This document shows positions 1 through 64,000 of a stretch of DNA of 64,000 bases, one piece after another. The DNA lies in the NCBI GenBank assembly GCA_016200485.1, contig JACQEP010000022.1, forward strand, positions 1 to 64,000, given 5' to 3'. This DNA is from Gammaproteobacteria bacterium (GTDB lineage Bacteria > Pseudomonadota > Gammaproteobacteria > Tenderiales > Tenderiaceae). Each line of letters opens with the position of its first letter. Position 1 is the stretch's first letter. The translations under genes were made by a program, and so were the position numbers. The notes beneath the pieces were generated by a model. That model saw nothing but the letters and a program-made list of their open reading frames with translations. It made no database searches and had not been told where the DNA came from.

Positions 1-84
1 CGTAAACTGCTGCATGCCATTCACGGCATGTTGAAGGACAACAAGCCCTTCGATAACACCCGCTTTTACGCGATTCCAGCATGA
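1..84 (+). CDS. IS110-family transposase, C-terminal end (cut by window edge)
   Basis: The first 27 codons of the window are open in frame 1 and end in TGA at 82-84. The peptide begins RKLLHAIHGMLK and ends RFYAIPA. This pattern (RKLLHAI-G-M-K followed by a short polar tail) is typical of the extreme C-terminus of IS110/IS116/IS902 DEDD transposases. Only the tail is visible, so I cannot say whether the gene is intact. No terminal inverted repeat is expected for this family. It suggests that the left border of the window is, or was, an insertion sequence next to the nitrogen-control genes. Confidence 0.6.
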   Translation, partial: RKLLHAIHGMLKDNKPFDNTRFYAIPA

Positions 85-156
85 GCCGGAAAGTGCAAAA
101 ATTACAGAAAAAATGCTTGACCTCGAACAGAGTATCTACGGGTGAGGGGCGAACAG

Positions 157-1329
157 TTACCTGCTCACTTCTTCCATCATGGCGGCTACATCCCTTGCTC
201 GCCAGATTGTAATATCACTGCGCCTTTGCTGTTCTGCGCCGCCGTAAACCAGCGCACAGGTCTTGGGTGGGAGAGGAAGTCGCGCTGCAAACGTGTGCAG
301 TCCTTTGAACCAGTCGCCGCTGATGGTTGCCCCGGCCTTGATTTCTACAGCAACAACGTCTGGCCCGTGCTCGATTAACAGATCGACCTTGTTTCCTTTG
401 GCATCACGCCAAAAGTAAAGGTTACTTCGTTTGCCACGGTTGTAGCGGTATTTCAGCGCTTCAATGATCACCAGATTCTCAAACAGGTTTCCCCTGAGGG
501 GGTGGCGGTTGATGTGTGTTTCATTTTCGGCGCCAAGAAGATAGGCCGCCAATCCGACATCGTAGAAATAGAGCTTGGGTGTTTTAATTTGTCGCTTGCT
601 GATGTTGGTATGCCAAGGTTGCAACAGGTAAACGACGTAGCTTGCCTCCAGCAGTGTGAGCCAGCTGCGAGCCGTTGTATGGGATATCCCGACATCATTA
701 CCGAGGCTCTGAAGGTTGAGCAGTTGGCCAATTCGGCCAGCACAGAGCCGGACAAACTTTTCAAACAGCGCTAAATCCTTGATGGTGACAAGCTGCCGGA
801 TGTCACGCTCCACATAGGTTTCGAAATAGTCGCCGAGCGCCTGGGTGGGGTCGAGCTTGGCATCATAAATGCGTGGATAGAAGCCGGTCAGGAGTTGTTG
901 ATCGGGGGGTAGATGGATCCCGGCGGCGGTGAGTTCCTCCATGCTTAGAGGTAGCAGCTTTAATAACGCAGTGCGTCCAGCCAGTGACTGGGTAATCGTG
1001 GTCATGACCTCGAATTGCTGGCTGCCTGTCAGGATGAAGCGTCCGGGTTCGGGGTTCTCATCGACCATGGGCTGCAGGTAAGAGAGCAGCTGGGGTACCC
1101 GCTGCATTTCATCGAGAATTGCCCCGCTCTCGTAAGTGGTAAGAAATCCGCGTGGATCGGTGCGGGCGAATTCGCGGATATCGGGGGTTTCGAGATTGAC
1201 ATAGGGTTTTGCGGGGAAAGTGGTACGGCAAAGCGTGGTTTTTCCACTTTGGCGAGGTCCGGTGACGGTGATGACAGGATATTGGCTGGCCAAGTCCTTT
1301 AGGGTAGGGGAAAGTATGCGGGGGATCAT
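157..1329 (-). CDS. AAA_14/DUF4143 ATPase
   Basis: This 390-residue protein has the two-part layout of the AAA_14 plus DUF4143 family. Near the N-terminus is a Walker A motif (GPRQSGKTTL), followed by a Walker B segment (AILDEMQRVPQL) and a sensor-like TGSQQFEVM. The C-terminal half carries the nuclease-like segment NKVDLLIEHG...VAVEIKAG typical of DUF4143. These proteins are common near mobile DNA and their function is poorly defined; several have been suggested to be toxin- or defence-related. I prefer the ATG at 1329 because the open frame can only be extended 12 codons to a TTG. It lies between a transposase end and ntrC, and no partner gene is evident. Confidence 0.85.
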   Translation of the reverse strand: MIPRILSPTLKDLASQYPVITVTGPRQSGKTTLCRTTFPAKPYVNLETPDIREFARTDPRGFLTTYESGAILDEMQRVPQLLSYLQPMVDENPEPGRFILTGSQQFEVMTTITQSLAGRTALLKLLPLSMEELTAAGIHLPPDQQLLTGFYPRIYDAKLDPTQALGDYFETYVERDIRQLVTIKDLALFEKFVRLCAGRIGQLLNLQSLGNDVGISHTTARSWLTLLEASYVVYLLQPWHTNISKRQIKTPKLYFYDVGLAAYLLGAENETHINRHPLRGNLFENLVIIEALKYRYNRGKRSNLYFWRDAKGNKVDLLIEHGPDVVAVEIKAGATISGDWFKGLHTFAARLPLPPKTCALVYGGAEQQRRSDITIWRARDVAAMMEEVSR

Positions 1330-1457
1330 GATGAAATAATAGTATTGGATGGGTGAAATATGCAAGTTGAACTTTCATATTCCTATAAAATTTATAACTA
1401 TTTGATTTTTCGTACAAAATATAGTTTATGGCGACGACGCTGCTCTTCGGCGGTTCA

Positions 1458-2867
1458 TCACACCTCTCCCTCCATCCCCAATTCCTTAATCTTCCTCGTC
1501 AGTGTATTCCTCCCCCAGCCGAGTAATTTAGCGGCGTCTTGGCGGTGTCCGCCGGAATAAGTCAGTGCTGTTTTGATGACGATGCGTTCGAACGTCGGCA
1601 GTGCGTCGTCGAGCAGGCCGGTAGTGCCGGCGGCGAGGTTTTGTTCGGTCCAGCGTTGAAGCGCGGTTTCCCAGTCGCTGCTGGTGCCTTTGCTGCTGGG
1701 TTGTGGTTTTAGTTCTGGCGGTAGGTCTTCAACATGAATTTCGCGGCCGGAGGCCATGACGGTGAGCCAGCGGCAGGTGTTTTCGAGTTGGCGGACATTG
1801 CCGGGCCAGTCGAGGCGCGCGAGATACGCTTCGGCATCGGGTCGCAGCAGTTTGGGTTCGACGTTGAGTTCAGCAGCGGCGAGTTTGAGAAAGTGTTTGA
1901 GTAGCAGCGGGATGTCTTCGCGTCGCTCGCGCAGTGACGGCAAATGAATGCGAATCACGTTGAGGCGATGAAACAAGTCTTCACGGAACAGCCCTTGCTT
2001 GACGCGTTCTTCAAGATTTTGATGTGTGGCGGCGATGATGCGTACATCGACCTTGATCGGCGTGTGGCCGCCCACACGATAAAACACGCCATCAGCCAGC
2101 ACACGCAGTAAACGAGTTTGCAGTTCTGCCGGCATGTCGCCGATTTCGTCGAGGAATAATGTGCCGCCGTCGGCTTGTTCAAAGCGTCCCTGGCGACTGC
2201 TTTGGGCGCCGGTGAAGGCGCCACGTTCGTGACCGAAGAGTTCTGATTCGAGCAGATCGCGCGGGATGGCGGCGGTATTGAGCGCGATGAAGGATTTGTT
2301 GGCGCGCGGACTGTGGCGATGTAGTGCATGAGCTACGAGTTCTTTGCCGGTGCCGGATTCGCCATTGATCAGCACCGTGATGTTGGAGCGCGACAGGCGG
2401 CCGATGGCGCGAAATACTTCCTGCATCGCGGGTGCTTCGCCGATGATTTCGGCGCTAGAGCCGGGTTCTTCTTCGCGGCGCGTGCGAAATTGCTGGCGGC
2501 GATGGGCGACAGCGCGATTTACCAAATCGACCGCCTCGTCGACATCGAAAGGTTTAGGCATGTATTCGAAAGCACCGCCTTGATACGCGGCCACGGCGCT
2601 ATCGAGATCGGAATGCGCGGTCATGATGATCACCGGCAGGTTTGGATATTCGCTGTGTATGTGATCAAGCAATTTCAAACCATCGACGCCCGGCATGCGA
2701 ATGTCGGTGATCAAGGCGTCGGGCTGGCGACGCTGTAATTGATCGGCAATGTTGTTGGCATTGTCGAAACAGGTGACTTCCATCTCGGCGCGTTCAAAGG
2801 CGCGTTCCAGTACCCAACGAATCGACCGGTCGTCGTCGATGACCCAGACGCGTATTTTGTCACTCAT
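1458..2867 (-). CDS. ntrC: Nitrogen regulation response regulator NtrC
   Basis: NtrC is the sigma-54-dependent activator phosphorylated by NtrB under nitrogen limitation. The 469-residue protein has a receiver domain with acidic Asp11/Asp12 and phospho-acceptor Asp55 (ITDIRMPG). The central AAA+ domain has Walker A GESGTGKE and the sigma-54-contacting GAFTGA loop. The C-terminal Fis-type helix-turn-helix ends in [15 protein letters not shown]. The start MSDKIRV was chosen because it overlaps the end of ntrB by 8 bases, a translationally coupled arrangement. NtrC-type boxes occur upstream of both ntrB and glnA in this window, so it probably controls its own operon as well as glnA. Confidence 0.97.
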
Positions 2868-3936
2868 GGCGCAGCTCCAGCGGTAGCAGAATCGTAAATA
2901 CAGTCTTGCCCGGCTGGCTGACACACTCGATCAAACCGCCGTGCTGACTAATCAGATTTTGAGCAATGGTTAGCCCCAGGCCAGTACCGCCAACACGGCC
3001 GGTGACCATGGGAAAGAAAATCTTGTCCAGCATTTCGGCTGGGATGCCGGGGCCGTTGTCGATCACTTCAATGCAGGCTACCAGACGGTGGCGCTGATTG
3101 CCGATTGTGAATTGGCGCTGGATTCGGGTACGCAATATTATTTCGCCACGCTCATCCATCGCCTCGACGGCATTGCGTACCAGATTCAGCACCGCCTGGA
3201 TCAGTTGATCGGGGTCGGCGTAAATGTCAGGCAGGCTTGGGTCATAGTCGCGCTTGAGGGTGATCCCTGTTGGCGCTTCGGCTTGCACCAGTTGCCGCAC
3301 CCGCTCCAGTAATTCGTGAATGTTGGTCCACTGCTTATGCGGCAGGGTGTGAGGGCCGAGCATGCGATTGATCAGTTTCTGCAGCCGGTCGGCCTCGCCG
3401 ATGATGATGCCGGTGTATTCCTTAAGCTGTGCGTTAGGCAATTCGCGCTCCAATAGTTGCGCTGCGCCACGCAGGCCGCCGAGCGGATTCTTGATCTCGT
3501 GAGCCAAGCCACGGATGACGTCACGCGTCGTCTCATTCTGGGCCAGCAATTGCTCTTCACGGGCGATGCGCAGCTGGCGATCAAGCTGCGTGATCTCCAC
3601 CAACAACGAGCGTTCCTGGCCGTCGATGATCGGTGTGACCGTGCAATCGACAGTGATCGTTCGTTCCAGCGGCAGGTGCAGCGTCAGCTCACGCTCGGTG
3701 AAGGGGTGACCCGAGTCCAGTGCCTGGTGCAGGTTGGTGAGTAATTCCGATTCGCCGCCTAAGAGCCTATCCGCCGGTGTGCCCGCCGCACGACGGGTGC
3801 TGAGGGCGAACAGCATCTCTGCAGCCGGGTTCATATATAACAACTGTAGCTGGGCATCAAACAGTACCACCGCCGCATTCAGGTTCTCCAGAATGCGCCG
3901 GGAGTGAACTGTGGGATCTAAGTTATCGCGTGCCAT
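2860..3936 (-). CDS. ntrB: Nitrogen regulation sensor histidine kinase NtrB
   Basis: NtrB phosphorylates and dephosphorylates NtrC in response to PII. The 358-residue cytoplasmic protein has an N-terminal PAS domain, then a HisKA dimerisation helix with the H-box GLAHEIKNPLGG. The HATPase domain shows an N box (LNLVRNAVEAM), a G1 box (DNGPGIP) and a G2 box (GGTGLGL). There are no membrane segments, as expected for NtrB. The gene overlaps ntrC by 8 bases. In enterobacteria glnA lies directly upstream; here a toxin-antitoxin pair in the opposite orientation separates them, and ntrB has its own upstream region with two NtrC-like dyads at 4061-4095. Confidence 0.96.
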   Translation of the reverse strand: MARDNLDPTVHSRRILENLNAAVVLFDAQLQLLYMNPAAEMLFALSTRRAAGTPADRLLGGESELLTNLHQALDSGHPFTERELTLHLPLERTITVDCTVTPIIDGQERSLLVEITQLDRQLRIAREEQLLAQNETTRDVIRGLAHEIKNPLGGLRGAAQLLERELPNAQLKEYTGIIIGEADRLQKLINRMLGPHTLPHKQWTNIHELLERVRQLVQAEAPTGITLKRDYDPSLPDIYADPDQLIQAVLNLVRNAVEAMDERGEIILRTRIQRQFTIGNQRHRLVACIEVIDNGPGIPAEMLDKIFFPMVTGRVGGTGLGLTIAQNLISQHGGLIECVSQPGKTVFTILLPLELRHE

Positions 3937-4060
3937 GACAGGGATATAGCAAGAACCAAACCAACTTGTGGATGGCGCGAGGATGGGTAAATATTCCTTT
4001 TATAATCATAGTGTTATATGTAAGATAAAAATCTCATCCAGTCGCGGGCATGCCCACTCA

Positions 4061-4095
4061 TGCACCATTATAGCACTTCGCACCAAAACGGTGCG
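4061..4095 (-). promoter_or_regulatory. Tandem NtrC-like boxes upstream of ntrB
   Basis: Two dyads resemble the NtrC consensus TGCAC-N7-GTGCA. The first (4061-4077) has TGCAC then a weaker GCACT half. The second (4079-4095) reads CGCACCAAAACGGTGCG, close to the NtrC site known in the Escherichia coli glnL promoter. Their centres are 18 bases apart. They lie about 125-160 bases upstream of the ntrB start, so autoregulation of ntrBC is likely, although the sites also lie just upstream of mntA on the other strand. Confidence 0.6.
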
Positions 4096-4182
4096 CCAGG
4101 AGGCGGGAAGTATGAGTAAGTTAAAGATTCTGCGGCTTAATTGAGCGTAGACAATGTCTGTCGGTTAGAATTGGAGCACGAT

Positions 4183-4482
4183 ATGCGATTGACTCAGAAT
4201 CAAGCTGAAATTATTGGAAATGCTGCCCGGTATATGTTTGGGTCCACGGCCAGTGTCTATCTTTTCGGTTCACGGGTGGATGACGCCCAGCGTGGTGGCG
4301 ATATCGATCTTTACATTGAATTGCCGGAGATTGTTCCGCAGCGTCTGGAGAAAACATTGCGGTTGCAGGCAGAACTGAAGAAACAGCTGGGTGATCGCAA
4401 AATCGATATTATCGTTAAAGACGCCGGCATGGATGAACAGCCCATTCATCGCGTGGCCAAAACCCAAGGAATCGCCTTATGA
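4183..4482 (+). CDS. mntA: MntA-type nucleotidyltransferase antitoxin
   Basis: A 99-residue minimal nucleotidyltransferase. The signature GS-x9-DxD is visible at Gly29-Ser30 and Asp40/Asp42 (FGSRVDDAQRGGDIDLYI), and a third acidic residue is likely in DIIVKD. MntA antitoxins use ATP to AMPylate a tyrosine of the partner HepT and so silence it. The start ATG at 4183 is preceded by GGAG; an in-frame TTG at 4141 is less likely. The stop overlaps the start of the next gene by 4 bases (ATGA), which fits a co-translated toxin-antitoxin pair. It points against ntrB and glnA on either side. Confidence 0.85.
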   Translation: MRLTQNQAEIIGNAARYMFGSTASVYLFGSRVDDAQRGGDIDLYIELPEIVPQRLEKTLRLQAELKKQLGDRKIDIIVKDAGMDEQPIHRVAKTQGIAL

Positions 4483-4961
4483 TCGCGCAGAAGCGAAAAG
4501 AACAGCTGGAGCGGGTTCGGCGAACCTTGGCGCTACTGGAGCGTGAAGTGGCTCATTTCGCACGTACCCGGCAACGGCTTTTTGAAAAGCCCGTCGATGC
4601 AAACTGGGTTAAATCTCTGGAGCAAGAAGCCGCGCGTGAAGACCTGGCGGAATCATTTGCGGCAAAATTCAATCGTCTTCAAGACACTGTGGGAGACAAG
4701 CTATTGCCGAGAGTTTTTGCCTGGCTTGGCGAACGACCGCTTCCCTTCATTGACACGTTGCAGCGCGCCGAAAAACTGGGTCTGGTAGTGTCGGCTGACA
4801 ATTGGGTGATTGCGCGTGAATTACGTAACCGATTAATTCATGAATATGTTGAGGATCCCCAGGAATTTGCCGATGCGCTCAATCTAGCCAACCGTCTGGC
4901 GGATGAGTTGTTAGCGGCGATAGAAAATACGAAACAGTATATTGAGAACCATCAGCAGTAA
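4479..4961 (+). CDS. hepT: HepT-like HEPN toxin
   Basis: A 160-residue all-helical protein partnered with the preceding nucleotidyltransferase. The HEPN ribonuclease motif R-x4-H-x-Y is present at Arg116-His121-Tyr123 (RNRLIHEY); in characterised pairs the Tyr is the AMPylated residue. The first half is charged and likely coiled (LERVRRTLALLEREVAHF). HEPN toxins of this group cleave RNA when the antitoxin is absent. The gene starts inside the mntA stop codon. It ends about 60 bases before the glnA terminator, so the pair sits inside the glnA-ntrBC locus in reverse orientation. Confidence 0.85.
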   Translation: MIAQKRKEQLERVRRTLALLEREVAHFARTRQRLFEKPVDANWVKSLEQEAAREDLAESFAAKFNRLQDTVGDKLLPRVFAWLGERPLPFIDTLQRAEKLGLVVSADNWVIARELRNRLIHEYVEDPQEFADALNLANRLADELLAAIENTKQYIENHQQ

Positions 4962-5023
4962 TGATGTTAACAGAGCGTTAGCTCTTCATTTCGCGTTTAT
5001 TTGCGTTATTTGCGGATAATAAG

Positions 5024-5051
5024 ATAAAAAAGCCCCCGGCTAGCGGGGGCT
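5024..5051 (-). terminator. Rho-independent terminator of glnA
   Basis: Read on the minus strand, a GC-rich stem (AGCCCCCGCTAGCCGGGGGCT) at 5030-5050 is followed by TTTTTT. It lies 31 bases past the glnA stop, so glnA is terminated before the toxin-antitoxin pair and ntrBC. Confidence 0.85.
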
Positions 5052-5081
5052 TCTTCGTAGTGAACACCTGATCGCCGAGGC

Positions 5082-6488
5082 TTACAGGCTGTAGTACATG
5101 TCGAACTCGACCGGGTGAGTGGTCATCCGGACGCGGGTGACTTCCTGCATCTTCAGTTCGATGAAGGCATCGATCACGTCGTCAGTGAACACGCCGCCAG
5201 CCTTGAGGAAGGCGCGATCTTGGTCGAGTGCATCCAGCGCCTGATCCAGCGAGTGGCAGACGTGTGGGATCTGCTTCAGTTCTTCTGGTGGCAGGTCATA
5301 CAAGTTCTTGTCCATGGCTTCGCCTGGATGAATCTTGTTTTTGATACCGTCCAGACCGGCCATCATCATGGCAGCGAAGGCCAGGTATGGGTTACAGGTC
5401 GGGTCAGGGAAGCGAACTTCGATACGACGGCCCTTCGGATTGGCGACGAACGGGATGCGGATCGAAGCGGAGCGGTTGCGGGCAGAATAGGCCAGTAATA
5501 CCGGAGCTTCGTAACCAGGCACCAGGCGCTTGTAGCTGTTGGTCGAAGGGTTGGTGATCGCGTTCAGGGCCTTGGCGTGCTTGATGATACCGCCAACGTA
5601 GTACAGTGCGATGTCAGATAGGCCAGCGTACTTGTTGCCTGTGAACAGGTTTTTGCCAGCCTTGGCCAGCGATTGATGCACGTGCATGCCGGAACCGTTG
5701 TCCCCAACCATTGGCTTGGGCATGAAGGTTGCGGTTTTGCCATAGGCGTGAGCGACGTTGTGAATCACGTATTTCTGGGTCAGGGTTTTGTCGGCGCGGT
5801 CGACCAGGGTGCTGAACTTGGTGCCGATTTCGCACTGGCCCGCAGTTGCCACTTCGTGGTGATGAACTTCGACTTCAACGCCCATTTCTTCCAGTGCCAA
5901 ACACATGGCATTACGGATGTCCTGGAAAGAATCGACCGGTGGTACGGGGAAGTAACCGCCCTTGGTGCCCGGACGATGGCCCATGTTGCCGCCTTCATAG
6001 ACCTTGGCTGAGTTCCAGCCAGCTTCTTCGGAGTCGATCTTGACGAAGCAGCCGCTCATGTCAGCGCCCCAGCGGATGTCGTCGAAAATGAAAAATTCTG
6101 GTTCTGGGCCAAAGAATGCAGTGTCGGCAATGCCAGTAGATTTCAGGTAGGCCTCAGCGCGCTTGGCAATGGAGCGTGGGTCACGCTCGTAGCCTTGCAT
6201 GGTGTGTGGCTCAAGGATGTCGCAACGGATGATCAGGGTCGCTTCGTCAGAGAAGGGGTCCATGACAGCGGTGTCGGCGTCCGGCATCATGACCATGTCG
6301 GACTCTTGAATTCCTTTCCAGCCCGCGATGGAAGAGCCGTCGAACATTTTGCCTTCTTTGAAAAGAGAGGCGTCGATAGTATGGGCTGGCACAGAGACGT
6401 GCTGCTCCTTGCCGAGGGTATCGCAGAAGCGGAAATCGACGAATTTCACGTCCTTGTCTTTAATCATCTTTAGAACTTTGGCTGACAT
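5082..6488 (-). CDS. glnA: Glutamine synthetase, type I
   Basis: GlnA makes glutamine from glutamate, ammonia and ATP. The 468-residue length is standard for GSI-beta dodecamers. The beta-grasp segment [17 protein letters not shown] is at the N-terminus. The catalytic [20 protein letters not shown] and NRSASIRIP segments are present. The regulatory tyrosine is Tyr397 in NLYDLPPEE, the site adenylylated by GlnE in proteobacteria. Its 250-base upstream region contains a sigma-54 promoter at 6585-6600 and NtrC boxes at 6675-6720. It is followed by its own terminator. The gene is monocistronic here because ntrBC are separated from it by a toxin-antitoxin pair. Confidence 0.98.
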
Positions 6489-6584
6489 GGGCTCTTCCTC
6501 CGGTAAAAATTAGGTCAGTCGTAACAGTTAAAAAATGCGGCCGTTTCTACACGAAACAGCCCCAAAATTTTGGCTTCCTATTAG

Positions 6585-6600
6585 TGCATGAAATATGCCA
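6585..6600 (-). promoter_or_regulatory. Sigma-54 promoter of glnA
   Basis: The minus strand reads TGGCATATTTCATGCA, which matches the sigma-54 pattern TGGCAC-N5-TTGCA with the GG and GC elements at exactly the required spacing. Transcription would start near 6575, leaving a leader of about 87 bases before the glnA ATG. Confidence 0.85.
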
Positions 6601-6674
6601 TTTAGACTTAGGAAACAAAGCCCCGCATTAACAAAGGGTTGCGTATGCGAAGGGATCTCAGCGAAATTTAGTTA

Positions 6675-6720
6675 TGCACCAATATAGCGCGGCCTTATAA
6701 AAATGCACTAATTTTGTGCA
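6675..6720 (-). promoter_or_regulatory. NtrC enhancer sites upstream of glnA
   Basis: TGCACTAATTTTGTGCA at 6704-6720 is a perfect TGCAC-N7-GTGCA dyad, the NtrC consensus. A second, weaker site (TGCAC-N7-GCGCG) lies at 6675-6691. The centres are 29 bases apart, close to three helical turns. They sit roughly 100-145 bases upstream of the predicted sigma-54 start, the same layout as the Escherichia coli glnA enhancer. Confidence 0.85.
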
Positions 6721-6738
6721 GCTCTTCCCCCCCCGCGG

Positions 6739-6972
6739 TTAGATGCGTCCCCCAATCTCCAGCGTGATGACAACATCATGGTTGGGCAGGGTCTGTGAAC
6801 TCAGCACCGTGTGGCCATGAATGCGGCACCAGGCAGGAATATCGCTAAGTACCCCTGGGTCGGTGCACACTACCTCCAAAATGTCTCCGGATGCAAGTTT
6901 TTTCGCCTGATTCTGGGTGCGAATCACGGGGATTGGGCAAAGTTGGCCGCGGACATCGAGTGTGTGTTTCAT
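6739..6972 (-). CDS. TusA/SirA-family sulfur carrier
   Basis: A 77-residue TusA-fold protein. The conserved persulfide cysteine is Cys12 in the motif DVRGQLCPIPVIRT. The C-terminal strand reads DVVITLEIGG. TusA-family proteins accept sulfane sulfur on this cysteine and pass it to tRNA thiolation, molybdenum cofactor or sulfur-oxidation enzymes. The gene start overlaps the end of the upstream PP-loop ATPase by 4 bases, so the two are co-translated. The partner suggests delivery of sulfur for RNA thiolation rather than a role in dissimilatory sulfur oxidation, but this is inference. Confidence 0.9.
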   Translation of the reverse strand: MKHTLDVRGQLCPIPVIRTQNQAKKLASGDILEVVCTDPGVLSDIPAWCRIHGHTVLSSQTLPNHDVVITLEIGGRI

Positions 6973-8018
6973 AGGTACCAGGACTCCGGAATCTGAGCGC
7001 TGAGCAGAGGCGCCACGGTCAGGGTTTGCGATGTGCCGTCGGGGTGATGGTATTGGATTTCGACCTGCTCCGCTTCGCGTCCCTGGCCGAAACGGGCGGT
7101 GATACGGGCGGCGAGCTCGATATCCACTGGGTTGCTCAGATCGCCATCGGCCAGCACCAGCGGCCCGCTGTGGCTGACGGTAAAGAAATAGGGAAACTGC
7201 TTGCGATACCCTTCGAGAAAACGGTTCTCGCCCTCTTCGCGGCCGACAATAAGTTTGAAGTACGGTTTGGGGCGGACGTGGCGGCCGACCTTCAATAACA
7301 AAATGTCGTCCAGTTCATATTCGCGCTGACCGCTTGCCTGCCATAAATCGACAAGTTTTTTCGAATAGTGTTCGTTGGTGAGAAAACAACAGCCGCCCGC
7401 GGGCTGCGCATATTCCGTGAAACCGAATTTGGCGGCGAGCGCGATTTGCGGTTTGCGATTGCGGCCGTTGAAGTCATAGAGTTGGTCGCGCACGATCCAG
7501 CCTTCGCGTTCCGGCAGTGTCGGCGGCAGCAGCTTCGCGCACAGTGGGCGCAGCAGCCGATCCTGGGCGCCGGATTGCTTGGCGACCACTGGCATCGTGT
7601 CCTTGCGCTGCGACATCGGCCGTTGGCCGATCACTTCGCCGGTGATAATGAAATCAAAGCCGTTTTCCTCGATCCACTGCTGCGCCTTGTTGACCATGAA
7701 GATTTTGCAATCGAGGCAGGGATTCATATTGCTGCCATAGCCGTACTTGGGGTTCAGCAGCACATCTTTGTATTCATCGATGACATCAATAATGTGTAGC
7801 TTGATGCCAAGCTGTTCCGCCACCCACAGCGCGTTATTGCGCTTTGGCTTCTGTTGGTCGTGTTTGCGGATGGCATGGGTGTGGCCTTCGACACAAAAGC
7901 CTGTATAAAAGTTGATGCCCTCGACATGGATGCCCTGGTCCAGCATCACCTTGGCGGCGAGCAGGGAGTCGAGGCCGCCCGAGATCAGGGCGACGGCTTT
8001 GCGTTGGGGAGTGGGCAC
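6969..8018 (-). CDS. PP-loop ATPase, probable tRNA/RNA sulfurtransferase
   Basis: A 349-residue protein of the adenine-nucleotide alpha-hydrolase (PP-loop) superfamily, related to MnmA and ThiI. The PP-loop SGGLDS is at residues 13-18. Cysteine pairs are visible at Cys101/Cys104 (NPCLDCKIFM) and Cys210/Cys211 (AGGCCFLT), which could carry persulfide or bind a metal. It lacks the THUMP and rhodanese domains of ThiI. Such proteins adenylate a base, usually in tRNA, before thiolation. The 4-base overlap with a TusA-like sulfur carrier supports a sulfur-transfer role. The exact substrate is not known to me; older annotations call similar proteins tRNA 2-thiouridylase-like. Confidence 0.8.
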   Translation of the reverse strand: MPTPQRKAVALISGGLDSLLAAKVMLDQGIHVEGINFYTGFCVEGHTHAIRKHDQQKPKRNNALWVAEQLGIKLHIIDVIDEYKDVLLNPKYGYGSNMNPCLDCKIFMVNKAQQWIEENGFDFIITGEVIGQRPMSQRKDTMPVVAKQSGAQDRLLRPLCAKLLPPTLPEREGWIVRDQLYDFNGRNRKPQIALAAKFGFTEYAQPAGGCCFLTNEHYSKKLVDLWQASGQREYELDDILLLKVGRHVRPKPYFKLIVGREEGENRFLEGYRKQFPYFFTVSHSGPLVLADGDLSNPVDIELAARITARFGQGREAEQVEIQYHHPDGTSQTLTVAPLLSAQIPESWYL

Positions 8019-8128
8019 GGTGGATTGATCACTGCGGTGGCTACGGGGCAGGAATTATACCCTAAGCCGGTTGTGACAGAATAATCGGCTAAATCAGGGT
8101 TTACAGGCCCTAGCAGCGTGTAGTCTGA

Positions 8129-8212
8129 TGGGTTGAGCGTCTTTTGCGAAACCCGGGGTCATTAGGTCGCGAATACTGTGAACCCCGGGTTTCGCAAAAG
8201 ACGCTCAACCCA
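8129..8212. repeat. Perfect 31-bp inverted repeat
   Basis: The arms at 8129-8159 and 8182-8212 are perfectly complementary over 31 bases, beginning TGGGTTGAGCGTC, with a 22-base loop. It lies in a 506-base gene-free stretch (8019-8524). No T-run follows, so it is more like a small palindromic mobile repeat than a terminator. Confidence 0.85.
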
Positions 8213-8362
8213 TATATGGTGTCCTCCCGTTGCAAGGCGTTGTGAGTGGGATGAGAGTAACAGGTTGCTGCCATATATCCGGCCACTGTGTGGGAAGTTT
8301 TGCATCTCCCGGGCCACGATGTGATGCGCGCGTATCGTCCTCATCAGGCTATCGGCTTTTCG

Positions 8363-8445
8363 CAGCACCGTAGGATGCGGTGAGGAACGAACCGCATCAA
8401 TCGCGAACGATGCGGTTCACTGCGTTCACCACATCCTACGTGCTG
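8363..8445. repeat. REP-like palindromic element
   Basis: An imperfect hairpin with outer arms CAGCAC...GTGCTG and inner arms containing GTAGGATG/CATCCTAC and ACCGCATC/GATGCGGT. Sequences of the GTAGGATG-GGTGA-ACCGCATC type are widespread intergenic repeats in Gammaproteobacteria. With the neighbouring repeat at 8129-8212 it accounts for most of the gap; I see no gene in the remainder. Confidence 0.75.
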
Positions 8446-8524
8446 ACCAATGTGGCGGCCTGGCTGGCAATGCGTGTGTTGTCGTTATCGGAAGCGTTGG
8501 CGTCACATCATGCTTGTCCCCAGA

Positions 8525-9100
8525 TTAATGCACTTTGCCGTGATTGCCGCGAACCGGGATTGCCTGCGGCTGGCGGCGTTGAAGCTGGGCACGCGCCTGT
8601 TCGCTACCCGTGTCTTCCCACAATTCAAAATTGCTCAGGGTGTCGAGTGCCGGATGCTGATCGTCGAGCTCGCGCATCGCATGTAGCACGTCCATCAGCG
8701 ATACAAAATCCGTGGCCAGTTGGCCGTAGAGCTGGGCCATGCCGGTGGGGCTGACACATTGCACTTGTTGATAGGCGCTGCGGCCAAGATCGACAAAAAA
8801 GCTGATTTTTACCAGACGGCGTTTTGCCAAGTGTGGAAACAGGCCAGAAAAGAGCAGACATTTGTCGCCGACGTCGCGCAGTTGTTCCTGGCGCAGGTGG
8901 CCGCTTTGTTGCAGACCGTTGAGAAATTCGAGGCTGAGGATGCTGCTGGCAAGCGCGGGTTGCTGCGTGAAGCGCATCAGGGTGAAGACGAGATAACTCT
9001 CCAGATTCTCGTCCAGTGGGCGATGGGCGAGTGTTTCGGCTTCGGTGACCAGCGCCTGCCATTGCGCTGTGGCTGTCGGTTCGAGTACCAATCCACGCAT
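8525..9100 (-). CDS. Conserved-looking hypothetical protein
   Basis: A 191-residue soluble protein that I do not recognise. It starts MRGLVLEPT with a good ribosome-binding site (GGAGG) eight to nine bases upstream, which is why I reject the longer reading to 9205. It is rich in Leu and Gln with alternating hydrophobic stretches that suggest helices, and has no signal peptide or membrane segment. Its start is 108 bases from the divergent outer-membrane protein gene, so they could share a regulatory region. No catalytic motif is visible. Confidence 0.6.
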   Translation of the reverse strand: MRGLVLEPTATAQWQALVTEAETLAHRPLDENLESYLVFTLMRFTQQPALASSILSLEFLNGLQQSGHLRQEQLRDVGDKCLLFSGLFPHLAKRRLVKISFFVDLGRSAYQQVQCVSPTGMAQLYGQLATDFVSLMDVLHAMRELDDQHPALDTLSNFELWEDTGSEQARAQLQRRQPQAIPVRGNHGKVH

Positions 9101-9208
9101 ATTTCCAGTCCTCCATATAATTAGGTTATCGGTCTGAAGCAGAAACGTCTTGAGTTTTGGACTATTTCTCAGAGAAGATGAACAGACATGGGTGCCAAGG
9201 AGCAAAAC

Positions 9209-10117
9209 ATGAAATTAGGCAAAGCAGTCATCCTTTTGGGGTGTGGCATGATGGCGGGTAATGCAATGGCGGCAGAGGTTTCGATCACGGCGGATGCTGG
9301 CTACCGCGTCGATAATCTGGATTGGAATATCGCGGGTGATGTTAATGGCGCGAACCCTAACGTCCTTTCCGAGCTCAAGTGGGGCAGCCTGGATACCGCT
9401 CAAGTGCGGCTCGGATTTAATGCTGAACTGGGCCGGGCACAACTGCGCACACGCGGTGGCTATAGCAAAGTGCAAGACGGCAACAATCAAGATTCGGATT
9501 ACAGTCTGGATAACCGGAACGGTGAGTTTTTACGATCCAACAATCAAGCCGATGGCTCTATGATCGACGGTAGTGTGGCAGTGGGTTATCGCCTGGATTT
9601 GACTCATGACGGACCGCTGCACATGCATATTATGCCGCTGGCAGGATATGCGGTGAATCAGCAGAAATTGAAGATGGTCGATGGGGTTCAGACAATTCCG
9701 GCGACGGGATCATTTGCGGGGTTGGATAGTTCTTATGATGCCGACTGGCGCGGTCCATGGGTAGGGTTTTCGTGGTGGGAAACCGACGATAGCCGTGATT
9801 TCACGGTGCGTTTGGATGTTGAATATCACCAGGCGGATTACACGGCCGAGGCGAACTGGAATCTGCGGGCTGATTTGGCGCATCCGCGCAGTTTTAGCCA
9901 TTGGGCCGATGGCCATGGCATGGTGTTATCGCTGAATTCCAGTTATGGCCTGACCGAACGTTTGGCCTTAACTTTTGGGTTGGACTATCAGAGCTGGTCG
10001 ACCAGGCCGGGGTTGGATCGTGTCTTTCGTGCCAATGGTTCGACGGAAGATACTCGATTGAACGAGGTCAATTGGGATTCGGCCGCGATTAATCTCGGCG
10101 TGGAGTTGAGTTTTTAG
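9209..10117 (+). CDS. Outer-membrane beta-barrel protein
   Basis: A 302-residue protein with a clear signal peptide (MKLGKAVILLGCGMMAG, cleavage probably after AMAA). The mature part has alternating amphipathic strands rich in Tyr, Trp and Asp/Asn and ends VELSF, the terminal Phe typical of BAM substrates. The repeated WWETDDSRDFTVRLDVEY and GLTERLALTFGLDYQSW strands recall small omptin-like barrels of about ten strands, but I cannot see the omptin catalytic Asp/His set with confidence. The ATG at 9209 follows AAGGAGC. It is transcribed toward the copper-enzyme cluster but a 300-base gap with its own promoter separates them. Confidence 0.75.
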   Translation: MKLGKAVILLGCGMMAGNAMAAEVSITADAGYRVDNLDWNIAGDVNGANPNVLSELKWGSLDTAQVRLGFNAELGRAQLRTRGGYSKVQDGNNQDSDYSLDNRNGEFLRSNNQADGSMIDGSVAVGYRLDLTHDGPLHMHIMPLAGYAVNQQKLKMVDGVQTIPATGSFAGLDSSYDADWRGPWVGFSWWETDDSRDFTVRLDVEYHQADYTAEANWNLRADLAHPRSFSHWADGHGMVLSLNSSYGLTERLALTFGLDYQSWSTRPGLDRVFRANGSTEDTRLNEVNWDSAAINLGVELSF

Positions 10118-10223
10118 GTTTTTCGAGATCTCGAGGTCTGTATTTAGCGTTTTTGATAGACCCTTGTGTATTCTTTCTTTTCGTGGTTTTCTGGTATGGT
10201 TGATGTTGCGTTGTCTTAAAACA

Positions 10224-10256
10224 TGTATTGACAATACAGCTTTTTAATATTAATTT
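10224..10256 (+). promoter_or_regulatory. Promoter and overlapping palindromic operator of the ncg-nirK cluster
   Basis: A near-consensus sigma-70 promoter, TTGACA at 10228-10233, 17-base spacer, TAATTT at 10251-10256. The -35 box is embedded in a perfect dyad TGTATTGACAATACA (10224-10238, half-site TGTATT). A factor bound there would block RNA polymerase. The leader to ncgA would be about 155 bases. The regulator is not in the window as far as I can tell. Confidence 0.6.
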
Positions 10257-10418
10257 CCTAGATTCATGTTGGGAGTGTCTCTGCCCCACCGTCGCAGAGT
10301 AGTACTACTTCCCCTATAACTAACGTCACCTCAAAACTGTGACGCCCGGAATTCATGGTTGCCGGTTATGGCTTGCCATGGTTTGGGCCATTGTGGCCAC
10401 TGCATTTGAGGAGACGTT

Positions 10419-11522
10419 ATGGAAACAATCCATCGTTGTCGCCGGATTCTGTGTCGTGCTTTTGGGCCGGTCGCGCTTTTGTTGAGTGCGGCAGTGTTTC
10501 CAGCGCTGGTTCAGGCCGAGCCCCGCGAATTTAATCTCACTATCGACGAAATGAAGATCAAGGTCGCGCCCGATCTCGATTATCAGGTTTTTGCCTTCAA
10601 TGGCCAGGTGCCTGGTCCGCTGATCCACATCAAAGAGGGCGATGATGTGGTGGTAAACGTGATCAATAACACCACGCTGCCGCACACGATCCACTGGCAT
10701 GGCCAGTATCAGCGCAACAACTGGCAGATGGATGGCGTGCCAGGGGTGACGCAAAAGGCCATCGAGCCAGGCGAGACCTTCACCTACAAATTTAAAGCCG
10801 AAAAGACGGGCAGTACCTGGTATCACTGCCATGTCAATGTCAGCGAGCACGTCGGGATTCGTGGCATGTGGGGGCCATTGATCGTCGATCCGGCCAAGCC
10901 TTCCGCGCTGGAGCAGAGGGTGACCAAGGATGTGATCATGATGCTCAGTTCGTGGGACTCGCAGTATGCGGAGAAACTGGGTTCCGGCGGCAGTCCCCTG
11001 GATGTTTCGAATTATTTTTCAATCAACGGCAAGGCCTTTCCCCTGACCCAGCCCATCAAGGTCAAGCAGGGCGATGTCGTGCGCCTGCGGCTGTTCGGCG
11101 CGGGGGCGGAGATTCATTCTATCCATACCCATGGTCACGACATGCTAATCACCCACAAGGATGGGCGTGCGCTGCCGGCGCCATATTATGTGGACACGAT
11201 TCTGATTGGCCCGGGCGAACGTTACGATGCCATCATCGAGATGGACAATCCAGGGATATGGATGGTGCATGACCATGTCGATCCCCAGGTCACCAACAAC
11301 GGCAAACACGGCGGCGGCGTCATGACGGCCATTGTCTATGACGGCATCAAACCGCTGTTTCCGGACGATCCGCATGCGGCGCCTGCCGACTACGATCCGG
11401 ATTTCTACTACAGCGAGTCCATGAAAAAACCATACGGCCTGCATAACAACGTGCGTTTCAAGGGCACGCCGCTGCAAACCGAGGGCCGCCGCGAGAGGAG
11501 GCGGGATAGTCATGGCCATTAA
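10419..11522 (+). CDS. ncgA: Two-domain multicopper oxidase, NcgA-like
   Basis: A 367-residue secreted multicopper oxidase with a signal peptide ending near VQA. Domain 1 holds HWHG (His92, His94) and the blue-copper motif WYHCHVNVSEHVGIRGM, with Cys137, His144 and Met150 as likely type-1 ligands. Domain 2 holds IHTHGH (from His236) and MVHDH (His284, His286), completing a trinuclear site between subunits. The size and order fit two-domain (trimeric) multicopper oxidases. The gene order oxidase, diheme cytochrome, monoheme cytochrome, nirK is that of the Nitrosomonas europaea ncgABC-nirK cluster, where the ncg genes support NirK-dependent nitrite tolerance. The last 11 bases overlap ncgB. The tail is Arg/His-rich. 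Confidence 0.85.
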   Translation: METIHRCRRILCRAFGPVALLLSAAVFPALVQAEPREFNLTIDEMKIKVAPDLDYQVFAFNGQVPGPLIHIKEGDDVVVNVINNTTLPHTIHWHGQYQRNNWQMDGVPGVTQKAIEPGETFTYKFKAEKTGSTWYHCHVNVSEHVGIRGMWGPLIVDPAKPSALEQRVTKDVIMMLSSWDSQYAEKLGSGGSPLDVSNYFSINGKAFPLTQPIKVKQGDVVRLRLFGAGAEIHSIHTHGHDMLITHKDGRALPAPYYVDTILIGPGERYDAIIEMDNPGIWMVHDHVDPQVTNNGKHGGGVMTAIVYDGIKPLFPDDPHAAPADYDPDFYYSESMKKPYGLHNNVRFKGTPLQTEGRRERRRDSHGH

Positions 11523-12207
11523 TTTTCTGAAACAGTTCAGTGGTGGGATATTGCTGGCGGCACTGTCATTGCCGGTGCTGGCGGGCGGCGAAGACATTCT
11601 CGCCAGTCAGTGTGCGAGTTGTCATAACTTGACGGGGCCAGCGCCGACATCGATAGATGCACTTGCGGCACGCAAGGGGCCGGATCTGTTCTATGCCGGG
11701 AACAAGTACAAGGCGGGTTGGATGGAGCGCTGGTTGCAGAAGCCGCAGCGCATTCGCCCCGCTGGCATGTACTACCCGGATCATGTGAAGCCCGGGCCGA
11801 AGGGTGATGAGATCGACACAGCTTCGTTGCCAGCGCATCCGGCGTTGAGCGCTGCTGATGCCAAGGCGGTTACTGCCGCGCTGATGACACGCAAGGGTAA
11901 TAGCGAGCTGATCAAGGCGGGGGCTTATAAGCCCGGCACCATCGCCCGTAACATGGGCGAGATGATGTTCGATAAGTTTAAGGGTTGTCTCTCTTGTCAC
12001 GAAATCGAGTCGGGCTATGGCGGCGCATCGGGACCGGAGGTTTACACTGCGGCGCTGCGGTTGCAGGAGGATTACCTGGTCAGTTATCTGGCCAATCCGC
12101 AGGCTTGGGATCCGAAGATCTTTATGCCCAATAAACACCTGAGTGAAACCGACATCCAGAAATTCGTGCATTACTTCCGCCTGTTGGGCGAGGAGGCGGC
12201 AAAGTGA
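11512..12207 (+). CDS. ncgB: Diheme c-type cytochrome, NcgB-like
   Basis: A 231-residue periplasmic cytochrome with a signal peptide (cleavage near VLAGG). Two CxxCH heme sites are present: CASCH near residue 34 and CLSCH in the second half. Met residues that could be axial ligands follow each site. It overlaps ncgA by 11 bases and ncgC by 4, so the three genes form one translationally coupled unit. In the Nitrosomonas counterpart the diheme and monoheme cytochromes are thought to shuttle electrons to the copper enzymes. Confidence 0.85.
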   Translation: MAINFLKQFSGGILLAALSLPVLAGGEDILASQCASCHNLTGPAPTSIDALAARKGPDLFYAGNKYKAGWMERWLQKPQRIRPAGMYYPDHVKPGPKGDEIDTASLPAHPALSAADAKAVTAALMTRKGNSELIKAGAYKPGTIARNMGEMMFDKFKGCLSCHEIESGYGGASGPEVYTAALRLQEDYLVSYLANPQAWDPKIFMPNKHLSETDIQKFVHYFRLLGEEAAK

Positions 12208-12560
12208 AGAAGATGAGCTTGAGTGTGTTGTTGCTGGCGGCGCTGTGGCAGGGGGTGGCGCTGGCGGATGTTCAGTCCGAACTGAACTATCGCACTTATT
12301 GCACGCAGTGTCATGGCGTGCAGGGCGATGGCAAGGGTATTAACGTGCGCGATATGTCGGTGCAGCCTCGCAATCACACCGACGCCAAGGAGATGTCTAT
12401 GCGCTCGGACGATGATCTGTTCAAGGTCATCAAGGAAGGCGGTGTGGCGATCAATAAATCGGTGTTGATGCCGCCATGGGGCGACATCCTTGCCGATGAC
12501 GAGATTCACGGACTAGTGAGTCATCTGCGGAAGTTGTGTCAGTGCAGTTATGGGAAGTGA
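12204..12560 (+). CDS. ncgC: Monoheme c-type cytochrome, NcgC-like
   Basis: A 118-residue class-I-like cytochrome c. The signal peptide (MKKMSLSVLLLAALWQG) ends near ALA. One heme site, CTQCHGVQGDGKG, lies close to the mature N-terminus, and VLMPPWGDILADDEI provides the usual Met ligand region. It starts four bases inside ncgB. A 132-base palindromic repeat and a separate ribosome-binding site stand between it and nirK. The likely role is electron delivery to NirK or the multicopper oxidase. Confidence 0.85.
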   Translation: MKKMSLSVLLLAALWQGVALADVQSELNYRTYCTQCHGVQGDGKGINVRDMSVQPRNHTDAKEMSMRSDDDLFKVIKEGGVAINKSVLMPPWGDILADDEIHGLVSHLRKLCQCSYGK

Positions 12561-12604
12561 AGTGGGCAGTGTGTAGTTAGATTGAATGGCGATTCGAGAA
12601 TCAA

Positions 12605-12736
12605 TGTAGGGTGGGTTGGGCGCGTGTTTTGCGCCGTAACCCACCGGGCTGTGCCGAGAGGCACTCATTAAGAAATGTTTTGTGTCGCTACGCGACACGT
12701 GGCGGGTTACGCAAAAAAACGCTAACCCGCCCTACA
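12605..12736. repeat. Palindromic repeat between ncgC and nirK
   Basis: The outer arms TGTAGGGTGGGTT and AACCCGCCCTACA face each other, with inner hairpins around GTAACCCACC/GGCGGGTTAC and CGCTACGCG. The motif family GTAGGGTGGGTTA...TAACCCACCCTAC is a very common intergenic repeat in proteobacteria. It splits the otherwise overlapping operon and could modulate readthrough into nirK. Confidence 0.75.
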
Positions 12737-12794
12737 TTTTGATTTAAGTCGACGTCATTCGAGTTCGTTAATCATTCAACGGAGGTCAATAATT

Positions 12795-13742
12795 ATGCGA
12801 TTCAAGAACAAGGTGGTGGCATTGGCGGTGGCAGCGGCGCTGGCAGGTTTTTCGGTGCCATCCCTGGCGAAAACGGTGAAGGTGACCATGCATGCCAAGG
12901 AAGGAATGCTGCAAATCGACAACAAGGGCACTCAATATCCGGCCTGGACCTACGATGGTTCGATTCCTGGCCCGGTAGTGCGAGTCAAGGAAGGTGATGT
13001 CGTCGAATTCGAATTGATCAATGACCCTGAAAACAAGGAAAGCCACTCGATGGATTTCCATGCTGCCGTCGTCGATGTGTTGAGCGAGTTCGGTCCGATC
13101 AAACCGGGACAGACCAAGAAATTCAGTTTTGACGCCAAATATCCGGGCGTATTCATGTATCACTGCGGCTCGATGCCGATGCACCAGCACATTGCCCGCG
13201 GCATGTACGGCATCATCATCGTCGATCCGAAAGAAGGTTACAGTGCCGATTATCCCAAGCCGGATCGTGAATATGTTCTGGTTCAGGGTCAGTTCTTCCC
13301 CGATGCCGACAATCATCACGCCATCATGGAGAACCAGGGTTGGACGGGTACGCTGATCAACGGCAAGATGTTCCACTACGATCCGGTGCATGACGACAAG
13401 GCGACACAGGTGCTGGAAGCCAAGCCGGGCGAGCGCGTGCGTATCTTTTACGTGAACGCCAATGTCAACCTGCCGGCGGCGATTCATCCGATTGCGGGGA
13501 TTTGGGATCGCGTCTATCTCAACGGCAATCCCAAAAACGTGATCTATGGCATGGCGACCCTGCAACTGGGCGTCTCCGAGGCGGCGACGCTGGATATCGT
13601 TTCGCCCAAGGATCATCCGACCAACAACGCGATTGTCGACCACACCATGGGCGCGGCGATGCGCGGCGCCATCACGGTGCTGATGAACAAGCCTGATGCC
13701 GATCCCAAGGCGGGTAAGGGCGATAACATCATCATTCGCTAA
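12795..13742 (+). CDS. nirK: Copper-containing nitrite reductase-like protein
   Basis: A 315-residue secreted two-cupredoxin protein that reduces nitrite to nitric oxide if it is a true NirK. Signal peptide MRFKNKVVALAVAAALAGF with cleavage near SLA. Domain 1 shows HSMDFH (His84 type 1, catalytic Asp87, His89 type 2), MYHC (His123 type 2, Cys124 type 1) and MHQHIARGM (His132, Met137 type 1). In domain 2 the third type-2 ligand is probably His283 (AIVDHTMG). By my alignment the catalytic His of classical enzymes is Ile236 (HPIAGIWD). Length and partners match the Nitrosomonas type. ATG at 12795 follows GGAGGTC. Confidence 0.85.
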   Translation: MRFKNKVVALAVAAALAGFSVPSLAKTVKVTMHAKEGMLQIDNKGTQYPAWTYDGSIPGPVVRVKEGDVVEFELINDPENKESHSMDFHAAVVDVLSEFGPIKPGQTKKFSFDAKYPGVFMYHCGSMPMHQHIARGMYGIIIVDPKEGYSADYPKPDREYVLVQGQFFPDADNHHAIMENQGWTGTLINGKMFHYDPVHDDKATQVLEAKPGERVRIFYVNANVNLPAAIHPIAGIWDRVYLNGNPKNVIYGMATLQLGVSEAATLDIVSPKDHPTNNAIVDHTMGAAMRGAITVLMNKPDADPKAGKGDNIIIR

Positions 13743-13794
13743 GCTCGAATCGCGCCCTCTCCCGCCCGGCGGGAGAGGGGATGCGATTTCGAGC
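13743..13794. repeat. Palindrome after nirK, possible terminator
   Basis: Outer arms GCTCGAATCGC/GCGATTTCGAGC and inner arms CCCTCTCCCGCC/GGCGGGAGAGGG form a strong hairpin beginning at the base after the nirK stop. There is no immediate T-run, so it is more probably a repeat that also shields the mRNA 3-prime end. Confidence 0.65.
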
Positions 13795-13929
13795 ATCAAG
13801 TGGCCACATCAATAATTTGGGATCGCAGGCATTCTGCCTGCATCCTTTTTGTGCCTTGCCCCTCTTCACACGTATAATTCATCCTTCGAACCGATTCAAT
13901 CGCGCCAACCGGCGCCGGGGATTTAGGCT

Positions 13930-16900
13930 GTGAGCAAAGACAAGACCGCGCCGACGGCGGCGGGATACAATGTATCGACCTTTCAGGGGCTGATCCTGGC
14001 CTTGCAGAACTATTGGGCTGGCCACGGCTGTGTGGTCCTGCAACCCTATGATATGGAAGTGGGGGCGGGTACTTTCCATACCGCTACCTTCCTGCGGGCG
14101 ATCGGCCCCGAGCTGTGGCGCGCAGCCTACGTGCAGCCTTCGCGCCGCCCGACCGATGGCCGCTATGGCGAGAACCCGAATCGCCTGCAGCACTATTATC
14201 AATTCCAGGTGTTGCTCAAACCGTCACCGCCGAACATACAGGAGCTGTATCTCGATTCGCTACGCATGCTCGGCTTCGATCCGCTGGTGCATGACATCCG
14301 CTTTGTCGAAGACAACTGGGAATCGCCGACGCTGGGCGCCTGGGGTCTGGGTTGGGAGATCTGGCTCAACGGAATGGAAGTCACCCAGTTTACGTATTTC
14401 CAACAAGTCGGCGGCCTTGATTGCCGGCCGGTGAGCGGTGAAATTACTTACGGTCTGGAGCGGCTGGCGATGTATCTGCAAGGCGTGGACAGCGTTTACG
14501 ATTTGACCTGGACGCATGGTCCGAATGGCAAAGTCAGTTACGGTGATGTGTTTCACCAGAATGAAGTCGAGATGTCGGCCTACAACTTCGAACATGCCGA
14601 TACGGCAGCGTTGTTTGCTTGGTTCGATGCCTGCGAGCATGAGAGCAATAAACTAATTGCAGCGGGATTGCCGTTACCGGCCTATGAGCAAATGCTCAAG
14701 GCTTCACACACGTTTAATTTGCTCGATGCGCGGCGTGCGATTTCCGTTACGGAGCGCGCACGTTTCATCGGCCGTGTGCGCGCTTTGTCGCGCGCGGTGG
14801 CGGAGGCCTATTACGCCCGGCGCGAAGCGTTGGGCTTCCCGATGTTAGTCCGCATTTCTCACCACTCTTCTACTGCGAACGCCGATCCCTCTGATCTGCC
14901 GGGGCGTTCTCACTCCAGCCGGCTTGACGTAGTGTCAACTACGCCGGCGCCGTCTTCCGCTCCGAGCACCCCGGCAGATCAGCATCTCGGCGCTCTCGCT
15001 ACGAACAGTGGTGAGAAATGCGGACTAGGAGAGCGGCCGATGAATGCTACAAGAGATTTATTGATCGAAATCGGCACTGAAGAATTGCCACCGAAGGCGC
15101 TGAAGCGTTTATCGGAAGCCTTTGCCACGGCCTTTGTCGCGGGCTTGGCGAAGAGTGATTTGAAACACGGCGAGGTCAAGTGTTATGCCGCACCACGGCG
15201 TCTTGCAATGTGGTTGCGCGATGTCAGTGTGACGCAGCCCGATAAGAGTGTTGAGCGGCGTGGACCAGCACTCAACGCTGCGTTCGGCGCTGATGGGATG
15301 CCGACCAAAGCGACCGAAGGTTTTGCCCGTTCCTGCGGCGTTTCCGTTGAACAACTGGAAAAACTGGAGACCGACAAAGGCAGCTGGCTGGTGTATCGCA
15401 GTGAACAACGCGGCCAAGCGGCGCAGACGCTGATTCCGCAACTGCTGCAACAGGCATTGGACCAATTGCCGATTCCGAAGCGCATGCGTTGGGGTGCAGG
15501 TACGGCTGAATTCGTGCGGCCGGTGCATTGGGTGGTGTTGCTGTTTGGTGATGAAGTGATCGATGCTGAAATTCTATCGGTGCGCACCGGGCGTGAAACG
15601 CGTGGTCATCGTTTTCATTATCCAAAATCAATTTATCTTAGCGAGCCTGCGGCATACGCGCCGGTGCTCGAAACTGAAGGTCATGTCGTTGTTGATTTTG
15701 AATCGCGGCGCGAAGCGATTCGAGGTCAGGTGGAAGAGGCCGCGGCAAAGCTCAAGGGGCACGCTGTCATCGACGAAGATTTGCTCGATGAAGTGACGTC
15801 GATGGTCGAATGGCCAGTGGCGATTACCGGCGAATTCGAAAAGCGATTTCTAGACGTTCCGGCTGAGGCGCTGATCTCGACCATGAAAGGCAATCAGAAA
15901 TATTTTCATGTAGTGGATGGCAATGGCCGCTTGTTGCCGAATTTCATCACCATCAGCAATATCGACAGTCGCGATGTGACGCAGGTGCGCGCCGGTAACG
16001 AGCGTGTCGTGCGGCCACGCTTAAGCGATGCAGCGTTTTTCTGGGAGCAGGATCGTAAGACGCCGTTGGCGCAACGCATGGAAAGTCTAAAATCGGTCGT
16101 GTTCCAGCAAAAGCTCGGCACGCAATATGATAAGTCACAGCGTGTTGCGACGTTAGCCGCGGATGTGGCTGAATTCGTGGGTGGTAATCCCAGTTATGCT
16201 CGGCAAGCAGCGAATTTGTCGAAGTGTGATTTGATGACGGCGATGGTGGGTGAGTTTCCTGAATTACAGGGCATCATGGGCCGTTATTACGCCCGTCATG
16301 ATCGCGAGCCGGAAGAAGTGGCGGTGGCATTGGATGAACAATACATGCCGCGTTTCGCCGGTGATGCGGTGCCGCACTCAGCAACGGGGCAAGCGCTGGC
16401 GATTGCCGATCGAATTGATACCTTGGTCGGTATTTTCGGGATCGGGCAGGCGCCAAGTGGCGACAAAGATCCCTTCGCTTTGCGCCGCGCGGCCTTAGGT
16501 GTGTTGCGTACGATTATTGAAAATCGTCTTGAGCGTGTCGATCTGCATGCCCTGTTGTTGCGGACGGTGGAAAATTTCACCACGGTGCTGTCGGCGGTTG
16601 ACGTGGCCGATGAAGTGTACAGTTTCATGATGGATCGCCTACGGGCTTATTATCACGAGGCGGGTATGGCGCCGGATGTGTTTGAAGCGGTGTTGGCATT
16701 GCGTCCCGGCCGGCCGTTCGATTTCGATCAGCGCGTGCGTGCGGTGACCGTTTTCCGCGCTTTGCCGGAAGCTGAGAGTCTGGCGGCGGCGAATAAGCGT
16801 ATCCATAACATACTCAAACAGGCGCATGAGGCAGGTCTTGCCGTGCCGCATCAAGTTGAGCCGCATTTGTTGCTTGAAGCAGCGGAAAAGGCCTTGGCGG

Positions 16901-17127
16901 AAAAGCTGGCGCATGTGGCGAACGCGGTGCAGCCGGCATTGGCACGGTTTGATTACACTTCGGCTTTGCAGCAAATGGCAGCCTTGCGTGAAGCCGTCGA
17001 TGTATTTTTCGATAAGGTGATGGTGATGGTGGATGATGTGAGTTTGCGTCACAATCGCTTGGCGTTGCTTTATAACCTGCGTGCCTTGTTCCTTAATGTC
17101 GCCGATGTGTCGCGGTTGCAGGGTTAG
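13930..17127 (+). CDS. glyQS: Glycyl-tRNA synthetase, fused alpha and beta subunits
   Basis: A single 1065-residue frame begins at GTG 13930 and encodes a full GlyQ (residues 1-305, class II core, ending [12 protein letters not shown]) followed by a full GlyS (residues 371-1065, starting [18 protein letters not shown], with the C-terminal anticodon-binding region). Normally these are two genes. The 65-residue linker is Ser/Thr/Pro-rich and is encoded almost entirely by a palindromic insertion of 180 bases (14848-15027) with no stop in this frame. GlyS could also be made separately from the ATG at 15040, which is preceded by GGAGAG, so both fused and free forms are possible. Followed by gmhB and a PlsC-type gene as in many Gammaproteobacteria. 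Confidence 0.93.
14846..15027. repeat. Palindromic element inside glyQS
   Basis: The ends are identical inverted repeats of 21 bases (TAGTCCGCATTTCTCACC at 14846 onward and its complement ending at 15027). A further 14-base identical block (CTGATCTGCCGGGG) and weaker matches extend each arm to about 90 bases around a centre near 14937. Both ends carry TA, consistent with a TA target duplication like that of mariner/IS630-derived miniature elements. Excising 14848-15027 would leave the flanking frame open with a five-residue linker. Confidence 0.85.
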
Positions 17128-17217
17128 TAATTGATAGGATATCCAACTACATCTTAAGCTCCCTCCTTGCAGGGGGAAGGAGTTTCTGCGTTACACTTAA
17201 TTGCCAGGTTAATATTG

Positions 17218-17757
17218 ATGAAACTGATTATTCTCGATCGTGATGGTGTCATTAACGAAGATTCCGACGCCTATATCAAATCCCCCGCCGAGTGGCGACC
17301 GATTCCCGGCAGTCTGGAGGCAATCGCCCGTCTGACGCAGGCTGATTATCGCGTCGTGGTGGCGACCAATCAGTCTGGCATCTCGCGCGGCTTGTTTGAC
17401 CTCGATACCTTGATGCGCATTCATGACAAGATGCACCTGCTGGTGGGAGAGGCTGGTGGCCATATCGACGCCGTATTTTATTGCCCGCATGGCCCGGAAG
17501 ACGACTGCGATTGCCGCAAACCGATGCCAGGATTGTTGCATGCGGTTGCTCAGCGTTTGATGGTAGATCTCAAGGCAGTGCCTGCAGTCGGTGATTCGTT
17601 GCGTGATTTACAGGCAGCCGCTGCCGTGGGCGCACGGCCAATTCTGGTGCTAACCGGTAAGGGTAAAAGCACCCTGGAAAAACTCGGTGCTGGGCATGAA
17701 TATGAGGTGTACGAAAATCTGGCTGCCGCCGTCGATGCGCTGTTGACTGAAAAATAG
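17218..17757 (+). CDS. gmhB: D-glycero-D-manno-heptose 1,7-bisphosphate 7-phosphatase
   Basis: GmhB removes the 7-phosphate in ADP-heptose synthesis for lipopolysaccharide core. The 179-residue HAD phosphatase starts MKLIILDRDGVINED with the catalytic DxD pair (Asp7, Asp9). The zinc-binding insertion specific to GmhB is present (CPHGPEDDCDCRKP), and the third HAD motif is VGDSLRDLQAA. I take ATG 17218 rather than an upstream in-frame codon at 17167 because MKLIILDRDG is the conserved N-terminus. It lies between glyQS and the acyltransferase. Confidence 0.93.
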   Translation: MKLIILDRDGVINEDSDAYIKSPAEWRPIPGSLEAIARLTQADYRVVVATNQSGISRGLFDLDTLMRIHDKMHLLVGEAGGHIDAVFYCPHGPEDDCDCRKPMPGLLHAVAQRLMVDLKAVPAVGDSLRDLQAAAAVGARPILVLTGKGKSTLEKLGAGHEYEVYENLAAAVDALLTEK

Positions 17758-17775
17758 TTGTTCGCCAGGGAGATC

Positions 17776-17948
17776 AAAACCTAACGCAGAGACGCGGAGG
17801 AGAAACAAAATTAACCGCGAAGACCGCAAAGGAGCATGAAGGAAATCATATGGAAATTTCTCTCTGTTCGTGCATCGCAGTTTTCTTTGCGTACCTTTGC
17901 GTCCTTCGCGGTTAACAAGATTTTCTCCGCGCCTCCGCGTTGGATTTT
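17776..17948. repeat. Dispersed palindromic repeat, copy 1
   Basis: A long imperfect inverted repeat. The left half reads through ACCTAACGC, GACGCGGAGG, ATTAACCGCGAAG and CGCAAAG; the right half carries the complements CTTTGCG, CTTCGCGGTTAAC, CCTCCGCG and GCGTTGGATTTT. It begins 19 bases after the gmhB stop. A homologous copy lies at 26786-27013. Confidence 0.85.
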
Positions 17949-17962
17949 AACTAGGAATCAAT

Positions 17963-18697
17963 ATGCTTTATTTGCGCTCGTTGTTGTTTTTTCTGGTGAT
18001 GGCGGTCTCGGCGGTATTGTTTGCACCATTGGCCGTGCTGACCTTTCCTTTCTCATTTAAAACGCGCTTTAGAATCATCTCGCAATGGGCGCGCTTCAAT
18101 ATGCGGTCCTTGGAATTGATCTGCGGTTTACGCTACGAAGTGGAAGGTCACGAACACATTAGCGGTGATTCGGGGATCATTTTTTGCAAGCATCAGTCGA
18201 TGTGGGAAACCCTGGCCTTGCAGGAAATCTTTCCACCGCAGACCTGGGTGTTGAAGCGCGAGCTGATGTGGATGCCATTTTTCGGTTGGGGGCTTGCCAT
18301 GTTGCAGCCAGTGGCGATCAATCGCGCCGCTGGCCGTGTGGCGCTGCAACAACTGATCGATCAAGGCAAGACGCGACTTGAAAGCGGTCATTGGATTGTT
18401 ATCTTTCCCGAAGGTACGCGCATGCCGCCGGGTAAGCGCCGTAAGTTTGCCTTCGGTGGCGCCAAGCTGGCAGAGGCCAGCGGTCATCAGGTGGTGCCGG
18501 TGGCGCATAATGCCGGTGAATTCTGGCGGCGGCGCGGATTTGTTAAATATCCCGGTGTGATCAAAGTCAAAATCGGTGCGCCGATATCAACGGCAGATAA
18601 GAGCGCTGCCGAGATTAACGAGGCCGCAGAGCGTTGGATTGCAGCGGCGATGACTGAAATTACCGGGCGCGCTGAAGAAGTTATCGACCGTAAATAA
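17963..18697 (+). CDS. plsC: 1-acyl-sn-glycerol-3-phosphate acyltransferase (PlsC family)
   Basis: A 244-residue membrane-bound acyltransferase. An N-terminal membrane segment (residues about 3-30) precedes the catalytic block. Instead of the classic H-x4-D it has His77-x4-Glu82 (CKHQSMWETL), a variant seen in a subgroup of gammaproteobacterial PlsC-like enzymes. The second motif is IFPEGTRMPPG near residue 150. It would transfer an acyl chain to lysophosphatidic acid at the inner membrane. The position after gmhB is conserved. A repeat of about 170 bases lies between gmhB and this gene, so it may have its own promoter. Confidence 0.88.
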   Translation: MLYLRSLLFFLVMAVSAVLFAPLAVLTFPFSFKTRFRIISQWARFNMRSLELICGLRYEVEGHEHISGDSGIIFCKHQSMWETLALQEIFPPQTWVLKRELMWMPFFGWGLAMLQPVAINRAAGRVALQQLIDQGKTRLESGHWIVIFPEGTRMPPGKRRKFAFGGAKLAEASGHQVVPVAHNAGEFWRRRGFVKYPGVIKVKIGAPISTADKSAAEINEAAERWIAAAMTEITGRAEEVIDRK

Positions 18698-18815
18698 GCC
18701 GTTCACTTTATTTTCGTATCACCTATTCGTTCTTCTCTCCCGGCAGCTGTGCCCGAGTGATGCTCTGTGTCAGAATGGGTGCCTATCGTCCTGATCGTGG
18801 CAAAGGGGTTTATCC

Positions 18816-19640
18816 ATGCTGGAACAGTTGTTGGCAAATCCTGTAATTCAATCGGTTGTCATTCCCTTCGTGGTGGCGTTGCTGGTGGTGTTGCTATTGC
18901 GGTTGTTGCCTTGGTATTGGGCTGGCCTAGCCGTGGCCGCAGGTTTTTATGCAGCCGCCTATTTTATTGTTGGATTCGATTTTTTCCCGCTGCGCAGTAC
19001 CACCAAAATCTTGTTGTTGGGATTGATTGCGGCGGCAGTGGGTTTGGTGCTGGATATTATTCCTGGGCGGCGTGGGGTCTGGCCGATGTTGTTCATTTCG
19101 GGTGTGGTAGCGGCGCTATGGTTGACGTGGCCGGCACTCGGCCGTTATGAATTCCAGGAAATGTTGTTGATCGGCGGTGGCGGCGCGTTGTTTGTCGGCT
19201 GGATGGCAGCGATGATAGAGGGTTTGCGTGATCGACCACTGGCGGCCGATAGCGCGGCCTTGAGTCTGGCGGCGGGTACGGGCATAACGGCCTTGTTGGG
19301 GGCGACGGCGTTGTACAGTCAGTTAGGCGGGGCCCTGGCGGCGGCGATTGGCGCGCGCTGGTTAATGAATGTCGCGGGCAAAGAAGCCGCTGCCGGCTCG
19401 AATATGGCATTACCGGTAGGATTGTTGTGTGGACTGCTCGGGTTTGGTGCGTTAGTCTTTGCTAGCTTACCCTGGTACAACCTGGCGTTGTTCGGCCTGA
19501 TTCCCCTGTTGGCGCGGGTGCCGGTGCCGGAGGGGTGGTCAACGTGGTTGCGTGGTGTGTTGTTGCTGGTGATGACATCGGTGCCAGTGGGATTGGCGAT
19601 CTACTTCACTTATCAGAAAAGTGGGGGATGGCCGGTTTAA
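18816..19640 (+). CDS. Multi-pass integral membrane protein of unknown function
   Basis: A 274-residue, very hydrophobic protein with about eight predicted membrane segments, beginning LLANPVIQSVVIPFVVALLVVLLLRLL. Polar loops are short, for example DFFPLRSTTK and RYEFQ. No transporter signature is visible. It is transcribed in line with the acyltransferase gene, 118 bases downstream, and 29 bases upstream of the YceI gene, which suggests it is co-transcribed with YceI. The ATG at 18816 is preceded by AAAGGGG. I do not recognise the family. Confidence 0.7.
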   Translation: MLEQLLANPVIQSVVIPFVVALLVVLLLRLLPWYWAGLAVAAGFYAAAYFIVGFDFFPLRSTTKILLLGLIAAAVGLVLDIIPGRRGVWPMLFISGVVAALWLTWPALGRYEFQEMLLIGGGGALFVGWMAAMIEGLRDRPLAADSAALSLAAGTGITALLGATALYSQLGGALAAAIGARWLMNVAGKEAAAGSNMALPVGLLCGLLGFGALVFASLPWYNLALFGLIPLLARVPVPEGWSTWLRGVLLLVMTSVPVGLAIYFTYQKSGGWPV

Positions 19641-19669
19641 TTTATTTTATTTTTTGGTGAGGGGTTAAC

Positions 19670-20236
19670 ATGCGTTCGATAGTGGCAGGGGTTTCATTGT
19701 TGGCGTTAAGTTCGGCGGTAATGGCGGCGGAGTCATATACGATTGATCCCGCTCATACCTTTCCTCATTTTGAGATCAACCATCTTGGGTTTTCCACCAT
19801 GCATGGTCGTTTCGATAAAACCGAAGGCAAGCTGACGGTCGATATGGCCAAAAAAACCGGTTCGGTCCAGGTGAAGATCGATCCCGCTTCGGTGAATACC
19901 GGATTTGCAAAACGGGATGAACATTTGCGGTCGCCGGATTTTTTCAATGCCGCTGAGTTTCCTGTGATTTCCTATGAATCTACCAAGGTAACGATCAAGG
20001 ATGATAAGTCGGCAACGGTAGAAGGTGATCTCACCATGGTGGGCGTTACCAAGCCAGTGACATTGCAAGTAAGCCGCATGTCTTGCGGTGATCACCCGAT
20101 AGCGAAGGGAAAATATGCGTGTGGGTTTGATGCCGCCGCTAGCATTAAGCGTTCCGACTTTGGCATTAAATATGCGTTGCCTGCGGTCGGCGATGATATG
20201 AAATTGAGTTTTGAGGTCGAGGCGTTCCGCAACTGA
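19670..20236 (+). CDS. YceI-family periplasmic protein
   Basis: A 188-residue YceI-like lipocalin-fold protein with a signal peptide ending VMAAE. The mature start ESYTIDPAHTFPHFEINHLGFS and the segments FDKTEGKLTVD and GDLTMVGVTKPVTL are characteristic. Family members bind long isoprenoid or amide lipids in a hydrophobic pocket in the periplasm. Here it has one cysteine pair (MSCGDH and YACGFD). A stem-loop followed by T residues lies just past the stop and runs into the convergent rsmA end. Confidence 0.92.
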   Translation: MRSIVAGVSLLALSSAVMAAESYTIDPAHTFPHFEINHLGFSTMHGRFDKTEGKLTVDMAKKTGSVQVKIDPASVNTGFAKRDEHLRSPDFFNAAEFPVISYESTKVTIKDDKSATVEGDLTMVGVTKPVTLQVSRMSCGDHPIAKGKYACGFDAAASIKRSDFGIKYALPAVGDDMKLSFEVEAFRN

Positions 20237-20264
20237 TAAGCTGCTGGCGCAACTTGGTATGATA

Positions 20265-20293
20265 AGGGGCGGCTAGACCGCCCTTTGTTTTTG
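20265..20293 (+). terminator. Terminator after the YceI gene
   Basis: Stem GGGCGG-CTAGA-CCGCCC at 20267-20283 followed by TTTGTTTTT on the plus strand. It overlaps the last bases of the convergent rsmA gene. Confidence 0.75.
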
Positions 20294-21076
20294 GGTTGCC
20301 AAATTACTCAGGTCGGCAAATTCTTTCAGGCTCAAGGTCTCCGGGCGGCGGCTTGAGTCGATGCCCAGTGGTTCCATTTCTTCCGCGGTTAGCCACAGTT
20401 TTAATGCGTTGCGCAGCGTTTTACGGCGTTGACTAAAGGCCTGGGCCACAATCTTGGAAAAGATAGTCTCATCAGTAACGGATACTGGTTTCTGTGCATG
20501 TGGCCTCAATCGCGCCACAGCGGAATCAACCTTCGGCGCCGGACTGAAAGACTCAGGGCCGACATCGAATAGCTTCGCCACCTCGCAATGATATTGAATC
20601 ATTACGCTCAGGCGGCCGTAATCGTCGCTGTTGGGTTCGGCGGCCAAGCGATCCACCACTTCCTTTTGCAGCATGCAGTGAATGTCTCTGATGCAGGAAA
20701 GTTGATCCATTAAGTGAAATAGCAGTGGAGTGGAAATATTGTAGGGCAAATTACCAACAATGCGCAGTTTCTCTGTAGGTTGTGCCAGCGTACAAAAATC
20801 GAAACGCAGAGCATCACCCGAGTGAATGCGAATGTTGTGGTCTGCAAAATTCTTTTCTAACTGTGTAACCAAGTCTCGATCAAGTTCTACCACATCAAGG
20901 CTGCCAGCGGCATCGAGTAAATGTTGGGTGATGGCACCCAGTCCTGGCCCGATTTCAACGATTCTATCGCCCGTTTGTGGATTGATGGCGTTGATGATGC
21001 GATGGATGACATTGGCATCATGCAGAAAATTCTGGCCAAAACGTTTGCGGGCGCGATGTGAGTCGTGTGTGTTCAT
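20273..21076 (-). CDS. rsmA: 16S rRNA adenine dimethyltransferase
   Basis: RsmA (KsgA) dimethylates the two adjacent adenines in helix 45 of 16S rRNA late in 30S assembly. The 267-residue sequence has the [14 protein letters not shown] start, the SAM-binding loop [11 protein letters not shown] and the catalytic NLPYNIST motif. The start overlaps the pdxA stop by 4 bases, continuing the run lptD-surA-pdxA-rsmA. In many relatives apaG and apaH follow; here the operon ends and YceI lies convergently. Confidence 0.97.
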
Positions 21077-22065
21077 GCGGTGCTCGATGTTTGCGACATC
21101 TCTATGGCGGCACGGATGGCGGCCTCCAGGCTGCCGGGATTGGCCTTGCCTGTGCCTGCGAGTTCCAGAGCCGTGCCGTGATCGACCGAGGTGCGGATAA
21201 TAGGCAGGCCAAGCGTGACATTGACGGCTTGGCCGAAGCCCAAGTGTTTTAATACCGGCAATCCCTGGTCATGATACATCGCCAGTACGGCATCGGCGTG
21301 TTGCAGTTTGCTGGGGACAAACAACGTATCCGCCGGTAAGGGGCCTTCGAGCCGCATCCCTTCAGCGCGTAACTTTGTTAATACCGGTGCAATAATGGCG
21401 TCGTCCTCATGACCAAGATGGCCGCCTTCGCCCGCATGCGGATTGAGTCCGCAGACCAGGATGCGCGGTTTGGCGATGCCGAATCTCGTGATCAAATCGT
21501 GATGCAGGATGCGGGTGATGTTCTCGACACGATCGGCCGTGATGGCATCACAGACTTCGCGTAGCGGCAAATGGGTCGTCACCAGCGCGACGCGCAGACC
21601 CGTGGTCATCAGCATCATCACGACCAGGGGCGTATGCGTCAGTTCGGCCAGAAATTCAGTATGGCCGCTGAAGGGCACGCCTGCGTCATTGATATTGCCT
21701 TTATGCACCGGGCCGGTGACCAGTGCGGCACAGTCGCCGTTGCTGCAGAGTGTAGTCGCGGCGCGTAATGTTTCAAGGACATAGTGCGCATTTTTGGGAT
21801 TGAGCGTACCCGTTTTCGCAGGCGCGGCGAGTGGCACAGGATAAACGTAGAGGTGGCCAGGACGCACCGGTGAGGCTTGTCCTGGTCGCCAGGGCGTGAG
21901 CGTCAGCGGTAATTTAAGTTCCCTGGCGCGTGCCATGAGCAACACAGGATCGGCAACAACGATGATTTCTGCCTGTGGCGCCTGTGGCGCCTGTTGCGCC
22001 AGCATGACCGTTAAATCCGGCCCAATGCCCGCGGGTTCGCCGGGGGTGAGCGCAAGGCGAATCAT
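21073..22065 (-). CDS. pdxA: 4-hydroxythreonine-4-phosphate dehydrogenase
   Basis: PdxA oxidises 4-phosphohydroxy-L-threonine in the DXP-dependent pyridoxal phosphate pathway. The 330-residue length is standard. The opening [12 protein letters not shown], the metal-binding segments [12 protein letters not shown] and [14 protein letters not shown], and [23 protein letters not shown] are all present. It overlaps rsmA by 4 bases and surA by 4 bases. Confidence 0.97.
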
Positions 22066-23345
22066 GGTTTCTCGTTGAGCCGGATATCAATGTAAGCTTC
22101 ATCGCGCAGGCGGCGTAACCAAAGTTCCTGTTCTTCATCCACCTTGCGGTCAATCAATTGTTTGCGGGCGCTGTTGCGCTGAAATTCGGCCGTGTCATCG
22201 TGAGTGCGGCGCTCAAGCACTTCGACGATATGCCAGCCAAAATTAGATTCAAAAGGTTCGCTGATTTCACCCGGCTTTAGTTTATCCATCATTGCTTCAA
22301 AGACAGGCACCATTTGCCCCGGACTGCTCCAGCCCAGGTCGCCGCCCTTCGCCGCCGAGGCTTTATCATCGGAATGAGTGCGGGCGAGGTCGGCAAAGCT
22401 GTTGCCGCCGATCAGGCGTTGTTTGATTTGTTGTAATCGTTCTTGTGCCTGAACATCCCCAATGAGTTCATTGGTGCGGATCAGGATATGACGGGCATGC
22501 GTTTGGGTGACAATGTGTTGTTCGCCGCCACGTTGGTCAAGCAGTTTGATAATGTGAAAACCGCTTGGACTGCGGATGAGGTCACTGATCATGCCTTTTT
22601 GCATGCCGGGTACGATATTGGCAAAAACCGTGGGTAACTGACCGCTTTTGCGCCAGCCAAGATCGCCGCCGGAGAGCGCCTGTTGCCCGCTGGAGGCGCC
22701 GATGGCCAATTGCGAGAAGTCGGCGCCGTTACGCAACTGGTCAAGTAATGACTGGGCCTTATCTTTGGCACTACGAATATCTTCGGGACTCGCAGTTTCC
22801 GGTACGGCAATCAGGATGTGGGCGATATGGTACTCATCATCGGCCTTGCCGCTTTTGCGCTGTTCCGCCAGGAATTGATCGACCTCAGCCTCACTGACGT
22901 TGACGCGATTGTCGACCTGGCGTTGCCGGAGTCGATTCATGATGATTTCAGCACGAATATCTTCGCGGAATTTGTTGAATTCATAGTTGTCTTTTTCAAG
23001 GACGACACGGAACTCTGTCAGCGACATCTTGTTCTGTTCGGCAATTCTTTGAATGGCGCGATTGAGCGTATCGTCATCGACGACGATGTTGTTGCTTTTG
23101 GCAAGTTGCAATTGCAGGTGCGTGAGAATGAGCTTTTGCAAAACCTGCCCGCGCAGGATGTCGTCGGCAGGCAACCTGGCGTTTTGCTCCCGCAGCTGCA
23201 GCTTTACAGTCCTGAGTTCCTGGTTGAGTTCGCTGGCAGTAATCGTCTCGTTATTGACGATAGCCACGATGCGATCCAGTTCAACAGGATCCGCATGAGC
23301 AATGGCGACTGCAAAAACTAGAATTAATGCGCAATATTTTTTCAT
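22062..23345 (-). CDS. surA: Periplasmic chaperone/peptidyl-prolyl isomerase SurA
   Basis: SurA escorts outer-membrane proteins, including LptD, across the periplasm. The 427-residue protein has a signal peptide ([18 protein letters not shown]), an N-terminal chaperone domain ([20 protein letters not shown]), two parvulin domains ([13 protein letters not shown] onward and [13 protein letters not shown] onward), and a C-terminal helix that completes the core. It sits 19 bases after lptD and overlaps pdxA by 4, the usual arrangement. Confidence 0.97.
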
Positions 23346-23364
23346 CTGTCTGCCTGTATCAAAT

Positions 23365-25629
23365 TCATTTGGCGGCCTTGTAGCCGACCACGGTGTCTTC
23401 CATCAAGGTCTCGATCCGGTCGCCAATGCCTGTCAAGCCTTTAAGTTCAAGCTGGAGGTACCAGGAGTAGCGTAGCGCCCCATTTTGAGGGGTGACGCTG
23501 TCAGGGGTGTAGACCGCACGGCGGACGGCACGAAAGGCCCAGCAACAGCTCTCATATTCTACACCGAACAGCTTTTCCAGGGTTCGGTCGTCTGGCAGGG
23601 AGTGATAGCGCCTGCCGATCAGGCTCCAGCGTGGATTGAGGGGCCACAGGGCTGCGGCGTCGATTTCTTTGGTAACACTGCCGGGGGCGGTGACGCGGTT
23701 GCCTTGCTCGCGGTAGGCGATGTTAACGATCTCTCGGTTCGAGGCACGATGTTGCAGCTTTATGTAACGCTTGGTGATGGTGTCATAAGCGGTATTCCAG
23801 AGCAGGTCGCCACGCAGACTCAGGTTGCGGGTGAGTTTTGCCTCGGCTTCGAGGATGGCATCGGTGTTGGTCGTGGTATCGAGTACGTCACCGCCGAGGC
23901 TGACTTTGCGATCGCGCAAATAGTAAATCTGACCGACAGTGGTGCGAAAGCGCTCGAAGCCATCATCTTGTTGCAAAAACCGGGATGTCAGTGACAGGCT
24001 GACCTGCTCGGTGTCACCGACGCGATCACGGCCCGAGAAGCGGTTTTCCTGGAATAGCTGGGCACTGCTAAAACTAACTGTGCTCGAATCAAACACGGGT
24101 ATCAGTGATTGATCTCGATAAGGTGTGTAAAGATAGAAAAGTTGTGGCTCGAAGGTCTGTAGTAATGAACTTCCAAAGAAGTTCATGTCCCGTTCGAAGA
24201 ACAGCCCCGAATCCAAGCTAAGGGTGGAAATGTTACGGTACGGACTTCGATCCGGCAACGGGTTATTTTCTTTTTCCAGTTGATAATCCGTGTGGCGTAG
24301 TGTCAATTTTGGGATGAAAAAGCCGGCGGCGTTTTCCATCGGTAAACTGGCATAGGTAGCCAGGTCAAAGCGTTCACCGTTGAGATGATCTTGTTCGTGG
24401 AATCTTACCCATTCGCTATTGACCCCGTAGCGGAACCAGTCGACCGGGCTTGTGTCTGCCGTCAGTGCCACTTGCGGTAGCCGCCGATAGGGGCGTGCAC
24501 TGTAAGGGATGGTGTCATCGACGGTTTGATAATCCTGGGCTTGTGCCATCAGGTTGGCTGCGACAAAACTGTGATTAACTTTGACATGGCGCTCCAGCTG
24601 GCTGGTGCTGGTGGTTGATAGTGAGCTACTGAAATCGTGGAAATAATCTTTATCGGAGACACGGCTATAGTTGATGTCGGAAGTCCAGTTCGGAGCAAAG
24701 GCGCCCGCGTGTTCAAAGTGGTTCAAGGTGCGTGTGGTACGCGTGGTTTGATCGTCAAGATATTCAGCACCAATCTTTCCCTTGCCATAATGCGTGAGAT
24801 AACGGATTTCGTTAACCCATTGCAAACCGCGGGTGGTGTAATTATGGGGTGTGATGGTGGCATCCAATTGTGGATGGATATTTAGATAGATCGGGATTGC
24901 GATATCGGTACCGTTGGTGCGGGAGGTGCCAATACTGGGCGGCAAGACGCCAGTTTTGCGCTCGTCAGTAATAGGAAAGTTGATGTAAGGAAAATAGAAA
25001 AATGGCAGCCCCTGAAAGCTGAGATACATGTTCCAGGCGCTGCCCATGCCGGAACCCTGATCCAGCGTCACGGTGCTGGCGCGCAACACCCAATCTTCAT
25101 CGCCCGGATCGCAGGTGGTGTAGCTGGCATGCTTCAAGACTGTCACTTCGGGATTCAGCATCAGAATCCTGTCGCTTTCGCCGCGGCCATGGTGGCTTAA
25201 GAGATAATATTGCGTTTCAGTAAACTCACCGCTGTCATTATCGAGATTGATGCGACCAGACTGACCGTCAACGCGCAGATCCGGTGTTTCAAAGCGCAGG
25301 TTGCCGGTAGCGTTGACCCGGTTTTCAGTTTGAAAATAGGTGACCTCGTCGGCCAGTAGCCGCTCATAAGGGCGTTCAACGACCACGTTGCCGCTGAGCA
25401 CCAGGCTCTGGTCCTGTTTCCCCTGGCTGGAGTCAGCGGTGAGTTGTGTCGGGGCCTGAGCTTTCGGGATCGTCGAGGAGGGGAATTCCGCGGTTGGCCA
25501 GCGATGGCATAAGGCCCAGGATTCGATAGCCCAGCTGTTGTTGCTCGCCAGCAGGCCGATGCCGAGTACCATCTGGGGCAGGCGGCGCGGTATCAGGGTT
25601 GCGGGTTTCGGGCTCAATGGGTTATGCAT
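23365..25629 (-). CDS. lptD: LPS-assembly outer-membrane protein LptD
   Basis: LptD with LptE inserts lipopolysaccharide into the outer leaflet. I place the start at MHNPLSPK (25629) because it gives an ordinary signal peptide (PQMVLGIGLLASNNSWA); in-frame Met codons up to 25686 would add up to 19 residues. After a short Cys-containing segment (WALCHRW) comes an LptA-like beta-jellyroll (about residues 60-200), then the large barrel. Four cysteines equivalent to those that form the essential disulfides are visible: WALC, YTTCDPGDEDW, and the adjacent pair in YESCCWAFR. Divergent from the AmgK-like gene, as in Pseudomonas. Confidence 0.96.
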   Translation of the reverse strand: MHNPLSPKPATLIPRRLPQMVLGIGLLASNNSWAIESWALCHRWPTAEFPSSTIPKAQAPTQLTADSSQGKQDQSLVLSGNVVVERPYERLLADEVTYFQTENRVNATGNLRFETPDLRVDGQSGRINLDNDSGEFTETQYYLLSHHGRGESDRILMLNPEVTVLKHASYTTCDPGDEDWVLRASTVTLDQGSGMGSAWNMYLSFQGLPFFYFPYINFPITDERKTGVLPPSIGTSRTNGTDIAIPIYLNIHPQLDATITPHNYTTRGLQWVNEIRYLTHYGKGKIGAEYLDDQTTRTTRTLNHFEHAGAFAPNWTSDINYSRVSDKDYFHDFSSSLSTTSTSQLERHVKVNHSFVAANLMAQAQDYQTVDDTIPYSARPYRRLPQVALTADTSPVDWFRYGVNSEWVRFHEQDHLNGERFDLATYASLPMENAAGFFIPKLTLRHTDYQLEKENNPLPDRSPYRNISTLSLDSGLFFERDMNFFGSSLLQTFEPQLFYLYTPYRDQSLIPVFDSSTVSFSSAQLFQENRFSGRDRVGDTEQVSLSLTSRFLQQDDGFERFRTTVGQIYYLRDRKVSLGGDVLDTTTNTDAILEAEAKLTRNLSLRGDLLWNTAYDTITKRYIKLQHRASNREIVNIAYREQGNRVTAPGSVTKEIDAAALWPLNPRWSLIGRRYHSLPDDRTLEKLFGVEYESCCWAFRAVRRAVYTPDSVTPQNGALRYSWYLQLELKGLTGIGDRIETLMEDTVVGYKAAK

Positions 25630-25790
25630 GCTAGTAAACGTCAAGGCAGCCATGCTAATCATATTGTCTGGCGGAAGAAATCGCATAGAATGACCGCTGG
25701 CTACAGAACAAACTGCGCCAAGTATACCGTGTTCTCCCGTATTGCGGATGGGCCGGGATCGCTTTAGTAAGAGAATGTGAGGATCGGAAC

Positions 25791-26780
25791 GTGGATCAAC
25801 GGCTGGAAGAGTTGTGTTACTGGTTGAAGAGCGACCTTGGGATCAAGGAGTTTGGTATCGCGCCAGCGTCCAGCGATGCAAGTTTTCGCCGCTATTTTCG
25901 TGTCGATACCGGCACCGATACCTATATTGTCATGGATGCGCCGCCGGACAAGGAAGATTGCCGTCCCTTTGTGACCGTGGCGGCGGCGATGGGCGGCTTT
26001 GGCGTTAATGTCCCCAAGGTGTTGCAACAGGATTTGGGGCGGGGATTTTTGCTGCTCACGGATCTGGGGACACAGCAATATCTCGGGGCCTTGTCGGCAG
26101 ACACTGCGCCACGTTTATACGGCGATGCCATTGCTTCCCTGGTTCGTTTACAGAGCCACGGACCGATCGATTCAACACTCTTGCCACCTTACGATCAGGC
26201 ATTGCTGATGCGGGAGATGCAGTTGTTCCCGGACTGGTTCCTGGGTCGGCATTTAGGGGTGGTGTTAGGGCCAGCCGAGCGCGATGCGCTGGCCGAGAAT
26301 TTCGATTGGTTGGCGCAACAAGCCCTGGCGCAGCCACGGGCATGGGTGCATCGTGACTATCATTCACGCAATTTGATGGTGACCACGGCAGACAATCCCG
26401 GTGTGCTGGATTTTCAGGATGCGGTGATCGGCGCCGTCACTTATGATCTGGTTTCGTTATTGCGCGATTGTTATGTGGCTTGGCCATTGGCGCAGGTGCG
26501 GGCCTGGGTGCGCGATTATCATCGCCTGGCGACGGAGCACGGTATTCTGGACGGTGTTGAGTTCGAACAACTGTTACGCTGGTTTGATGCGATGGGTGTG
26601 CAGCGTCATCTCAAAGCGATTGGTATTTTTGCCCGCCTGAATCATCGTGACGGCAAACCGGGTTATCTCAATGATATTCCGCGCACGTTGCGTTATGTGG
26701 TGGATGTCGTGGCGCACGAGCCGCAGTTAAAGGAATTGCGGCGGCTGATTGAAGAAAAGGTGCTGCCGAGGTTTGGTTAG
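25791..26780 (+). CDS. amgK: AmgK-like sugar kinase (aminoglycoside phosphotransferase fold)
   Basis: A 329-residue APH-fold kinase starting at GTG 25791 after a GAGG site. The catalytic loop HRDYHSRNLMV and the metal-binding VLDFQDAVIG are clear. In Pseudomonas the gene divergent from lptD is amgK, which phosphorylates the anomeric position of MurNAc and GlcNAc in cell-wall recycling, followed by murU. Here position and sequence fit AmgK, but the next gene is not murU; a palindromic repeat and a convergent gene follow. The assignment rests on fold and context. Confidence 0.85.
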   Translation: MDQRLEELCYWLKSDLGIKEFGIAPASSDASFRRYFRVDTGTDTYIVMDAPPDKEDCRPFVTVAAAMGGFGVNVPKVLQQDLGRGFLLLTDLGTQQYLGALSADTAPRLYGDAIASLVRLQSHGPIDSTLLPPYDQALLMREMQLFPDWFLGRHLGVVLGPAERDALAENFDWLAQQALAQPRAWVHRDYHSRNLMVTTADNPGVLDFQDAVIGAVTYDLVSLLRDCYVAWPLAQVRAWVRDYHRLATEHGILDGVEFEQLLRWFDAMGVQRHLKAIGIFARLNHRDGKPGYLNDIPRTLRYVVDVVAHEPQLKELRRLIEEKVLPRFG

Positions 26781-26785
26781 AATTA

Positions 26786-27013
26786 AAAACCTAACGCGGA
26801 CGAGTGCATGGATGCACGAGGTAGGGCAACGCCGGGAGCAATTGCCGAGACGCGGAGGCGCAGAGAACGCGGAGAAGAATAAAATTAACCGCGAAGGGAG
26901 TCATGTGGAAATTTCTCTCGCTGTTTGAACATCGCGATTTTTTATGCGCACCTTTACATCCTTTGCGGCTAACAAGGTTTTCTCTGCGCCTCCGCGTCTC
27001 TGCGTTGGATTTT
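26786..27013. repeat. Dispersed palindromic repeat, copy 2
   Basis: Homologous to the element at 17776-17948: AAAACCTAACGCGG, ATTAACCGCGAAG, TGTGGAAATTTCTCTC, CTAACAAGGTTTTCTC and GCGTTGGATTTT occur in the same order. This copy is longer because of an extra segment of roughly 50 bases near the left end (26800-26850). It begins 6 bases after the amgK stop. Confidence 0.85.
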
Positions 27014-27022
27014 AAAAAGGAT

Positions 27023-27370
27023 TTATTTGCGATACCGCATCCGGGTGCCATGCAGCAGCGATAGCTCGATCTCTGCGGCATCCAGTTCCGGTGGAAAGAA
27101 AGTGCCGGAAATCTTGGCGGCATTGATGCTTGAGCCTTCAAGATTGGCATTGGTGAAATCGATGCCGCGGAGGTCGGATTGCCGAAAGTAGCAGTCGCGC
27201 AGATCCAGTCCTTCGGCATCCAGGCCGCGCAGGTCCACACCGCGAAAATCACAGTTCTTCAGATCGATTTTTTTATTCGCTGCTTTTTGCCTGTTAAAAT
27301 CATCGATCTTGCCGTCGCGTAACAATCGATAATAGGGGTCGTCATTCTTTAATTTTGGGGCATCAGCCAT
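27023..27370 (-). CDS. Pentapeptide-repeat protein
   Basis: A 115-residue protein whose middle part is a run of pentapeptide repeats (A/D-L-R/x pattern): CDFRG VDLRG LDAEG LDLRD CYFRQ SDLRG IDFTN ANLEG. About ten coils of a right-handed quadrilateral beta-helix would form. The N-terminus (MADAPKLKNDDPYYRLLRDG) is polar and cytoplasmic, with no signal peptide. The function of such short pentapeptide proteins is generally unknown. It is the next gene after the PilZ-like protein, 20 bases downstream, and may be co-transcribed with it. Confidence 0.85.
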   Translation of the reverse strand: MADAPKLKNDDPYYRLLRDGKIDDFNRQKAANKKIDLKNCDFRGVDLRGLDAEGLDLRDCYFRQSDLRGIDFTNANLEGSSINAAKISGTFFPPELDAAEIELSLLHGTRMRYRK

Positions 27371-27390
27371 ATATCACCTCCAGCCACAGG

Positions 27391-29253
27391 TTATCGAAAC
27401 AGTTTTGAATCACGGCGCGTATCCTGCAAATCACTGCGTTGATGGTCGTCCGATGGCGCCTCAACGATCTCAAATTGATATTGCGAGAAGGCGCTGGTGG
27501 ATTCCAGTTGCCGTATCAGTCGAATGTGTAACAGCTTATGGTTCATGGTCAGGAGTAATACCGAGCCAATATCGTAGACGGCAGAGGGGACAATGAGGGT
27601 GGTGGGGTGTTGACCGGGATCAAGGCCCGGCACAATCAACGAGCGATAATATTCGCCGCCGCGACCGATGCCCATCACGGCCTTTGTCGCCACGGACAGT
27701 GCGTCTTTGGCGATAATGCGGACACCTAATTCAATGCCCGGCGTTTCCTGAATTTTCATCCAACGCACGACACCGATAGCCCATTCCTTGGAGTTATCGT
27801 CAGTCTTGGCACCAATCAATTCACCGACACGTGCCGGAAAATTACTGGAGGAGGGACAAAACAGGCCGAATCCGCCCTGATTGACGTTGCGCAGTTCGCA
27901 GCCATGAACGTCAAATTCCTCCTGGTTGAGATTGGTAAAGTCTTGAACTGTCTGTTCCGAAGTGGCGTAGACCTTGATCCACATGTCTTTGGTATCAGTT
28001 TGATCAGTGGTATTGAATTTGGAGGTGCGGGGCTGATTGATTCCTGTTTTTAAGCGCAGCGACTGATCATCCGTTTCCCACGGTTTGTGTGTCTCTGGTG
28101 TGAGTTCCAATGATGATTTGGCGCTCGGGGCATCGGCTTGCCGGCCGCGCAACCGAAGCTCAAGCTGCTCCGGGAAGAAGGGTTCTTTGTCGCTGATGAA
28201 ATGATGGGCGGCGGTGAGGCCACACAGTAACTGCGCAGGCGCCTGTTTTGGTTTGCGGTGACTCATCCGTTCCCGCCGCACGCCCCAGGATTCGATCCAG
28301 CGAAAATACATGTCGCGTTCCATGCGTTGAGCGAGGCTGCTTTGGCGAGTTGTATTTTTAGCTTCGATAGTGAGGCGGCGAATTTCGTTTTCCAGTGACC
28401 CAATCAGCGATTTGATTTCCAGCAGCCGTCCCTCTTTGGGGCGGATTTTGGTGTTGGTTTTGGGGGCGTACATCGGTGGTGCATCCATTTCCAAATCAAT
28501 GAACAATCGGCCCTCAGGCAAAGCAGCCCCGCCCAGAGCAATGATCTCGCAGTGATGGCACCAGTCTTTAAGCAGTTGGAACAATTTTATCGCTTCGCCC
28601 TGCATTAAATGATAGGGGTTGGCCAGGCTTAACAAAATGATGCGCTTATATGAATTGGCGATAGTCGCCGGATTGGGTTCTTTGGCCGATGCGACTGAGT
28701 TAAGCGTGATTTGGTGGAGCTGATTTTGTTCGGCGTGAAGATAGAGTTGATTCACTTCCTGCCAGATGTGTTTGGGTTCGGGGGTATACAGGGCGTAGCC
28801 GTCGACGATTAAGCGCGAGAGAAAACTCAGAGCGTAATAAATCGCTTGTGAGAGATAAGCCGATCCGCCGCCGGTGGCGATTTGATCTTCGTGCAGCTCG
28901 TTGACCACGATCTTGTAGCCATAACTCATTTCCAGCCAAAGGTTGCGAATGAGTTGCGCTACCTGTGCGCGTTTGTCTGTTAACGGCAGCGGTGCGTTGA
29001 TGTAACTGGTGTGCAAGGAACTGGTAATGTCTTCCAGCAGCGGCAGGATCATGTCCATGATCTGGACGCGCACTTGGACGTTCAGCGGGGCGCGATTGAG
29101 TTTGTGCAACAGTTGCACGATGCGCTGGCAGCATTCGCCCGTATTGGCGAGGGGGAGTCCCTTGATGAAGCCACGGATTTGTTCAATGTTGGGGTCGAAC
29201 GATACCGCCGGGTTGCTGTTACGCTGCGGCGTGCTTAGTTTAAGTGATTTCAT
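27391..29253 (-). CDS. PilZ-like domain protein, probable c-di-GMP receptor
   Basis: A 620-residue cytoplasmic protein. The N-terminal 270 residues are helical and unfamiliar. The C-terminal part shows a PilZ-like core: CELRNVNQGGFGLFCPSS, then RVGELIGAK, then WAIGVVRWMKI and GIELGVRIIAKDA, the strand order of PilZ. The classical RxxxR motif is not obvious upstream, so c-di-GMP binding is not assured. A basic central region (ARRERMSHRKPKQA style segment near residue 325-340) could bind nucleic acid or be a linker. It lies upstream of the pentapeptide-repeat gene and downstream of the RND pump genes. Confidence 0.65.
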   Translation of the reverse strand: MKSLKLSTPQRNSNPAVSFDPNIEQIRGFIKGLPLANTGECCQRIVQLLHKLNRAPLNVQVRVQIMDMILPLLEDITSSLHTSYINAPLPLTDKRAQVAQLIRNLWLEMSYGYKIVVNELHEDQIATGGGSAYLSQAIYYALSFLSRLIVDGYALYTPEPKHIWQEVNQLYLHAEQNQLHQITLNSVASAKEPNPATIANSYKRIILLSLANPYHLMQGEAIKLFQLLKDWCHHCEIIALGGAALPEGRLFIDLEMDAPPMYAPKTNTKIRPKEGRLLEIKSLIGSLENEIRRLTIEAKNTTRQSSLAQRMERDMYFRWIESWGVRRERMSHRKPKQAPAQLLCGLTAAHHFISDKEPFFPEQLELRLRGRQADAPSAKSSLELTPETHKPWETDDQSLRLKTGINQPRTSKFNTTDQTDTKDMWIKVYATSEQTVQDFTNLNQEEFDVHGCELRNVNQGGFGLFCPSSSNFPARVGELIGAKTDDNSKEWAIGVVRWMKIQETPGIELGVRIIAKDALSVATKAVMGIGRGGEYYRSLIVPGLDPGQHPTTLIVPSAVYDIGSVLLLTMNHKLLHIRLIRQLESTSAFSQYQFEIVEAPSDDHQRSDLQDTRRDSKLFR

Positions 29254-29381
29254 GGCGGGTGAAGTTTGCTCCTTAAACGCCAGCTAACTTGTCAGGTTAC
29301 AGTACTCGATATAGGTATATCGGAACAACTTCGGATTTCATAACTCATTGCTTGATATTGGAATCCGCCCCAATTTGTGGT

Positions 29382-32300
29382 TTAACCGTCCGTGACCGGT
29401 CTGGCGGTCTTGGGGTGGCGTTCCCGTCCCAACAGCGTATAAGCGGTGGGGATGACAAACAGCGTCAGCAGGGTGCCCAGCAGCAGGCCGCCCACAATCA
29501 CCCAGCCGATAGGACGGCGGCTCTCGGCACCGGCACCCACGGCCAAGGCCAGGGGGACCGCGCCCAGCACCATCGCCCCGGTGGTCATCAGGATCGGCCG
29601 CAGGCGCAGGGTGGCGGCTTCGATCACGGCCTCTTTGAGAGCTACTCCCTGGTCGCGCAGGGTATTAGCGAAATCCACCATCAGTATGCCGTGTTTGGTG
29701 ATCAGACCGACCAGCATCACCAGGCCGATCTGGCTATAGACGTTAAGGGTGCCATGCGTCAGCAATAGCGCCAGCAGCGCCCCGGTCATCGCCAGCGGGA
29801 CGGTGAGCATGATTACTAACGGACTAACAAAGCTCTCGAACTGAGCTGCCAGCACCAGGTAGATAAAGGCCAGGGCCAATAGGAAGGTGACATACATGGT
29901 GGCGCCCGATTCCTTGAATTCCCGCGACTGGCCGGCATAATCGGTCTGCACGCCTTCGCTAACCGTCTCTTTGGCCGTTTGTTCCATGAAGGCCAGCGCC
30001 TGACCCAGCGAGTAACCGGGGGCGACGTTAGCAGAAATAATCGCGGCGCGTAGGCGGTTGTAATGGTTAAGTTCCTTAGGGGCCACGGTTTCGCGTACGC
30101 CGACCAGGTTATCCAGTTGCACCAGCTTGCCTTCCTTGTTGCGGACAAAGATGGCACGCAGGTCGCCGGGGCGCGTGCGGTCGCTGTCGGCCAGTTGCAC
30201 AATCACGTCGTATTGCTCGCCTTCCTGCTTAAAGCGCGTTACTTGGCGCCCGCCCAACATCGTCTCCAAGGTGCGGCCGACCTGGTCGACGTCGACGCCC
30301 ACATCGGCCACCTTGTCGCGGTTGAGCTTCACCTCCAGTTGCGGTTTGTTGAGCTTGAGGTCGGAATCTGGATTGATTAATCCAGGATAGCCGCGCAATT
30401 TGCCCATCAACTTGTCGACCACCTTTTCCAGTTCGGGATAGGAGTTGGCCTGGACCACGAATTGTACCGGCGGGTCGCGGAACCCCTGTCCCAGCGACGG
30501 TGGTTGCACAAGAAAGGCCATCACGCCCGGCAGTCCCATCATCTGCGGCATTAAACCGCCGATGATCTCCGGTACGCCGCGCTGCCGTTCTTCCCATGGC
30601 TTCATGCTGACAAAGGAAAGGGCGAAATTCACCGGATTGGGGCGTTGTAAGCCGGGCGCCACCACCATGAAGAAGTTGTTGATCTCAGGTACTTGGCGGT
30701 ACATATTCTCAATCTCGCGCGCATAGCCATCGGTGTAGCTGAGGGTGGAGCCCTCGGGGGCGATCATAATGCCGACGAACAAACCGCGATCTTCCACTGG
30801 CGCCAGTTCGGAATTGAGTTGTTTGTAAATCCACACCATCGCACCTGCGGTCACCACAAACACCAATACCACCAACCACCGTGCATTCAGTGTGCGGCTC
30901 AACGCTGTGCGATAGCCGTTGCGCACAGCATCAAAACCACGCTCCATCACGTTGTAGAGCGTACCGTGCTGAGTTTGTTGGCGCAGAATTTTCGACGCCA
31001 TCATCGGCGTCAGCGTCAAGGCCACGAAACCAGACACCAATACTGCCGCCGTCACCGTCAACGCGAACTCGGTAAACAGGCGGCCGGTGTTGCCAGTCAT
31101 GAAGGCCAGTGGCGTAAACACAGCGGCCAAGGTCAAGGTCATGGCGATCACGGCGAAACCAATTTCCTTACTGCCGGCAAAGGCGGCCTGCAATGGCGAT
31201 TTGCCTAGCTCGATATGGCGATGCACATTTTCCAGCATCACGATGGCATCGTCCACCACCAGACCAATCGCCAGCACCAGGCCCAATACCGTTAGTACGT
31301 TGATGCTAAAGCCCAAGGCGTAAAGAAAAATGAAGGCGCCGATCAGTGAGACTGGGATGGTGACAAACGGAATGAACGTCGCGCGGCCTGAGCGCAGGAA
31401 CAGAAAGATCACGAGCACCACTAATACGAGTGCTTCGGCCATGGTCTCGTAGACGGCCTTGATCGAGCGTTCGATGAATATTGACTGATCGAAACCGATC
31501 TGGAGTTTCATCCCTGCGGGTAGTCCGGCCTGAATGCGTGGCAGTTCCTTCTTCACCGCCTGTGCCACCTCCAGCGTGTTGGCAGTGGATTGTTTTACCA
31601 CTCCCAACCCGACCGCCGGGTTGCCTTTCACACGCACAGAGTTACGTTCATCCTCAGCGCCGATCTCGGCCCGGCCCACGTCTTTGAGACGGACCGGATA
31701 GCCATTGACCTCGCGCACAATCAGATTTTCAAACTCTGCTGGTGTGCGCATGTCGGTGACGGTGAGTACGGTGAATTCGCGTTGTTTGCTCTCGATGCGC
31801 CCCGACGGCACTTGTAAATTCTGGGCCCGCAACGCGCTTTCGACATCCTGTGGCGTCAGGCCGTAGCCGGCGAGCCGGTCACGATCCAGCCAGATGCGCA
31901 TGGCATAGCGCCGTTCGCCGCCGATGATGACACTTGCAACGCCGGGTAACGTTTGCAGCCGGTCTTTGACGAAACGCGAAGCGTAATCCGTGATCTGCAG
32001 TGCTGAGTGTTTATCGCTGGAGAAGGCGATCCAGATCACCGGTTGAGCATCGGCCTCGATTTTGGCCACTACCGACTCATCGGCATCGGCGGGTAACAAA
32101 CCTCGCGCCCGCGCCACACGGTCGCGCACGTCATTGGCGCCGGCATCGGGATCGCGCGTGCGTATGAATTCAATGGTGATTTGGCTGACCTCTTCGCGAC
32201 TGACCGACTTTAACGTCTTGATGCCTTCGATACCGGCGAGCGAATCTTCCAGCGGCTTGGTGATCTGACTCTCGATGACTTCGGCGCTGGCGCCGGTGTA

Positions 32301-32450
32301 AACCGTGCGTACCGAAACCACGGGCGAATCAATGTTCGGATATTCGCGCACCGACAGGCGTTGATACGAGATGATGCCGATGAGTACGATCATCAGGCTC
32401 ATCACCGTAGCCAACACCGGTCGGCGGATGGAGAGATCAGATAACACCAT
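29382..32450 (-). CDS. RND-family efflux transporter, inner-membrane pump
   Basis: A 1022-residue HAE1-type RND pump, about the length of MexF/AcrB relatives. It opens LSDLSIRRPVLATVMSLMIV, has the proton-relay pair in TM4 (AIGLVVDDAIVMLENV) and the large periplasmic loops between TM1-2 and TM7-8. The second half repeats the fold (GLVMLVGLITKHGILMVDFAN). It exports small molecules across the envelope with an adaptor and an outer-membrane channel. The adaptor is encoded 3 bases upstream; no TolC-like gene follows, so a separately encoded channel is presumed. Confidence 0.95.
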   Translation of the reverse strand: MVLSDLSIRRPVLATVMSLMIVLIGIISYQRLSVREYPNIDSPVVSVRTVYTGASAEVIESQITKPLEDSLAGIEGIKTLKSVSREEVSQITIEFIRTRDPDAGANDVRDRVARARGLLPADADESVVAKIEADAQPVIWIAFSSDKHSALQITDYASRFVKDRLQTLPGVASVIIGGERRYAMRIWLDRDRLAGYGLTPQDVESALRAQNLQVPSGRIESKQREFTVLTVTDMRTPAEFENLIVREVNGYPVRLKDVGRAEIGAEDERNSVRVKGNPAVGLGVVKQSTANTLEVAQAVKKELPRIQAGLPAGMKLQIGFDQSIFIERSIKAVYETMAEALVLVVLVIFLFLRSGRATFIPFVTIPVSLIGAFIFLYALGFSINVLTVLGLVLAIGLVVDDAIVMLENVHRHIELGKSPLQAAFAGSKEIGFAVIAMTLTLAAVFTPLAFMTGNTGRLFTEFALTVTAAVLVSGFVALTLTPMMASKILRQQTQHGTLYNVMERGFDAVRNGYRTALSRTLNARWLVVLVFVVTAGAMVWIYKQLNSELAPVEDRGLFVGIMIAPEGSTLSYTDGYAREIENMYRQVPEINNFFMVVAPGLQRPNPVNFALSFVSMKPWEERQRGVPEIIGGLMPQMMGLPGVMAFLVQPPSLGQGFRDPPVQFVVQANSYPELEKVVDKLMGKLRGYPGLINPDSDLKLNKPQLEVKLNRDKVADVGVDVDQVGRTLETMLGGRQVTRFKQEGEQYDVIVQLADSDRTRPGDLRAIFVRNKEGKLVQLDNLVGVRETVAPKELNHYNRLRAAIISANVAPGYSLGQALAFMEQTAKETVSEGVQTDYAGQSREFKESGATMYVTFLLALAFIYLVLAAQFESFVSPLVIMLTVPLAMTGALLALLLTHGTLNVYSQIGLVMLVGLITKHGILMVDFANTLRDQGVALKEAVIEAATLRLRPILMTTGAMVLGAVPLALAVGAGAESRRPIGWVIVGGLLLGTLLTLFVIPTAYTLLGRERHPKTARPVTDG

Positions 32451-32453
32451 AGT

Positions 32454-33503
32454 CTATTTCTTCCCCGCCGGTTTTATTGGCCCTTGCACCATCACCGGCA
32501 TGCCGTCGCCAAACAGCTTCATGCCGTCGGTGACCACGATGTCGCCAGCCTTGACGCCATCCACCACCTCAACCTCGCCGTTGCGCCGTTGCCCTAGTTG
32601 CACCGGCGTCCGCATGGCCTTGCCGTCCACCACCTTGAACACGAACATATCTTGTCCCTTGGGGACGATGGCTTGCTCCGGCACTACCAAGGCATCGGCG
32701 CGCTCGCCCAGCGGTAGCGCAACGCGGGCGAACATGCCCGGGCGCAGCTCACCTTTAGTGTTGGATAAGCGGGCGCGTACGTTGATGCTGCGTGTCGCCG
32801 CCTCCACCGCCGTATCCAACGCATAGATACGGCCGGAATAGGTCTTGCCGACACGAGCATCTACGGTCAGGGTAATATCCTGGCCAGGCCGGAGCTTGGC
32901 GATGTGAACCTCAGGGACTTGGAACTCGACTTGGATCGGATTGATCTTTTCCAGGGTGGCGATGGCCTGGTTCTTGTCCACCAAAGCCCCCGGGCTTACC
33001 TGGCGCAACCCCATCATGCCGTCAAACGGCGCCGTGATCACCGTCTTGTCGAAACGAACTTTATCGAGCGTCTCTTTTGCCTTGGCCTGATCCAGGCGCG
33101 CTTGCGCCTGATCCAAATCCTGGCGGCTCGACAGCCCTTTGCCAAACAGCTCGGTCAGACGATCGAACGTCAGCTGTGCGATACGCACTTCTGAGCTGCT
33201 GGACGCCAGTTGCGCCTGAGTTTCAGCGGGATCCAGGCTCACCAATTTGGCGCCTTTCTTTACGGTCTGGCCTTCGGTGAAGTGGATCTGGAGGATGCGC
33301 CCCTCGATTTCCGATTTCATCACCACAGTTTCGTCAGCCCGCAATGAGCCCACGGCAGTGACAGATTTCGTCAGCGAAACAGTTCTGACGGCCTGGGCCC
33401 GTACCGGCGTTGGCGGGGGTTTGTCACCTTGCGGCCACGGCGGAGCCGCGAAGGATATGCCGGTCACAAAAACCAAAATTAACGCTGAATAGTGGATACG
33501 CAT
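32454..33503 (-). CDS. RND efflux periplasmic adaptor (membrane fusion protein)
   Basis: A 349-residue membrane fusion protein. The start MRIHYSALILVFVTG gives a signal sequence ending ISFAAPPWPQG; a longer reading to 33584 lacks that. The lipoyl half-motifs (EGRILQIHFTEGQTVKKGAKLVSLDP and APFDGMMGLRQVSPGALVDKNQAIATLEKI) flank an alpha-hairpin (SSSEVRIAQLTFDRLTELF). The beta-barrel and membrane-proximal domains follow. It is co-transcribed with the downstream pump. Between this gene and the divergent cytochrome lipoprotein are 308 bases with a probable response-regulator site. Confidence 0.93.
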   Translation of the reverse strand: MRIHYSALILVFVTGISFAAPPWPQGDKPPPTPVRAQAVRTVSLTKSVTAVGSLRADETVVMKSEIEGRILQIHFTEGQTVKKGAKLVSLDPAETQAQLASSSSEVRIAQLTFDRLTELFGKGLSSRQDLDQAQARLDQAKAKETLDKVRFDKTVITAPFDGMMGLRQVSPGALVDKNQAIATLEKINPIQVEFQVPEVHIAKLRPGQDITLTVDARVGKTYSGRIYALDTAVEAATRSINVRARLSNTKGELRPGMFARVALPLGERADALVVPEQAIVPKGQDMFVFKVVDGKAMRTPVQLGQRRNGEVEVVDGVKAGDIVVTDGMKLFGDGMPVMVQGPIKPAGKK

Positions 33504-33722
33504 GTCTGGATTAACCCTGATTTCTATATATGATGAATATCGGTGGCGGCCGTTTGTGGTTCCCCATTTATAGGATAATGCCATGTCATCGCAATGATTA
33601 CCCCACCCGAATTTATGGGCGCAACGCCAATTATCTTACAGGACTGTACACTTTAACCAAGTTCGCCTATCAGCATCATTTTGTACCAGAAAAAATTTCA
33701 CGAGCGGGGTTATGGGGGTTGC

Positions 33723-33744
33723 GTTCAGCTGGCGTTCAGCCGAC
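33723..33744 (+). promoter_or_regulatory. Tandem 11-bp repeats, probable response-regulator box
   Basis: Two head-to-tail 11-mers, GTTCAGCTGGC and GTTCAGCCGAC, abut exactly. An 11-base period is the hallmark of OmpR/PhoB-family binding. A TATAAA box follows 22 bases later at 33767-33772, upstream of the cytochrome lipoprotein gene. Nearly the same pair occurs at 47050-47071. Confidence 0.6.
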
Positions 33745-33811
33745 CCACCCAAAATGGGAATAGGCGTATAAAATATATAAGTATTCCTGAGTGTGGCAGA
33801 GGGGTTTTGCA

Positions 33812-34252
33812 ATGCGATCAACATTCAAAGTGGGATTCATTTTCGGGATGGCCGGTCTGGTCATGGGGTGCAGTGATTCCTCAAACGAGTCTAAGCAAAC
33901 AACAACCCAAGTCACGGTGCCTGTTACAGCTACAGTGGCGACCGCTAAAGTAAGTTACGCCAGCGACATCCTGCCGATCTTGCAGCAAAATTGTTTTGAG
34001 TGTCATCAGACCGGTGGCAAGGGTGAAAAAGCCAGTGCTCTGAATATGGAAACCTATGCAGGTTTAATGAAGGGGACCAAATACGGGCCCGTCATTAACC
34101 CTGGCAAGAGCCTCACCAGCACACTGGTGTTGCTGGTAGAAGGGCGAGCAAATCAAGTGATAAAAATGCCTCATGATGGTCGTCCATCGCTCAGCGATCA
34201 ACAAATTCAAGCGATCAAAGCCTGGATCGATCAGGGTGCGCAAAATAACTAG
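33812..34252 (+). CDS. Monoheme c-type cytochrome lipoprotein
   Basis: A 146-residue protein with a lipoprotein signal: hydrophobic GFIFGMAGLVMG then Cys21 as the lipidated residue (LVMGC-SDS). A Thr/Val-rich spacer follows, then one heme motif CFECH in ILPILQQNCFECHQTGG, and a likely Met ligand in VIKMPHDGRPSLSD. The form ILQQNCFECH-x-G...LIKAWIDQGA resembles the cytochrome domains fused to planctomycete-type DUF1553/1592 proteins, here free-standing. It lies 92 bases upstream of petA and may exchange electrons with the bc1 complex. ATG 33812 is preferred over an in-frame start at 33791 since it gives a compact signal. Confidence 0.85.
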   Translation: MRSTFKVGFIFGMAGLVMGCSDSSNESKQTTTQVTVPVTATVATAKVSYASDILPILQQNCFECHQTGGKGEKASALNMETYAGLMKGTKYGPVINPGKSLTSTLVLLVEGRANQVIKMPHDGRPSLSDQQIQAIKAWIDQGAQNN

Positions 34253-34344
34253 GTAAAATTTTTGGTAAGCAGGCGCTCAGGCCGCGCAGCGTATGCTAGG
34301 CCGAAGTCTGAATTTTCTGGCATTGCAGTACTGAGGAGAGAGAC

Positions 34345-34875
34345 ATGGCAGATCACAAAGATGACCATGACCAACGAATTCAAGACCCGCAACGGCGTGA
34401 GTTTTTGCTCACAGCAACAACAGCCATTGTCGGCGCAGTGGGTGTCTGCGGCGCAGCCTGGCCGTTGATTGCCAGCATGAATCCGAGTCGCGATGTGCAG
34501 GCCAAGGCAACGTCATTGGTCGATATCAGTTCGATTCCAAAAGGCAAGACCCATACCGTTGAGTGGCAGGGTAAACCCGTGTTTGTATCGCATCGCACGG
34601 AGGAAGAGATCCGAGCCATGCAGCAAAATCAGGGCGGTAAAGATCCGCAGGAAGATGGTAAGCGCGTGCAGCGTAGCGAATGGCTGGTAGTGGTGGGCAT
34701 CTGTACTCATCTTGGATGCGTGCCAAATCGAACTGATAGCGGCTGGACCTGCCCTTGTCACGGCAGCGTGTACGACAATAGCGGCCGTATCCTGCATGGG
34801 CCGGCGCCGCGAAATCTTGAAGTGCCGCAATACACATTCCTGGGTGATGACAAGATCATCATCGGCAAGGCCTAG
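34345..34875 (+). CDS. petA: Ubiquinol-cytochrome c reductase, Rieske iron-sulfur subunit
   Basis: The 176-residue Rieske protein of the bc1 complex. A twin-arginine-like anchor ([21 protein letters not shown]) gives a single membrane helix. The 2Fe-2S cluster motifs are CTHLGC and CPCHGS, both present with the usual spacing, followed by [10 protein letters not shown]. It transfers an electron from quinol to cytochrome c1. It is 11 bases upstream of petB. Confidence 0.97.
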
Positions 34876-34886
34876 GAGATTCAATC

Positions 34887-36191
34887 ATGTTTAAAAATGC
34901 CATCAAATGGATCGACGAGCGGTTTCCGCTTACACAATTCATCAAGCATGAGCTGACCGATTATCCCACGCCACGCAACCTCAATTACTGGTGGAATTTC
35001 GGTTTTCTAGCGGGATTTGTGTTAATGGTGCAATTGGTCAGTGGTATTTTTCTGGCGATGCATTACAAGCCGGATGTCGCTCAGGCGTTTGATTCGATTC
35101 AGCACATCATGCGCGACGTCAATTACGGCTGGTTATTGCGCTACATGCATTCCACCGGCGCATCAGCGTTTTTCATCGTGATTTATATCCATATCGCACG
35201 CACCTTGTATTATGGCTCCTATCGCCGGCCACGCGAATTTTTATGGTGGACGGGTTTGGTGTTGCTGTTGTTGCTGATGGCGACAGCGTTCATGGGTTAT
35301 CTCCTGCCTTGGGGTCAGATGTCTTACTGGGGGGCGCAGGTCATCACCAGCCTGTTTGGAACGCCGCCGGTAATTGGTGATGATATCGTCACCTGGTTGC
35401 GCGGTGATTTCGTGGTGGGCGATGCGACGCTAACCCGCTTTTTCGCACTGCATTATCTGTTTCCATTCATTATCTGTGCGGCGGTGGTGATTCATATTGT
35501 CTCGCTGCATTTTGTAAAGAGCAGCAATCCATCTGGAATCACCCTGCATGACAAAGACAATATCCCCTTCCATCCGTATTACACGATGAAGGATTTCTTT
35601 GGCTTGGGCGTGTTCCTGATTGTGTTCTGTTCCTTCGTGTTTTTCGCGCCGGAATTCTTTGTCGAGCCCGACAATAATATTGCCGCCGACCCGATGCAGA
35701 CTCCGGCGCATATCGTGCCGGAATGGTATTTCCTGCCGTTTTACGCCATTCTGCGTTCGATTCCAGACGCGCTCGGCGGCGTCATTGCCATGGCGTTATC
35801 GATCCTGATCTTTGCCGCCTTGCCGTGGCTGGATCGTTCCCGTGTGCCGGGCGGCGCGCTGTTCCGTCCTGGCTACCGGATCATGATCTATGTCTTGTTC
35901 GTCAACGTCATCGTACTGGGATATGTGGGTGCCCAAGCGCCGGAAGGTTGGGTGGTTTACGTCGGCCAGATTTCAACCTTTATTTACTTTGGCATCTTCC
36001 TGTTATTGCCATTTATTTCCAAGCGTGAAGAGCGTCGTTCACGAGAGCAAGGCTTGCCGCTCGAGGCGCAACGTTTGATAGATGAAGAAAAAATCGAGTT
36101 GGCACGTGACGAGCATCACAATCGTCGCAAAGAAGACCAGGAGCTGTTAAGACAGATACATGCGCGTCTGGGTGAGGAGGAGCAGCGATGA
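34887..36191 (+). CDS. petB: Ubiquinol-cytochrome c reductase, cytochrome b
   Basis: The 434-residue cytochrome b subunit with about eight membrane helices. Heme-binding His pairs are visible in [14 protein letters not shown]...[12 protein letters not shown] and [11 protein letters not shown]...VIHIVSLHF. The Qo-site motif PEWYF occurs in [12 protein letters not shown]. The C-terminus has a charged tail of about 55 residues ([12 protein letters not shown] onward) that is longer than in short cytochrome b proteins and probably cytoplasmic. The stop overlaps the petC start by 4 bases. Confidence 0.97.
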
Positions 36192-36838
36192 GACGTTGGA
36201 TTGCAACGATGGGGTTGGCGGCGAGTCTGCTGTCGCCCGGCGTCTATGCCTCAACCCATGTCGAACTTAAAGACGTGGAAATTCCCAAGACGCAAGAAGC
36301 ACGGCAGCGCGGGGCAGCGACAGTCACCGGGGTTTGCTTGATGTGCCATAGCCTGAAATATGTGAAATATCAGGATCTGCTGGCCCTGGGGCTGACGCAG
36401 GCGCAAGTGGACGGAATGCGCGGCGAATACCCGATGGAGGCAACCCTCCAAAGCATGACGCCGATCGAGATCCGTAAAGAATCCTATGGCAAAGTACCGC
36501 CGGATTTATCGTTGATGGCGGTCGCGCGTAAAAATGGTCCTCAATATATTTATAGTTTGTGGACGGGTTATTACACCGACAAGGACGGCAATACCGACAA
36601 CCACGTCTTTCCAGGTATAAAAATGCCGGACATGTTGGGTTACAGTATGGCGACCGATGATGCGCAAAGAAAGCAGATCGAAGAAACCGTGCGGGATACC
36701 GTAGCGTTTCTGGAGTGGGCGGCCGATCCCGCTGCCGAAACTCGTCGTAGCATCGGTGTCTATGTCATCGGTTACTTGGTGTTATTAACTATCCTGTTGT
36801 ATCTGGTGAAGCGTCGTACCTGGCGCCGGATACGCTAA
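36188..36838 (+). CDS. petC: Ubiquinol-cytochrome c reductase, cytochrome c1
   Basis: The 216-residue c1 subunit. A signal peptide ends near GVYA. The heme site is CLMCHS in [14 protein letters not shown] and the axial Met is in [14 protein letters not shown]-terminal membrane anchor ([18 protein letters not shown]) ends in a basic tail. The sequence is short on the usual acidic insertion of mitochondrial c1. A GC-rich hairpin without a T-run lies at 36846-36874 just past the stop. Confidence 0.96.
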
Positions 36839-36845
36839 ATATCAA

Positions 36846-36874
36846 GCGCGGGAGGTGTGCGCACCTTCCCGCGC
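36846..36874. repeat. GC-rich hairpin after petC
   Basis: Arms GCGCGGGAGG and CCTTCCCGCGC with a small loop, starting 7 bases past the petC stop. No U-tract follows, so it may act as an mRNA end-stabiliser or a weak/Rho-assisted stop. Confidence 0.55.
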
Positions 36875-36926
36875 ACTTCGATCGGTTTCCATCCCGAATT
36901 GTGCTGCGGGTGTAAACCTCGCTATC

Positions 36927-38738
36927 ATGCAACCGATGAGTCCATCGGTGCCTAATAATCCACTTGACGTCCAGCTTGGACTAGCCATTGCCAGTCACCA
37001 GCAAGGTAGATTGCAGGAGGCATTGGCGGGGTATCAGCAAGTATTGCACGCTGATCCGGGTAATTTCACCGCATTGCACTGTGTTGGCATTTTGTACGGA
37101 CAAGCGGGGCGCTTTGACGAGGCATTGGCCGCCTTCACTCAGGCCAGTGTTGTACAACCTCGGGATTTTGCCGTTCATTTCAATCGGGCTAAGGCGTTGC
37201 AGGAGCTTAAGCGATATGAGGAGGCGCTGGCTTGTTACGACAAAGTGCTGTTGCTCAATCCCGGTTACGCAGATGCCTATAACAACCGCGGCAATGTCTT
37301 GCGCGAACTGCGTCGTCTCGATGAAGCTTTGGCCAGTTATCGCAGGGCGATTGAGCTCAACACAAATTTTGCCGAGGCTTATCACAACCAAGGCAATGTC
37401 CTGCTGGACCTTCGGAGGCATGAAGAAGCTTTGGTGAGTTTCAATCAGGCCATTGCGCTGGCTCCGAATAATGCCCATGCCTATAACAGTCGAGGACTGG
37501 TCTTGTTGGAGGTATTGGAACGTCGGGATGATGCGGTTCACGATTTCAGGCGGGCAGTTTCAATCGATCCAGATTATGTTGAGGCTCACTACAATCTGGG
37601 CAATGCGCTGAAAGAAATGCGATGCTTTGAGGAGGCAAAGGCCGCTTTTGATAAAGCGATTGCACTGAATCCACGTTTTACTGATGCGTATTACAGCCGT
37701 GGTGTTCTGCTAAGTGAGCAGCAAAAGTTTGAGGAGGCGTTGTCCAGTTTTAATCAGGTGGTTTCCATTCAGCCCGATCATGCACGGGCTCATTACAACA
37801 TCGGTATTCTCAATTTGCTGTTGGGAAAGTTTACCGAAGGTTGGCCGGAATATGAGTGGCGCTGGAAAACCGAGCCGTTAAAAAGTCATATCAGACAATT
37901 TAAGCAAGCGTTGTGGCTAGGTGAACAGTCGCTTGTGGGTAAAACCATCCTAGTGCATACGGAGCAAGGAATGGGCGATGTTATTCAGTTCAGCCGCTAC
38001 CTTCCCATGCTTACGGCCATGGGTGCCAAAGTGGTGTTGGCGGCGCCGCCTGCGCTAGCGTCATTAATGCAAACACTTCCCGCTGAAGTTGAAGTGGTGA
38101 CCCAATGGGATCAGCTGCCGGAATTTGATTTGCATTGTCCGATTTTGAGTTTGCCCCTAGCGTTAAAAACGACACTCGATACAATCCCGGCGCACGTGCC
38201 TTATCTTTCGGCCGATTCACAAAAAATAATCAAATGGGATGAACGACTCGGTGTGAAGCGCATGCCACGGGTGGGGTTGGTGTGGTCGGGGAGTGCAACT
38301 CACGCCAATGATCGAAATCGTAGTATTGCCTTGCGCGCGCTGGAACCGTTGTTGCGACTGAAAATTGAGTATCACTCGCTGCAAAAAGAAGTCCGGCCCG
38401 AGGATCAGTTGGTCATGGCTCAATTCCCGCAATTGCAATCACATGCCGACGAACTGCATGATTTTTCCGATACCGCGGCGCTGATTTCGGTGCTGGATTT
38501 GGTGATCGCTGTAGATACCTCGGTGGCCCATCTGGCAGGTGCTTTGGGTAAACCCGTCTGGATTTTGTTGCCACAGGTGCCTGATTTCCGCTGGTTGTTG
38601 GCAAGGAATAATAGTCTTTGGTATCCAACTGCACGTTTGTTCAGGCAGCAGAGTGCTGGGGATTGGGGAAGCGTAATTGAAACTGTGAAGCAGAATTTGG
38701 TCAACGACCTTGCTGTCAGTGATTGTGCAAAAAATTAA
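36927..38738 (+). CDS. TPR-repeat protein with GT-B glycosyltransferase-like C-terminus
   Basis: A 603-residue protein (start MQPMSPSVP). Residues about 10-300 are eight or nine tetratricopeptide repeats, for example NPGYADAYNNRGNVLRELRR and later NAHAYNSRGLVLLE. The C-terminal 300 residues resemble glycosyltransferase family 9/41-type GT-B folds: ILVHTEQGMGDVIQFSRYLP, PRVGLVWSGSATHANDRNRS and VIAVDTSVAHLAGALGKPVWILLP. No signal peptide is present. Such proteins are found beside capsule, flagellin or O-antigen loci, but here it follows petABC, so the acceptor is unknown. An earlier in-frame start at 36855 is less likely. Confidence 0.85.
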   Translation: MQPMSPSVPNNPLDVQLGLAIASHQQGRLQEALAGYQQVLHADPGNFTALHCVGILYGQAGRFDEALAAFTQASVVQPRDFAVHFNRAKALQELKRYEEALACYDKVLLLNPGYADAYNNRGNVLRELRRLDEALASYRRAIELNTNFAEAYHNQGNVLLDLRRHEEALVSFNQAIALAPNNAHAYNSRGLVLLEVLERRDDAVHDFRRAVSIDPDYVEAHYNLGNALKEMRCFEEAKAAFDKAIALNPRFTDAYYSRGVLLSEQQKFEEALSSFNQVVSIQPDHARAHYNIGILNLLLGKFTEGWPEYEWRWKTEPLKSHIRQFKQALWLGEQSLVGKTILVHTEQGMGDVIQFSRYLPMLTAMGAKVVLAAPPALASLMQTLPAEVEVVTQWDQLPEFDLHCPILSLPLALKTTLDTIPAHVPYLSADSQKIIKWDERLGVKRMPRVGLVWSGSATHANDRNRSIALRALEPLLRLKIEYHSLQKEVRPEDQLVMAQFPQLQSHADELHDFSDTAALISVLDLVIAVDTSVAHLAGALGKPVWILLPQVPDFRWLLARNNSLWYPTARLFRQQSAGDWGSVIETVKQNLVNDLAVSDCAKN

Positions 38739-38916
38739 TATTTTCTAATGAGTTAGAACTGTTGTGGCTTGGTCGGCCTATGCTCGAACAACAATTCAGT
38801 TTGTTGAAAAGTTGCCCTAAAGCATGCCGTTGTGGACGTCGATAACCTTAATATAAACTTGCCATAGAAAAAAATATGGGATATTCTTTCTATGGCAACT
38901 GCCGGAGGTTACGGGC

Positions 38917-39303
38917 ATGCACAAGGGTAAAGCGGTTGACTCAGACGCCACTCACCAGCGGCAGCGGGTGTTGACCCAGGCCGTGGTGAAGGCGGCGGAC
39001 ATCATGGGGCTGCGCCAGGTAGTGTTGGCGAAAACGCTCGGCGTCAGTGAAGCCTCGGTTTCCCGCATGAAAACGGGAGGCTATCTGCTTAAAGAGCAGA
39101 GCAAAGAATGGGAGCTGGCCGCGCTCCTGGTGCGCCTCTTTCGCAGTCTCGACGCGATAGTCGCCGGCGATGAGCGCTCCTTGCGTTCCTGGCTGCTGGG
39201 TTACAACACTGCCCTGCGCGAGGTGCCGCTCAATCTCATCACCAGCGTTTCAGGACTGACCAAGACAGTGGATTATGTGGACGCCTACCGCGCTCGCGTC
39301 TGA
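38917..39303 (+). CDS. Xre/MbcA/ParS-type antitoxin
   Basis: A 128-residue antitoxin of the RES-Xre class. The N-terminal Xre helix-turn-helix is LGVSEASVSRMKTGGYLL, and the C-terminal half (LVRLFRSLDAIVAGDERSLRSWL) is the MbcA/ParS toxin-binding domain. It blocks the RES toxin and represses the operon. Its last 29 bases overlap the toxin gene. The upstream segment has a clear Shine-Dalgarno (GCCGGAGG) at a proper distance from ATG 38917. Confidence 0.9.
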   Translation: MHKGKAVDSDATHQRQRVLTQAVVKAADIMGLRQVVLAKTLGVSEASVSRMKTGGYLLKEQSKEWELAALLVRLFRSLDAIVAGDERSLRSWLLGYNTALREVPLNLITSVSGLTKTVDYVDAYRARV

Positions 39304-40006
39304 GTTCTGTCGCAGGGCGCGGACGGTATGGCGTGTGGTGGAGGGTCAGCACATCGTCTCCACCCGCAAAGTGGTGGAAACCCAGGCAGAGCAAGCGCTG
39401 CTGGAAGAAATTCTGGAACAAACGAAACCATCCGTGCCGCGCGGGGCAGAGCGTTTTCATTACCTGCTGTACACCCCTTTTCGCTACAACGCACCATATC
39501 CAGTAGGATCGCGATTTCGTCGCGCCGGGTCGACCGAAGGCGTTTTTTACGCCTCCGAGCAGATCCGCACTGCGTTGGCTGAGCACTGCAATTATCGGCT
39601 GAAGTTTTTTCAGGAATCCCCGGATGCTGTTCTGCCACGTCACCAAGAACGGCTGACAGTATTCTCAATCGACTATCGATCAAATCGAGTGTTGGACCTG
39701 ACCGCGCCGCCGTTCGTCAAAGAGAGGGCAATATGGACACATCCGTCCGATTATCAAGCGACACAGACCTTCGCAGATACCGCGCGCCAAGCCGGCGCTG
39801 AACTCATCCGCTATGAATCAGTGAGAGACATCAAGCAAGGAATCAATGTCGCCTTGCTCTCGCCAACGGCTTTTCATTCAAAGACGCCGAAAATCATGCA
39901 AACCTGGTTTCTCTACTTGTCGGAAGCCGAAGCCAATTGTGAGCGGGCCGAGGCCAATGGTTCTGATGAGCGGTGGACGTTTAAGCGTGAGCAGTTTGTC
40001 GTATAG
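39275..40006 (+). CDS. RES-domain toxin (NAD+-degrading)
   Basis: A 243-residue RES toxin, somewhat longer than the roughly 150-residue minimal domain. The characteristic segment GSRFRRAGSTEGVFYASEQIRTALAEHCNYR carries the conserved Arg, Tyr-Ala-Ser and Ala-Leu-Ala-Glu pattern. Characterised homologues hydrolyse or phosphorolyse NAD+. The start overlaps the antitoxin end by 29 bases, in a different frame. It continues about 90 residues beyond the core. Confidence 0.88.
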   Translation: MWTPTALASEFCRRARTVWRVVEGQHIVSTRKVVETQAEQALLEEILEQTKPSVPRGAERFHYLLYTPFRYNAPYPVGSRFRRAGSTEGVFYASEQIRTALAEHCNYRLKFFQESPDAVLPRHQERLTVFSIDYRSNRVLDLTAPPFVKERAIWTHPSDYQATQTFADTARQAGAELIRYESVRDIKQGINVALLSPTAFHSKTPKIMQTWFLYLSEAEANCERAEANGSDERWTFKREQFVV

Positions 40007-40143
40007 AGTCGCTGTTGAATACGGATGGCTTACCGTATTTGATGAAGGTTGACGTGTGTATGGCAAATGGCATTGTCACCATACGCAACGGCGGTTGTGT
40101 ATGACAGATCGCTGAATTGGCATACATAAAGTAATTGGGGGTA

Positions 40144-40169
40144 GAAAAGTAGTTTCGAAACTACTTTTC
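40144..40169. repeat. Perfect 26-bp palindrome after the RES toxin
   Basis: The half-site GAAAAGTAGTTTC meets its exact complement with no spacer. A fully symmetric site without a loop favours a protein-binding site over an RNA hairpin. It lies in a 334-base gene-free gap (40007-40340) in which I otherwise see only a doubtful 41-codon frame at 40201-40326. Confidence 0.6.
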
Positions 40170-40340
40170 ATGCATGAGGAGGCCCTAAAGGGGCGCCATT
40201 ATGGAATTCGGATTTAATAAGCCCGGCAAAATTTTTGTGGTGCGAGAGGGGAGGCTGAGAAAACAGGTCTTCAAAGTGCCTACACGGGAAATTTTGAAAA
40301 TTCGGAAACGCGAAAAGATGCTATAACTGATTGATATCAT

Positions 40341-40417
40341 TGGTGGGCCTGCTCCGACTTGAACGGAGGACCAATGGATTATGAGTCCACTGCTCTAACC
40401 AACTGAGCTACAGGCCC
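40341..40417 (-). tRNA. tRNA with CAT anticodon (Met or lysidine-modified Ile2)
   Basis: On the minus strand the sequence folds into a standard 77-base tRNA including an encoded CCA. The acceptor arms are GGGCCTG/CAGGCCC, the D-arm starts TAGCTCAGTTGG, the anticodon loop is CTCATAA and the T-arm contains GTTCAAGTC. The CAT anticodon can be elongator Met or tRNA-Ile2. The TTGGTCC variable region and GTTCAAGTC T-loop look closer to Ile2, but I cannot decide. It is the last gene of the rpoD block. Confidence 0.9.
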
Positions 40418-40473
40418 GAAAGAAATGAGAGTCGCTGCGTAGTATAACTTTCTTGATTCAGCTAGGCCATAAC

Positions 40474-40500
40474 AAAACGCCCCGCAGTGCGGGGCGTTTT
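40474..40500 (-). terminator. Terminator of rpoD
   Basis: A palindrome AAAACGCCCCGCA and its complement gives a stem with flanking A and T tracts on each side. Read on the minus strand it ends in TTTTGTTATGG, 21 bases past the rpoD stop. It could act in both directions. Confidence 0.85.
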
Positions 40501-40520
40501 GTGTACGGGTAATGCCGGGT

Positions 40521-42362
<1,842 letters not shown>

Positions 42363-42486
42363 ACGTCCAATTGCTGCCTTCTCAAAAAATTAAGCTGTCT
42401 AATTGACCATGGAAACGGCCGGAAAAAATAGCCGCTCATTCTAAACCAAAACAACCCCTTCGGGTAGGCACAAATCCCGCTGAGGG

Positions 42487-44274
42487 TTAATGAATCTGGG
42501 TTATCCCTCGGGTTAGTGCGTCTTTCTCGGCCAGAATCTCGGCCAGGCGGCGTTTGCCGTCACTGCTTAGGCCTTCGGTTTGTCCATGGCGTAATAATTG
42601 CTCCAGTTCATGTTCCAGCCGCAGCTTGTCAAGGATCCGCAGGCTGCCTAAGAACTCGCTCGCCATGCCCGTTTCCGGGGTGGTGATTGGGCTGCGGGCC
42701 AGGCGTGCCAGATGCTTAGCCTCGGGCCGTTCGCGCCACTGCTCCAGGATCGCGCCACAGCTGAGCTGGGGTTGCCTCTGTATCAATTCCAATACTTCGA
42801 CCAGCAGATCGACGCCAGGTTCCTGCAATCCGCGATAACGGCCCGGATCGCCCGCCTCCAGGGCCAGGGAGGGCTGGTTCAGCAGCAAGGTCAGCGCCTG
42901 CCGCACTGCCGATACGCGGGGTGGTTCGCGGTGTGATGGGCGGGGCTTGGCCCTCGCCGCAGAGGTTGAATGGGGCTTGGTGGGGTCTTCGAGCAGACGC
43001 ACGAGTTCATCACGGCCCATATGAACCCGTTCGGCGAGCGCGGCAATTAACATCAGGCGATACACAGCATTGGTCACCTTGTTCAATTTGGGTCGTGCCA
43101 ATTCCACCAGGCGGGCACGACCATCCACGGCTGACATATCGACCTCGCTGGCCAGCGACTGAAATAGAAATTCCGAGAGTGAGACGGCATTGGCAATGCG
43201 CGTCTGAAACGCGGTCGCGCCTTCGCGGCGAACCAGACTGTCCGGGTCATCCTGTTCTGGCAGAAACATGAAGCGCGCCTGACGGCCCTCGCTGATCTCG
43301 GGTAAAACAATGTCCAGCGACTTCCAAGCCGCAGCGCGACCGGCGCGGTCGCCATCGAAGCAAAACACGACGTCACCCGTGGTGCGGAACAATATCTGCA
43401 CGTGATCCGGTGTCAGCGCGGTGCCAAGGGTGGCGACCACATTGCGGATACCGTGCTGCGCCAGCGCCACGACATCCATGTAGCCCTCGACGACGAGCAG
43501 TAGATCAATGTGGCGCAGCGCCTGTCGCGCCTCGTACAGGCCATACAGCTCCCGGCCTTTATGGAACAACGGCGATTCGGGCGAGTTCAGATATTTCGGT
43601 GTCTCATCGCTCGATAACACGCGCCCGCCAAAACCGATTACCTGCCCGCGCCGATTGCGAATCGGAAACATGATCCGGTCGCGAAAGCGATCGTAATAAC
43701 GGTCGTTTTCCTTGGGCACCAGCATGCCGGTGGTGAGCAACTGTTGGCGTTGGGTGGGGGTGCGGCCCAGCGCGTTGAGCAGATTATCCCAGCCTGGCGG
43801 CGCATAGCCGATGCCGAATTCGGCGGCGATATCGCCGGTCAGTCCACGTTGTTTCAGGTATTCAATCGCGGTGGCTGCGGCAGGATGTTCCTTCAACTGG
43901 CGGCGGAAGAACACATTCGCCTGTGCCAGAATCTCGTGCAAGCCTTCAGCTTGCGGGCGCTCGCTGGTCTCTTCCGTTTGTGGCAATTCAACACCGGCTT
44001 GCTTGGCCAGCTCCTTGACTGCCTCAACGAAATCGAGATGCTCATAGGCCATCAAAAAACCAATCGCCGTGCCGTGAGCCCCACAGCCAAAACAGTGATA
44101 GAACTGCTTGTTGGGGCTGACTGTGAACGACGGTGATTTTTCTTCGTGAAAGGGGCAGCGTGCCTGATAGTCGCGCCCTGCCTTGCGTAGCGGCACCCGG
44201 CGGTCGATGACCTCGACGATATCGACCCTGCTTAATAATTCATCGATAAATTGCTGTGGGATTTTGCCTGCCAT
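42487..44274 (-). CDS. dnaG: DNA primase
   Basis: DnaG lays RNA primers for replication. The 595-residue protein has the N-terminal CHC2 zinc finger (CPFHEEKSP and FYHCFGCG), a TOPRIM catalytic core (VVEGYMDVVALAQHG, VFCFDGDRAGRAAAW) and a C-terminal DnaB-interacting helical domain. It lies between yqeY and rpoD, with 124 bases to rpoD that may hold an internal promoter. Confidence 0.97.
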   Translation of the reverse strand: MAGKIPQQFIDELLSRVDIVEVIDRRVPLRKAGRDYQARCPFHEEKSPSFTVSPNKQFYHCFGCGAHGTAIGFLMAYEHLDFVEAVKELAKQAGVELPQTEETSERPQAEGLHEILAQANVFFRRQLKEHPAAATAIEYLKQRGLTGDIAAEFGIGYAPPGWDNLLNALGRTPTQRQQLLTTGMLVPKENDRYYDRFRDRIMFPIRNRRGQVIGFGGRVLSSDETPKYLNSPESPLFHKGRELYGLYEARQALRHIDLLLVVEGYMDVVALAQHGIRNVVATLGTALTPDHVQILFRTTGDVVFCFDGDRAGRAAAWKSLDIVLPEISEGRQARFMFLPEQDDPDSLVRREGATAFQTRIANAVSLSEFLFQSLASEVDMSAVDGRARLVELARPKLNKVTNAVYRLMLIAALAERVHMGRDELVRLLEDPTKPHSTSAARAKPRPSHREPPRVSAVRQALTLLLNQPSLALEAGDPGRYRGLQEPGVDLLVEVLELIQRQPQLSCGAILEQWRERPEAKHLARLARSPITTPETGMASEFLGSLRILDKLRLEHELEQLLRHGQTEGLSSDGKRRLAEILAEKDALTRGITQIH

Positions 44275-44305
44275 GGCAGGCAGTGTAGTCGCTGACGCCG
44301 TTTAC

Positions 44306-44764
44306 TTAAAGTGCGGCGAGCTTGTTTTTGATGAGCTGGCTGAGTTGGGACATATCGGCGCGGCCCTGGGCGCGGCCTTTGACGATTCCCATCACCTTGC
44401 CCATGTCTTGCGGCCCTTGGGCGCCGCTGCTGACAATGGCCTCAGCGATGATTTGCTCGATCTCGGCAGTGCTGAGTTGAGCCGGCATGTAGGTCTGCAG
44501 CACGGTGAGTTCCTGCTGTTCCTTGGCGACCAGATCGTCGCGGCCCGCAGCTTGAAACTGGGTGATCGACTCGCGGCGCTGCTTGATCATTTTGTCGATC
44601 GCAGCAATGACTTGCGCATCATCAAGCATGATGCGTTCATCGACTTCGCGTTGCTTGATGGCCGCCATAATCAGGCGGATCGTTCCCAGGCGTTGTTTAT
44701 CCTGGGCGCGCATCGCCGCCTTCATATCTTCCTGAATGCGGGATTTGAGCGTGTCCGTCGCCAT
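44306..44764 (-). CDS. yqeY: GatB/YqeY-domain protein
   Basis: A 152-residue protein with the YqeY fold, related to the tail domain of GatB. The start MATDTLKSRIQEDMKAAMRAQ is the conserved N-terminus; a reading to 44812 adds an unlikely leader. The conserved QTYMPAQLSTAEIEQIIAEAI and MGKVMGIVKGRAQGRADMSQLSQLIK segments are present. The role is uncertain; the gene is a standard member of this operon, between rpsU and dnaG. Confidence 0.93.
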   Translation of the reverse strand: MATDTLKSRIQEDMKAAMRAQDKQRLGTIRLIMAAIKQREVDERIMLDDAQVIAAIDKMIKQRRESITQFQAAGRDDLVAKEQQELTVLQTYMPAQLSTAEIEQIIAEAIVSSGAQGPQDMGKVMGIVKGRAQGRADMSQLSQLIKNKLAAL

Positions 44765-44816
44765 GGTTATGCAGTGAATGAGAAAGGGCCGAGTAAATCC
44801 CAGCCCTTTCAAAGAA

Positions 44817-45032
44817 TCAATACAGACGGATGCGCTTGGACGTTTCGCGCGAAACCTTCTTGGCTTGGCGCTTTACCGCTGCCGCTGCTTTACGCTTGCG
44901 GATCTCGGTCGGCTTTTCATAGAACTCGCGGGCGCGCACTTCGGCCAGAGTGCCGGCTTTTTCGCAAGTGCGCTTGAAACGGCGCAGGGCGACTTCAAAT
45001 GGTTCGTTTTCTCTAACGCGTACAAATGGCAT
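44817..45032 (-). CDS. rpsU: 30S ribosomal protein S21
   Basis: The 71-residue S21 starts [21 protein letters not shown] and ends in a basic tail ([14 protein letters not shown]). The length equals the standard. It promotes initiation on the 30S subunit. It is the first gene of rpsU-yqeY-dnaG-rpoD. In many Gammaproteobacteria tsaD lies divergently just upstream; here tsaD is 18.5 kb away. Confidence 0.97.
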
Positions 45033-45162
45033 ACGTAATAAGTCCTTGGTAAAACCCGTGGGTGAAAGAAAGGGGGGTATTCTAGAGGGAACAGTGCCAA
45101 AATGCAAAGGGTAGCCGCCCCGAGGCGCAGAGCAGGGGCCCCCGATGGAAGATTCCACACGC

Positions 45163-45190
45163 GTAGGGGCACGGCGCGCCGTGCCCCTAC
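45163..45190. repeat. Perfect 28-bp palindrome
   Basis: GTAGGGGCACGGCG is followed immediately by its exact complement. This GTAGGGGCACGGC type is a common intergenic repeat of environmental bacteria. It stands between rpsU and moeB and lies upstream of rpsU. Confidence 0.75.
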
Positions 45191-45215
45191 CCTAAGGGCG
45201 GAGATTTTTAATGAA

Positions 45216-45986
45216 TCAATCCCCGCACACTGGACAATCTGGATCCCGTTTCAGGCTCAGGGTGCGGATCTCCATGGTCAGGGCATCGACCGTGATCACC
45301 CGCCCCGCCAACGACTTACCGGCCTGAAGAACCAACTTTAGCGCCTCGGCCGCCTGCAAACCGCCGATAATGCCAGTGAGCGGGGCGAAAATACCTACTT
45401 CCACACAGCGTGGCCCCGCCTCGTCCTCGTCTTTGTATAAACAGCGATAACAAGGGCCATGATCCGGGAAGAAGACGCTGACCTGGCCACGAAAGCCGAT
45501 GGCCGAACCGCTGACCAGCGGTACCCCTGCCTTAACACACGCCTCATTCACGGCAAAACGAGTGGCAAAGTTGTCCGAGGCATCGATGACCACATCCGCG
45601 TTGGCGATGGCAGCAGAGAGACGTTCACCTTCGAACCGTTCATTGGTTGCCGTGACGAGGACATCAGGATTTAATGCGTGCAAAGTGTCACGCAGTGCAA
45701 AGGCTTTGGGATGATTCAAATCCTGCTCACGAAAGGCGATCTGGCGTTGCAGATTGCCCAGCTCTACAGTGTCCGGATCGAAAATGCTGAGTTGGCCAAT
45801 GCCGCTGCTGACAAGATAAAGCGCAACAGGCGAGCCGAGTCCGCCTGCACCAATCAATAACACATGACTGTCGCGCAATCGCTGCTGGCCGGCGATATCG
45901 ATCTCTGGCAATAAAATATGGCGGCTATAACGGCTGAGTTGCGCGTTGCTAAAACCGTTGTCAGTTTTGTTTTGGCGAGAAGGCAT
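45216..45986 (-). CDS. moeB: Adenylyltransferase MoeB/ThiF family
   Basis: A 256-residue E1-like enzyme that adenylates the C-terminal Gly-Gly of a small sulfur carrier such as MoaD. The nucleotide-binding loop is LLIGAGGLGSP, followed by the NLQRQIAF arginine segment and two zinc pairs (CYRCLY and CPVC). The start MPSRQNKTD has AAGG upstream and overlaps the Kelch gene by 26 bases. With the divergently placed moaA-C-D-E operon 1.5 kb away, MoaD is the likely partner. Confidence 0.93.
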   Translation of the reverse strand: MPSRQNKTDNGFSNAQLSRYSRHILLPEIDIAGQQRLRDSHVLLIGAGGLGSPVALYLVSSGIGQLSIFDPDTVELGNLQRQIAFREQDLNHPKAFALRDTLHALNPDVLVTATNERFEGERLSAAIANADVVIDASDNFATRFAVNEACVKAGVPLVSGSAIGFRGQVSVFFPDHGPCYRCLYKDEDEAGPRCVEVGIFAPLTGIIGGLQAAEALKLVLQAGKSLAGRVITVDALTMEIRTLSLKRDPDCPVCGD

Positions 45987-46908
45987 AGACCTTGTCGATC
46001 GGCGTACGGCCGTCATCAGCCCAGCCGCCGATGGAATAAATCATACCGCCACACACGGCAACGCCCATCGCCGCCACCGGTGCCGGCATGCCCATCACTT
46101 GTTGCCAGCGACCGGTGCTGACATCAAAGCAGGCAGTGCGATTATGAATGTCATCGCTGCTATAGCCACCAAAGACATAAAGTTTGTCGTCAAGATATGC
46201 GGCGCCTAATCCTGCCGCGGGCCACGGCAAGGTGTAAGTGTCATCCCTCCGCCATTGATTAAGTTTTGGATCATAACTTTCAACAACGGTGAAATTATCA
46301 AAATCACCGGAGCGGAAGGCAACGCCGCCCATGGCCAGAATCTTGCCGTTGATGGTTACAGCGGCTAATGCAAAACGTGGTGTCGGCAGCGGCGCAATGG
46401 CTTCCCATTTTCCGGTTGCCAAATCCAAACGCTCGCAGAAATCAAATCCCGGATCAGTCTTCGGCCCGCCTTGCGTGGCATTGGGGTGATGGCCGGCGAG
46501 GATATAAATCTTGTTGTCGAGTAACGCCACCGCCGGATAATCGTGTGGTTGCAACAAATCCGGGCCCTTTTCCCAGGTATCGCGCTCCGGGTAATAAATC
46601 TCGACCGTCGTCAGAAATTTAAAATTCCCGTTCTCCTGCTTAAAGCCGCCGCCCATGACATAGATTCGGTCGCCAACGGTCATTGCCATGGTGCCTGAGC
46701 GCAAGCTCGGCATCGGCGCGCAATCGGCCCACATGTCGGTCGCCGGCTTGTAGCGCACGACTGAATTCATGCTCTTGAATTGCGGCCCACCGCCGCCAAA
46801 GGCATAGACCTGATCCTTATATACCGCCACCGAGGGATGAGAGCGGGCGATGGTCAGGGGGCGTGGCCGCAGCCACTGGCCGCTAGAGATTGAGCTAGTT
46901 GAAGTCAT
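45961..46908 (-). CDS. Kelch-repeat beta-propeller protein
   Basis: A 315-residue protein of six Kelch blades. The repeated pattern is visible: YAFGGGGPQ, RIYVMGGGFK, KIYILAGHH, KILAMGGVAF, KLYVFGGYSS and MIYSIGGWAD, each followed by an aromatic and the W of the next strand. There is no signal peptide, so it is probably cytoplasmic. The gene overlaps moeB by 26 bases, so the two are coupled, which is unusual; a role in molybdoenzyme or cofactor biosynthesis is only inferred from position. Confidence 0.85.
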   Translation of the reverse strand: MTSTSSISSGQWLRPRPLTIARSHPSVAVYKDQVYAFGGGGPQFKSMNSVVRYKPATDMWADCAPMPSLRSGTMAMTVGDRIYVMGGGFKQENGNFKFLTTVEIYYPERDTWEKGPDLLQPHDYPAVALLDNKIYILAGHHPNATQGGPKTDPGFDFCERLDLATGKWEAIAPLPTPRFALAAVTINGKILAMGGVAFRSGDFDNFTVVESYDPKLNQWRRDDTYTLPWPAAGLGAAYLDDKLYVFGGYSSDDIHNRTACFDVSTGRWQQVMGMPAPVAAMGVAVCGGMIYSIGGWADDGRTPIDKVYAFSPKQN

Positions 46909-47049
46909 AGGCGCATAAATTACTGTCGTTTTTTGATGAACCCAGCACTCTACTTAATTTAGCGGGGGAGTCAACTATAAGAAATGAGAATATCTATATA
47001 GAGTTTGGTTATTGAGTGTTTAATGAACTATTGTAAATGCAGCTTTGTT

Positions 47050-47071
47050 GTTCAGCTGGCGTTAAGCTGGA
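47050..47071 (+). promoter_or_regulatory. Tandem 11-bp repeats upstream of moaA/Kelch
   Basis: GTTCAGCTGGC directly followed by GTTAAGCTGGA. The pair matches the one at 33723-33744 in 18 of 22 positions, so the same response regulator may bind both. It lies in the 546-base gap (46909-47454) between the divergent Kelch and moaA genes; a weak -10-like TTATTA follows at 47096. Confidence 0.55.
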
Positions 47072-47331
47072 GTTGTGCGTTAGACAATAAGTGAGTTATT
47101 ATCGCCCCTTAAAGATGTGAAGATGGCACAGGTTTATAAGGCTATCGCGCACTTAAGAAATGGCGACTAAAGACCGATAAATAGTATAAGTACTTGGGCT
47201 TGTGATGCAGGGATGTGTGGTTTGGGCTGAAGATAACCCGTTGAAATAATGTGGTTTTCTTGTGGCTACAACAATGCAGTCGATGCATGACAAAATCTGG
47301 GCGGCAGGTCGCCATAGTTAGGAAGGAAGGT

Positions 47332-47428
47332 GAGTAGGGTTATGGCTACGAACGAAGGTTTGTTGTCGCCTGTCATGCAAGGCCGCAAAAAACAATGGTT
47401 TTTTGCGTGGCGAGCTAGTACCCTACTC
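47332..47428 (+). ncRNA. Structured 5-prime leader of moaA (candidate cis-regulatory RNA)
   Basis: Transcribed into moaA, this segment can fold with a 9-bp closing stem (GAGTAGGGT at 47332-47340 with ACCCTACTC at 47420-47428). Inside it is a 10-bp hairpin CGCAAAAAAC-AATG-GTTTTTTGCG (47384-47407) plus a purine-rich middle. It ends 26 bases before the moaA start codon. Molybdenum-cofactor operons are often controlled by the Moco RNA element, but I could not match this segment to that consensus. Confidence 0.45.
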
Positions 47429-47454
47429 TTTTACTCAACTATTGGGTGGAATGT

Positions 47455-48567
47455 ATGGGAGAGACAGCCATGGGGCCGATCAGCCAGTCTGCAATGAACC
47501 TGCGGGATAATGCGTTGGAAACCACGTCTAATCAAAATTTAACTTCACCGCTGCCCCCGCTGCAGGATCAGTTCGGTAGAACTTTCGACTATGTCCGGAT
47601 TGCTGTAACCGAAAAGTGTAACCTGCGTTGCACCTATTGCATGCCTGAGGAAGGTGTTGATTTCAAAGGCAAGGAGCAGATCCTGTCGGGCGAAGAAATT
47701 CTTCGTATAATCAACGTGTTGGCTAGGATGGGGGTGAAGAAAGTACGTTATACTGGAGGTGAGCCGACGGTTCGCAAGGACATCGTTGAGCTGGTGGCAG
47801 GCGCTGTCGCGACCCCGGGTGTCAAATCGGTGCACATGACCACCAATGGCCTGTTATTTGATCGTTATGCCGATAAGCTGCTTGCTGCGGGGTTGACCGG
47901 CGTTAACATTAGTCTCGACACCCTTGATGCGGAAAAATTTGTCCGTATCACGCGCCGCGAAGGCGTAGAAAAAGTCATGGATGCCATAGACTTGGCGATC
48001 GCTACGGGATTCCCCCGTGTCAAGATCAATGTGGTGCTAATGCGCGGTTTCAACGAGGATGAATTGAGTCAATTCACCGAGTTGGCGCGAGATAAGAAAC
48101 TGACCGTTCGTTTTATCGAGTTTATGCCTTTCGACGCTCATCAAATCTGGGAGTCGGGGGTGCATTTCGCCAGCGCCGAGAGCTTGGTCAATCAGATCGA
48201 AAGCATGTACCCCGGTATTCAGCCGGCACCGGGAACCCGTACCGAGCACCATATCTTCCAGGCCCCTGGCCACAAGGGTAAAATCGCCGTTATTCCTGCC
48301 TTTACCCGTAGCTTATGTGGTAATTGTTCGCGGATACGTGTGACCGCCGATGGTAAAATTCGCAATTGTCTATACTCCGATCAGGAGTACGACCTGCGGG
48401 AATTGATCCGTGCCAACGGCAGTGATGATGAACTCATCGCCGTGTTCCGCAAGGCCTTCTCCGAAAAGGCGAAGGATGGTTTCGAGGCGAAAAAGGCCTC
48501 CGTGGCTGCCCAGCAGGTGAACATCAAGGATATCGGTCGGGTCAGCATGACCCAGATCGGGGGTTAA
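47455..48567 (+). CDS. moaA: GTP 3',8-cyclase MoaA
   Basis: MoaA is the radical-SAM enzyme that starts molybdenum cofactor synthesis from GTP. The N-terminal cluster motif CNLRCTYCMPEEG and the C-terminal second cluster (CGNCSRIRVTADGKIRNC) are both present, as is the terminal Gly-Gly. The 370-residue length from 47455 includes about 40 extra N-terminal residues; other in-frame starts are GTG 47446 and ATG 47470 and 47494. It heads moaA-moaC-moaD-moaE. Confidence 0.96.
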   Translation: MGETAMGPISQSAMNLRDNALETTSNQNLTSPLPPLQDQFGRTFDYVRIAVTEKCNLRCTYCMPEEGVDFKGKEQILSGEEILRIINVLARMGVKKVRYTGGEPTVRKDIVELVAGAVATPGVKSVHMTTNGLLFDRYADKLLAAGLTGVNISLDTLDAEKFVRITRREGVEKVMDAIDLAIATGFPRVKINVVLMRGFNEDELSQFTELARDKKLTVRFIEFMPFDAHQIWESGVHFASAESLVNQIESMYPGIQPAPGTRTEHHIFQAPGHKGKIAVIPAFTRSLCGNCSRIRVTADGKIRNCLYSDQEYDLRELIRANGSDDELIAVFRKAFSEKAKDGFEAKKASVAAQQVNIKDIGRVSMTQIGG

Positions 48568-48649
48568 AGATTAAGGTTCCTGGCGCCCATAGTCTGTGCA
48601 TGCCGCGGGTGGCGCCTTTATGTTTTTTTAGGAAAGTGAGAGCTAATTG

Positions 48650-49135
48650 ATGAGCGAATTTACCCATTTTAATGCCGCTGGCGATGCGCACATGGTTGAT
48701 GTTGGCACCAAGTCTGAAACCGTGCGTGAAGCGACGGCTGAAGGCCGCATCTTCATGGAAGCCGAAACGTTGAAGAAAATCATGGAAGGCAGCCACAAGA
48801 AGGGTGACGTGCTGGGGATTGCCCGCGTTGCCGGAATCATGGGCGCCAAGCGCACACCGGATATTATTCCGCTTTGCCATCCGATCATGATCACAGCCGT
48901 TGATTTGCAGTTGACGGCTGAGCCGGAGCAAAACTCTGTCTATTGCGAAGCGACTGTCCGTTGCAAAGGGCAAACTGGCGTTGAAATGGAAGCATTAACT
49001 GCAGTTCAGGTCGCGCTGCTGACCATCTATGACATGTGTAAAGCGGTTGACCGCGGCATGGTGATGGAAGGTATTGGTCTGACCGCGAAATCAGGTGGCA
49101 AGTCTGGCACCTGGCGCCGCACGGCTAGCGCATAA
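48650..49135 (+). CDS. moaC: Cyclic pyranopterin monophosphate synthase MoaC
   Basis: MoaC converts the MoaA product to cyclic pyranopterin monophosphate. The 161 residues start [18 protein letters not shown], with IPLCHPIMI and [25 protein letters not shown], the conserved active-site segments. The gene is 82 bases after moaA and 14 before moaD. Confidence 0.97.
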
Positions 49136-49149
49136 GGCGAGGTGAGATC

Positions 49150-49386
49150 ATGAATATTAAGGTTCGTTATTTCGCCAGTCTGCGTGACAAGATGGGGCGT
49201 GCCGAGGATAGTATCGCGCTGAGCGGTAAAACCGCGACGGTCGCCGAATTGTGGGGCAAGATTTCCGGCGGCCAGCCGTTGCCGGACAGTACGCTGATCG
49301 CGATCAATATGGAATATACCGACGCCAAGGCCACGATCAAGGAAGGCGACGAAGTGGCGTTTTTCCCGCCCGTGACTGGAGGTTAA
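49150..49386 (+). CDS. moaD: Molybdopterin synthase sulfur-carrier subunit MoaD
   Basis: A 78-residue ubiquitin-like protein ending in VTGG, where the terminal glycine is adenylated and thiocarboxylated, then donates sulfur to the pterin. It starts MNIKVRYFASLRDKMGRAED and is 3 bases upstream of moaE. Confidence 0.96.
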   Translation: MNIKVRYFASLRDKMGRAEDSIALSGKTATVAELWGKISGGQPLPDSTLIAINMEYTDAKATIKEGDEVAFFPPVTGG

Positions 49387-49389
49387 AGC

Positions 49390-49869
49390 ATGAAAGTCAT
49401 CGTCCAAGAAACGCCGTTTGATCCATATCGTGAAGTGGCTGCCTTTCAGGATACCTTGCCGCATGGCAAGCATGGCGGTGTCGTTTCCTTTGTCGGCACC
49501 ATGCGCGATTTCAATGAAGGTCAGAATGTGACCTCGATGATCTTGGATCACTATCCAGGCATGACTGAAAAGCACATCGAGCGTGTTTGTGAAGAAGCCG
49601 CGGAACGCTGGGAAATTATTGACAGCCTGGTCGTGCATCGTTATGGCGAGATGTTCCCCAATGATCCGATCGTGCTGGTGGCCGTGTGGTCGGCGCATCG
49701 TGCCAATGCCTTCGATGCCTGCCGTTTCATTATCAACTATCTCAAGGAGCGCGCGCCGTTCTGGAAGTGCGAAACCGATCGTAATGGCGGGCGGCACTGG
49801 GTTGAGCACAACTCGAAAGATCCCAAGGCCGAAGTGACCGATGCCAAGCCGGTCAAGCGATCAGCTTAA
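49390..49869 (+). CDS. moaE: Molybdopterin synthase catalytic subunit MoaE
   Basis: The 159-residue catalytic partner of MoaD. The segments HGGVVSFVGTMRDFNEG, LDHYPGMTEKHIE, VHRYGEMFPNDPIVLVAVWSAHR and LKERAPFWKCE are the conserved blocks, including the lysines that bind the pterin. A stem-loop with a short T-run lies at 49878-49910. Confidence 0.97.
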   Translation: MKVIVQETPFDPYREVAAFQDTLPHGKHGGVVSFVGTMRDFNEGQNVTSMILDHYPGMTEKHIERVCEEAAERWEIIDSLVVHRYGEMFPNDPIVLVAVWSAHRANAFDACRFIINYLKERAPFWKCETDRNGGRHWVEHNSKDPKAEVTDAKPVKRSA

Positions 49870-49877
49870 ATCAATCT

Positions 49878-49910
49878 CCAGGGCGGACTTCAGGTCCGCC
49901 CTGGCCTTTC
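49878..49910 (+). terminator. Hairpin ending the moa operon
   Basis: Eleven-base-pair stem CCAGGGCGGAC/GTCCGCCCTGG with a five-base loop, followed by CCTTTC. The U-tract is short, so it is a moderate terminator. Confidence 0.6.
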
Positions 49911-49936
49911 TGCACCACAGCGGTTAGATTTCTCTA

Positions 49937-50602
49937 ATGCGTGAAAAAGAACCCAGTACCCGTATTCTTTACGTGCGACATGGCGAGACGGATTTTCCAT
50001 TGGATCGCATTTATTGCGACAGCATTGAAGATCCGCCGCTGAACGCTCGTGGACAGGTGCAGGCGGCTACTACTGCCGAGGCGTTGCGGGTACATTCTGT
50101 GGACCAAATCTATTCCAGTCCGAGCCAGCGGACGCGAATGACTGCCGCTGCAATTGCAGCACCTAAGGGGTTGGCGGTCAATCTCGATCCGGGTTTGGTC
50201 GAGCGTCATTTCGGGATCTGGGAGGGGCTCTATTTTGATGAAATCGAGCGCCAGTATCCCGAGGAATATCAGTGTTGGAAACGGGATCAGGCGGCCTTCC
50301 AGCCGTCGCAGGGCGAGTCCATGTACGCCTTGGTCGAGCGCACTGAGGCGGTGATAAAGCGCTTGGTGGAGACCCATCGCGGCCAAACACTCGTGGTCGT
50401 GACCCATGTCGGCCCGATCCGGGCCTTGGTGGCTGAAGCTATCGGGTTGCCCTTGGCAGCTTACCGGCAGCTCCGGATTGATCCGGCCTCGGTAACTTGT
50501 GTGGATTATGGAGTTAAAGGTAATAATTTGATTTTTTTGAATTTTCATTCTCGTCATGGCATGGGGGTAGAGCCAATGCCGCTGTTGGGAGAAAAAGGTT
50601 GA
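49937..50602 (+). CDS. Histidine phosphatase family protein (CobC/PGM-like)
   Basis: A 221-residue phosphoglycerate-mutase-fold phosphatase. The catalytic RHGE occurs in ILYVRHGETDFPL, the second His in VVVTHVGPIRALV, and the conserved Arg/Glu in SPSQRTRMTA and ERHFGIWEG. Family members include alpha-ribazole phosphatase, fructose-2,6-bisphosphatases and general acid phosphatases; the sequence alone does not choose. It follows the moa operon terminator by 27 bases. Confidence 0.85.
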   Translation: MREKEPSTRILYVRHGETDFPLDRIYCDSIEDPPLNARGQVQAATTAEALRVHSVDQIYSSPSQRTRMTAAAIAAPKGLAVNLDPGLVERHFGIWEGLYFDEIERQYPEEYQCWKRDQAAFQPSQGESMYALVERTEAVIKRLVETHRGQTLVVVTHVGPIRALVAEAIGLPLAAYRQLRIDPASVTCVDYGVKGNNLIFLNFHSRHGMGVEPMPLLGEKG

Positions 50603-50787
50603 AATCATTTCCATCATTTTTACTGGAAAAGGCTAAAGTTCTAATCTTGGATGGCCGATAACCTTATAGGAAAGCAGGGCAAGCGGATCTGATCCGCAGG
50701 CCGGAGCGTTATGGTAGGGATGTTGGAGGTCGAGGCTTGGATTGGCCTGCGCCACCCAATATGTATAGCATGTGGGCGTGGAAGCGC

Positions 50788-50889
50788 TTGACAGATTCAA
50801 GGATGGTGTTATACATTGTTGTACGGGGGTAGGCCCCGTAGTATTCTGTTGTGCAACAGTTGACCGTATTGCTGCACGGGTGGTATAAA
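50788..50889 (+). promoter_or_regulatory. Tandem promoters of the secreted-protein gene
   Basis: P1: TTGACA at 50788-50793 and TATACA at 50810-50815 (16-base spacer). P2: TTGACC at 50860-50865 and TATAAA at 50884-50889 (18-base spacer). The P1 -10 box is part of GTTATACAT (50808-50816), which recurs in the operator at 53017-53045. Upstream of P2 is a perfect dyad CTGTTGTGCAACAG (50846-50859). A hairpin TACGGGG/CCCCGTA lies at 50822-50840. I see no gene between 50603 and 50959. Confidence 0.6.
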
Positions 50890-50959
50890 GTTCTCGGTAG
50901 GGTTTAGGAGGGGATGCGGCGCCATCTCCGTAAGCGTGTGAAGTTTAGGAGGCTATAAA

Positions 50960-51889
50960 ATGCGTAATATTATGAAAGCGGCGACCTCCATCGGTTCTGC
51001 AGCCCTGGTACTTTCCGGGGTAGCGATGGCGGCTGCTCCTACGACGGCTAATTTTGATCAATGGTCTGTGTCTACCGGCACGATTGGCGCGGCTTGCCCA
51101 ACAGGCTTTACCTGTGGCACCGCAGTGACGGGTGATGGTTTCTTTCAGCGTCAAATTGTTGATACGACGGCTGGTGGTAAGACTTATTTCCAGACAATCA
51201 TCACCGATACGGGTGCAACGGCTACCCAGCCTAATCTGGCTAACCTGACGTTCGGTGACGAAAGCTTTGTCCAGACTCAAAATACCGCTGGCGGTATTTT
51301 GGACAAGCAACGTTTGAAAGAAGTGTCGGGTGCTGACACCTTCGGTGGCAGCACGTCCATCCAGTCTGGTTGGGCGGGTGCTCTTGTTAATCTGGGACAA
51401 AGCCTGAAAAATACTTCTGGTAGCGGTTTCCGTACCGACTTCTTCTATGAAGCCGATACTGCGAACCTGACCGCTGGTGTACCGAACAACATGAAGATGA
51501 AGGTTGCCAGCCGTGTTGGTTTGACGGGTACAGCGGCTCTGGGCACCGATCAGATCTGGCAGGCAGCGCCTACCGGTATCGACTGGCAGGAGTTCCTATT
51601 GGCTGAAGCCAAGGGTACCTACATTTCTGCGAATGGTACTCTGAATCTGGCAGGTGCTACGCCGGCGACTTCGATTACCTATACTACGGGTAACGATATC
51701 AAGGGTGTTTATGTCGGTCAGAACATGAATGCGACCGTGGGCCAGGAGTTTGGTTATCAGAACTTTGATAACGTCAGCGATGCGCTGGCTCTGATCAGCA
51801 AGTTCGGTCTGACAGCAGGTTCGGCGGTTGGTCCAAGTGGTTGGCCGGCTGTGTTTGGCAGCACTGCGACCGACGGTACTGGCTTCTAA
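50960..51889 (+). CDS. Secreted protein of unknown function
   Basis: A 309-residue exported protein with a signal peptide (MKAATSIGSAALVLSGVAMAA). The mature part is rich in Thr, Gly, Ala and Asn with very few charged residues, contains two cysteines (CPTGFTCG) and repeated short strands such as TGDGFFQRQIV and GGKTYFQTIITD. The layout suggests an extracellular or surface beta protein; I do not recognise the family. It ends ATDGTGF without a lipobox. It has a strong ribosome-binding site (GGAGG), two promoters and a strong terminator, so it is probably expressed highly and alone. The genes downstream look like an envelope transport system. Confidence 0.75.
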   Translation: MRNIMKAATSIGSAALVLSGVAMAAAPTTANFDQWSVSTGTIGAACPTGFTCGTAVTGDGFFQRQIVDTTAGGKTYFQTIITDTGATATQPNLANLTFGDESFVQTQNTAGGILDKQRLKEVSGADTFGGSTSIQSGWAGALVNLGQSLKNTSGSGFRTDFFYEADTANLTAGVPNNMKMKVASRVGLTGTAALGTDQIWQAAPTGIDWQEFLLAEAKGTYISANGTLNLAGATPATSITYTTGNDIKGVYVGQNMNATVGQEFGYQNFDNVSDALALISKFGLTAGSAVGPSGWPAVFGSTATDGTGF

Positions 51890-51917
51890 GCTAGGCTGTA
51901 GATATAGGTGGTATCAG

Positions 51918-51949
51918 AGAGAGGGGCGTTATGCCCCTCTCTTTTTTTA
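51918..51949 (+). terminator. Strong terminator after the secreted-protein gene
   Basis: Stem AGAGAGGGGC-GTTAT-GCCCCTCTCT at 51918-51942 followed by TTTTTTT. It lies 29 bases past the stop codon. Confidence 0.92.
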
Positions 51950-52049
51950 TGAAATAAAGATAGATATAGTGGCCATTGTTGGCGATGGCAATTTTGACGG
52001 TTGTCCGTGTGGATGAGTAATGAATTTCAGATTGGCAAAGGGAGGGGCG

Positions 52050-52868
52050 ATGATACAAGTCTTGGGTAATATTCGAGGAAGTCTGTCGCTGCTATTGTGC
52101 TTGTCTCTGGTAGAGGTGGCGATGGCGGCTGATCCAACGGCGAATGATATTGTGCAGCAATGTGAGTACAAAAGCGCGGGGCCTGATAATACTTCGCAGC
52201 TGAGTATTACTCTAATCGATAAGGATGGCAGTGAACGTAAGAACGTCTATCGTCGACTGTGGAAGAATTATCGTGAGGCGGGTGGCGAGGTGGCGGATAA
52301 GATGGTGTTGATGACTGAATTTCCGCCAGATGCTCGCGGCACCGGTTTTTTGCGCTGGGGTTATTTGGCAGCCAGTGGCAAAATGGCAGATCAATGGTTG
52401 TATTTACCGCAACTGCGCAAGATTCGTCGCGTTTCTGTGCGTGATCCTGGAGATAGCTTTTTGGGTTCCGATTTGACCTATGGCGATATCGATGATCGGC
52501 CAGTAACGGCTGATACCCATACCTTGCTTCGGGTGGAGAATCTCGGTGGTCAGCCGCACTATGTAGTGGAGAGTGTGCCTAAAGAAGCGAACTCTCTCTA
52601 TAGCAAACGTGTGTCGTGGTATGCCAAGGGGCAGAATTGGGCGGGTTGCGTACGCCAGAAGACCGATTATTTCGATCGTCAGGGGATGTTGCTAAAAACG
52701 GCTACACTGAAGTGGCAGCAGGTGGGAAAGGCATGGGCCTGGGACCGGGTGCAGGTAGAAAACGTACAGACGCGCCACAAGTCGTTGTTTGAAGTCACTG
52801 ATGTAAAGGTGGGGGTCGGGTTGGAGGATCGCCAGTTTACGGAGCGAGAGCTGCAAAAAGGTGGTTAA
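52050..52868 (+). CDS. LolA-like outer-membrane lipoprotein-sorting protein
   Basis: A 272-residue periplasmic protein. The start MIQVLGNIRGS has a strong ribosome-binding site (GGGAGGGG) and yields a signal peptide ending VAMA; an earlier in-frame ATG at 52020 has none. The mature part fits the LolA-like (PF17131-type) fold: an alpha/beta half-barrel with DQWLYLPQLRKIRRVSVRDPGDSFLGSDLTYGDI. Such proteins accompany MMPL/RND exporters and DUF1302-type barrel proteins and are thought to carry a lipid-like cargo across the periplasm. A terminator follows at 52897-52928. Confidence 0.8.
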   Translation: MIQVLGNIRGSLSLLLCLSLVEVAMAADPTANDIVQQCEYKSAGPDNTSQLSITLIDKDGSERKNVYRRLWKNYREAGGEVADKMVLMTEFPPDARGTGFLRWGYLAASGKMADQWLYLPQLRKIRRVSVRDPGDSFLGSDLTYGDIDDRPVTADTHTLLRVENLGGQPHYVVESVPKEANSLYSKRVSWYAKGQNWAGCVRQKTDYFDRQGMLLKTATLKWQQVGKAWAWDRVQVENVQTRHKSLFEVTDVKVGVGLEDRQFTERELQKGG

Positions 52869-52896
52869 CAGGCGGTGAGCATGAGCTAGTCCAAGG

Positions 52897-52928
52897 CGCC
52901 GTTCAGGATTTTCTGGACGGCGTTTTTT
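52897..52928 (+). terminator. Terminator after the LolA-like gene
   Basis: Stem CGCCGT-CAG with CTG-ACGGCG (one mismatch) and a six-base loop at 52897-52922, followed by TTTTTT. Confidence 0.85.
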
Positions 52929-53016
52929 ATTTGATGTATAACATTACTTATAATAAAAAGTCCTTTAAGGACGATTGGTTATCGCTGCGTGGGTAGTTGA
53001 GCTTGACTTCGCGATG

Positions 53017-53045
53017 ACACATGTATAACATTGTTACACATGTGT
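53017..53045. promoter_or_regulatory. Palindromic operator upstream of the RHH regulator gene
   Basis: A near-perfect 29-base palindrome: arms ACACATGTATAAC and GTTACACATGTGT with one mismatched pair. A -10-like TATAAC (53024-53029) with -35-like TTGACT (53003-53008) falls inside it, so binding would block transcription. The core ATGTATAACATT also occurs at 52934-52945, and its reverse GTTATACAT at 50808-50816. Confidence 0.65.
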
Positions 53046-53090
53046 TTGACATGGGTATATGGATGCCCTATGACACGGAGGACAAGGCCA

Positions 53091-53501
53091 ATGAGTAATC
53101 AAATACCCAATCCTGGGAAAATCATGCGGGAGCGTGCGCTCTCCATGGCAATGAAGCGTAAAGAAGAATACCTTGGGGCACGCGTGCCGCGCGAATTACG
53201 GGATCGCGTGTTACAACGATCCAAAGACCTGGGGATACCGGTTTCAATCCTGATTCGCAATATTCTGGAAGAAGCCTTTAAGGAGGCAGAAGCCGCAATG
53301 ACGTCTGGGCAGACGGTGGCAGAGAGTGGCGGCAGGGATGATAGATTTGCGGCTGTTTTGGGCTGGGAAAAGATGGTACTGAATCGCAATGTTGTATGTT
53401 CCGGGTGCAGTATTTCGTTGCATGCGGGGCAGAGCGTGACTTTGGGGCTGGGGGCAGGTGAGCTCATTGTGTTGTGTGATAAGTGCAAGAGCCGCATCTG
53501 A
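53091..53501 (+). CDS. Ribbon-helix-helix regulator with C-terminal zinc ribbon
   Basis: A 136-residue protein. Residues 27-67 (EYLGARVPRELRDRVLQRSKDLGIPVSILIRNILEEAF) form a ribbon-helix-helix DNA-binding unit of the CopG/Arc type. The C-terminal 35 residues hold two Cys pairs (Cys103/Cys106 and Cys129/Cys132), a zinc-ribbon-like knuckle pair. I do not know this exact two-domain family. GGAGG precedes ATG 53091; a longer frame to 53031 lacks a good start. A palindrome just upstream suggests autoregulation. It lies in front of the barrel-exporter genes. Confidence 0.75.
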   Translation: MSNQIPNPGKIMRERALSMAMKRKEEYLGARVPRELRDRVLQRSKDLGIPVSILIRNILEEAFKEAEAAMTSGQTVAESGGRDDRFAAVLGWEKMVLNRNVVCSGCSISLHAGQSVTLGLGAGELIVLCDKCKSRI

Positions 53502-53531
53502 TGCGCTAAATGAGGGTGGTGGTGGTCACGA

Positions 53532-55001
53532 GTGTTACGGCAATTACTGATATCTTTTCTTGCGGCGGGATTGCTGATGGCCGGGACGATACACGCCCAA
53601 GAGAGCGCGTTCAGTTCCGGCGGCAGTGATTTATTTGGCACGCAACTCGATCTTGAGCAAGATACAAGTGTTTGGTCGAAAATTCGGCTGAGCGGTTATC
53701 TAAAAAATGAAACTGCGTATCGAATGCGTGAGCCGCGCTCGATTACCAAAATTCGCAATATAGCTTACGCCAATGTTCAGTATCCCTATAGCGACACGGT
53801 GAACCTTACCTATTCGGGGTGGGCTTACTATGACCTCGCCTACGATTTGTTCAATTACGAAACCATCGCTGCGCGTTTGGAGCGTAATCAAAATGAGCCG
53901 TTGGCTTTCGTTAAAAATCTTTCCCACGAAAAAGACTCGCCAGTAATTGCGACGCGTGAGATGTACATAGACGTCTCACACGGTTCGTGGGATGTGCGCG
54001 CGGGTAAACAATATGTGGTATGGGGTGTGCTAGAGGGGGTGCGGATTGTCGATGAAATCAATCCGATGGATTTCCGCGAACTGATCCTGCCCGATTTGCT
54101 TGATTACCGGATACCGCTCTGGACCTTTAAGTTGGATCACTACGCTGATGCAGGTAATTTTGAGTTATTGTTGATTCCGGATTTGAAATTTCATAAACCA
54201 GCGCCTCCTGGATCAGAATGGGAGTTATTGCAGGATGTGCCGGGGACGACGAAGCCGGAGTCGTGGAAGCTGGAGAATACAGAGATTGGTCTGCGCTGGT
54301 CGACGACCTGGCTCGATACCGAATTGGCATTAAGCTATTTCTATACTTGGGATGATTTTCCAGTCATCTTTCGCACAGTTAAAATTGACGGAACGATTCC
54401 AGCAGTATTTTTCCCAACCTATACACGAATCTCAATGTACGGCTTGACGGCTGTTCGGCAAATGGGAAATTACATTCTCAAGGGTGAGTTTGCTTATGTG
54501 ACCGATAAATTTTTCGGGCGGAGTAATACTGCTGATATCGACAAGGATGGTTATGTCGATACCAACGGTGAGGCGCAGAAAAATCATTTTCGCTGGGGGG
54601 GCGGTGTCGATTTTGTGATGATGGGCTGGGATGTGTCGCTTGGGATGATGCAGTGGATAGTGTTGGGATGGGAGCCGACGCTGATCCAGAAGCAGACGGA
54701 TACGTCCTATAATCTGTTCATGCGACGTGAGTTTCCTCAGTATTCGATGACGGCGCAGTTGCTCTTCATTTACTTACAGGGATTGAAGGAGACTTACTGG
54801 AAGCCGAAGGTGTTCTTCCAGGTGACGAACCGTTTTCAGGTTGCGGTGGGCATGGACATGTTTGATGGACGCGGGTCCGATTTCGGGACTTCCAGTGTAA
54901 CGGCGACGGGGCAGTTTAACAACTCGATTCAGGTGGCGCAGTTCCTGGGGAATTTTCATGATAACGATCGCGTCTTTGTTGAGTTTAAATACTCGTTCTA
55001 A
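53532..55001 (+). CDS. DUF1302-like outer-membrane beta-barrel protein
   Basis: A 489-residue barrel protein. Starts at GTG 53532 with a signal peptide (LISFLAAGLLMAGTIHA). The mature part has many amphipathic strands, the segment GKQYVVWGVLEGVRIVDEINPMDFRELILPD typical of DUF1302-like porin relatives, and ends VFVEFKYSF with the C-terminal Phe. DUF1302 barrels occur next to LolA-like and MMPL exporter genes in many proteobacteria. It is the first structural gene after the regulator, 30 bases downstream, and 40 bases before the exporter. Confidence 0.75.
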   Translation: MLRQLLISFLAAGLLMAGTIHAQESAFSSGGSDLFGTQLDLEQDTSVWSKIRLSGYLKNETAYRMREPRSITKIRNIAYANVQYPYSDTVNLTYSGWAYYDLAYDLFNYETIAARLERNQNEPLAFVKNLSHEKDSPVIATREMYIDVSHGSWDVRAGKQYVVWGVLEGVRIVDEINPMDFRELILPDLLDYRIPLWTFKLDHYADAGNFELLLIPDLKFHKPAPPGSEWELLQDVPGTTKPESWKLENTEIGLRWSTTWLDTELALSYFYTWDDFPVIFRTVKIDGTIPAVFFPTYTRISMYGLTAVRQMGNYILKGEFAYVTDKFFGRSNTADIDKDGYVDTNGEAQKNHFRWGGGVDFVMMGWDVSLGMMQWIVLGWEPTLIQKQTDTSYNLFMRREFPQYSMTAQLLFIYLQGLKETYWKPKVFFQVTNRFQVAVGMDMFDGRGSDFGTSSVTATGQFNNSIQVAQFLGNFHDNDRVFVEFKYSF

Positions 55002-55041
55002 GGTATCTTTGACGTTAAATTAACAATGGAATGTTAGATCA

Positions 55042-57477
55042 ATGCGTAAGCTATACGGAATAGTCACCCAATATCCCAAGCTGATCCTTATCATCACGGT
55101 CGCGATGATCGTGTTCCTGGCGATGCAATTGTCATCGTTGCGCTGGGAGACTGATGCACGGGTGTACATGCCAAAGGGGCATCCGGCAATTAAATACGAT
55201 GAGCGGGTCGAGCATCTGTTTGGGGTAAAAGATGCAGTGGTCATCGTCATCGAAAACAATCATAAATCTATTTATAACGCTGAAACCCTGGCGCGCGTGG
55301 CGCGTATTACCGAAAAAGTTGGGGCGCTGCCGGGCGTAGTGGCCTTGCGTACGATCGATGTGGCTTCGTTGGCGACGGCGACGGTATTCGTCGGAACTGA
55401 TGAGGCCATGGGTGCGCAACGCTTGATGCCATACGCACCAAAAACCGAGACGGAAATGGCAGCGCTGAAGCAAAGCGTGCAGCAGCATGCGGATTTGTTG
55501 GTGGGCAATCTTGTGTCTACCGATGGCAATGCGACCATGATACGCGCCAAGCTCAAGGAAGGGGCGGTTAACCGCTATCAGACCTATTGGCAGATCAAAG
55601 GCATTCTTGCCGCTGAGAATGGGGGCGAGGGTGAGTGGCAGGGAAACTGGCAGCAGGGTGGCAATTGGAGTTCGGCGGGTGGCTGGAAGGCGGCTGGAGA
55701 TAAGGCGGCTGATGCCGCAGCCAAGCCCGTATTTGTAACGGCGAAGGATAACGGCGATGTGTTTTATCTTGCCGGGAGGCCGGTCATTGAAGTGACGTCG
55801 GGTTTGCATGCTATGGATGACATGAAACGCATGATTCCCTTGCTGCTGGTGTTAATGGCGTTTGCATTGTTCTTGGTTTTTCGCACCGGGCCTGGTGTTG
55901 CGATCCCGATGTTGGTCATGGCTGGTGCAGTAATTTCCACTTTGGGCTTGATGGCATTTCTGAATGTTCCCCTCTATACCATTTCTACGATGCTGCCGGT
56001 AATTCTGGTGGCCGTGGGGATCGGTGATTCTGTGCATCTGCTGAGTGAATATTACAACAAGGTGTTGGACAACCCGCATCGCAAAGCGGGGGAAATTGTT
56101 GCCGAGGTGTTGGGTGAGCTGGGTTCGCCATTGGTGATGACCTCCGCGACGACGGCGATTGGTTTCTTGACGTTTTTGTTTGCTGATATGCCGCCCTTCA
56201 AAATGTTCGGTTTATTTACGGTGGTAGGGATTGTGTTTAGCTGGTTGCTGACAGTGACCTTTGCAGCGGCATTATTGTCGGTAATGCCGCCCAAGGTAAG
56301 TGGTTATCTATCCAAGCGTCGCTCGATGCGTGTTCATGCTGAACAAGATGTGTTGACGCGATGGTTGGTAACGCTGGGGCGAGGGTTGATGTCTAATCCG
56401 CGGCGTTCGCTGTTGCTGATTGGAGTGGTGACACTGGTCGTTGGTGCGGGTGCAAGTCGTTTGCAGGTCAATTCCAGCTGGATGAGTGATTTTAAAAAAG
56501 GCAGCGAGGTTTCTCAATCGACTCAGTTGCTGAATCAGCGTTTTGACGGGACCATATTCCTCAATGTGGTCATCGAGACGGATCGGCGTGATGCATTTAA
56601 AGATCCCGTGTTGTTGGCGAAGATGGAGGCGCTACAGAATTATGCCGAGAGCTTGCCAGACGTGGGAGATACCTTGTCGGTCGTTGATTTTCTGAAGAGC
56701 ATGAATAAATCGCTGCATGCGGAAGATAACTCATTCAATGTGTTGCCGAAATCGGGGGCGGAAATTGCTGAGGCGCTCTATTTGTTCTCGGTTTCCGGAC
56801 AGCCGGAACTGCTGGACGAGGTGGTGGATTTTGGTTATCAGCGTGCCAACATCAGCATTTCAATCAAGACAGATGAAACTGCGCGCCTGAAGGCGATTAT
56901 CGATAAATTACGCGCCTTTATCGATGCTAATTTGGCGGGGCCTGGCGTGGACGTTAATTTTGCGGGATCGGCGAATAATTCTTATATTTGGGCTGATTTG
57001 CTGATTGATAGCCAGGGCTCGTCGATTATCTTCTCCAAAGTGGGAATTTTTGTGTTGGCAGCATTTTTATTTGGGTCGCTTTATTATGGAGTGATGACGA
57101 TAGTGCCGGTGACTATCACCACGATTCTGGTGGCAGGGGCGGCAGGGTGGTTGAGAGTGCCATTGGATGTGTCGACAGCGTTGGCGGCGGGGGTGGCCAT
57201 TGGTGTGGGGGTCGATTATGCCGTGCATTATCTGTTTCGTTATCGACGTGAACGGCAGAGTGTGGATCATCAAGACGCCGCATTAAATACATTGCGGAGC
57301 ATAGGGCGCACAATAGTTTTCAACGCGGTGGTGGTGACGGTAGGTTTTGCCGTGTTGTTCATGTCGGAGTTTCCGCCGCATGTGAAATTAGGCGTATTTG
57401 TAGTTATTTATATGATTTTGAGCTGTATTGTTGCGCTGATGGTCTTGCCGCTCTTCGATAAGCGGACGCAGACATAA
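55042..57477 (+). CDS. MMPL/RND-superfamily exporter with Trp-rich insert
   Basis: An 811-residue exporter with two repeats of one plus five membrane segments and large periplasmic loops. The conserved GxxxD-type relays appear in TM4 and TM10: VAVGIGDSVHLLSEYY and AIGVGVDYAVHYLFRY. It resembles HpnN and other lipid-exporting MMPL proteins. Residues 193-227, in the first periplasmic loop (55618-55722), are a low-complexity insert with WQ, NW and GW repeats (for example EWQGNWQQGGNWSSAGGW), absent from relatives I know. Stop and next start overlap or abut (ATAATGAG), so it is co-transcribed with the following barrel gene. Confidence 0.88.
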   Translation: MRKLYGIVTQYPKLILIITVAMIVFLAMQLSSLRWETDARVYMPKGHPAIKYDERVEHLFGVKDAVVIVIENNHKSIYNAETLARVARITEKVGALPGVVALRTIDVASLATATVFVGTDEAMGAQRLMPYAPKTETEMAALKQSVQQHADLLVGNLVSTDGNATMIRAKLKEGAVNRYQTYWQIKGILAAENGGEGEWQGNWQQGGNWSSAGGWKAAGDKAADAAAKPVFVTAKDNGDVFYLAGRPVIEVTSGLHAMDDMKRMIPLLLVLMAFALFLVFRTGPGVAIPMLVMAGAVISTLGLMAFLNVPLYTISTMLPVILVAVGIGDSVHLLSEYYNKVLDNPHRKAGEIVAEVLGELGSPLVMTSATTAIGFLTFLFADMPPFKMFGLFTVVGIVFSWLLTVTFAAALLSVMPPKVSGYLSKRRSMRVHAEQDVLTRWLVTLGRGLMSNPRRSLLLIGVVTLVVGAGASRLQVNSSWMSDFKKGSEVSQSTQLLNQRFDGTIFLNVVIETDRRDAFKDPVLLAKMEALQNYAESLPDVGDTLSVVDFLKSMNKSLHAEDNSFNVLPKSGAEIAEALYLFSVSGQPELLDEVVDFGYQRANISISIKTDETARLKAIIDKLRAFIDANLAGPGVDVNFAGSANNSYIWADLLIDSQGSSIIFSKVGIFVLAAFLFGSLYYGVMTIVPVTITTILVAGAAGWLRVPLDVSTALAAGVAIGVGVDYAVHYLFRYRRERQSVDHQDAALNTLRSIGRTIVFNAVVVTVGFAVLFMSEFPPHVKLGVFVVIYMILSCIVALMVLPLFDKRTQT

Positions 57478-57599
57478 TGAGTTCCGCCATGTTGTGGCAG
57501 ATGAGACTTTTCCCGCGTTGGGTGTTGAGAAAAGGGGCGGTTGCCCTTTTTCAGTTTTCACGTCAGGTGTCGTTTGTTTCTTTCCTGCGTGGACATTTA

Positions 57600-58535
57600 A
57601 TGTGTGTTGTGAAGAAACGGATTGTTTATTCGCGGCATGTTCCAGTCCGATTGTTGCAGCTGCTGGTATTGAGTGTGTGCGGTGTTGCCGCAGCTTGGGG
57701 GGCGGAGGAGCGGACGTTTAGTGTCGGGATGTACCTTGGCGTGCATCGTCCTGCCTTGGAGGAATTGAATCAATATGAATTTCAGTCACCTGTTGCAGGG
57801 ACTGCGACGCTTACCAATGCCGCGACCGGAGGTAATGACAGTGTGAGTCTCTATTTTCCTAATCCGCTGCCTGAGTTGGGGTTGGGTACCAATGCGGGGC
57901 TGGAGTTTCAGTGGCAGTTGGACCGTAAGAATTCGGTGATATTTGGTGGTAGCACCTGGGAAGCGTCTTCTCGCGCGACGATTGATGGTTTGTTTTCGCT
58001 GCAAGGTGAGTTGGCGGAAGTGCATATGAAGCGTGCGGCCAAGATGTCTTATAACGAATTCTATGCGGGTGTGCGTCGTTATGTGATTGATGAGCCAAAG
58101 AGATACAAGGTCTACTATCGACTGACGCTTAATGAGATTTACGATATTGATTATCGCGAGGATTTATCTTTTACCTATCTTACAGGGTTGGCTAAAGGAG
58201 TGACCAAGAATATCGTTTTGATGTCTCAGGCGACAGGTTTGCTGGCGCTGCAGCCCGGGATTGGGGGGGATTATTTCTTTCGTGATTGGATGTCGGTGGG
58301 GATCGAGGCTTCCTATTTAATCGGATTGCGTGCAGTCCAGCTGCGAGAGGGGGCGCTGAAACAGGACTTTCTGATTACGGATAATCTTGATTTGTTTCTT
58401 CCATATAAGATTAATACAAACTATGGCTATGCGGAGTATCTTCGTAATCCACCAAAATCCAGAGATGATTATGATCGCCTTGATCTAAGTTTCGATGGCT
58501 GGAAGATTCTGGCGCGGTTGAATCTGTATTTTTAA
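57600..58535 (+). CDS. Predicted outer-membrane protein of unknown function
   Basis: A 311-residue exported protein. I start it at ATG 57600 (MCVVKKRIVYSRH) because this gives a normal signal peptide (LLQLLVLSVCGVAAAWG); the frame is open from ATG 57477, which would add 41 residues and abut the exporter. The mature part has beta-strand patterns rich in Tyr and Asp and ends ARLNLYF, as barrel proteins do. No family is recognised. It stands 13 bases before the TPR-barrel gene, so it is a co-transcribed partner. Confidence 0.7.
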   Translation: MCVVKKRIVYSRHVPVRLLQLLVLSVCGVAAAWGAEERTFSVGMYLGVHRPALEELNQYEFQSPVAGTATLTNAATGGNDSVSLYFPNPLPELGLGTNAGLEFQWQLDRKNSVIFGGSTWEASSRATIDGLFSLQGELAEVHMKRAAKMSYNEFYAGVRRYVIDEPKRYKVYYRLTLNEIYDIDYREDLSFTYLTGLAKGVTKNIVLMSQATGLLALQPGIGGDYFFRDWMSVGIEASYLIGLRAVQLREGALKQDFLITDNLDLFLPYKINTNYGYAEYLRNPPKSRDDYDRLDLSFDGWKILARLNLYF

Positions 58536-58548
58536 TAGCGGCTATATT

Positions 58549-61287
58549 ATGCAGCGAGCGGGAAAACATCGATTCAATGGAGCGTTTTCGCGTGTGATCG
58601 CGCGAGCATTTTGTTGTTTGATGCTTGTTTCTGTAGTTCCAATTTCGCATGCGCAGCAAGAAGCTATTGACTTGCCAGCGGCTCAGCCGGCGGTGAACCG
58701 GTTGTTGGATGTCGCTCGCGAGGCAATGCAAAAGGGAAAGTTTAACGAGGCGTATCAGGTCTTTGCAGAAGTTGTCAGGTTGGATCCCAATAATGCAGAG
58801 GCCTATTATCAGCAGGCCATCATCCATTTTCAGCGCGGTGAGTTTGCGCAGGGCTTGCCATTGATTCGGCGCAGCGTTGAATTGTCGCCTGACAACCTTG
58901 CACTGCGTTTTGCGTATGCCAGGGCTCTAACTGAGTCCAAAAATCCGACAGATGCGATCGAGCAGTATCGCTATATTTTGAGCAAGGCTCCCCCCGAATC
59001 CAAAGAGGCCCAGGAAGCGGACAAGCAGGTGGGCTTGGCGGTGTTTAACGGCTTGGCGGCGCAAGGCAAAATACAGGAAATGGATCAGATAGGTATGCAG
59101 CTGATGCGGCGGCATGGTGGTGAGCCCGATGTCTTGCACAATATCGGGATTACTTTGTATCGGCTGGGTCGTTTTGATGAGGCGATTACTATTTATCGGC
59201 GCCTGATTGGGCTGGTGCCGAATAATCCGGTAGCGCACTTTCATTTGGCGATGGTGTTGGAGGCCAAGGGGGATGTGAGTGGAGCGGAGGTATCCTATCA
59301 AAGAGTGGTTGATTTGGCAGCCAAGTCACCTATGGGGCAAACATCAAAGATTAAGCTGGGTACCATTCGTGGGGTGCGATATCTCCAGGGCGGAGATGTG
59401 GTCTTGGCGCGGCAGGAGTTCGAAGAGGTCATCAAGCTTGATCCTGATAATTTCCAGGTGGGTATGAGTTTGGCGGCATTGCATCATTCGGCGAATGAAT
59501 TGCCAGAGGCGATAAAGGCGTATGAAGGCATTGTCGATCATAATCCTGATAATTTAGAGGCTCGATTACGATTGGGGATGGTGTATTTGGATTCGCGACG
59601 AATTCCAGAGGGCGTTCGCGAATTGGATTTGGTGGTGGCTCGCGGCGGTGAACAGCAAGTGGCGGTCAGTGCCGCCGCATTATTGAATCGGGTTGAACAG
59701 TTGGTGGGGGGGCGTCTTGCGGAAGTGAGGCAAACGAATCGCGATCTGGATCAGTACCTGGCGGCATTGACGCAAAGTCCAGCGGACCCCGATGTTTATT
59801 TTAAATTGGGTGAGATTTGGTTGAAGCTTGGCAATCAAGATAAGGCCAAAGAAGCTTTTCAGAAGGCGGCGGCGCTGGATCCTGGGCATGCTGACGCCCG
59901 ATTGCGTCTTGGTTATATCTACGAAGAAGAAAATAAAATGCCGGAAGCGGCGCGGCAGTATAGCGCGGCATTGGCAGTGGCGACTGATTCGGAACAGATT
60001 GTAAAAATTCAGCGTCTATTGTTGTTGGCACAGGGACGGCAACGATTGGAAAAAGGTGAGCTCGAAGGGGCGGAGGATGCTTTTCGTGAAGTTTTGAAAC
60101 GATTCGATGGCGATTTGACAGCGCTGTGGAATATGGGGGCGGTCAAGTTGCGGCAGGGAAAGCCTGAGGACGCGCTCGGTTGGTATGATGAGGTGATCAA
60201 ACGCTATCCGGATCAGGTTGGGGCACGAATGAATATGGCCCAGGTGTATGAGCAGTTGAGCCGGGAAAACGATGCGATCATTCAATATGGATTTATTGCG
60301 CAATCAAGCAAGGCAAATGACAAGATGCGCCGGTATGCTGAGCAGAGGGCGGATGTTCTCCGGCGGCAGACGAATGGTTTTAGTTATGCCCTGGGTTATA
60401 CGCTGGCCATGGATGACAATGCCAATTTGAGTGATGATGGACTATTTGAATATCGTTCAGATACTTATGCGTCAGTGGCGTATAACTACAAGATCAACAA
60501 GAATTATAAATTCCATCTGGATGCGCGGCCCACGTATTCAACATTTCATCGTGGGCAATATGATTTTTTTAATTTCACGTTAGCCCCGTCATTACAGACA
60601 AGTCGCTGGGGGTATGACTTTTCCCTGGGATATGAGGCATCAAGTCAGTTTGGAGTTCTGCGGGCCGAAGATAATGTCAGTCGCACCAATAATTTTTCTT
60701 TGGATGCATCTTGGCGAAGTGACAACGGCAAATTCTATCAGGTGAACGGGTCTTATCGAACTCTGGCGACTCAGACGAGTCCATTTTTTGATGCGGACAC
60801 GCTGTCTTTGAATCTGTACATTAATCGCCAGTTTGCCGAGGGCATGCCTTTCGGGTATGGCTATACTTTTACGGATAACAAAAATAATCAGCCGTTAGGT
60901 GCGGACTACGCCTATTACAGTCACGCACTTTCTGGGCGGTTGGATAAACGGTTGGGGGGAAAGGTCTCGGTGTTTACAGATGGGTCGGCGACACTGTATG
61001 TGTACAAAAACTTGGACTCTTCGACCTTGTTAACAGGCCCCAAAAGACGTATCAATCTGGCGACCATGGTGCGGCTGGGGGGGAATTATCAATGGACCGA
61101 GAGCTTTAGTGTCAATGTGAGCTATATGGCGTTGATTCAGCGCTCCAACTTGCCACTCGGTATTGTCTATGATCCCACGCAAATCGTTGAGGGGATTATC
61201 TATAGCGGCGCGGTGGCGCGACAAAGTAACTCGCTGGGGGGCTATACGCGGCAGGCGTTCAATATTGGGGTGCGCTACACCTTCTGA
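58549..61287 (+). CDS. Large TPR protein with C-terminal outer-membrane beta-barrel
   Basis: A 912-residue protein with a signal peptide ending ISHA. Residues about 45-610 are a chain of tetratricopeptide-like repeats (FNEAYQVFAEVVRLDPNNAEAYYQQAI is one). Residues about 620-912 are a barrel of roughly 14 strands opening YALGYTLAMDDNANLS and closing FNIGVRYTF. Architectures of periplasmic TPR plus outer-membrane barrel include BcsC/PgaA/PelB polysaccharide exporters and the Slam lipoprotein-translocating family. I cannot assign which. It closes the operon begun by the regulator/barrel genes, and lies convergent with the ABC exporter. Confidence 0.8.
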   Translation: MQRAGKHRFNGAFSRVIARAFCCLMLVSVVPISHAQQEAIDLPAAQPAVNRLLDVAREAMQKGKFNEAYQVFAEVVRLDPNNAEAYYQQAIIHFQRGEFAQGLPLIRRSVELSPDNLALRFAYARALTESKNPTDAIEQYRYILSKAPPESKEAQEADKQVGLAVFNGLAAQGKIQEMDQIGMQLMRRHGGEPDVLHNIGITLYRLGRFDEAITIYRRLIGLVPNNPVAHFHLAMVLEAKGDVSGAEVSYQRVVDLAAKSPMGQTSKIKLGTIRGVRYLQGGDVVLARQEFEEVIKLDPDNFQVGMSLAALHHSANELPEAIKAYEGIVDHNPDNLEARLRLGMVYLDSRRIPEGVRELDLVVARGGEQQVAVSAAALLNRVEQLVGGRLAEVRQTNRDLDQYLAALTQSPADPDVYFKLGEIWLKLGNQDKAKEAFQKAAALDPGHADARLRLGYIYEEENKMPEAARQYSAALAVATDSEQIVKIQRLLLLAQGRQRLEKGELEGAEDAFREVLKRFDGDLTALWNMGAVKLRQGKPEDALGWYDEVIKRYPDQVGARMNMAQVYEQLSRENDAIIQYGFIAQSSKANDKMRRYAEQRADVLRRQTNGFSYALGYTLAMDDNANLSDDGLFEYRSDTYASVAYNYKINKNYKFHLDARPTYSTFHRGQYDFFNFTLAPSLQTSRWGYDFSLGYEASSQFGVLRAEDNVSRTNNFSLDASWRSDNGKFYQVNGSYRTLATQTSPFFDADTLSLNLYINRQFAEGMPFGYGYTFTDNKNNQPLGADYAYYSHALSGRLDKRLGGKVSVFTDGSATLYVYKNLDSSTLLTGPKRRINLATMVRLGGNYQWTESFSVNVSYMALIQRSNLPLGIVYDPTQIVEGIIYSGAVARQSNSLGGYTRQAFNIGVRYTF

Positions 61288-61314
61288 GGTTATGCTGCTG
61301 TTTCCAGCAGGCGG

Positions 61315-62076
61315 CTAGTCACGTAGGCCATTGAAGGCGCTCACCGCCCAAGTCAGAGAGATTGCTGCAAATCCAAACATGATCATAGCGCCGAAACCAT
61401 AGCTGGAGAAATCCGGTGTGCCCACCAGCACCGCGCGCACTGATTCCACTGCATAGGTGATGGGGTTGATCAGGGAGATGCTTTCGATCCAGCCGGGCAT
61501 GAATTGCTTCGGCACCATGGCGCTGGAGAGGAACATCAGCGGCAGGGTCATCAGGTTACCGATCATGACCAGCGGTTCTTCGCGTTGCAGTACGATGGCA
61601 AAGCCGTTGGATAATGCCGCCAAGCCAACGCCCAATAAAAAGACGCTTAACATTGCCATCAATAACGATAGCGGATCGAGATTAAGCTTGGCGCCCATCA
61701 GCCATGCGACCAGGATGATGACGAGAGTTTGTAGCACGACTTGCGCCGCTGAGTGCAGAACGCGGCTGAGGACGATGGCGATTCGCGACACTGGCGAGAC
61801 CAGCATCTTGTCGACGCTGCCGGCAGTGATTTCGCGTAACAGGCTCACACCAGACCACGACGAACCAAACAGCGCTGTCATGACCAGGACGCCGGGAACA
61901 AAGAAATCAACATAGCTGCTGCCATCATCCATTGGGATGTTGACGACATTCTTAAATAGCTGGGTGAAGATCAACAGCCAGAGTAAGGGTTGAACCAGGG
62001 TGAACAACGTCCACATCGGCATGCGCAGAGTGATTTTGGTGTATTTTAGAAACAGGTACCAGGTATCGGCCAACAC
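61315..62076 (-). CDS. ABC-2 type transporter permease
   Basis: A 253-residue ABC-2 permease with about six membrane helices. It resembles the DrrB/NodJ group: VLVMTALFGSSWSGVSLLREITAGSVDKMLVSPVSRIAIVLSR and LSSAMVPKQFMPGWIESISLINPITYAVESVRAVLVG. It forms the membrane half of an exporter with the ATPase gene 15 bases upstream. Such exporters move drugs, polysaccharide or lipids out of the inner membrane. Confidence 0.93.
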   Translation of the reverse strand: MLADTWYLFLKYTKITLRMPMWTLFTLVQPLLWLLIFTQLFKNVVNIPMDDGSSYVDFFVPGVLVMTALFGSSWSGVSLLREITAGSVDKMLVSPVSRIAIVLSRVLHSAAQVVLQTLVIILVAWLMGAKLNLDPLSLLMAMLSVFLLGVGLAALSNGFAIVLQREEPLVMIGNLMTLPLMFLSSAMVPKQFMPGWIESISLINPITYAVESVRAVLVGTPDFSSYGFGAMIMFGFAAISLTWAVSAFNGLRD

Positions 62077-62091
62077 AATCGTGTCCTCGAA

Positions 62092-63447
62092 TTAATTTTT
62101 ATCGTCTTTGGATTGCCATTTTTGCCAGTCGCCTTGCGACTGGTTTGGCCATTGCTTGTCTTGTGGCCACTGTTGTTGATTGGGCCAGGATTGTCCGGCC
62201 TGTTGCGGCCATTGTTGTTCGGTAGTCTTGGGCTCAGGCGCGCCCTGCGCTGCTGGCACAGCTTCGGCTGACGTAGAGGTTGATGATTCGGACGTCACAT
62301 CTTGTTGTTGCCATTGCTGCCGCTGTTGTTGCCAGCCTGCCTTTTGTTGTTCGTCGCCGTTTTCTTCAAGTTTGGTCTGCCACTTTTGCCAGTTCTTTTC
62401 CCATTTACTACCACCGCCTTTGCCGGCCCATTGCTGCCACCACTCTTCGCCTTCCTCCTTGTCTTTGGCTTCGGCGAGGGAGTTGCCGGTGTATTTCAGG
62501 AATACATCGTCCAATGTAGGGTGGGCCAGTGACAGTGTCTTGATGCCAACACCTTTTTCACCGGCAAGACGAACAATCGTTGGTACGGATTCACCGCCGT
62601 TGTCAACGTAGAGATGAAGTTTGTCATTTTCCCAGACCACATCGCGCACGCCGGGGAGTTCGTGCAGTGCATAAGTGAGTGTGCCGACTTCCGGGCCTGC
62701 ACTGCTGAAGGTCAGGATGACTGCGTCACCGTGAATTGCGTTTTTGAGGGCTTCCGGGGTGTCGATAACCTGAATCTTGCCGCTGTTGATGATGGCGACG
62801 CGATGGCTCAAATGATCCGCCTCTTCCAGGTAGTGGGTGGTGAGGAGAATGGTGAGTCCTTGTTCTTTGTTTAATTTCTCAATGTAGCGCCACAGGTTCT
62901 GCCGGCTCTTGATGTCGAGGCCGAGGGTGGGTTCATCCAGGAATAAAACTTTGGGGCCATGAATCAGTGCCGTGGCGATATCCAGCTTGCGCCGCATGCC
63001 GCCGGAGTAGGTCATCACCTGGCGATCAAGCGCGTCGGCGATTTCGAAATAGGTGGCCAGTTCCTGAATGCGGGCATCAATTTCGCTTTTTTTCATCCGG
63101 TAGAGCCGGCCCTGTAATTCCAGGTTTTCACGGCCGGTCAGAAAATAATCAACCCCGGTTTGTTGGGCGACGACGCCGATAGTGGTGCGGACTTTTTCAG
63201 GATGCGTATCGACGTTGTAACCGGCGACTTCGACTTGCCCTTCATCAAAGCCGCTGAGGGTGGAGAGGACGCGGATGGTCGTGGTTTTGCCGGCACCATT
63301 GGGGCCGAGCAGGGCCAAGATTTCCCCGGCGTTGACTTCGAGTTCAAGGCCATTAATCGCTTTGACGCCGCCATTAAAGATCTTGGTTAAACCGCTGACT
63401 CGAATCCCGCTCGTGATCCCGCTTGAATTGGCCATAAGTGTAGTCAT
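62092..63447 (-). CDS. ABC transporter ATPase with Trp/Gln-rich C-terminal tail
   Basis: A 451-residue DrrA-type ATPase: Walker A GPNGAGKTT (about 48-56), Q-loop VAQQTG, signature YSGGMRRKLD (about 147-156), Walker B VLFLDEPTLGLD, H-loop TTHYLEEAD. The canonical domain ends near residue 325. Residues 326-451 form an extra low-complexity tail rich in Gln and with 14 tryptophans in WQ/WP spacing (EEWWQQWAGK, KNWQKWQ, SWPNQQQWP). DrrA proteins normally stop near 330 residues. The tail shares its composition with the MMPL insert in the convergent operon. The gene is the first of a two-gene operon. Confidence 0.92.
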   Translation of the reverse strand: MTTLMANSSGITSGIRVSGLTKIFNGGVKAINGLELEVNAGEILALLGPNGAGKTTTIRVLSTLSGFDEGQVEVAGYNVDTHPEKVRTTIGVVAQQTGVDYFLTGRENLELQGRLYRMKKSEIDARIQELATYFEIADALDRQVMTYSGGMRRKLDIATALIHGPKVLFLDEPTLGLDIKSRQNLWRYIEKLNKEQGLTILLTTHYLEEADHLSHRVAIINSGKIQVIDTPEALKNAIHGDAVILTFSSAGPEVGTLTYALHELPGVRDVVWENDKLHLYVDNGGESVPTIVRLAGEKGVGIKTLSLAHPTLDDVFLKYTGNSLAEAKDKEEGEEWWQQWAGKGGGSKWEKNWQKWQTKLEENGDEQQKAGWQQQRQQWQQQDVTSESSTSTSAEAVPAAQGAPEPKTTEQQWPQQAGQSWPNQQQWPQDKQWPNQSQGDWQKWQSKDDKN

Positions 63448-63595
63448 TGTTTTTTATAGAAATAGGGCGGCCATTATAGCCCATCCGTGCCGATGTCCAA
63501 CAGATTACTGAGGGATTTTCCTTTCAAGTGCTGTTTTTATCTGGCCACAAGGGGCCTGCTACAATGCCTGGTTTCAATTCACGGATAGGTGACCG

Positions 63596-64000
63596 ATGCG
63601 GGTATTAGGTATCGAGACGTCCTGCGACGAGACCGGCATCGCGATTTATGACAGTGAGGCCGGGCTGCTGGCCCACGCCCTGTATAGCCAGGTGCAATTG
63701 CATGATGATTATGGCGGGGTGGTGCCGGAACTGGCCTCGCGTGACCATGTGCGCAAGACCCTGCCCCTGATTCGGCAGGTGTTGGCCGAGGCTGGGCTAA
63801 AAGGCGGTCAAATCAATGGGGTAGGCTATACCGCTGGGCCGGGGCTAATCGGGGCTCTGTTGGTGGGGGCGGCGATTGGCCGCAGCCTGGCCTGGGCCTG
63901 GGGGGTGCCCGCGGTGGCGGTGCACCATATGGAGGGGCACCTGCTGGCGCCGATGCTGGAACCGGCGCCGCCTGAGTTCCCCTTTGTCGCGCTGCTGGTC
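63596..64000 (+). CDS. tsaD: tRNA N6-adenosine threonylcarbamoyltransferase TsaD, 5-prime part
   Basis: The first 135 codons of TsaD run off the window edge. [19 protein letters not shown], the metal-binding [12 protein letters not shown] and [16 protein letters not shown] are typical. TsaD completes t6A37 synthesis on tRNAs reading ANN codons. In many Gammaproteobacteria it is divergent from rpsU; here rpsU is 18.5 kb to the left, in the same relative orientation. Confidence 0.97.

Follow-up and report, generated by a model that had tools for sequence, protein, structure and literature searches.

The window analyzed here is the whole stretch of 64,000 nucleotides, and at 50788-63447 it carries a cluster of seven genes on the plus strand followed by two convergent genes on the minus strand (all features below lie on the plus strand unless stated otherwise). 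The plus-strand order is a secreted orphan protein that we call SecP, a LolA-like periplasmic carrier, a ribbon-helix-helix (RHH) regulator with a zinc-ribbon-like segment, a DUF1302 outer-membrane barrel, an MMPL exporter, an orphan outer-membrane barrel that we call Barl, and a TPR-barrel protein; the minus-strand genes are an ABC-2 permease and ATPase pair. The sequence-only reading of this DNA counted eight plus-strand genes in 50960-61287 where we count seven. All of its ORFs were found at their coordinates, and profile matches bear out the families it had named (LolA_like PF17131, DUF1302 PF06980, MMPL PF03176, TPR, ABC2_membrane, and ABC_tran). The tight gene run is RHH-DUF1302-MMPL-barrel-TPR-barrel, and terminator-like hairpins stand 3′ of both SecP and the LolA-like gene; therefore, the cluster probably makes three transcripts. 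By hydropathy only, SecP, LolA, DUF1302, the barrel, and the TPR-barrel have hydrophobic N-termini compatible with signal peptides. No biosynthetic genes were found inside the cluster.

SecP (50960..51889, 309 aa) is the first gene of the locus, and it has no match in Pfam, NCBIfam, or the PDB. A Pfam search with SecP and 16 relatives gave no meaningful family match, and a TbpBBD-type cargo domain was not found. PDB profile searches with SecP and with Barl found nothing, and the AlphaFold models are too poor for use (pLDDT of 38 for SecP from a single sequence, and 43 for Barl from two sequences). Upstream of SecP there is a promoter-like site, TTGACA-N18-TACATT (50788..50817), that includes at 50808-50815 the operator half-site GTTATACA, a half-site present at the SecP promoter in five genomes (G000, G004, G006, G008, and G010). 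Downstream, an intrinsic-terminator-like hairpin (51916..51944) has similar counterparts in the relatives inspected. The abundance that the sequence-only reading ascribes to this protein does not follow from the sequence, although SecP does have a promoter-like site and a terminator of its own. The SecP family is expanded in the genomes that have the cluster or its barrel, with up to nine matches per genome, two-domain forms, and fusions.

The LolA-like carrier (52020..52868, 282 aa) matches PF17131 with an E-value of 2.8e-46 and DUF1329 with an E-value of 1e-7, and it is followed by its own terminator-like hairpin (52893..52926). The DUF1302 barrel (53532..55001, 489 aa) matches PF06980 (E=5e-14, 52.6 bits for a cut-off of 23.2). 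Barl itself has no match in Pfam, and a few of its orthologs match OMP_b-brl. The Barl ORF was called from 57477 and as such has 352 aa, while most orthologs have ~295-330 aa, so that its start is probably near 57600 (57600..58535). Given that start, Barl and the MMPL gene probably do not overlap. The TPR-barrel (58549..61287, 912 aa) has ~600 aa of TPR repeats (TPR families, E=5e-52) and a C-terminal barrel-like region of ~300 aa. The repeats score 83.8 bits with PF24575 TPR_Slam (cut-off 35.2), weaker than with several generic TPR models, and the C-terminal 319 aa match no family in Pfam or NCBIfam up to an E-value of 5, DUF560/SlamC included.

The MMPL protein (55042..57477, 811 aa) appears to be an HAE3-type RND exporter, with ~12 transmembrane segments according to its TM profile. 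It matches PF03176 (E=3e-27), and its best NCBIfam model is TIGR00921 (HAE3; E=3.5e-61, 207 bits vs. a cut-off of 352). On the minus strand, the DrrB-like ABC-2 permease (61315..62076, 253 aa; PF01061 E=5e-32) is 60-86% identical to its orthologs and has 125.5 bits against the DrrB model, for which the cut-off is 223. The DrrA-like ATPase (62092..63447, minus strand, 451 aa; ABC_tran E=2e-30) scores 328.7 bits with TIGR01188, above the cut-off of 312.45.

Both exporters carry tryptophan-rich hydrophilic segments, a new observation, and these are kept in all orthologs measured. In the MMPL, residues 190-244 of periplasmic loop 1 (55609..55773) form an insert rich in W, G, and Q, with 4-8 W between the anchors in 24 of the 24 orthologs measured; the insert is absent in the paralogous MMPLs compared. 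The ATPase has a W/Q-rich C-terminal tail (residues 322-451; 62095..62484, minus strand) whose head is a motif of the type EEWWxQWAGKGGG. Across 20 orthologs the tail has 9.6% W, and all 20 have the head motif. A scan of ~0.5 Mb of the source genome, with 470 sampled ORFs, has this tail as its densest W segment. Composition is kept and sequence is not, over eight families for the MMPL and, for the ABC ATPase, wherever that protein is present. The insert and the tail are in different compartments, and therefore no mutual contact between them is possible.

The RHH regulator (53070..53501) has a C-terminal segment with four Cys, and a profile search reports just a weak CopG-like match. Its orthologs vary between 132 and 190 aa with the layout unchanged, and nearly all keep both Cys pairs. 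The ORF was called from a TTG at 53031 that falls inside an operator-like palindrome, ATGTATAAC-ATT-GTTACACAT (53021..53041), so that the start is probably at 53070 or 53091. This palindrome, which overlaps the -10 of the regulator promoter, is new, as is the half-site at the SecP promoter. Perfect palindromes with a spacing of 3-4 bp are found at the regulator promoter in G006, G007, G010, and G210, where each is the only such site in the genome, and none were found in six genomes without the cluster. Sixteen of the 24 loci have the half-site ahead of the regulator. The W-rich segments, the operator, and the terminators are not mentioned in the sequence-only reading.

How conserved is this arrangement? 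The proteins of the cluster are found in at least eight families, with ~21-86% identity depending on the protein. It had been suggested that five or more of the genes should co-occur if they form one system; they do: family f1 retains the gene order, and seven more families retain it with losses. Because the arrangement is conserved across eight families, we take it not to be due to chance. Among 369 genomes of the class, the DUF1302 ortholog is found in 22, Barl in 24, and SecP in 24, and 22 have all three. The SecP family is confined in these 369 genomes to those with the cluster or its barrel, with one exception (G318), and the co-occurrence also holds in genomes where SecP is not adjacent. 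This phylogenetic profile much strengthens the link, proposed earlier, between the cluster and the secreted protein at 50960. Shared ancestry of the eight families may account for part of the co-inheritance. In families f37 and f76 no ABC pair was found beside the cluster, and LolA and SecP are non-adjacent in f37, f53, and f76; thus, the ABC pair, LolA, and SecP may be accessory parts. In one genome (G312), the gene set is split over two loci, one of them without the MMPL. Also new is a paralogous NRPS-type locus in the source genome (L067:7736-10882), in which an MMPL and a LolA-like domain are fused on one polypeptide (PF03176 + PF17131).

Proteins of the DUF1302, DUF1329/LolA-like, and MMPL kinds occur widely in Proteobacteria and are poorly understood. 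No curated model names the present set, and in the open-access literature we found no paper joining these genes as one system; the eight-family synteny and the co-inheritance favor the view that they form one, for which the earlier reading also had no name. The core of DUF1302, LolA/DUF1329, and an HAE3 pump is known from AmeABCD of Castellaniella defragrans, where DUF1302/DUF1329 partners, encoded together with an HAE3/MMPL-type RND pump, have been linked experimentally to monoterpenes (PMC6394551). Compared with AmeABCD, our locus adds the RHH regulator, a second barrel, the TPR-barrel, the ABC-2 exporter, and SecP; its LolA has its own terminator, its pump has the W-rich insert, and profile searches find no cluster gene that matches AmeC, a COG4447-type periplasmic protein. 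In Pseudomonas putida, PP_0765/PP_0766 and PP_2018/PP_2019 are predicted to assemble into complexes in which DUF1302 and DUF1329 join a periplasmic protein and an RND-type transporter, and they are required for growth on Tween20; those genes are not clustered, and a TPR-barrel, an ABC-2 pair, or SecP are not reported there (PMC10866462).

Other likenesses are partial. The MMPL has the fold and superfamily of HpnN (HAE3), but its 102.6 bits are far under the HpnN cut-off of 751.85, and we rejected HpnN membership. The ATPase is above the DrrA cut-off and the permease belongs to the ABC-2 family, as in DrrAB-type exporters, but here the ATPase has a conserved W-rich tail and the permease stays under the DrrB cut-off. 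We also rejected PrsT membership (score far under the cut-off, or domain absent).

Our preferred reading, to which we give about an even chance, is that the locus encodes a single conserved system exporting a hydrophobic or amphipathic cargo across the envelope, SecP being its dedicated partner at the surface. The cargo would reach the periplasmic side of the inner membrane through the MMPL/HAE3 pump and the DrrAB-like ABC-2 exporter, and the LolA-like protein would pick it up from the MMPL and ferry it across the periplasm. The DUF1302 barrel, the orphan barrel, and the TPR-barrel would form an outer-membrane station that passes it on to the surface, where SecP-family proteins may hold, receive, or display it. 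The flexible W-rich segments of the two exporters could contact one and the same cargo, or the membrane interface, from opposite sides of the inner membrane, and the RHH/zinc-ribbon protein would repress its own operon and SecP via a TGTATAAC-N3/4-GTTATACA operator. This route is supported by the synteny seen in f1 and in seven further families, by the co-inheritance, and by the MMPL-LolA fusion in the paralog; by the ties of DUF1302/DUF1329-RND partners to hydrophobic compounds (PMC6394551, PMC10866462); by W-rich segments that are conserved in both exporters and rare in the genome sample; and by the palindromes and half-sites upstream of the regulator. From the earlier interpretation we retain the single trans-envelope system and its SecP link, while a lipid-like cargo is what we infer from the MMPL/LolA/DUF1302 core, with AmeABCD (PMC6394551) and PP_0765/0766 (PMC10866462) as comparisons. 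Against the preferred reading stand the lack of a biosynthetic gene in the cluster, the possibly accessory ABC pair, LolA, and SecP, the split set of G312, and the share of the co-inheritance that may be due to ancestry; MMPL/DUF1302 systems may also take part in uptake, as the Tween20 data suggest.

The cargo could instead be protein: SecP-domain proteins would themselves be secreted or displayed, crossing the outer membrane via a complex of the TPR-barrel, DUF1302, and the orphan barrel, with the MMPL, LolA, and ABC-2 supplying lipid or energy. In favor, the SecP family is restricted to, and expanded in, genomes that carry the cluster or else its barrel (but for G318), and SecP's own promoter-like site, half-site, and hairpin fit as well. 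TPR-plus-barrel is also the architecture of known outer-membrane exporters including type XI secretion (T11SS, Slam/DUF560), which our locus further resembles in having an adjoining secreted protein. But with no DUF560/SlamC barrel and no TbpBBD-type domain in SecP we reject T11SS membership, and our locus has additional inner-membrane exporters; moreover, LolA, MMPL, and ABC-2 proteins elsewhere transport lipids or small molecules, and a receptor role for SecP explains the co-inheritance equally. We consider protein secretion possible but rather unlikely. Its most specific form, a dedicated SecP secretion or display pathway in which a three-part outer-membrane station works with a pair of inner-membrane exporters, each recognizing the cargo through a disordered W-rich segment, we regard as unlikely.

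Reversing the direction, SecP might bind a hydrophobic substrate outside, the barrels admit it, and LolA and the MMPL handle it in the envelope. The need of P. putida for its related genes on Tween20 (PMC10866462) speaks for uptake; a DrrAB-type ABC-2 exporter that in most genomes faces the operon convergently, the standing of MMPL/HAE3 proteins as exporters, and the absence of catabolic genes from the cluster and its flanks speak against it, and make it quite doubtful. Polysaccharide or glycolipid export, with the TPR-barrel as outer-membrane secretin, ABC-2 as inner-membrane exporter, and W-rich segments binding sugars like the Wzt carbohydrate-binding domain, appears very unlikely. The TPR and barrel architecture does resemble PgaA/BcsC/PelB, and a perfect operator-like palindrome with spacing 5 (C17:43997-44017) is located close to a NusG-like (RfaH-type) gene that neighbors a NeuB gene. 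But we rejected PgaA and BcsC membership, for which the scores are far under the cut-offs (55 of 367 bits and 54 of 858 bits); in none of the families examined does the cluster include a glycosyltransferase or synthase, and the C17 site did not turn up in any other genome searched.

What was a vague guess of lipid-like transport becomes a system of nine genes whose parts can be tested. In this locus, DUF1302, LolA-like, and MMPL proteins come with defined partners in the outer membrane, another exporter, a likely regulator and its operator, and a co-inherited secreted family. The W-rich segments are unusual, and could reveal how such pumps recognize their cargo. As for particular cargoes, a hopanoid is disfavored, with no squalene-hopene cyclase over the cut-off in the source genome. 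A Dsr-type sulfur cargo is also disfavored: dsrA is over the cut-off in 111 of the 369 class genomes, and in 0 of the 25 that carry the DUF1302 ortholog, Barl, or SecP.

The cluster comprises seven plus-strand genes, where the sequence-only reading had counted eight while giving ORF coordinates that are all confirmed in the window sequence. They encode the predicted secreted orphan protein SecP (50960..51889; no family in profile searches), a LolA-like protein (from 52020; LolA_like), an RHH regulator (called start 53031; weakly CopG-like, with a four-Cys C-terminus), a DUF1302 protein (from 53532; DUF1302), the MMPL exporter (55042..57477; MMPL), the putative outer-membrane barrel Barl, an orphan (called start 57477; no family), and a TPR-barrel protein (from 58549; TPR, C-terminal region without family). 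Facing them on the minus strand are an ABC-2 permease (61315..62076; ABC2_membrane) and its ATPase (62092..63447; ABC_tran). Ortholog lengths place the probable start of Barl near 57600 and that of the regulator at 53070 or 53091. Because terminator-like hairpins lie 3′ of SecP (51916-51944) and of the LolA-like gene (52893-52926), the sequence suggests three transcripts; SecP is likewise followed by such a hairpin in the relatives inspected. Elsewhere in the window, a single 1065-aa ORF (13930-17127) holds both the alpha and beta subunits of glycyl-tRNA synthetase.

Is this one system? A neighbourhood survey, proposed by the earlier reading as a check, finds that it recurs. The order and orientation of the seven genes against the ABC pair are kept in five genomes of the window's family (G001, G003, G004, G006, G010), three others (G002, G007, G008) have the same order to the extent of their contigs, and the arrangement appears again in two members of other families (G031, G032). 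Upstream, where contigs of the window's family extend that far, are moa genes and a histidine phosphatase gene. Across the class, matches to the cluster's DUF1302 protein occur in 22 of 369 genomes, from eight families, and at their loci DUF1302 and Barl are always together, with the TPR-barrel within the same stretch. MMPL is missing from only two surveyed loci (L115, L117), and the variable parts are the regulator, LolA, SecP and the ABC pair, the last not seen at the cluster loci of families f37 and f76. Family f76 has tandem DUF1302 genes, and G312 has two partial cluster copies, one without MMPL. At L115:2562-11552 (G304), TPR proteins of great length, 1769 and 1222 aa, sit next to DUF1302 and Barl, and MMPL is absent. 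Among 398 genomes drawn at phylum level there was a single match, the window's own genome, and therefore the system is restricted in distribution.

The closest comparison is AmeABCD, which has a core of DUF1302, DUF1329 and an HAE3 pump, to which the MMPL exporter here would correspond, and whose deletion lowers monoterpene tolerance (PMC6394551); P. putida homologs are required for Tween20 use and have been modelled as complexes (PMC10866462). In contrast to AmeABCD, the cluster has no AmeC homolog, and it adds a regulator, two more outer-membrane proteins, an ABC-2 exporter and SecP. Profile searches did not place it in T11SS, it tested as neither HpnN nor PgaA/BcsC, and a Dsr sulfur link is disfavoured. 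The cluster is a conserved system with unusual features, and its mechanism is mostly what we infer.

A tie to the secreted protein at 50960 had been suggested, and it gains much support: SecP is present in all 22 DUF1302 genomes, adjacent or, in f37, f53 and f76, away from the cluster. Separate class searches with Barl and SecP alignments each returned 24 genomes; beyond those 22, G314 was in both sets, G086 only in that of Barl and G318 only in that of SecP. For the overlap of the SecP and DUF1302 sets, the hypergeometric P is 2e-33 when genomes are counted and 4e-14 when families are (182 families); neither is a true probability given kinship, and common descent can explain part of the overlap.

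SecP-family proteins are expanded, with two-domain forms (G000:C10:349.9-354.8k, in the window's genome) and one form bearing a GlyGly-type tail (L069). A serpin-like lipoprotein (L066:7194-8723, G000:C1) shares 89% identity with the C-terminus of SecP over its final 64 residues, as though its gene had acquired a 3′ end from a copy of secP. Two large SecP proteins of two-domain form share one stretch (L065:479-12843, G000:C10) with a LolA-like paralog and a cytochrome-like protein.

A second MMPL of the window's genome is joined to a LolA_like domain in a single 1048-residue ORF at the NRPS-type locus L067:3243-12784 (G000:C15; condensation, AMP-binding, carrier, thioesterase), which supports MMPL and LolA-like acting as partners. 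The fusion adjoins an NRPS-type gene, an acyl-CoA dehydrogenase-like gene and a phosphopantetheinyl transferase, a context that supports a lipid-like cargo for this paralog. It is followed by a weakly DUF1302-like protein (22% identity, tblastn), for which a Pfam search gave no match.

Both exporters carry tryptophan-rich segments, which may contact cargo or the membrane interface. The MMPL insert (residues 190 to 244, which hydropathy places in periplasmic loop 1) has 4-8 W between anchors in each of 24 orthologs measured, 7.6% overall. No paralogous MMPL in the comparison exceeds 3 W per 40 residues in the corresponding part. The ATPase tail is 9.6% W across 20 orthologs, all 20 with a WxxWAGKGG-type head motif, past which it diverges into lineage-specific repeats. 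Among 470 non-overlapping ORFs sampled from the window's genome (1.5% W; the ATPase counted twice, as two loci overlap), the tail is the densest segment, 7 W in 40, and the insert is among few hydrophilic segments with at least 5 W.

A palindrome, ATGTATAACATTGTTACACAT, lies 5′ of the regulator at 53021-53041, overlapping a promoter-like -10. Its half-site, TGTATAAC/GTTATACA, occurs 27 times 5′ of the regulator, at 16 of 24 loci; base composition predicts about 0.1 occurrences in windows of that kind (computed over 23 loci), the loci being related and not independent. A perfect palindrome with 3-4 bases between halves is found at the regulator once each in G006, G007, G010 and G210, and none with that spacing in six cluster-free genomes. 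In five genomes of the window's family the half-site also overlaps the SecP promoter. By analogy with RHH repressors, the regulator would control its own operon and SecP through this putative operator. A perfect TGTATAAC-N5-GTTATACA palindrome at L170:8997-9017 (G000:C17:43997-44017), about 350 bp 5′ of a NusG-like (RfaH-type) gene and with a NeuB gene nearby, is a possible additional regulator site.

Follow-up and report, generated by a model that had tools for sequence, protein, structure and literature searches.

In MetJ, one of the RHH repressors of the MetJ/Arc/CopG type, the tandem met boxes are spaced by about one helical turn or less. In NikR, an RHH protein, a C-terminal metal-associated domain is present. 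CdrL of Halobacteria, as far as its description extends, has an N-terminal RHH domain and a C-terminal double zinc ribbon, and its gene lies beside cdrS (PMC7439475). For the gene content around the regulator studied here, the closest described system is the apolar monoterpene efflux system AmeABCD of Castellaniella, reported to comprise DUF1302, DUF1329 and RND components (PMC6394551); the word 'regulator' does not occur in the main text of that paper, and RND, LolA and CopG do not occur in the main text of a further one (PMC5371394). We provide evidence that a regulator gene, here called REG, in a 64-kb stretch of bacterial DNA (the window) probably encodes an RHH repressor that acts on tandem TGTNNNACA boxes and represses both its own operon and a secreted-protein gene, SEC; from the sequence comparisons we put the probability of this reading at roughly 0.77.

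REG occupies 53091-53501 on the forward strand, starts with the ATG at 53091 and encodes 136 amino acids, with a putative RHH domain at about residues 27-75 and a Cys4 domain at 87-136. Its own genome carries one copy, and 21 of the 369 genomes sampled in the class are REG-positive, again with one copy in each. An alignment of 28 orthologs contains 24 invariant columns, which include much of KRKEEYLGARVP and all four cysteines, C103-x2-C106 and C129-x2-C132 (28 of 28), arranged as two Cys-x2-Cys knuckles; the sequence-only reading of this DNA had noted such a pair at each end of a C-terminal segment, and the pattern proves to be universal among these orthologs. The Pfam family CopG_antitoxin weakly matches 27 of the 28 members (best E 2e-4, the window member falling short of the curated cut-off), and weak matches to other RHH families were found for Arc in 7, RHH_1 in 6 and RHH_5 in 5 members. 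The window protein reaches no curated Pfam or NCBIfam family at its cut-off. A PDB sequence search with the N-terminal part returned mostly RHH proteins, namely MazE7 (E 0.047), AvtR (0.22) and Arc (0.32), and the chains 3oao and 2x3o (both 0.1) rank between them.

The AF2 monomer model of REG has a mean pLDDT of 79 and a pTM of 0.39, and its best part is the Cys4 domain, where residues 91-136 form a block with pLDDT above 90. Helices are predicted at 34-47 and 51-72, and the monomer lacks a formed N-terminal strand. Among the matches listed, the four structural look-alikes confined to residues of about 27-75 are MatP, MazE6, TacA2 and AtaR2, all of which we take to be RHH proteins, at low Z scores of 4.0-4.3. 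The fold list for residues 87-136 is dominated by C1 and zf-PARP domains (Z 5-6), a modelled likeness that may represent only a common arrangement; NikR-like and DZR domains are absent among the matches listed, and Foldseek returned no match at E 0.001 or better. The proposal of an RHH domain followed by a Cys4 (zinc-ribbon-like) domain is thus supported by the alignment, the weak Pfam matches, the AF2 model and the low-Z fold likeness, and we infer that the Cys4 domain binds zinc.

The promoter region of REG had been described as carrying a 29-bp near-palindrome with one mismatch. It does: the dyad ACACATGTATAACATTGTTACACATGTGT at 53017-53045 matches its reverse complement in 13 of 14 pairs, the only deviations being the centre and the mismatched pair 9/21. 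This site is conserved, but not as one 29-bp dyad; because relatives show an array, the predicted operator consists of 9-bp boxes in a helically phased array rather than of a single palindrome. The element shared upstream of REG in relatives is TGTNNNACA, often in the form TGTATAACA or TGTTATACA, and mostly present in two to four copies. On the forward strand of the window, box 1 (TGTATAACA, 53022-53030, centre 53026) lies on the -10, box 2 (TGTTACACA, 53032-53040, centre 53036) stands 10 bp from it and box 3 (TGTTTGACA, 53043-53051, centre 53047) a further 11 bp on. The -35 TTGACT (53003-53008, forward) starts 23 bp upstream of the box 1 centre, and the spacer between -35 and -10 is 15 bp if the -10 is TATAAC and 17 bp if it is TAACAT.

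Comparison with relatives shows how general this arrangement is. REG loci were drawn from genome contigs (25) and from genomes of the same family (7), several of which are the same contigs, so that the latter added only L036 and L040; L031, whose contig begins 41 bases before the gene, was excluded from the upstream counts. With a score limit of 9, and a phased pair defined by box centres 10, 11 or 19-23 bp apart, 33 of 36 upstream regions have at least two boxes and 32 have a phased pair, against 1 of 720 shuffled regions. All nine loci held out from matrix building have a phased pair, and the four regions in which it is missing at this threshold are L017, L019, L029 and L036. Successive boxes in the REG and SEC regions lie 10 bp (n = 21), 11 bp (n = 16) or 19-23 bp (n = 12) apart and never 15-18 bp apart; the few remaining spacings occur once each. 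TTGAC is present in 30 of the 36 regions, and a box centre follows it by 22-25 bp in 25 of 36, whereas 1000 random shifts give 1.5 regions on average and at most 6 of 36; at this distance the box covers the -10. An extra box coincides with the -35 in L013, L021, L022, L027, L032 and L040, where TGTTTGACA serves as both. Boxes also stand directly ahead of REG where LolA and SEC were not found alongside, for example in L026, L032 and L033.

Within the window, palindromy alone does not mark out 53017-53045, since 27 palindromes (12-bp arms, at most one mismatch, spacer of at most 7, overlapping registers counted) were found against 0-5 in each of 20 shuffles. Box pairs are more discriminating: a total score of at least 20 is reached only at the REG array, by two overlapping pairs, and in none of 20 shuffles. 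Only four 13-base boxes in the 64 kb score 12 or more, at 50805, 52933, 53020 and 53030, all within the cluster; the shuffle expectation is 1.9, and 52933, 53020 and 53030 lie in training regions, which 50805 does not. A genome-wide scan for the half-site, proposed earlier as a check, revealed no enrichment: ACATGTATAAC with at most one mismatch occurs at 22 places in its own genome, two of them exact, versus 40 for the reversed control. The half-site alone is therefore uninformative, and the pair geometry carries the signal.

Two further sites had been put forward as matches to the dyad, and both are present at their reported positions: a repeat starting at 52934 and, at 50808, a half-site in reverse orientation. 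The former, ATGTATAACATT at 52934-52945, contains a lone box (TGTATAACA, 52935-52943, forward) 87 bp ahead of box 1; it is unpaired, and the close orthologs L010, L012, L016, L036 and L040 have no box above score 9 at the corresponding place. Of the proposed set of three matching sites, the dyad and the SEC site recur in relatives as predicted operators, and the lone box is a candidate only. The latter, GTTATACAT at 50808-50816, covers the -10 of the SEC promoter (TATACA, 50810-50815), as had been claimed. This promoter has its -35 TTGACA at 50788-50793, an operator box TGTTATACA at 50807-50815 on the -10 and, 10 bp on, a second, weak box TGTTGTACG at 50817-50825, all on the forward strand; a weak lone box TGTATAGCA upstream (50762-50770, forward, score 8.8) may be chance. 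SEC itself (50960-51889, forward) encodes 309 amino acids with no Pfam family, and its predicted fold is mostly beta at low confidence (mean pLDDT 62).

Comparison of promoter sequences strongly supports the site at 50807 as a second operator, on the SEC promoter. We examined 19 SEC copies, 15 in a first set, two in L052 and one each in L060 and L120. The operator was found in eight: the window, L010, L012, L014, L015, L060 and the second copies of L016 and L052. The TTGAC-to-box distance is 22-25 bp in all eight, regions chosen for having a site; three of them (L014, L015 and the window) have a weak second box. No operator was found in the other 11 (L013, L017, L019, L020, L021, L022, L024, L027, L120 and the first copies of L016 and L052, the last with only 309 bases available upstream). 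SEC is duplicated in tandem in L016 and L052, and in both the operator is on the second copy only, within the upstream sequence available for L052. Taken at the level of sequence, the conserved operators at both promoters lend strong support to the earlier suggestion that REG controls itself and SEC.

The genes around REG form a conserved envelope unit. A gene for a LolA-like outer-membrane lipoprotein-sorting protein (Pfam PF17131) lies upstream at 52020-52868, and downstream follow genes for a DUF1302 protein (53532-55001), an RND/MMPL transporter (55042-57477), a conserved 352-aa protein of no known family (57477-58535) and a 912-aa TPR protein (58549-61287), all on the forward strand. With gaps of 0-40 bp, these four downstream genes are probably transcribed from the REG promoter. 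DUF1302 follows REG in 26 of 27 loci, the 27th (L034) ending near a contig edge; upstream, a LolA-like gene is found in 20 of 27 loci and SEC homologs nearby in 15. MMPL was found in 17 of 27, with four loci ending before its position. In L019, L021, L022, L024, L027 and L030 it is missing, the 352-aa gene comes directly after DUF1302 and TPR is kept, which suggests that the pump is dispensable or supplied elsewhere. The 352-aa protein is conserved in the cluster in most relatives and matches nothing in Pfam or NCBIfam. As a test for a type II toxin-antitoxin system, we looked for a toxin gene beside REG and found none; its neighbours in the window are the LolA-like and DUF1302 genes.

Scanning its own genome (3.06 Mb) with model R1 gave six matches at E ≤10, of which the REG operator is the best (E 0.0245) and the SEC operator the third (0.34). 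The second, on contig C7 (E 0.22), is a box pair at C7:122865 (L043), second-best in this genome, ahead of a gene for a protein with the PEP-CTERM-like tail IPEPETLALLGIGLLG...RLKRKAQH; a similar case occurs in another genome (L112). Ranks 4-6 are weaker. Ten of the 11 family genomes have a match at E ≤1, and SEC sites outside the model were recovered in two of them, G003 (E 0.106) and G004 (E 0.032). Of the REG-bearing genomes from other families, 17 were scanned, of which 13 match at E ≤1 and four do not; REG's own promoter is the best match in 11 of the 17, seven being training loci and four held out. Genomes without REG also match R1 at E ≤1 in 7 of 17 cases. Because of this, little weight can be given to an isolated site at E 0.2-1, and ranks 2 and 4-6 in the window's own genome are candidates only.

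Candidate targets that recur in more than one genome are more credible, and overall the candidates are mostly envelope and secreted proteins. They include a short open frame in G006, G007 and G008, beside a putative gene that we take to be nadC (L053, L057, L058); in these three family genomes a multi-box operator precedes a frame of about 55 codons, which is a possible small-protein target. A secreted protein with repeats, taken for the HAF type, recurs in G007 and G008 (L072, L049). G081 and G210 share a large secreted protein whose gene is divergent from a putative gene, presumably purD (L110, L109), and G046 and G062 both have LolA homologs among the candidates (L094, L108). Exosortase (PF09721; in genome G000 at C10:105145-105897) exceeds its cut-off in 14 of 19 REG genomes versus 4 of 17 without REG (Fisher p 0.007, for genomes that are related). 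We dropped this link from the explanation because five REG genomes lack exosortase and the genomes are related.

Building on the conserved boxes, their phasing and promoter overlap, the invariant cysteines and the conserved neighbourhood, we suggest the following mechanism. REG dimers would bind the 9-bp pseudo-palindromic boxes TGTNNNACA, and a spacing of one helical turn between two or three boxes would place dimers side by side, possibly cooperatively, on one face of the DNA, as in MetJ. With a box on the -10, bound REG would block RNA polymerase. It would thereby repress its own gene together with the DUF1302, MMPL, 352-aa and TPR genes downstream, presumably as one operon, and would separately repress the SEC gene upstream. 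A reading in which the repeats are only AT-rich -10 elements with chance palindromes is scarcely credible: TATAAC does resemble a -10, and the one-mismatch half-site is not enriched across the genome, but a -10 does not explain a second box one turn away, and the shuffles and held-out loci exclude chance. The boxes could also be bound by another regulator whose gene lies elsewhere, with REG merely co-inherited alongside. The matches in REG-less genomes would fit such a regulator, but they are at background level; the boxes stand right ahead of REG in almost every relative, even without LolA or SEC beside it, and tandem short palindromes at 10-11 bp suit RHH dimers, and we regard this alternative as unlikely. 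Slightly less probable again is that REG is an activator, or both activator and repressor, which at its boxes would recruit polymerase to weak promoters. The 15-bp spacing from the -35 to TATAAC at the regulator promoter, seen by eye at several others, is below the sigma-70 optimum, which speaks for activation, but the boxes cover the -10 and, with those on the -35 at some loci, leave little room for polymerase, and the TAACAT register restores 17 bp.

What REG as a repressor might respond to is a separate matter, on which we are more tentative. It may be a metal or redox/thiol sensor that lets go of DNA once its Cys4 domain loses zinc or has its cysteines oxidised, an idea compatible with repression and raised by the sequence-only reading; the four invariant cysteines are consistent with it, and an RHH protein that senses metal has a precedent in NikR. 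However, structural Cys4 zinc sites are common, the 28-protein alignment contains no further invariant cysteine or histidine hinting at a separate sensory site, and none of the candidate targets is recognisably a gene for metal or thiol handling. We consider such metal, redox or thiol sensing possible at a rather low probability, and think it just as likely that the zinc site is purely structural. Considerably more speculative, and in our view improbable, is that the Cys4 domain is a C1-like sensor whose ligand, a lipid or hydrophobic compound, is cargo of the LolA-like/DUF1302/MMPL machinery; if true, REG would link lipid traffic in the envelope to surface-protein secretion as a one-component repressor.

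Under the repressor reading, an uncharacterised regulator family gains a concrete predicted binding site, promoter geometry and candidate targets. Additionally, an orphan secreted protein would come under the same switch as an envelope module of which little is understood (LolA-like, DUF1302, RND/MMPL). DUF1302, LolA/DUF1329 and RND are the same trio of envelope parts as in AmeABCD, as far as that system is described, and by analogy this suggests that the REG cluster may transport a hydrophobic substrate.

Compared with NikR, REG likewise joins a putative RHH domain to a C-terminal domain, but it has a Cys4 motif and a different operator, and REG members give no Pfam match to a NikR-type C-terminal domain. 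CdrL, within the part of its description considered, has the same domain order; it is archaeal with a double zinc ribbon (DZR), whereas REG has a single Cys4 unit, with one Cys4 motif instead of two, and only 2 of 28 members match DZR (PF12773; best E 0.075). The searched portion of the literature holds no description of the REG family. Like repressors of the MetJ/Arc/CopG type, REG is a small predicted RHH protein with tandem short pseudo-palindromic boxes over a promoter, and tandem short boxes over the own promoter, a trait of the RHH superfamily, were found in 32 of 36 REG regions. Unlike them, it has the box TGTNNNACA and a C-terminal Cys4 domain, and falls in no curated family at cut-off. 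Thus, within the literature covered, REG represents a family with neither a curated entry nor a published account, whose domain order is already known from CdrL and whose operator style is already known from MetJ.
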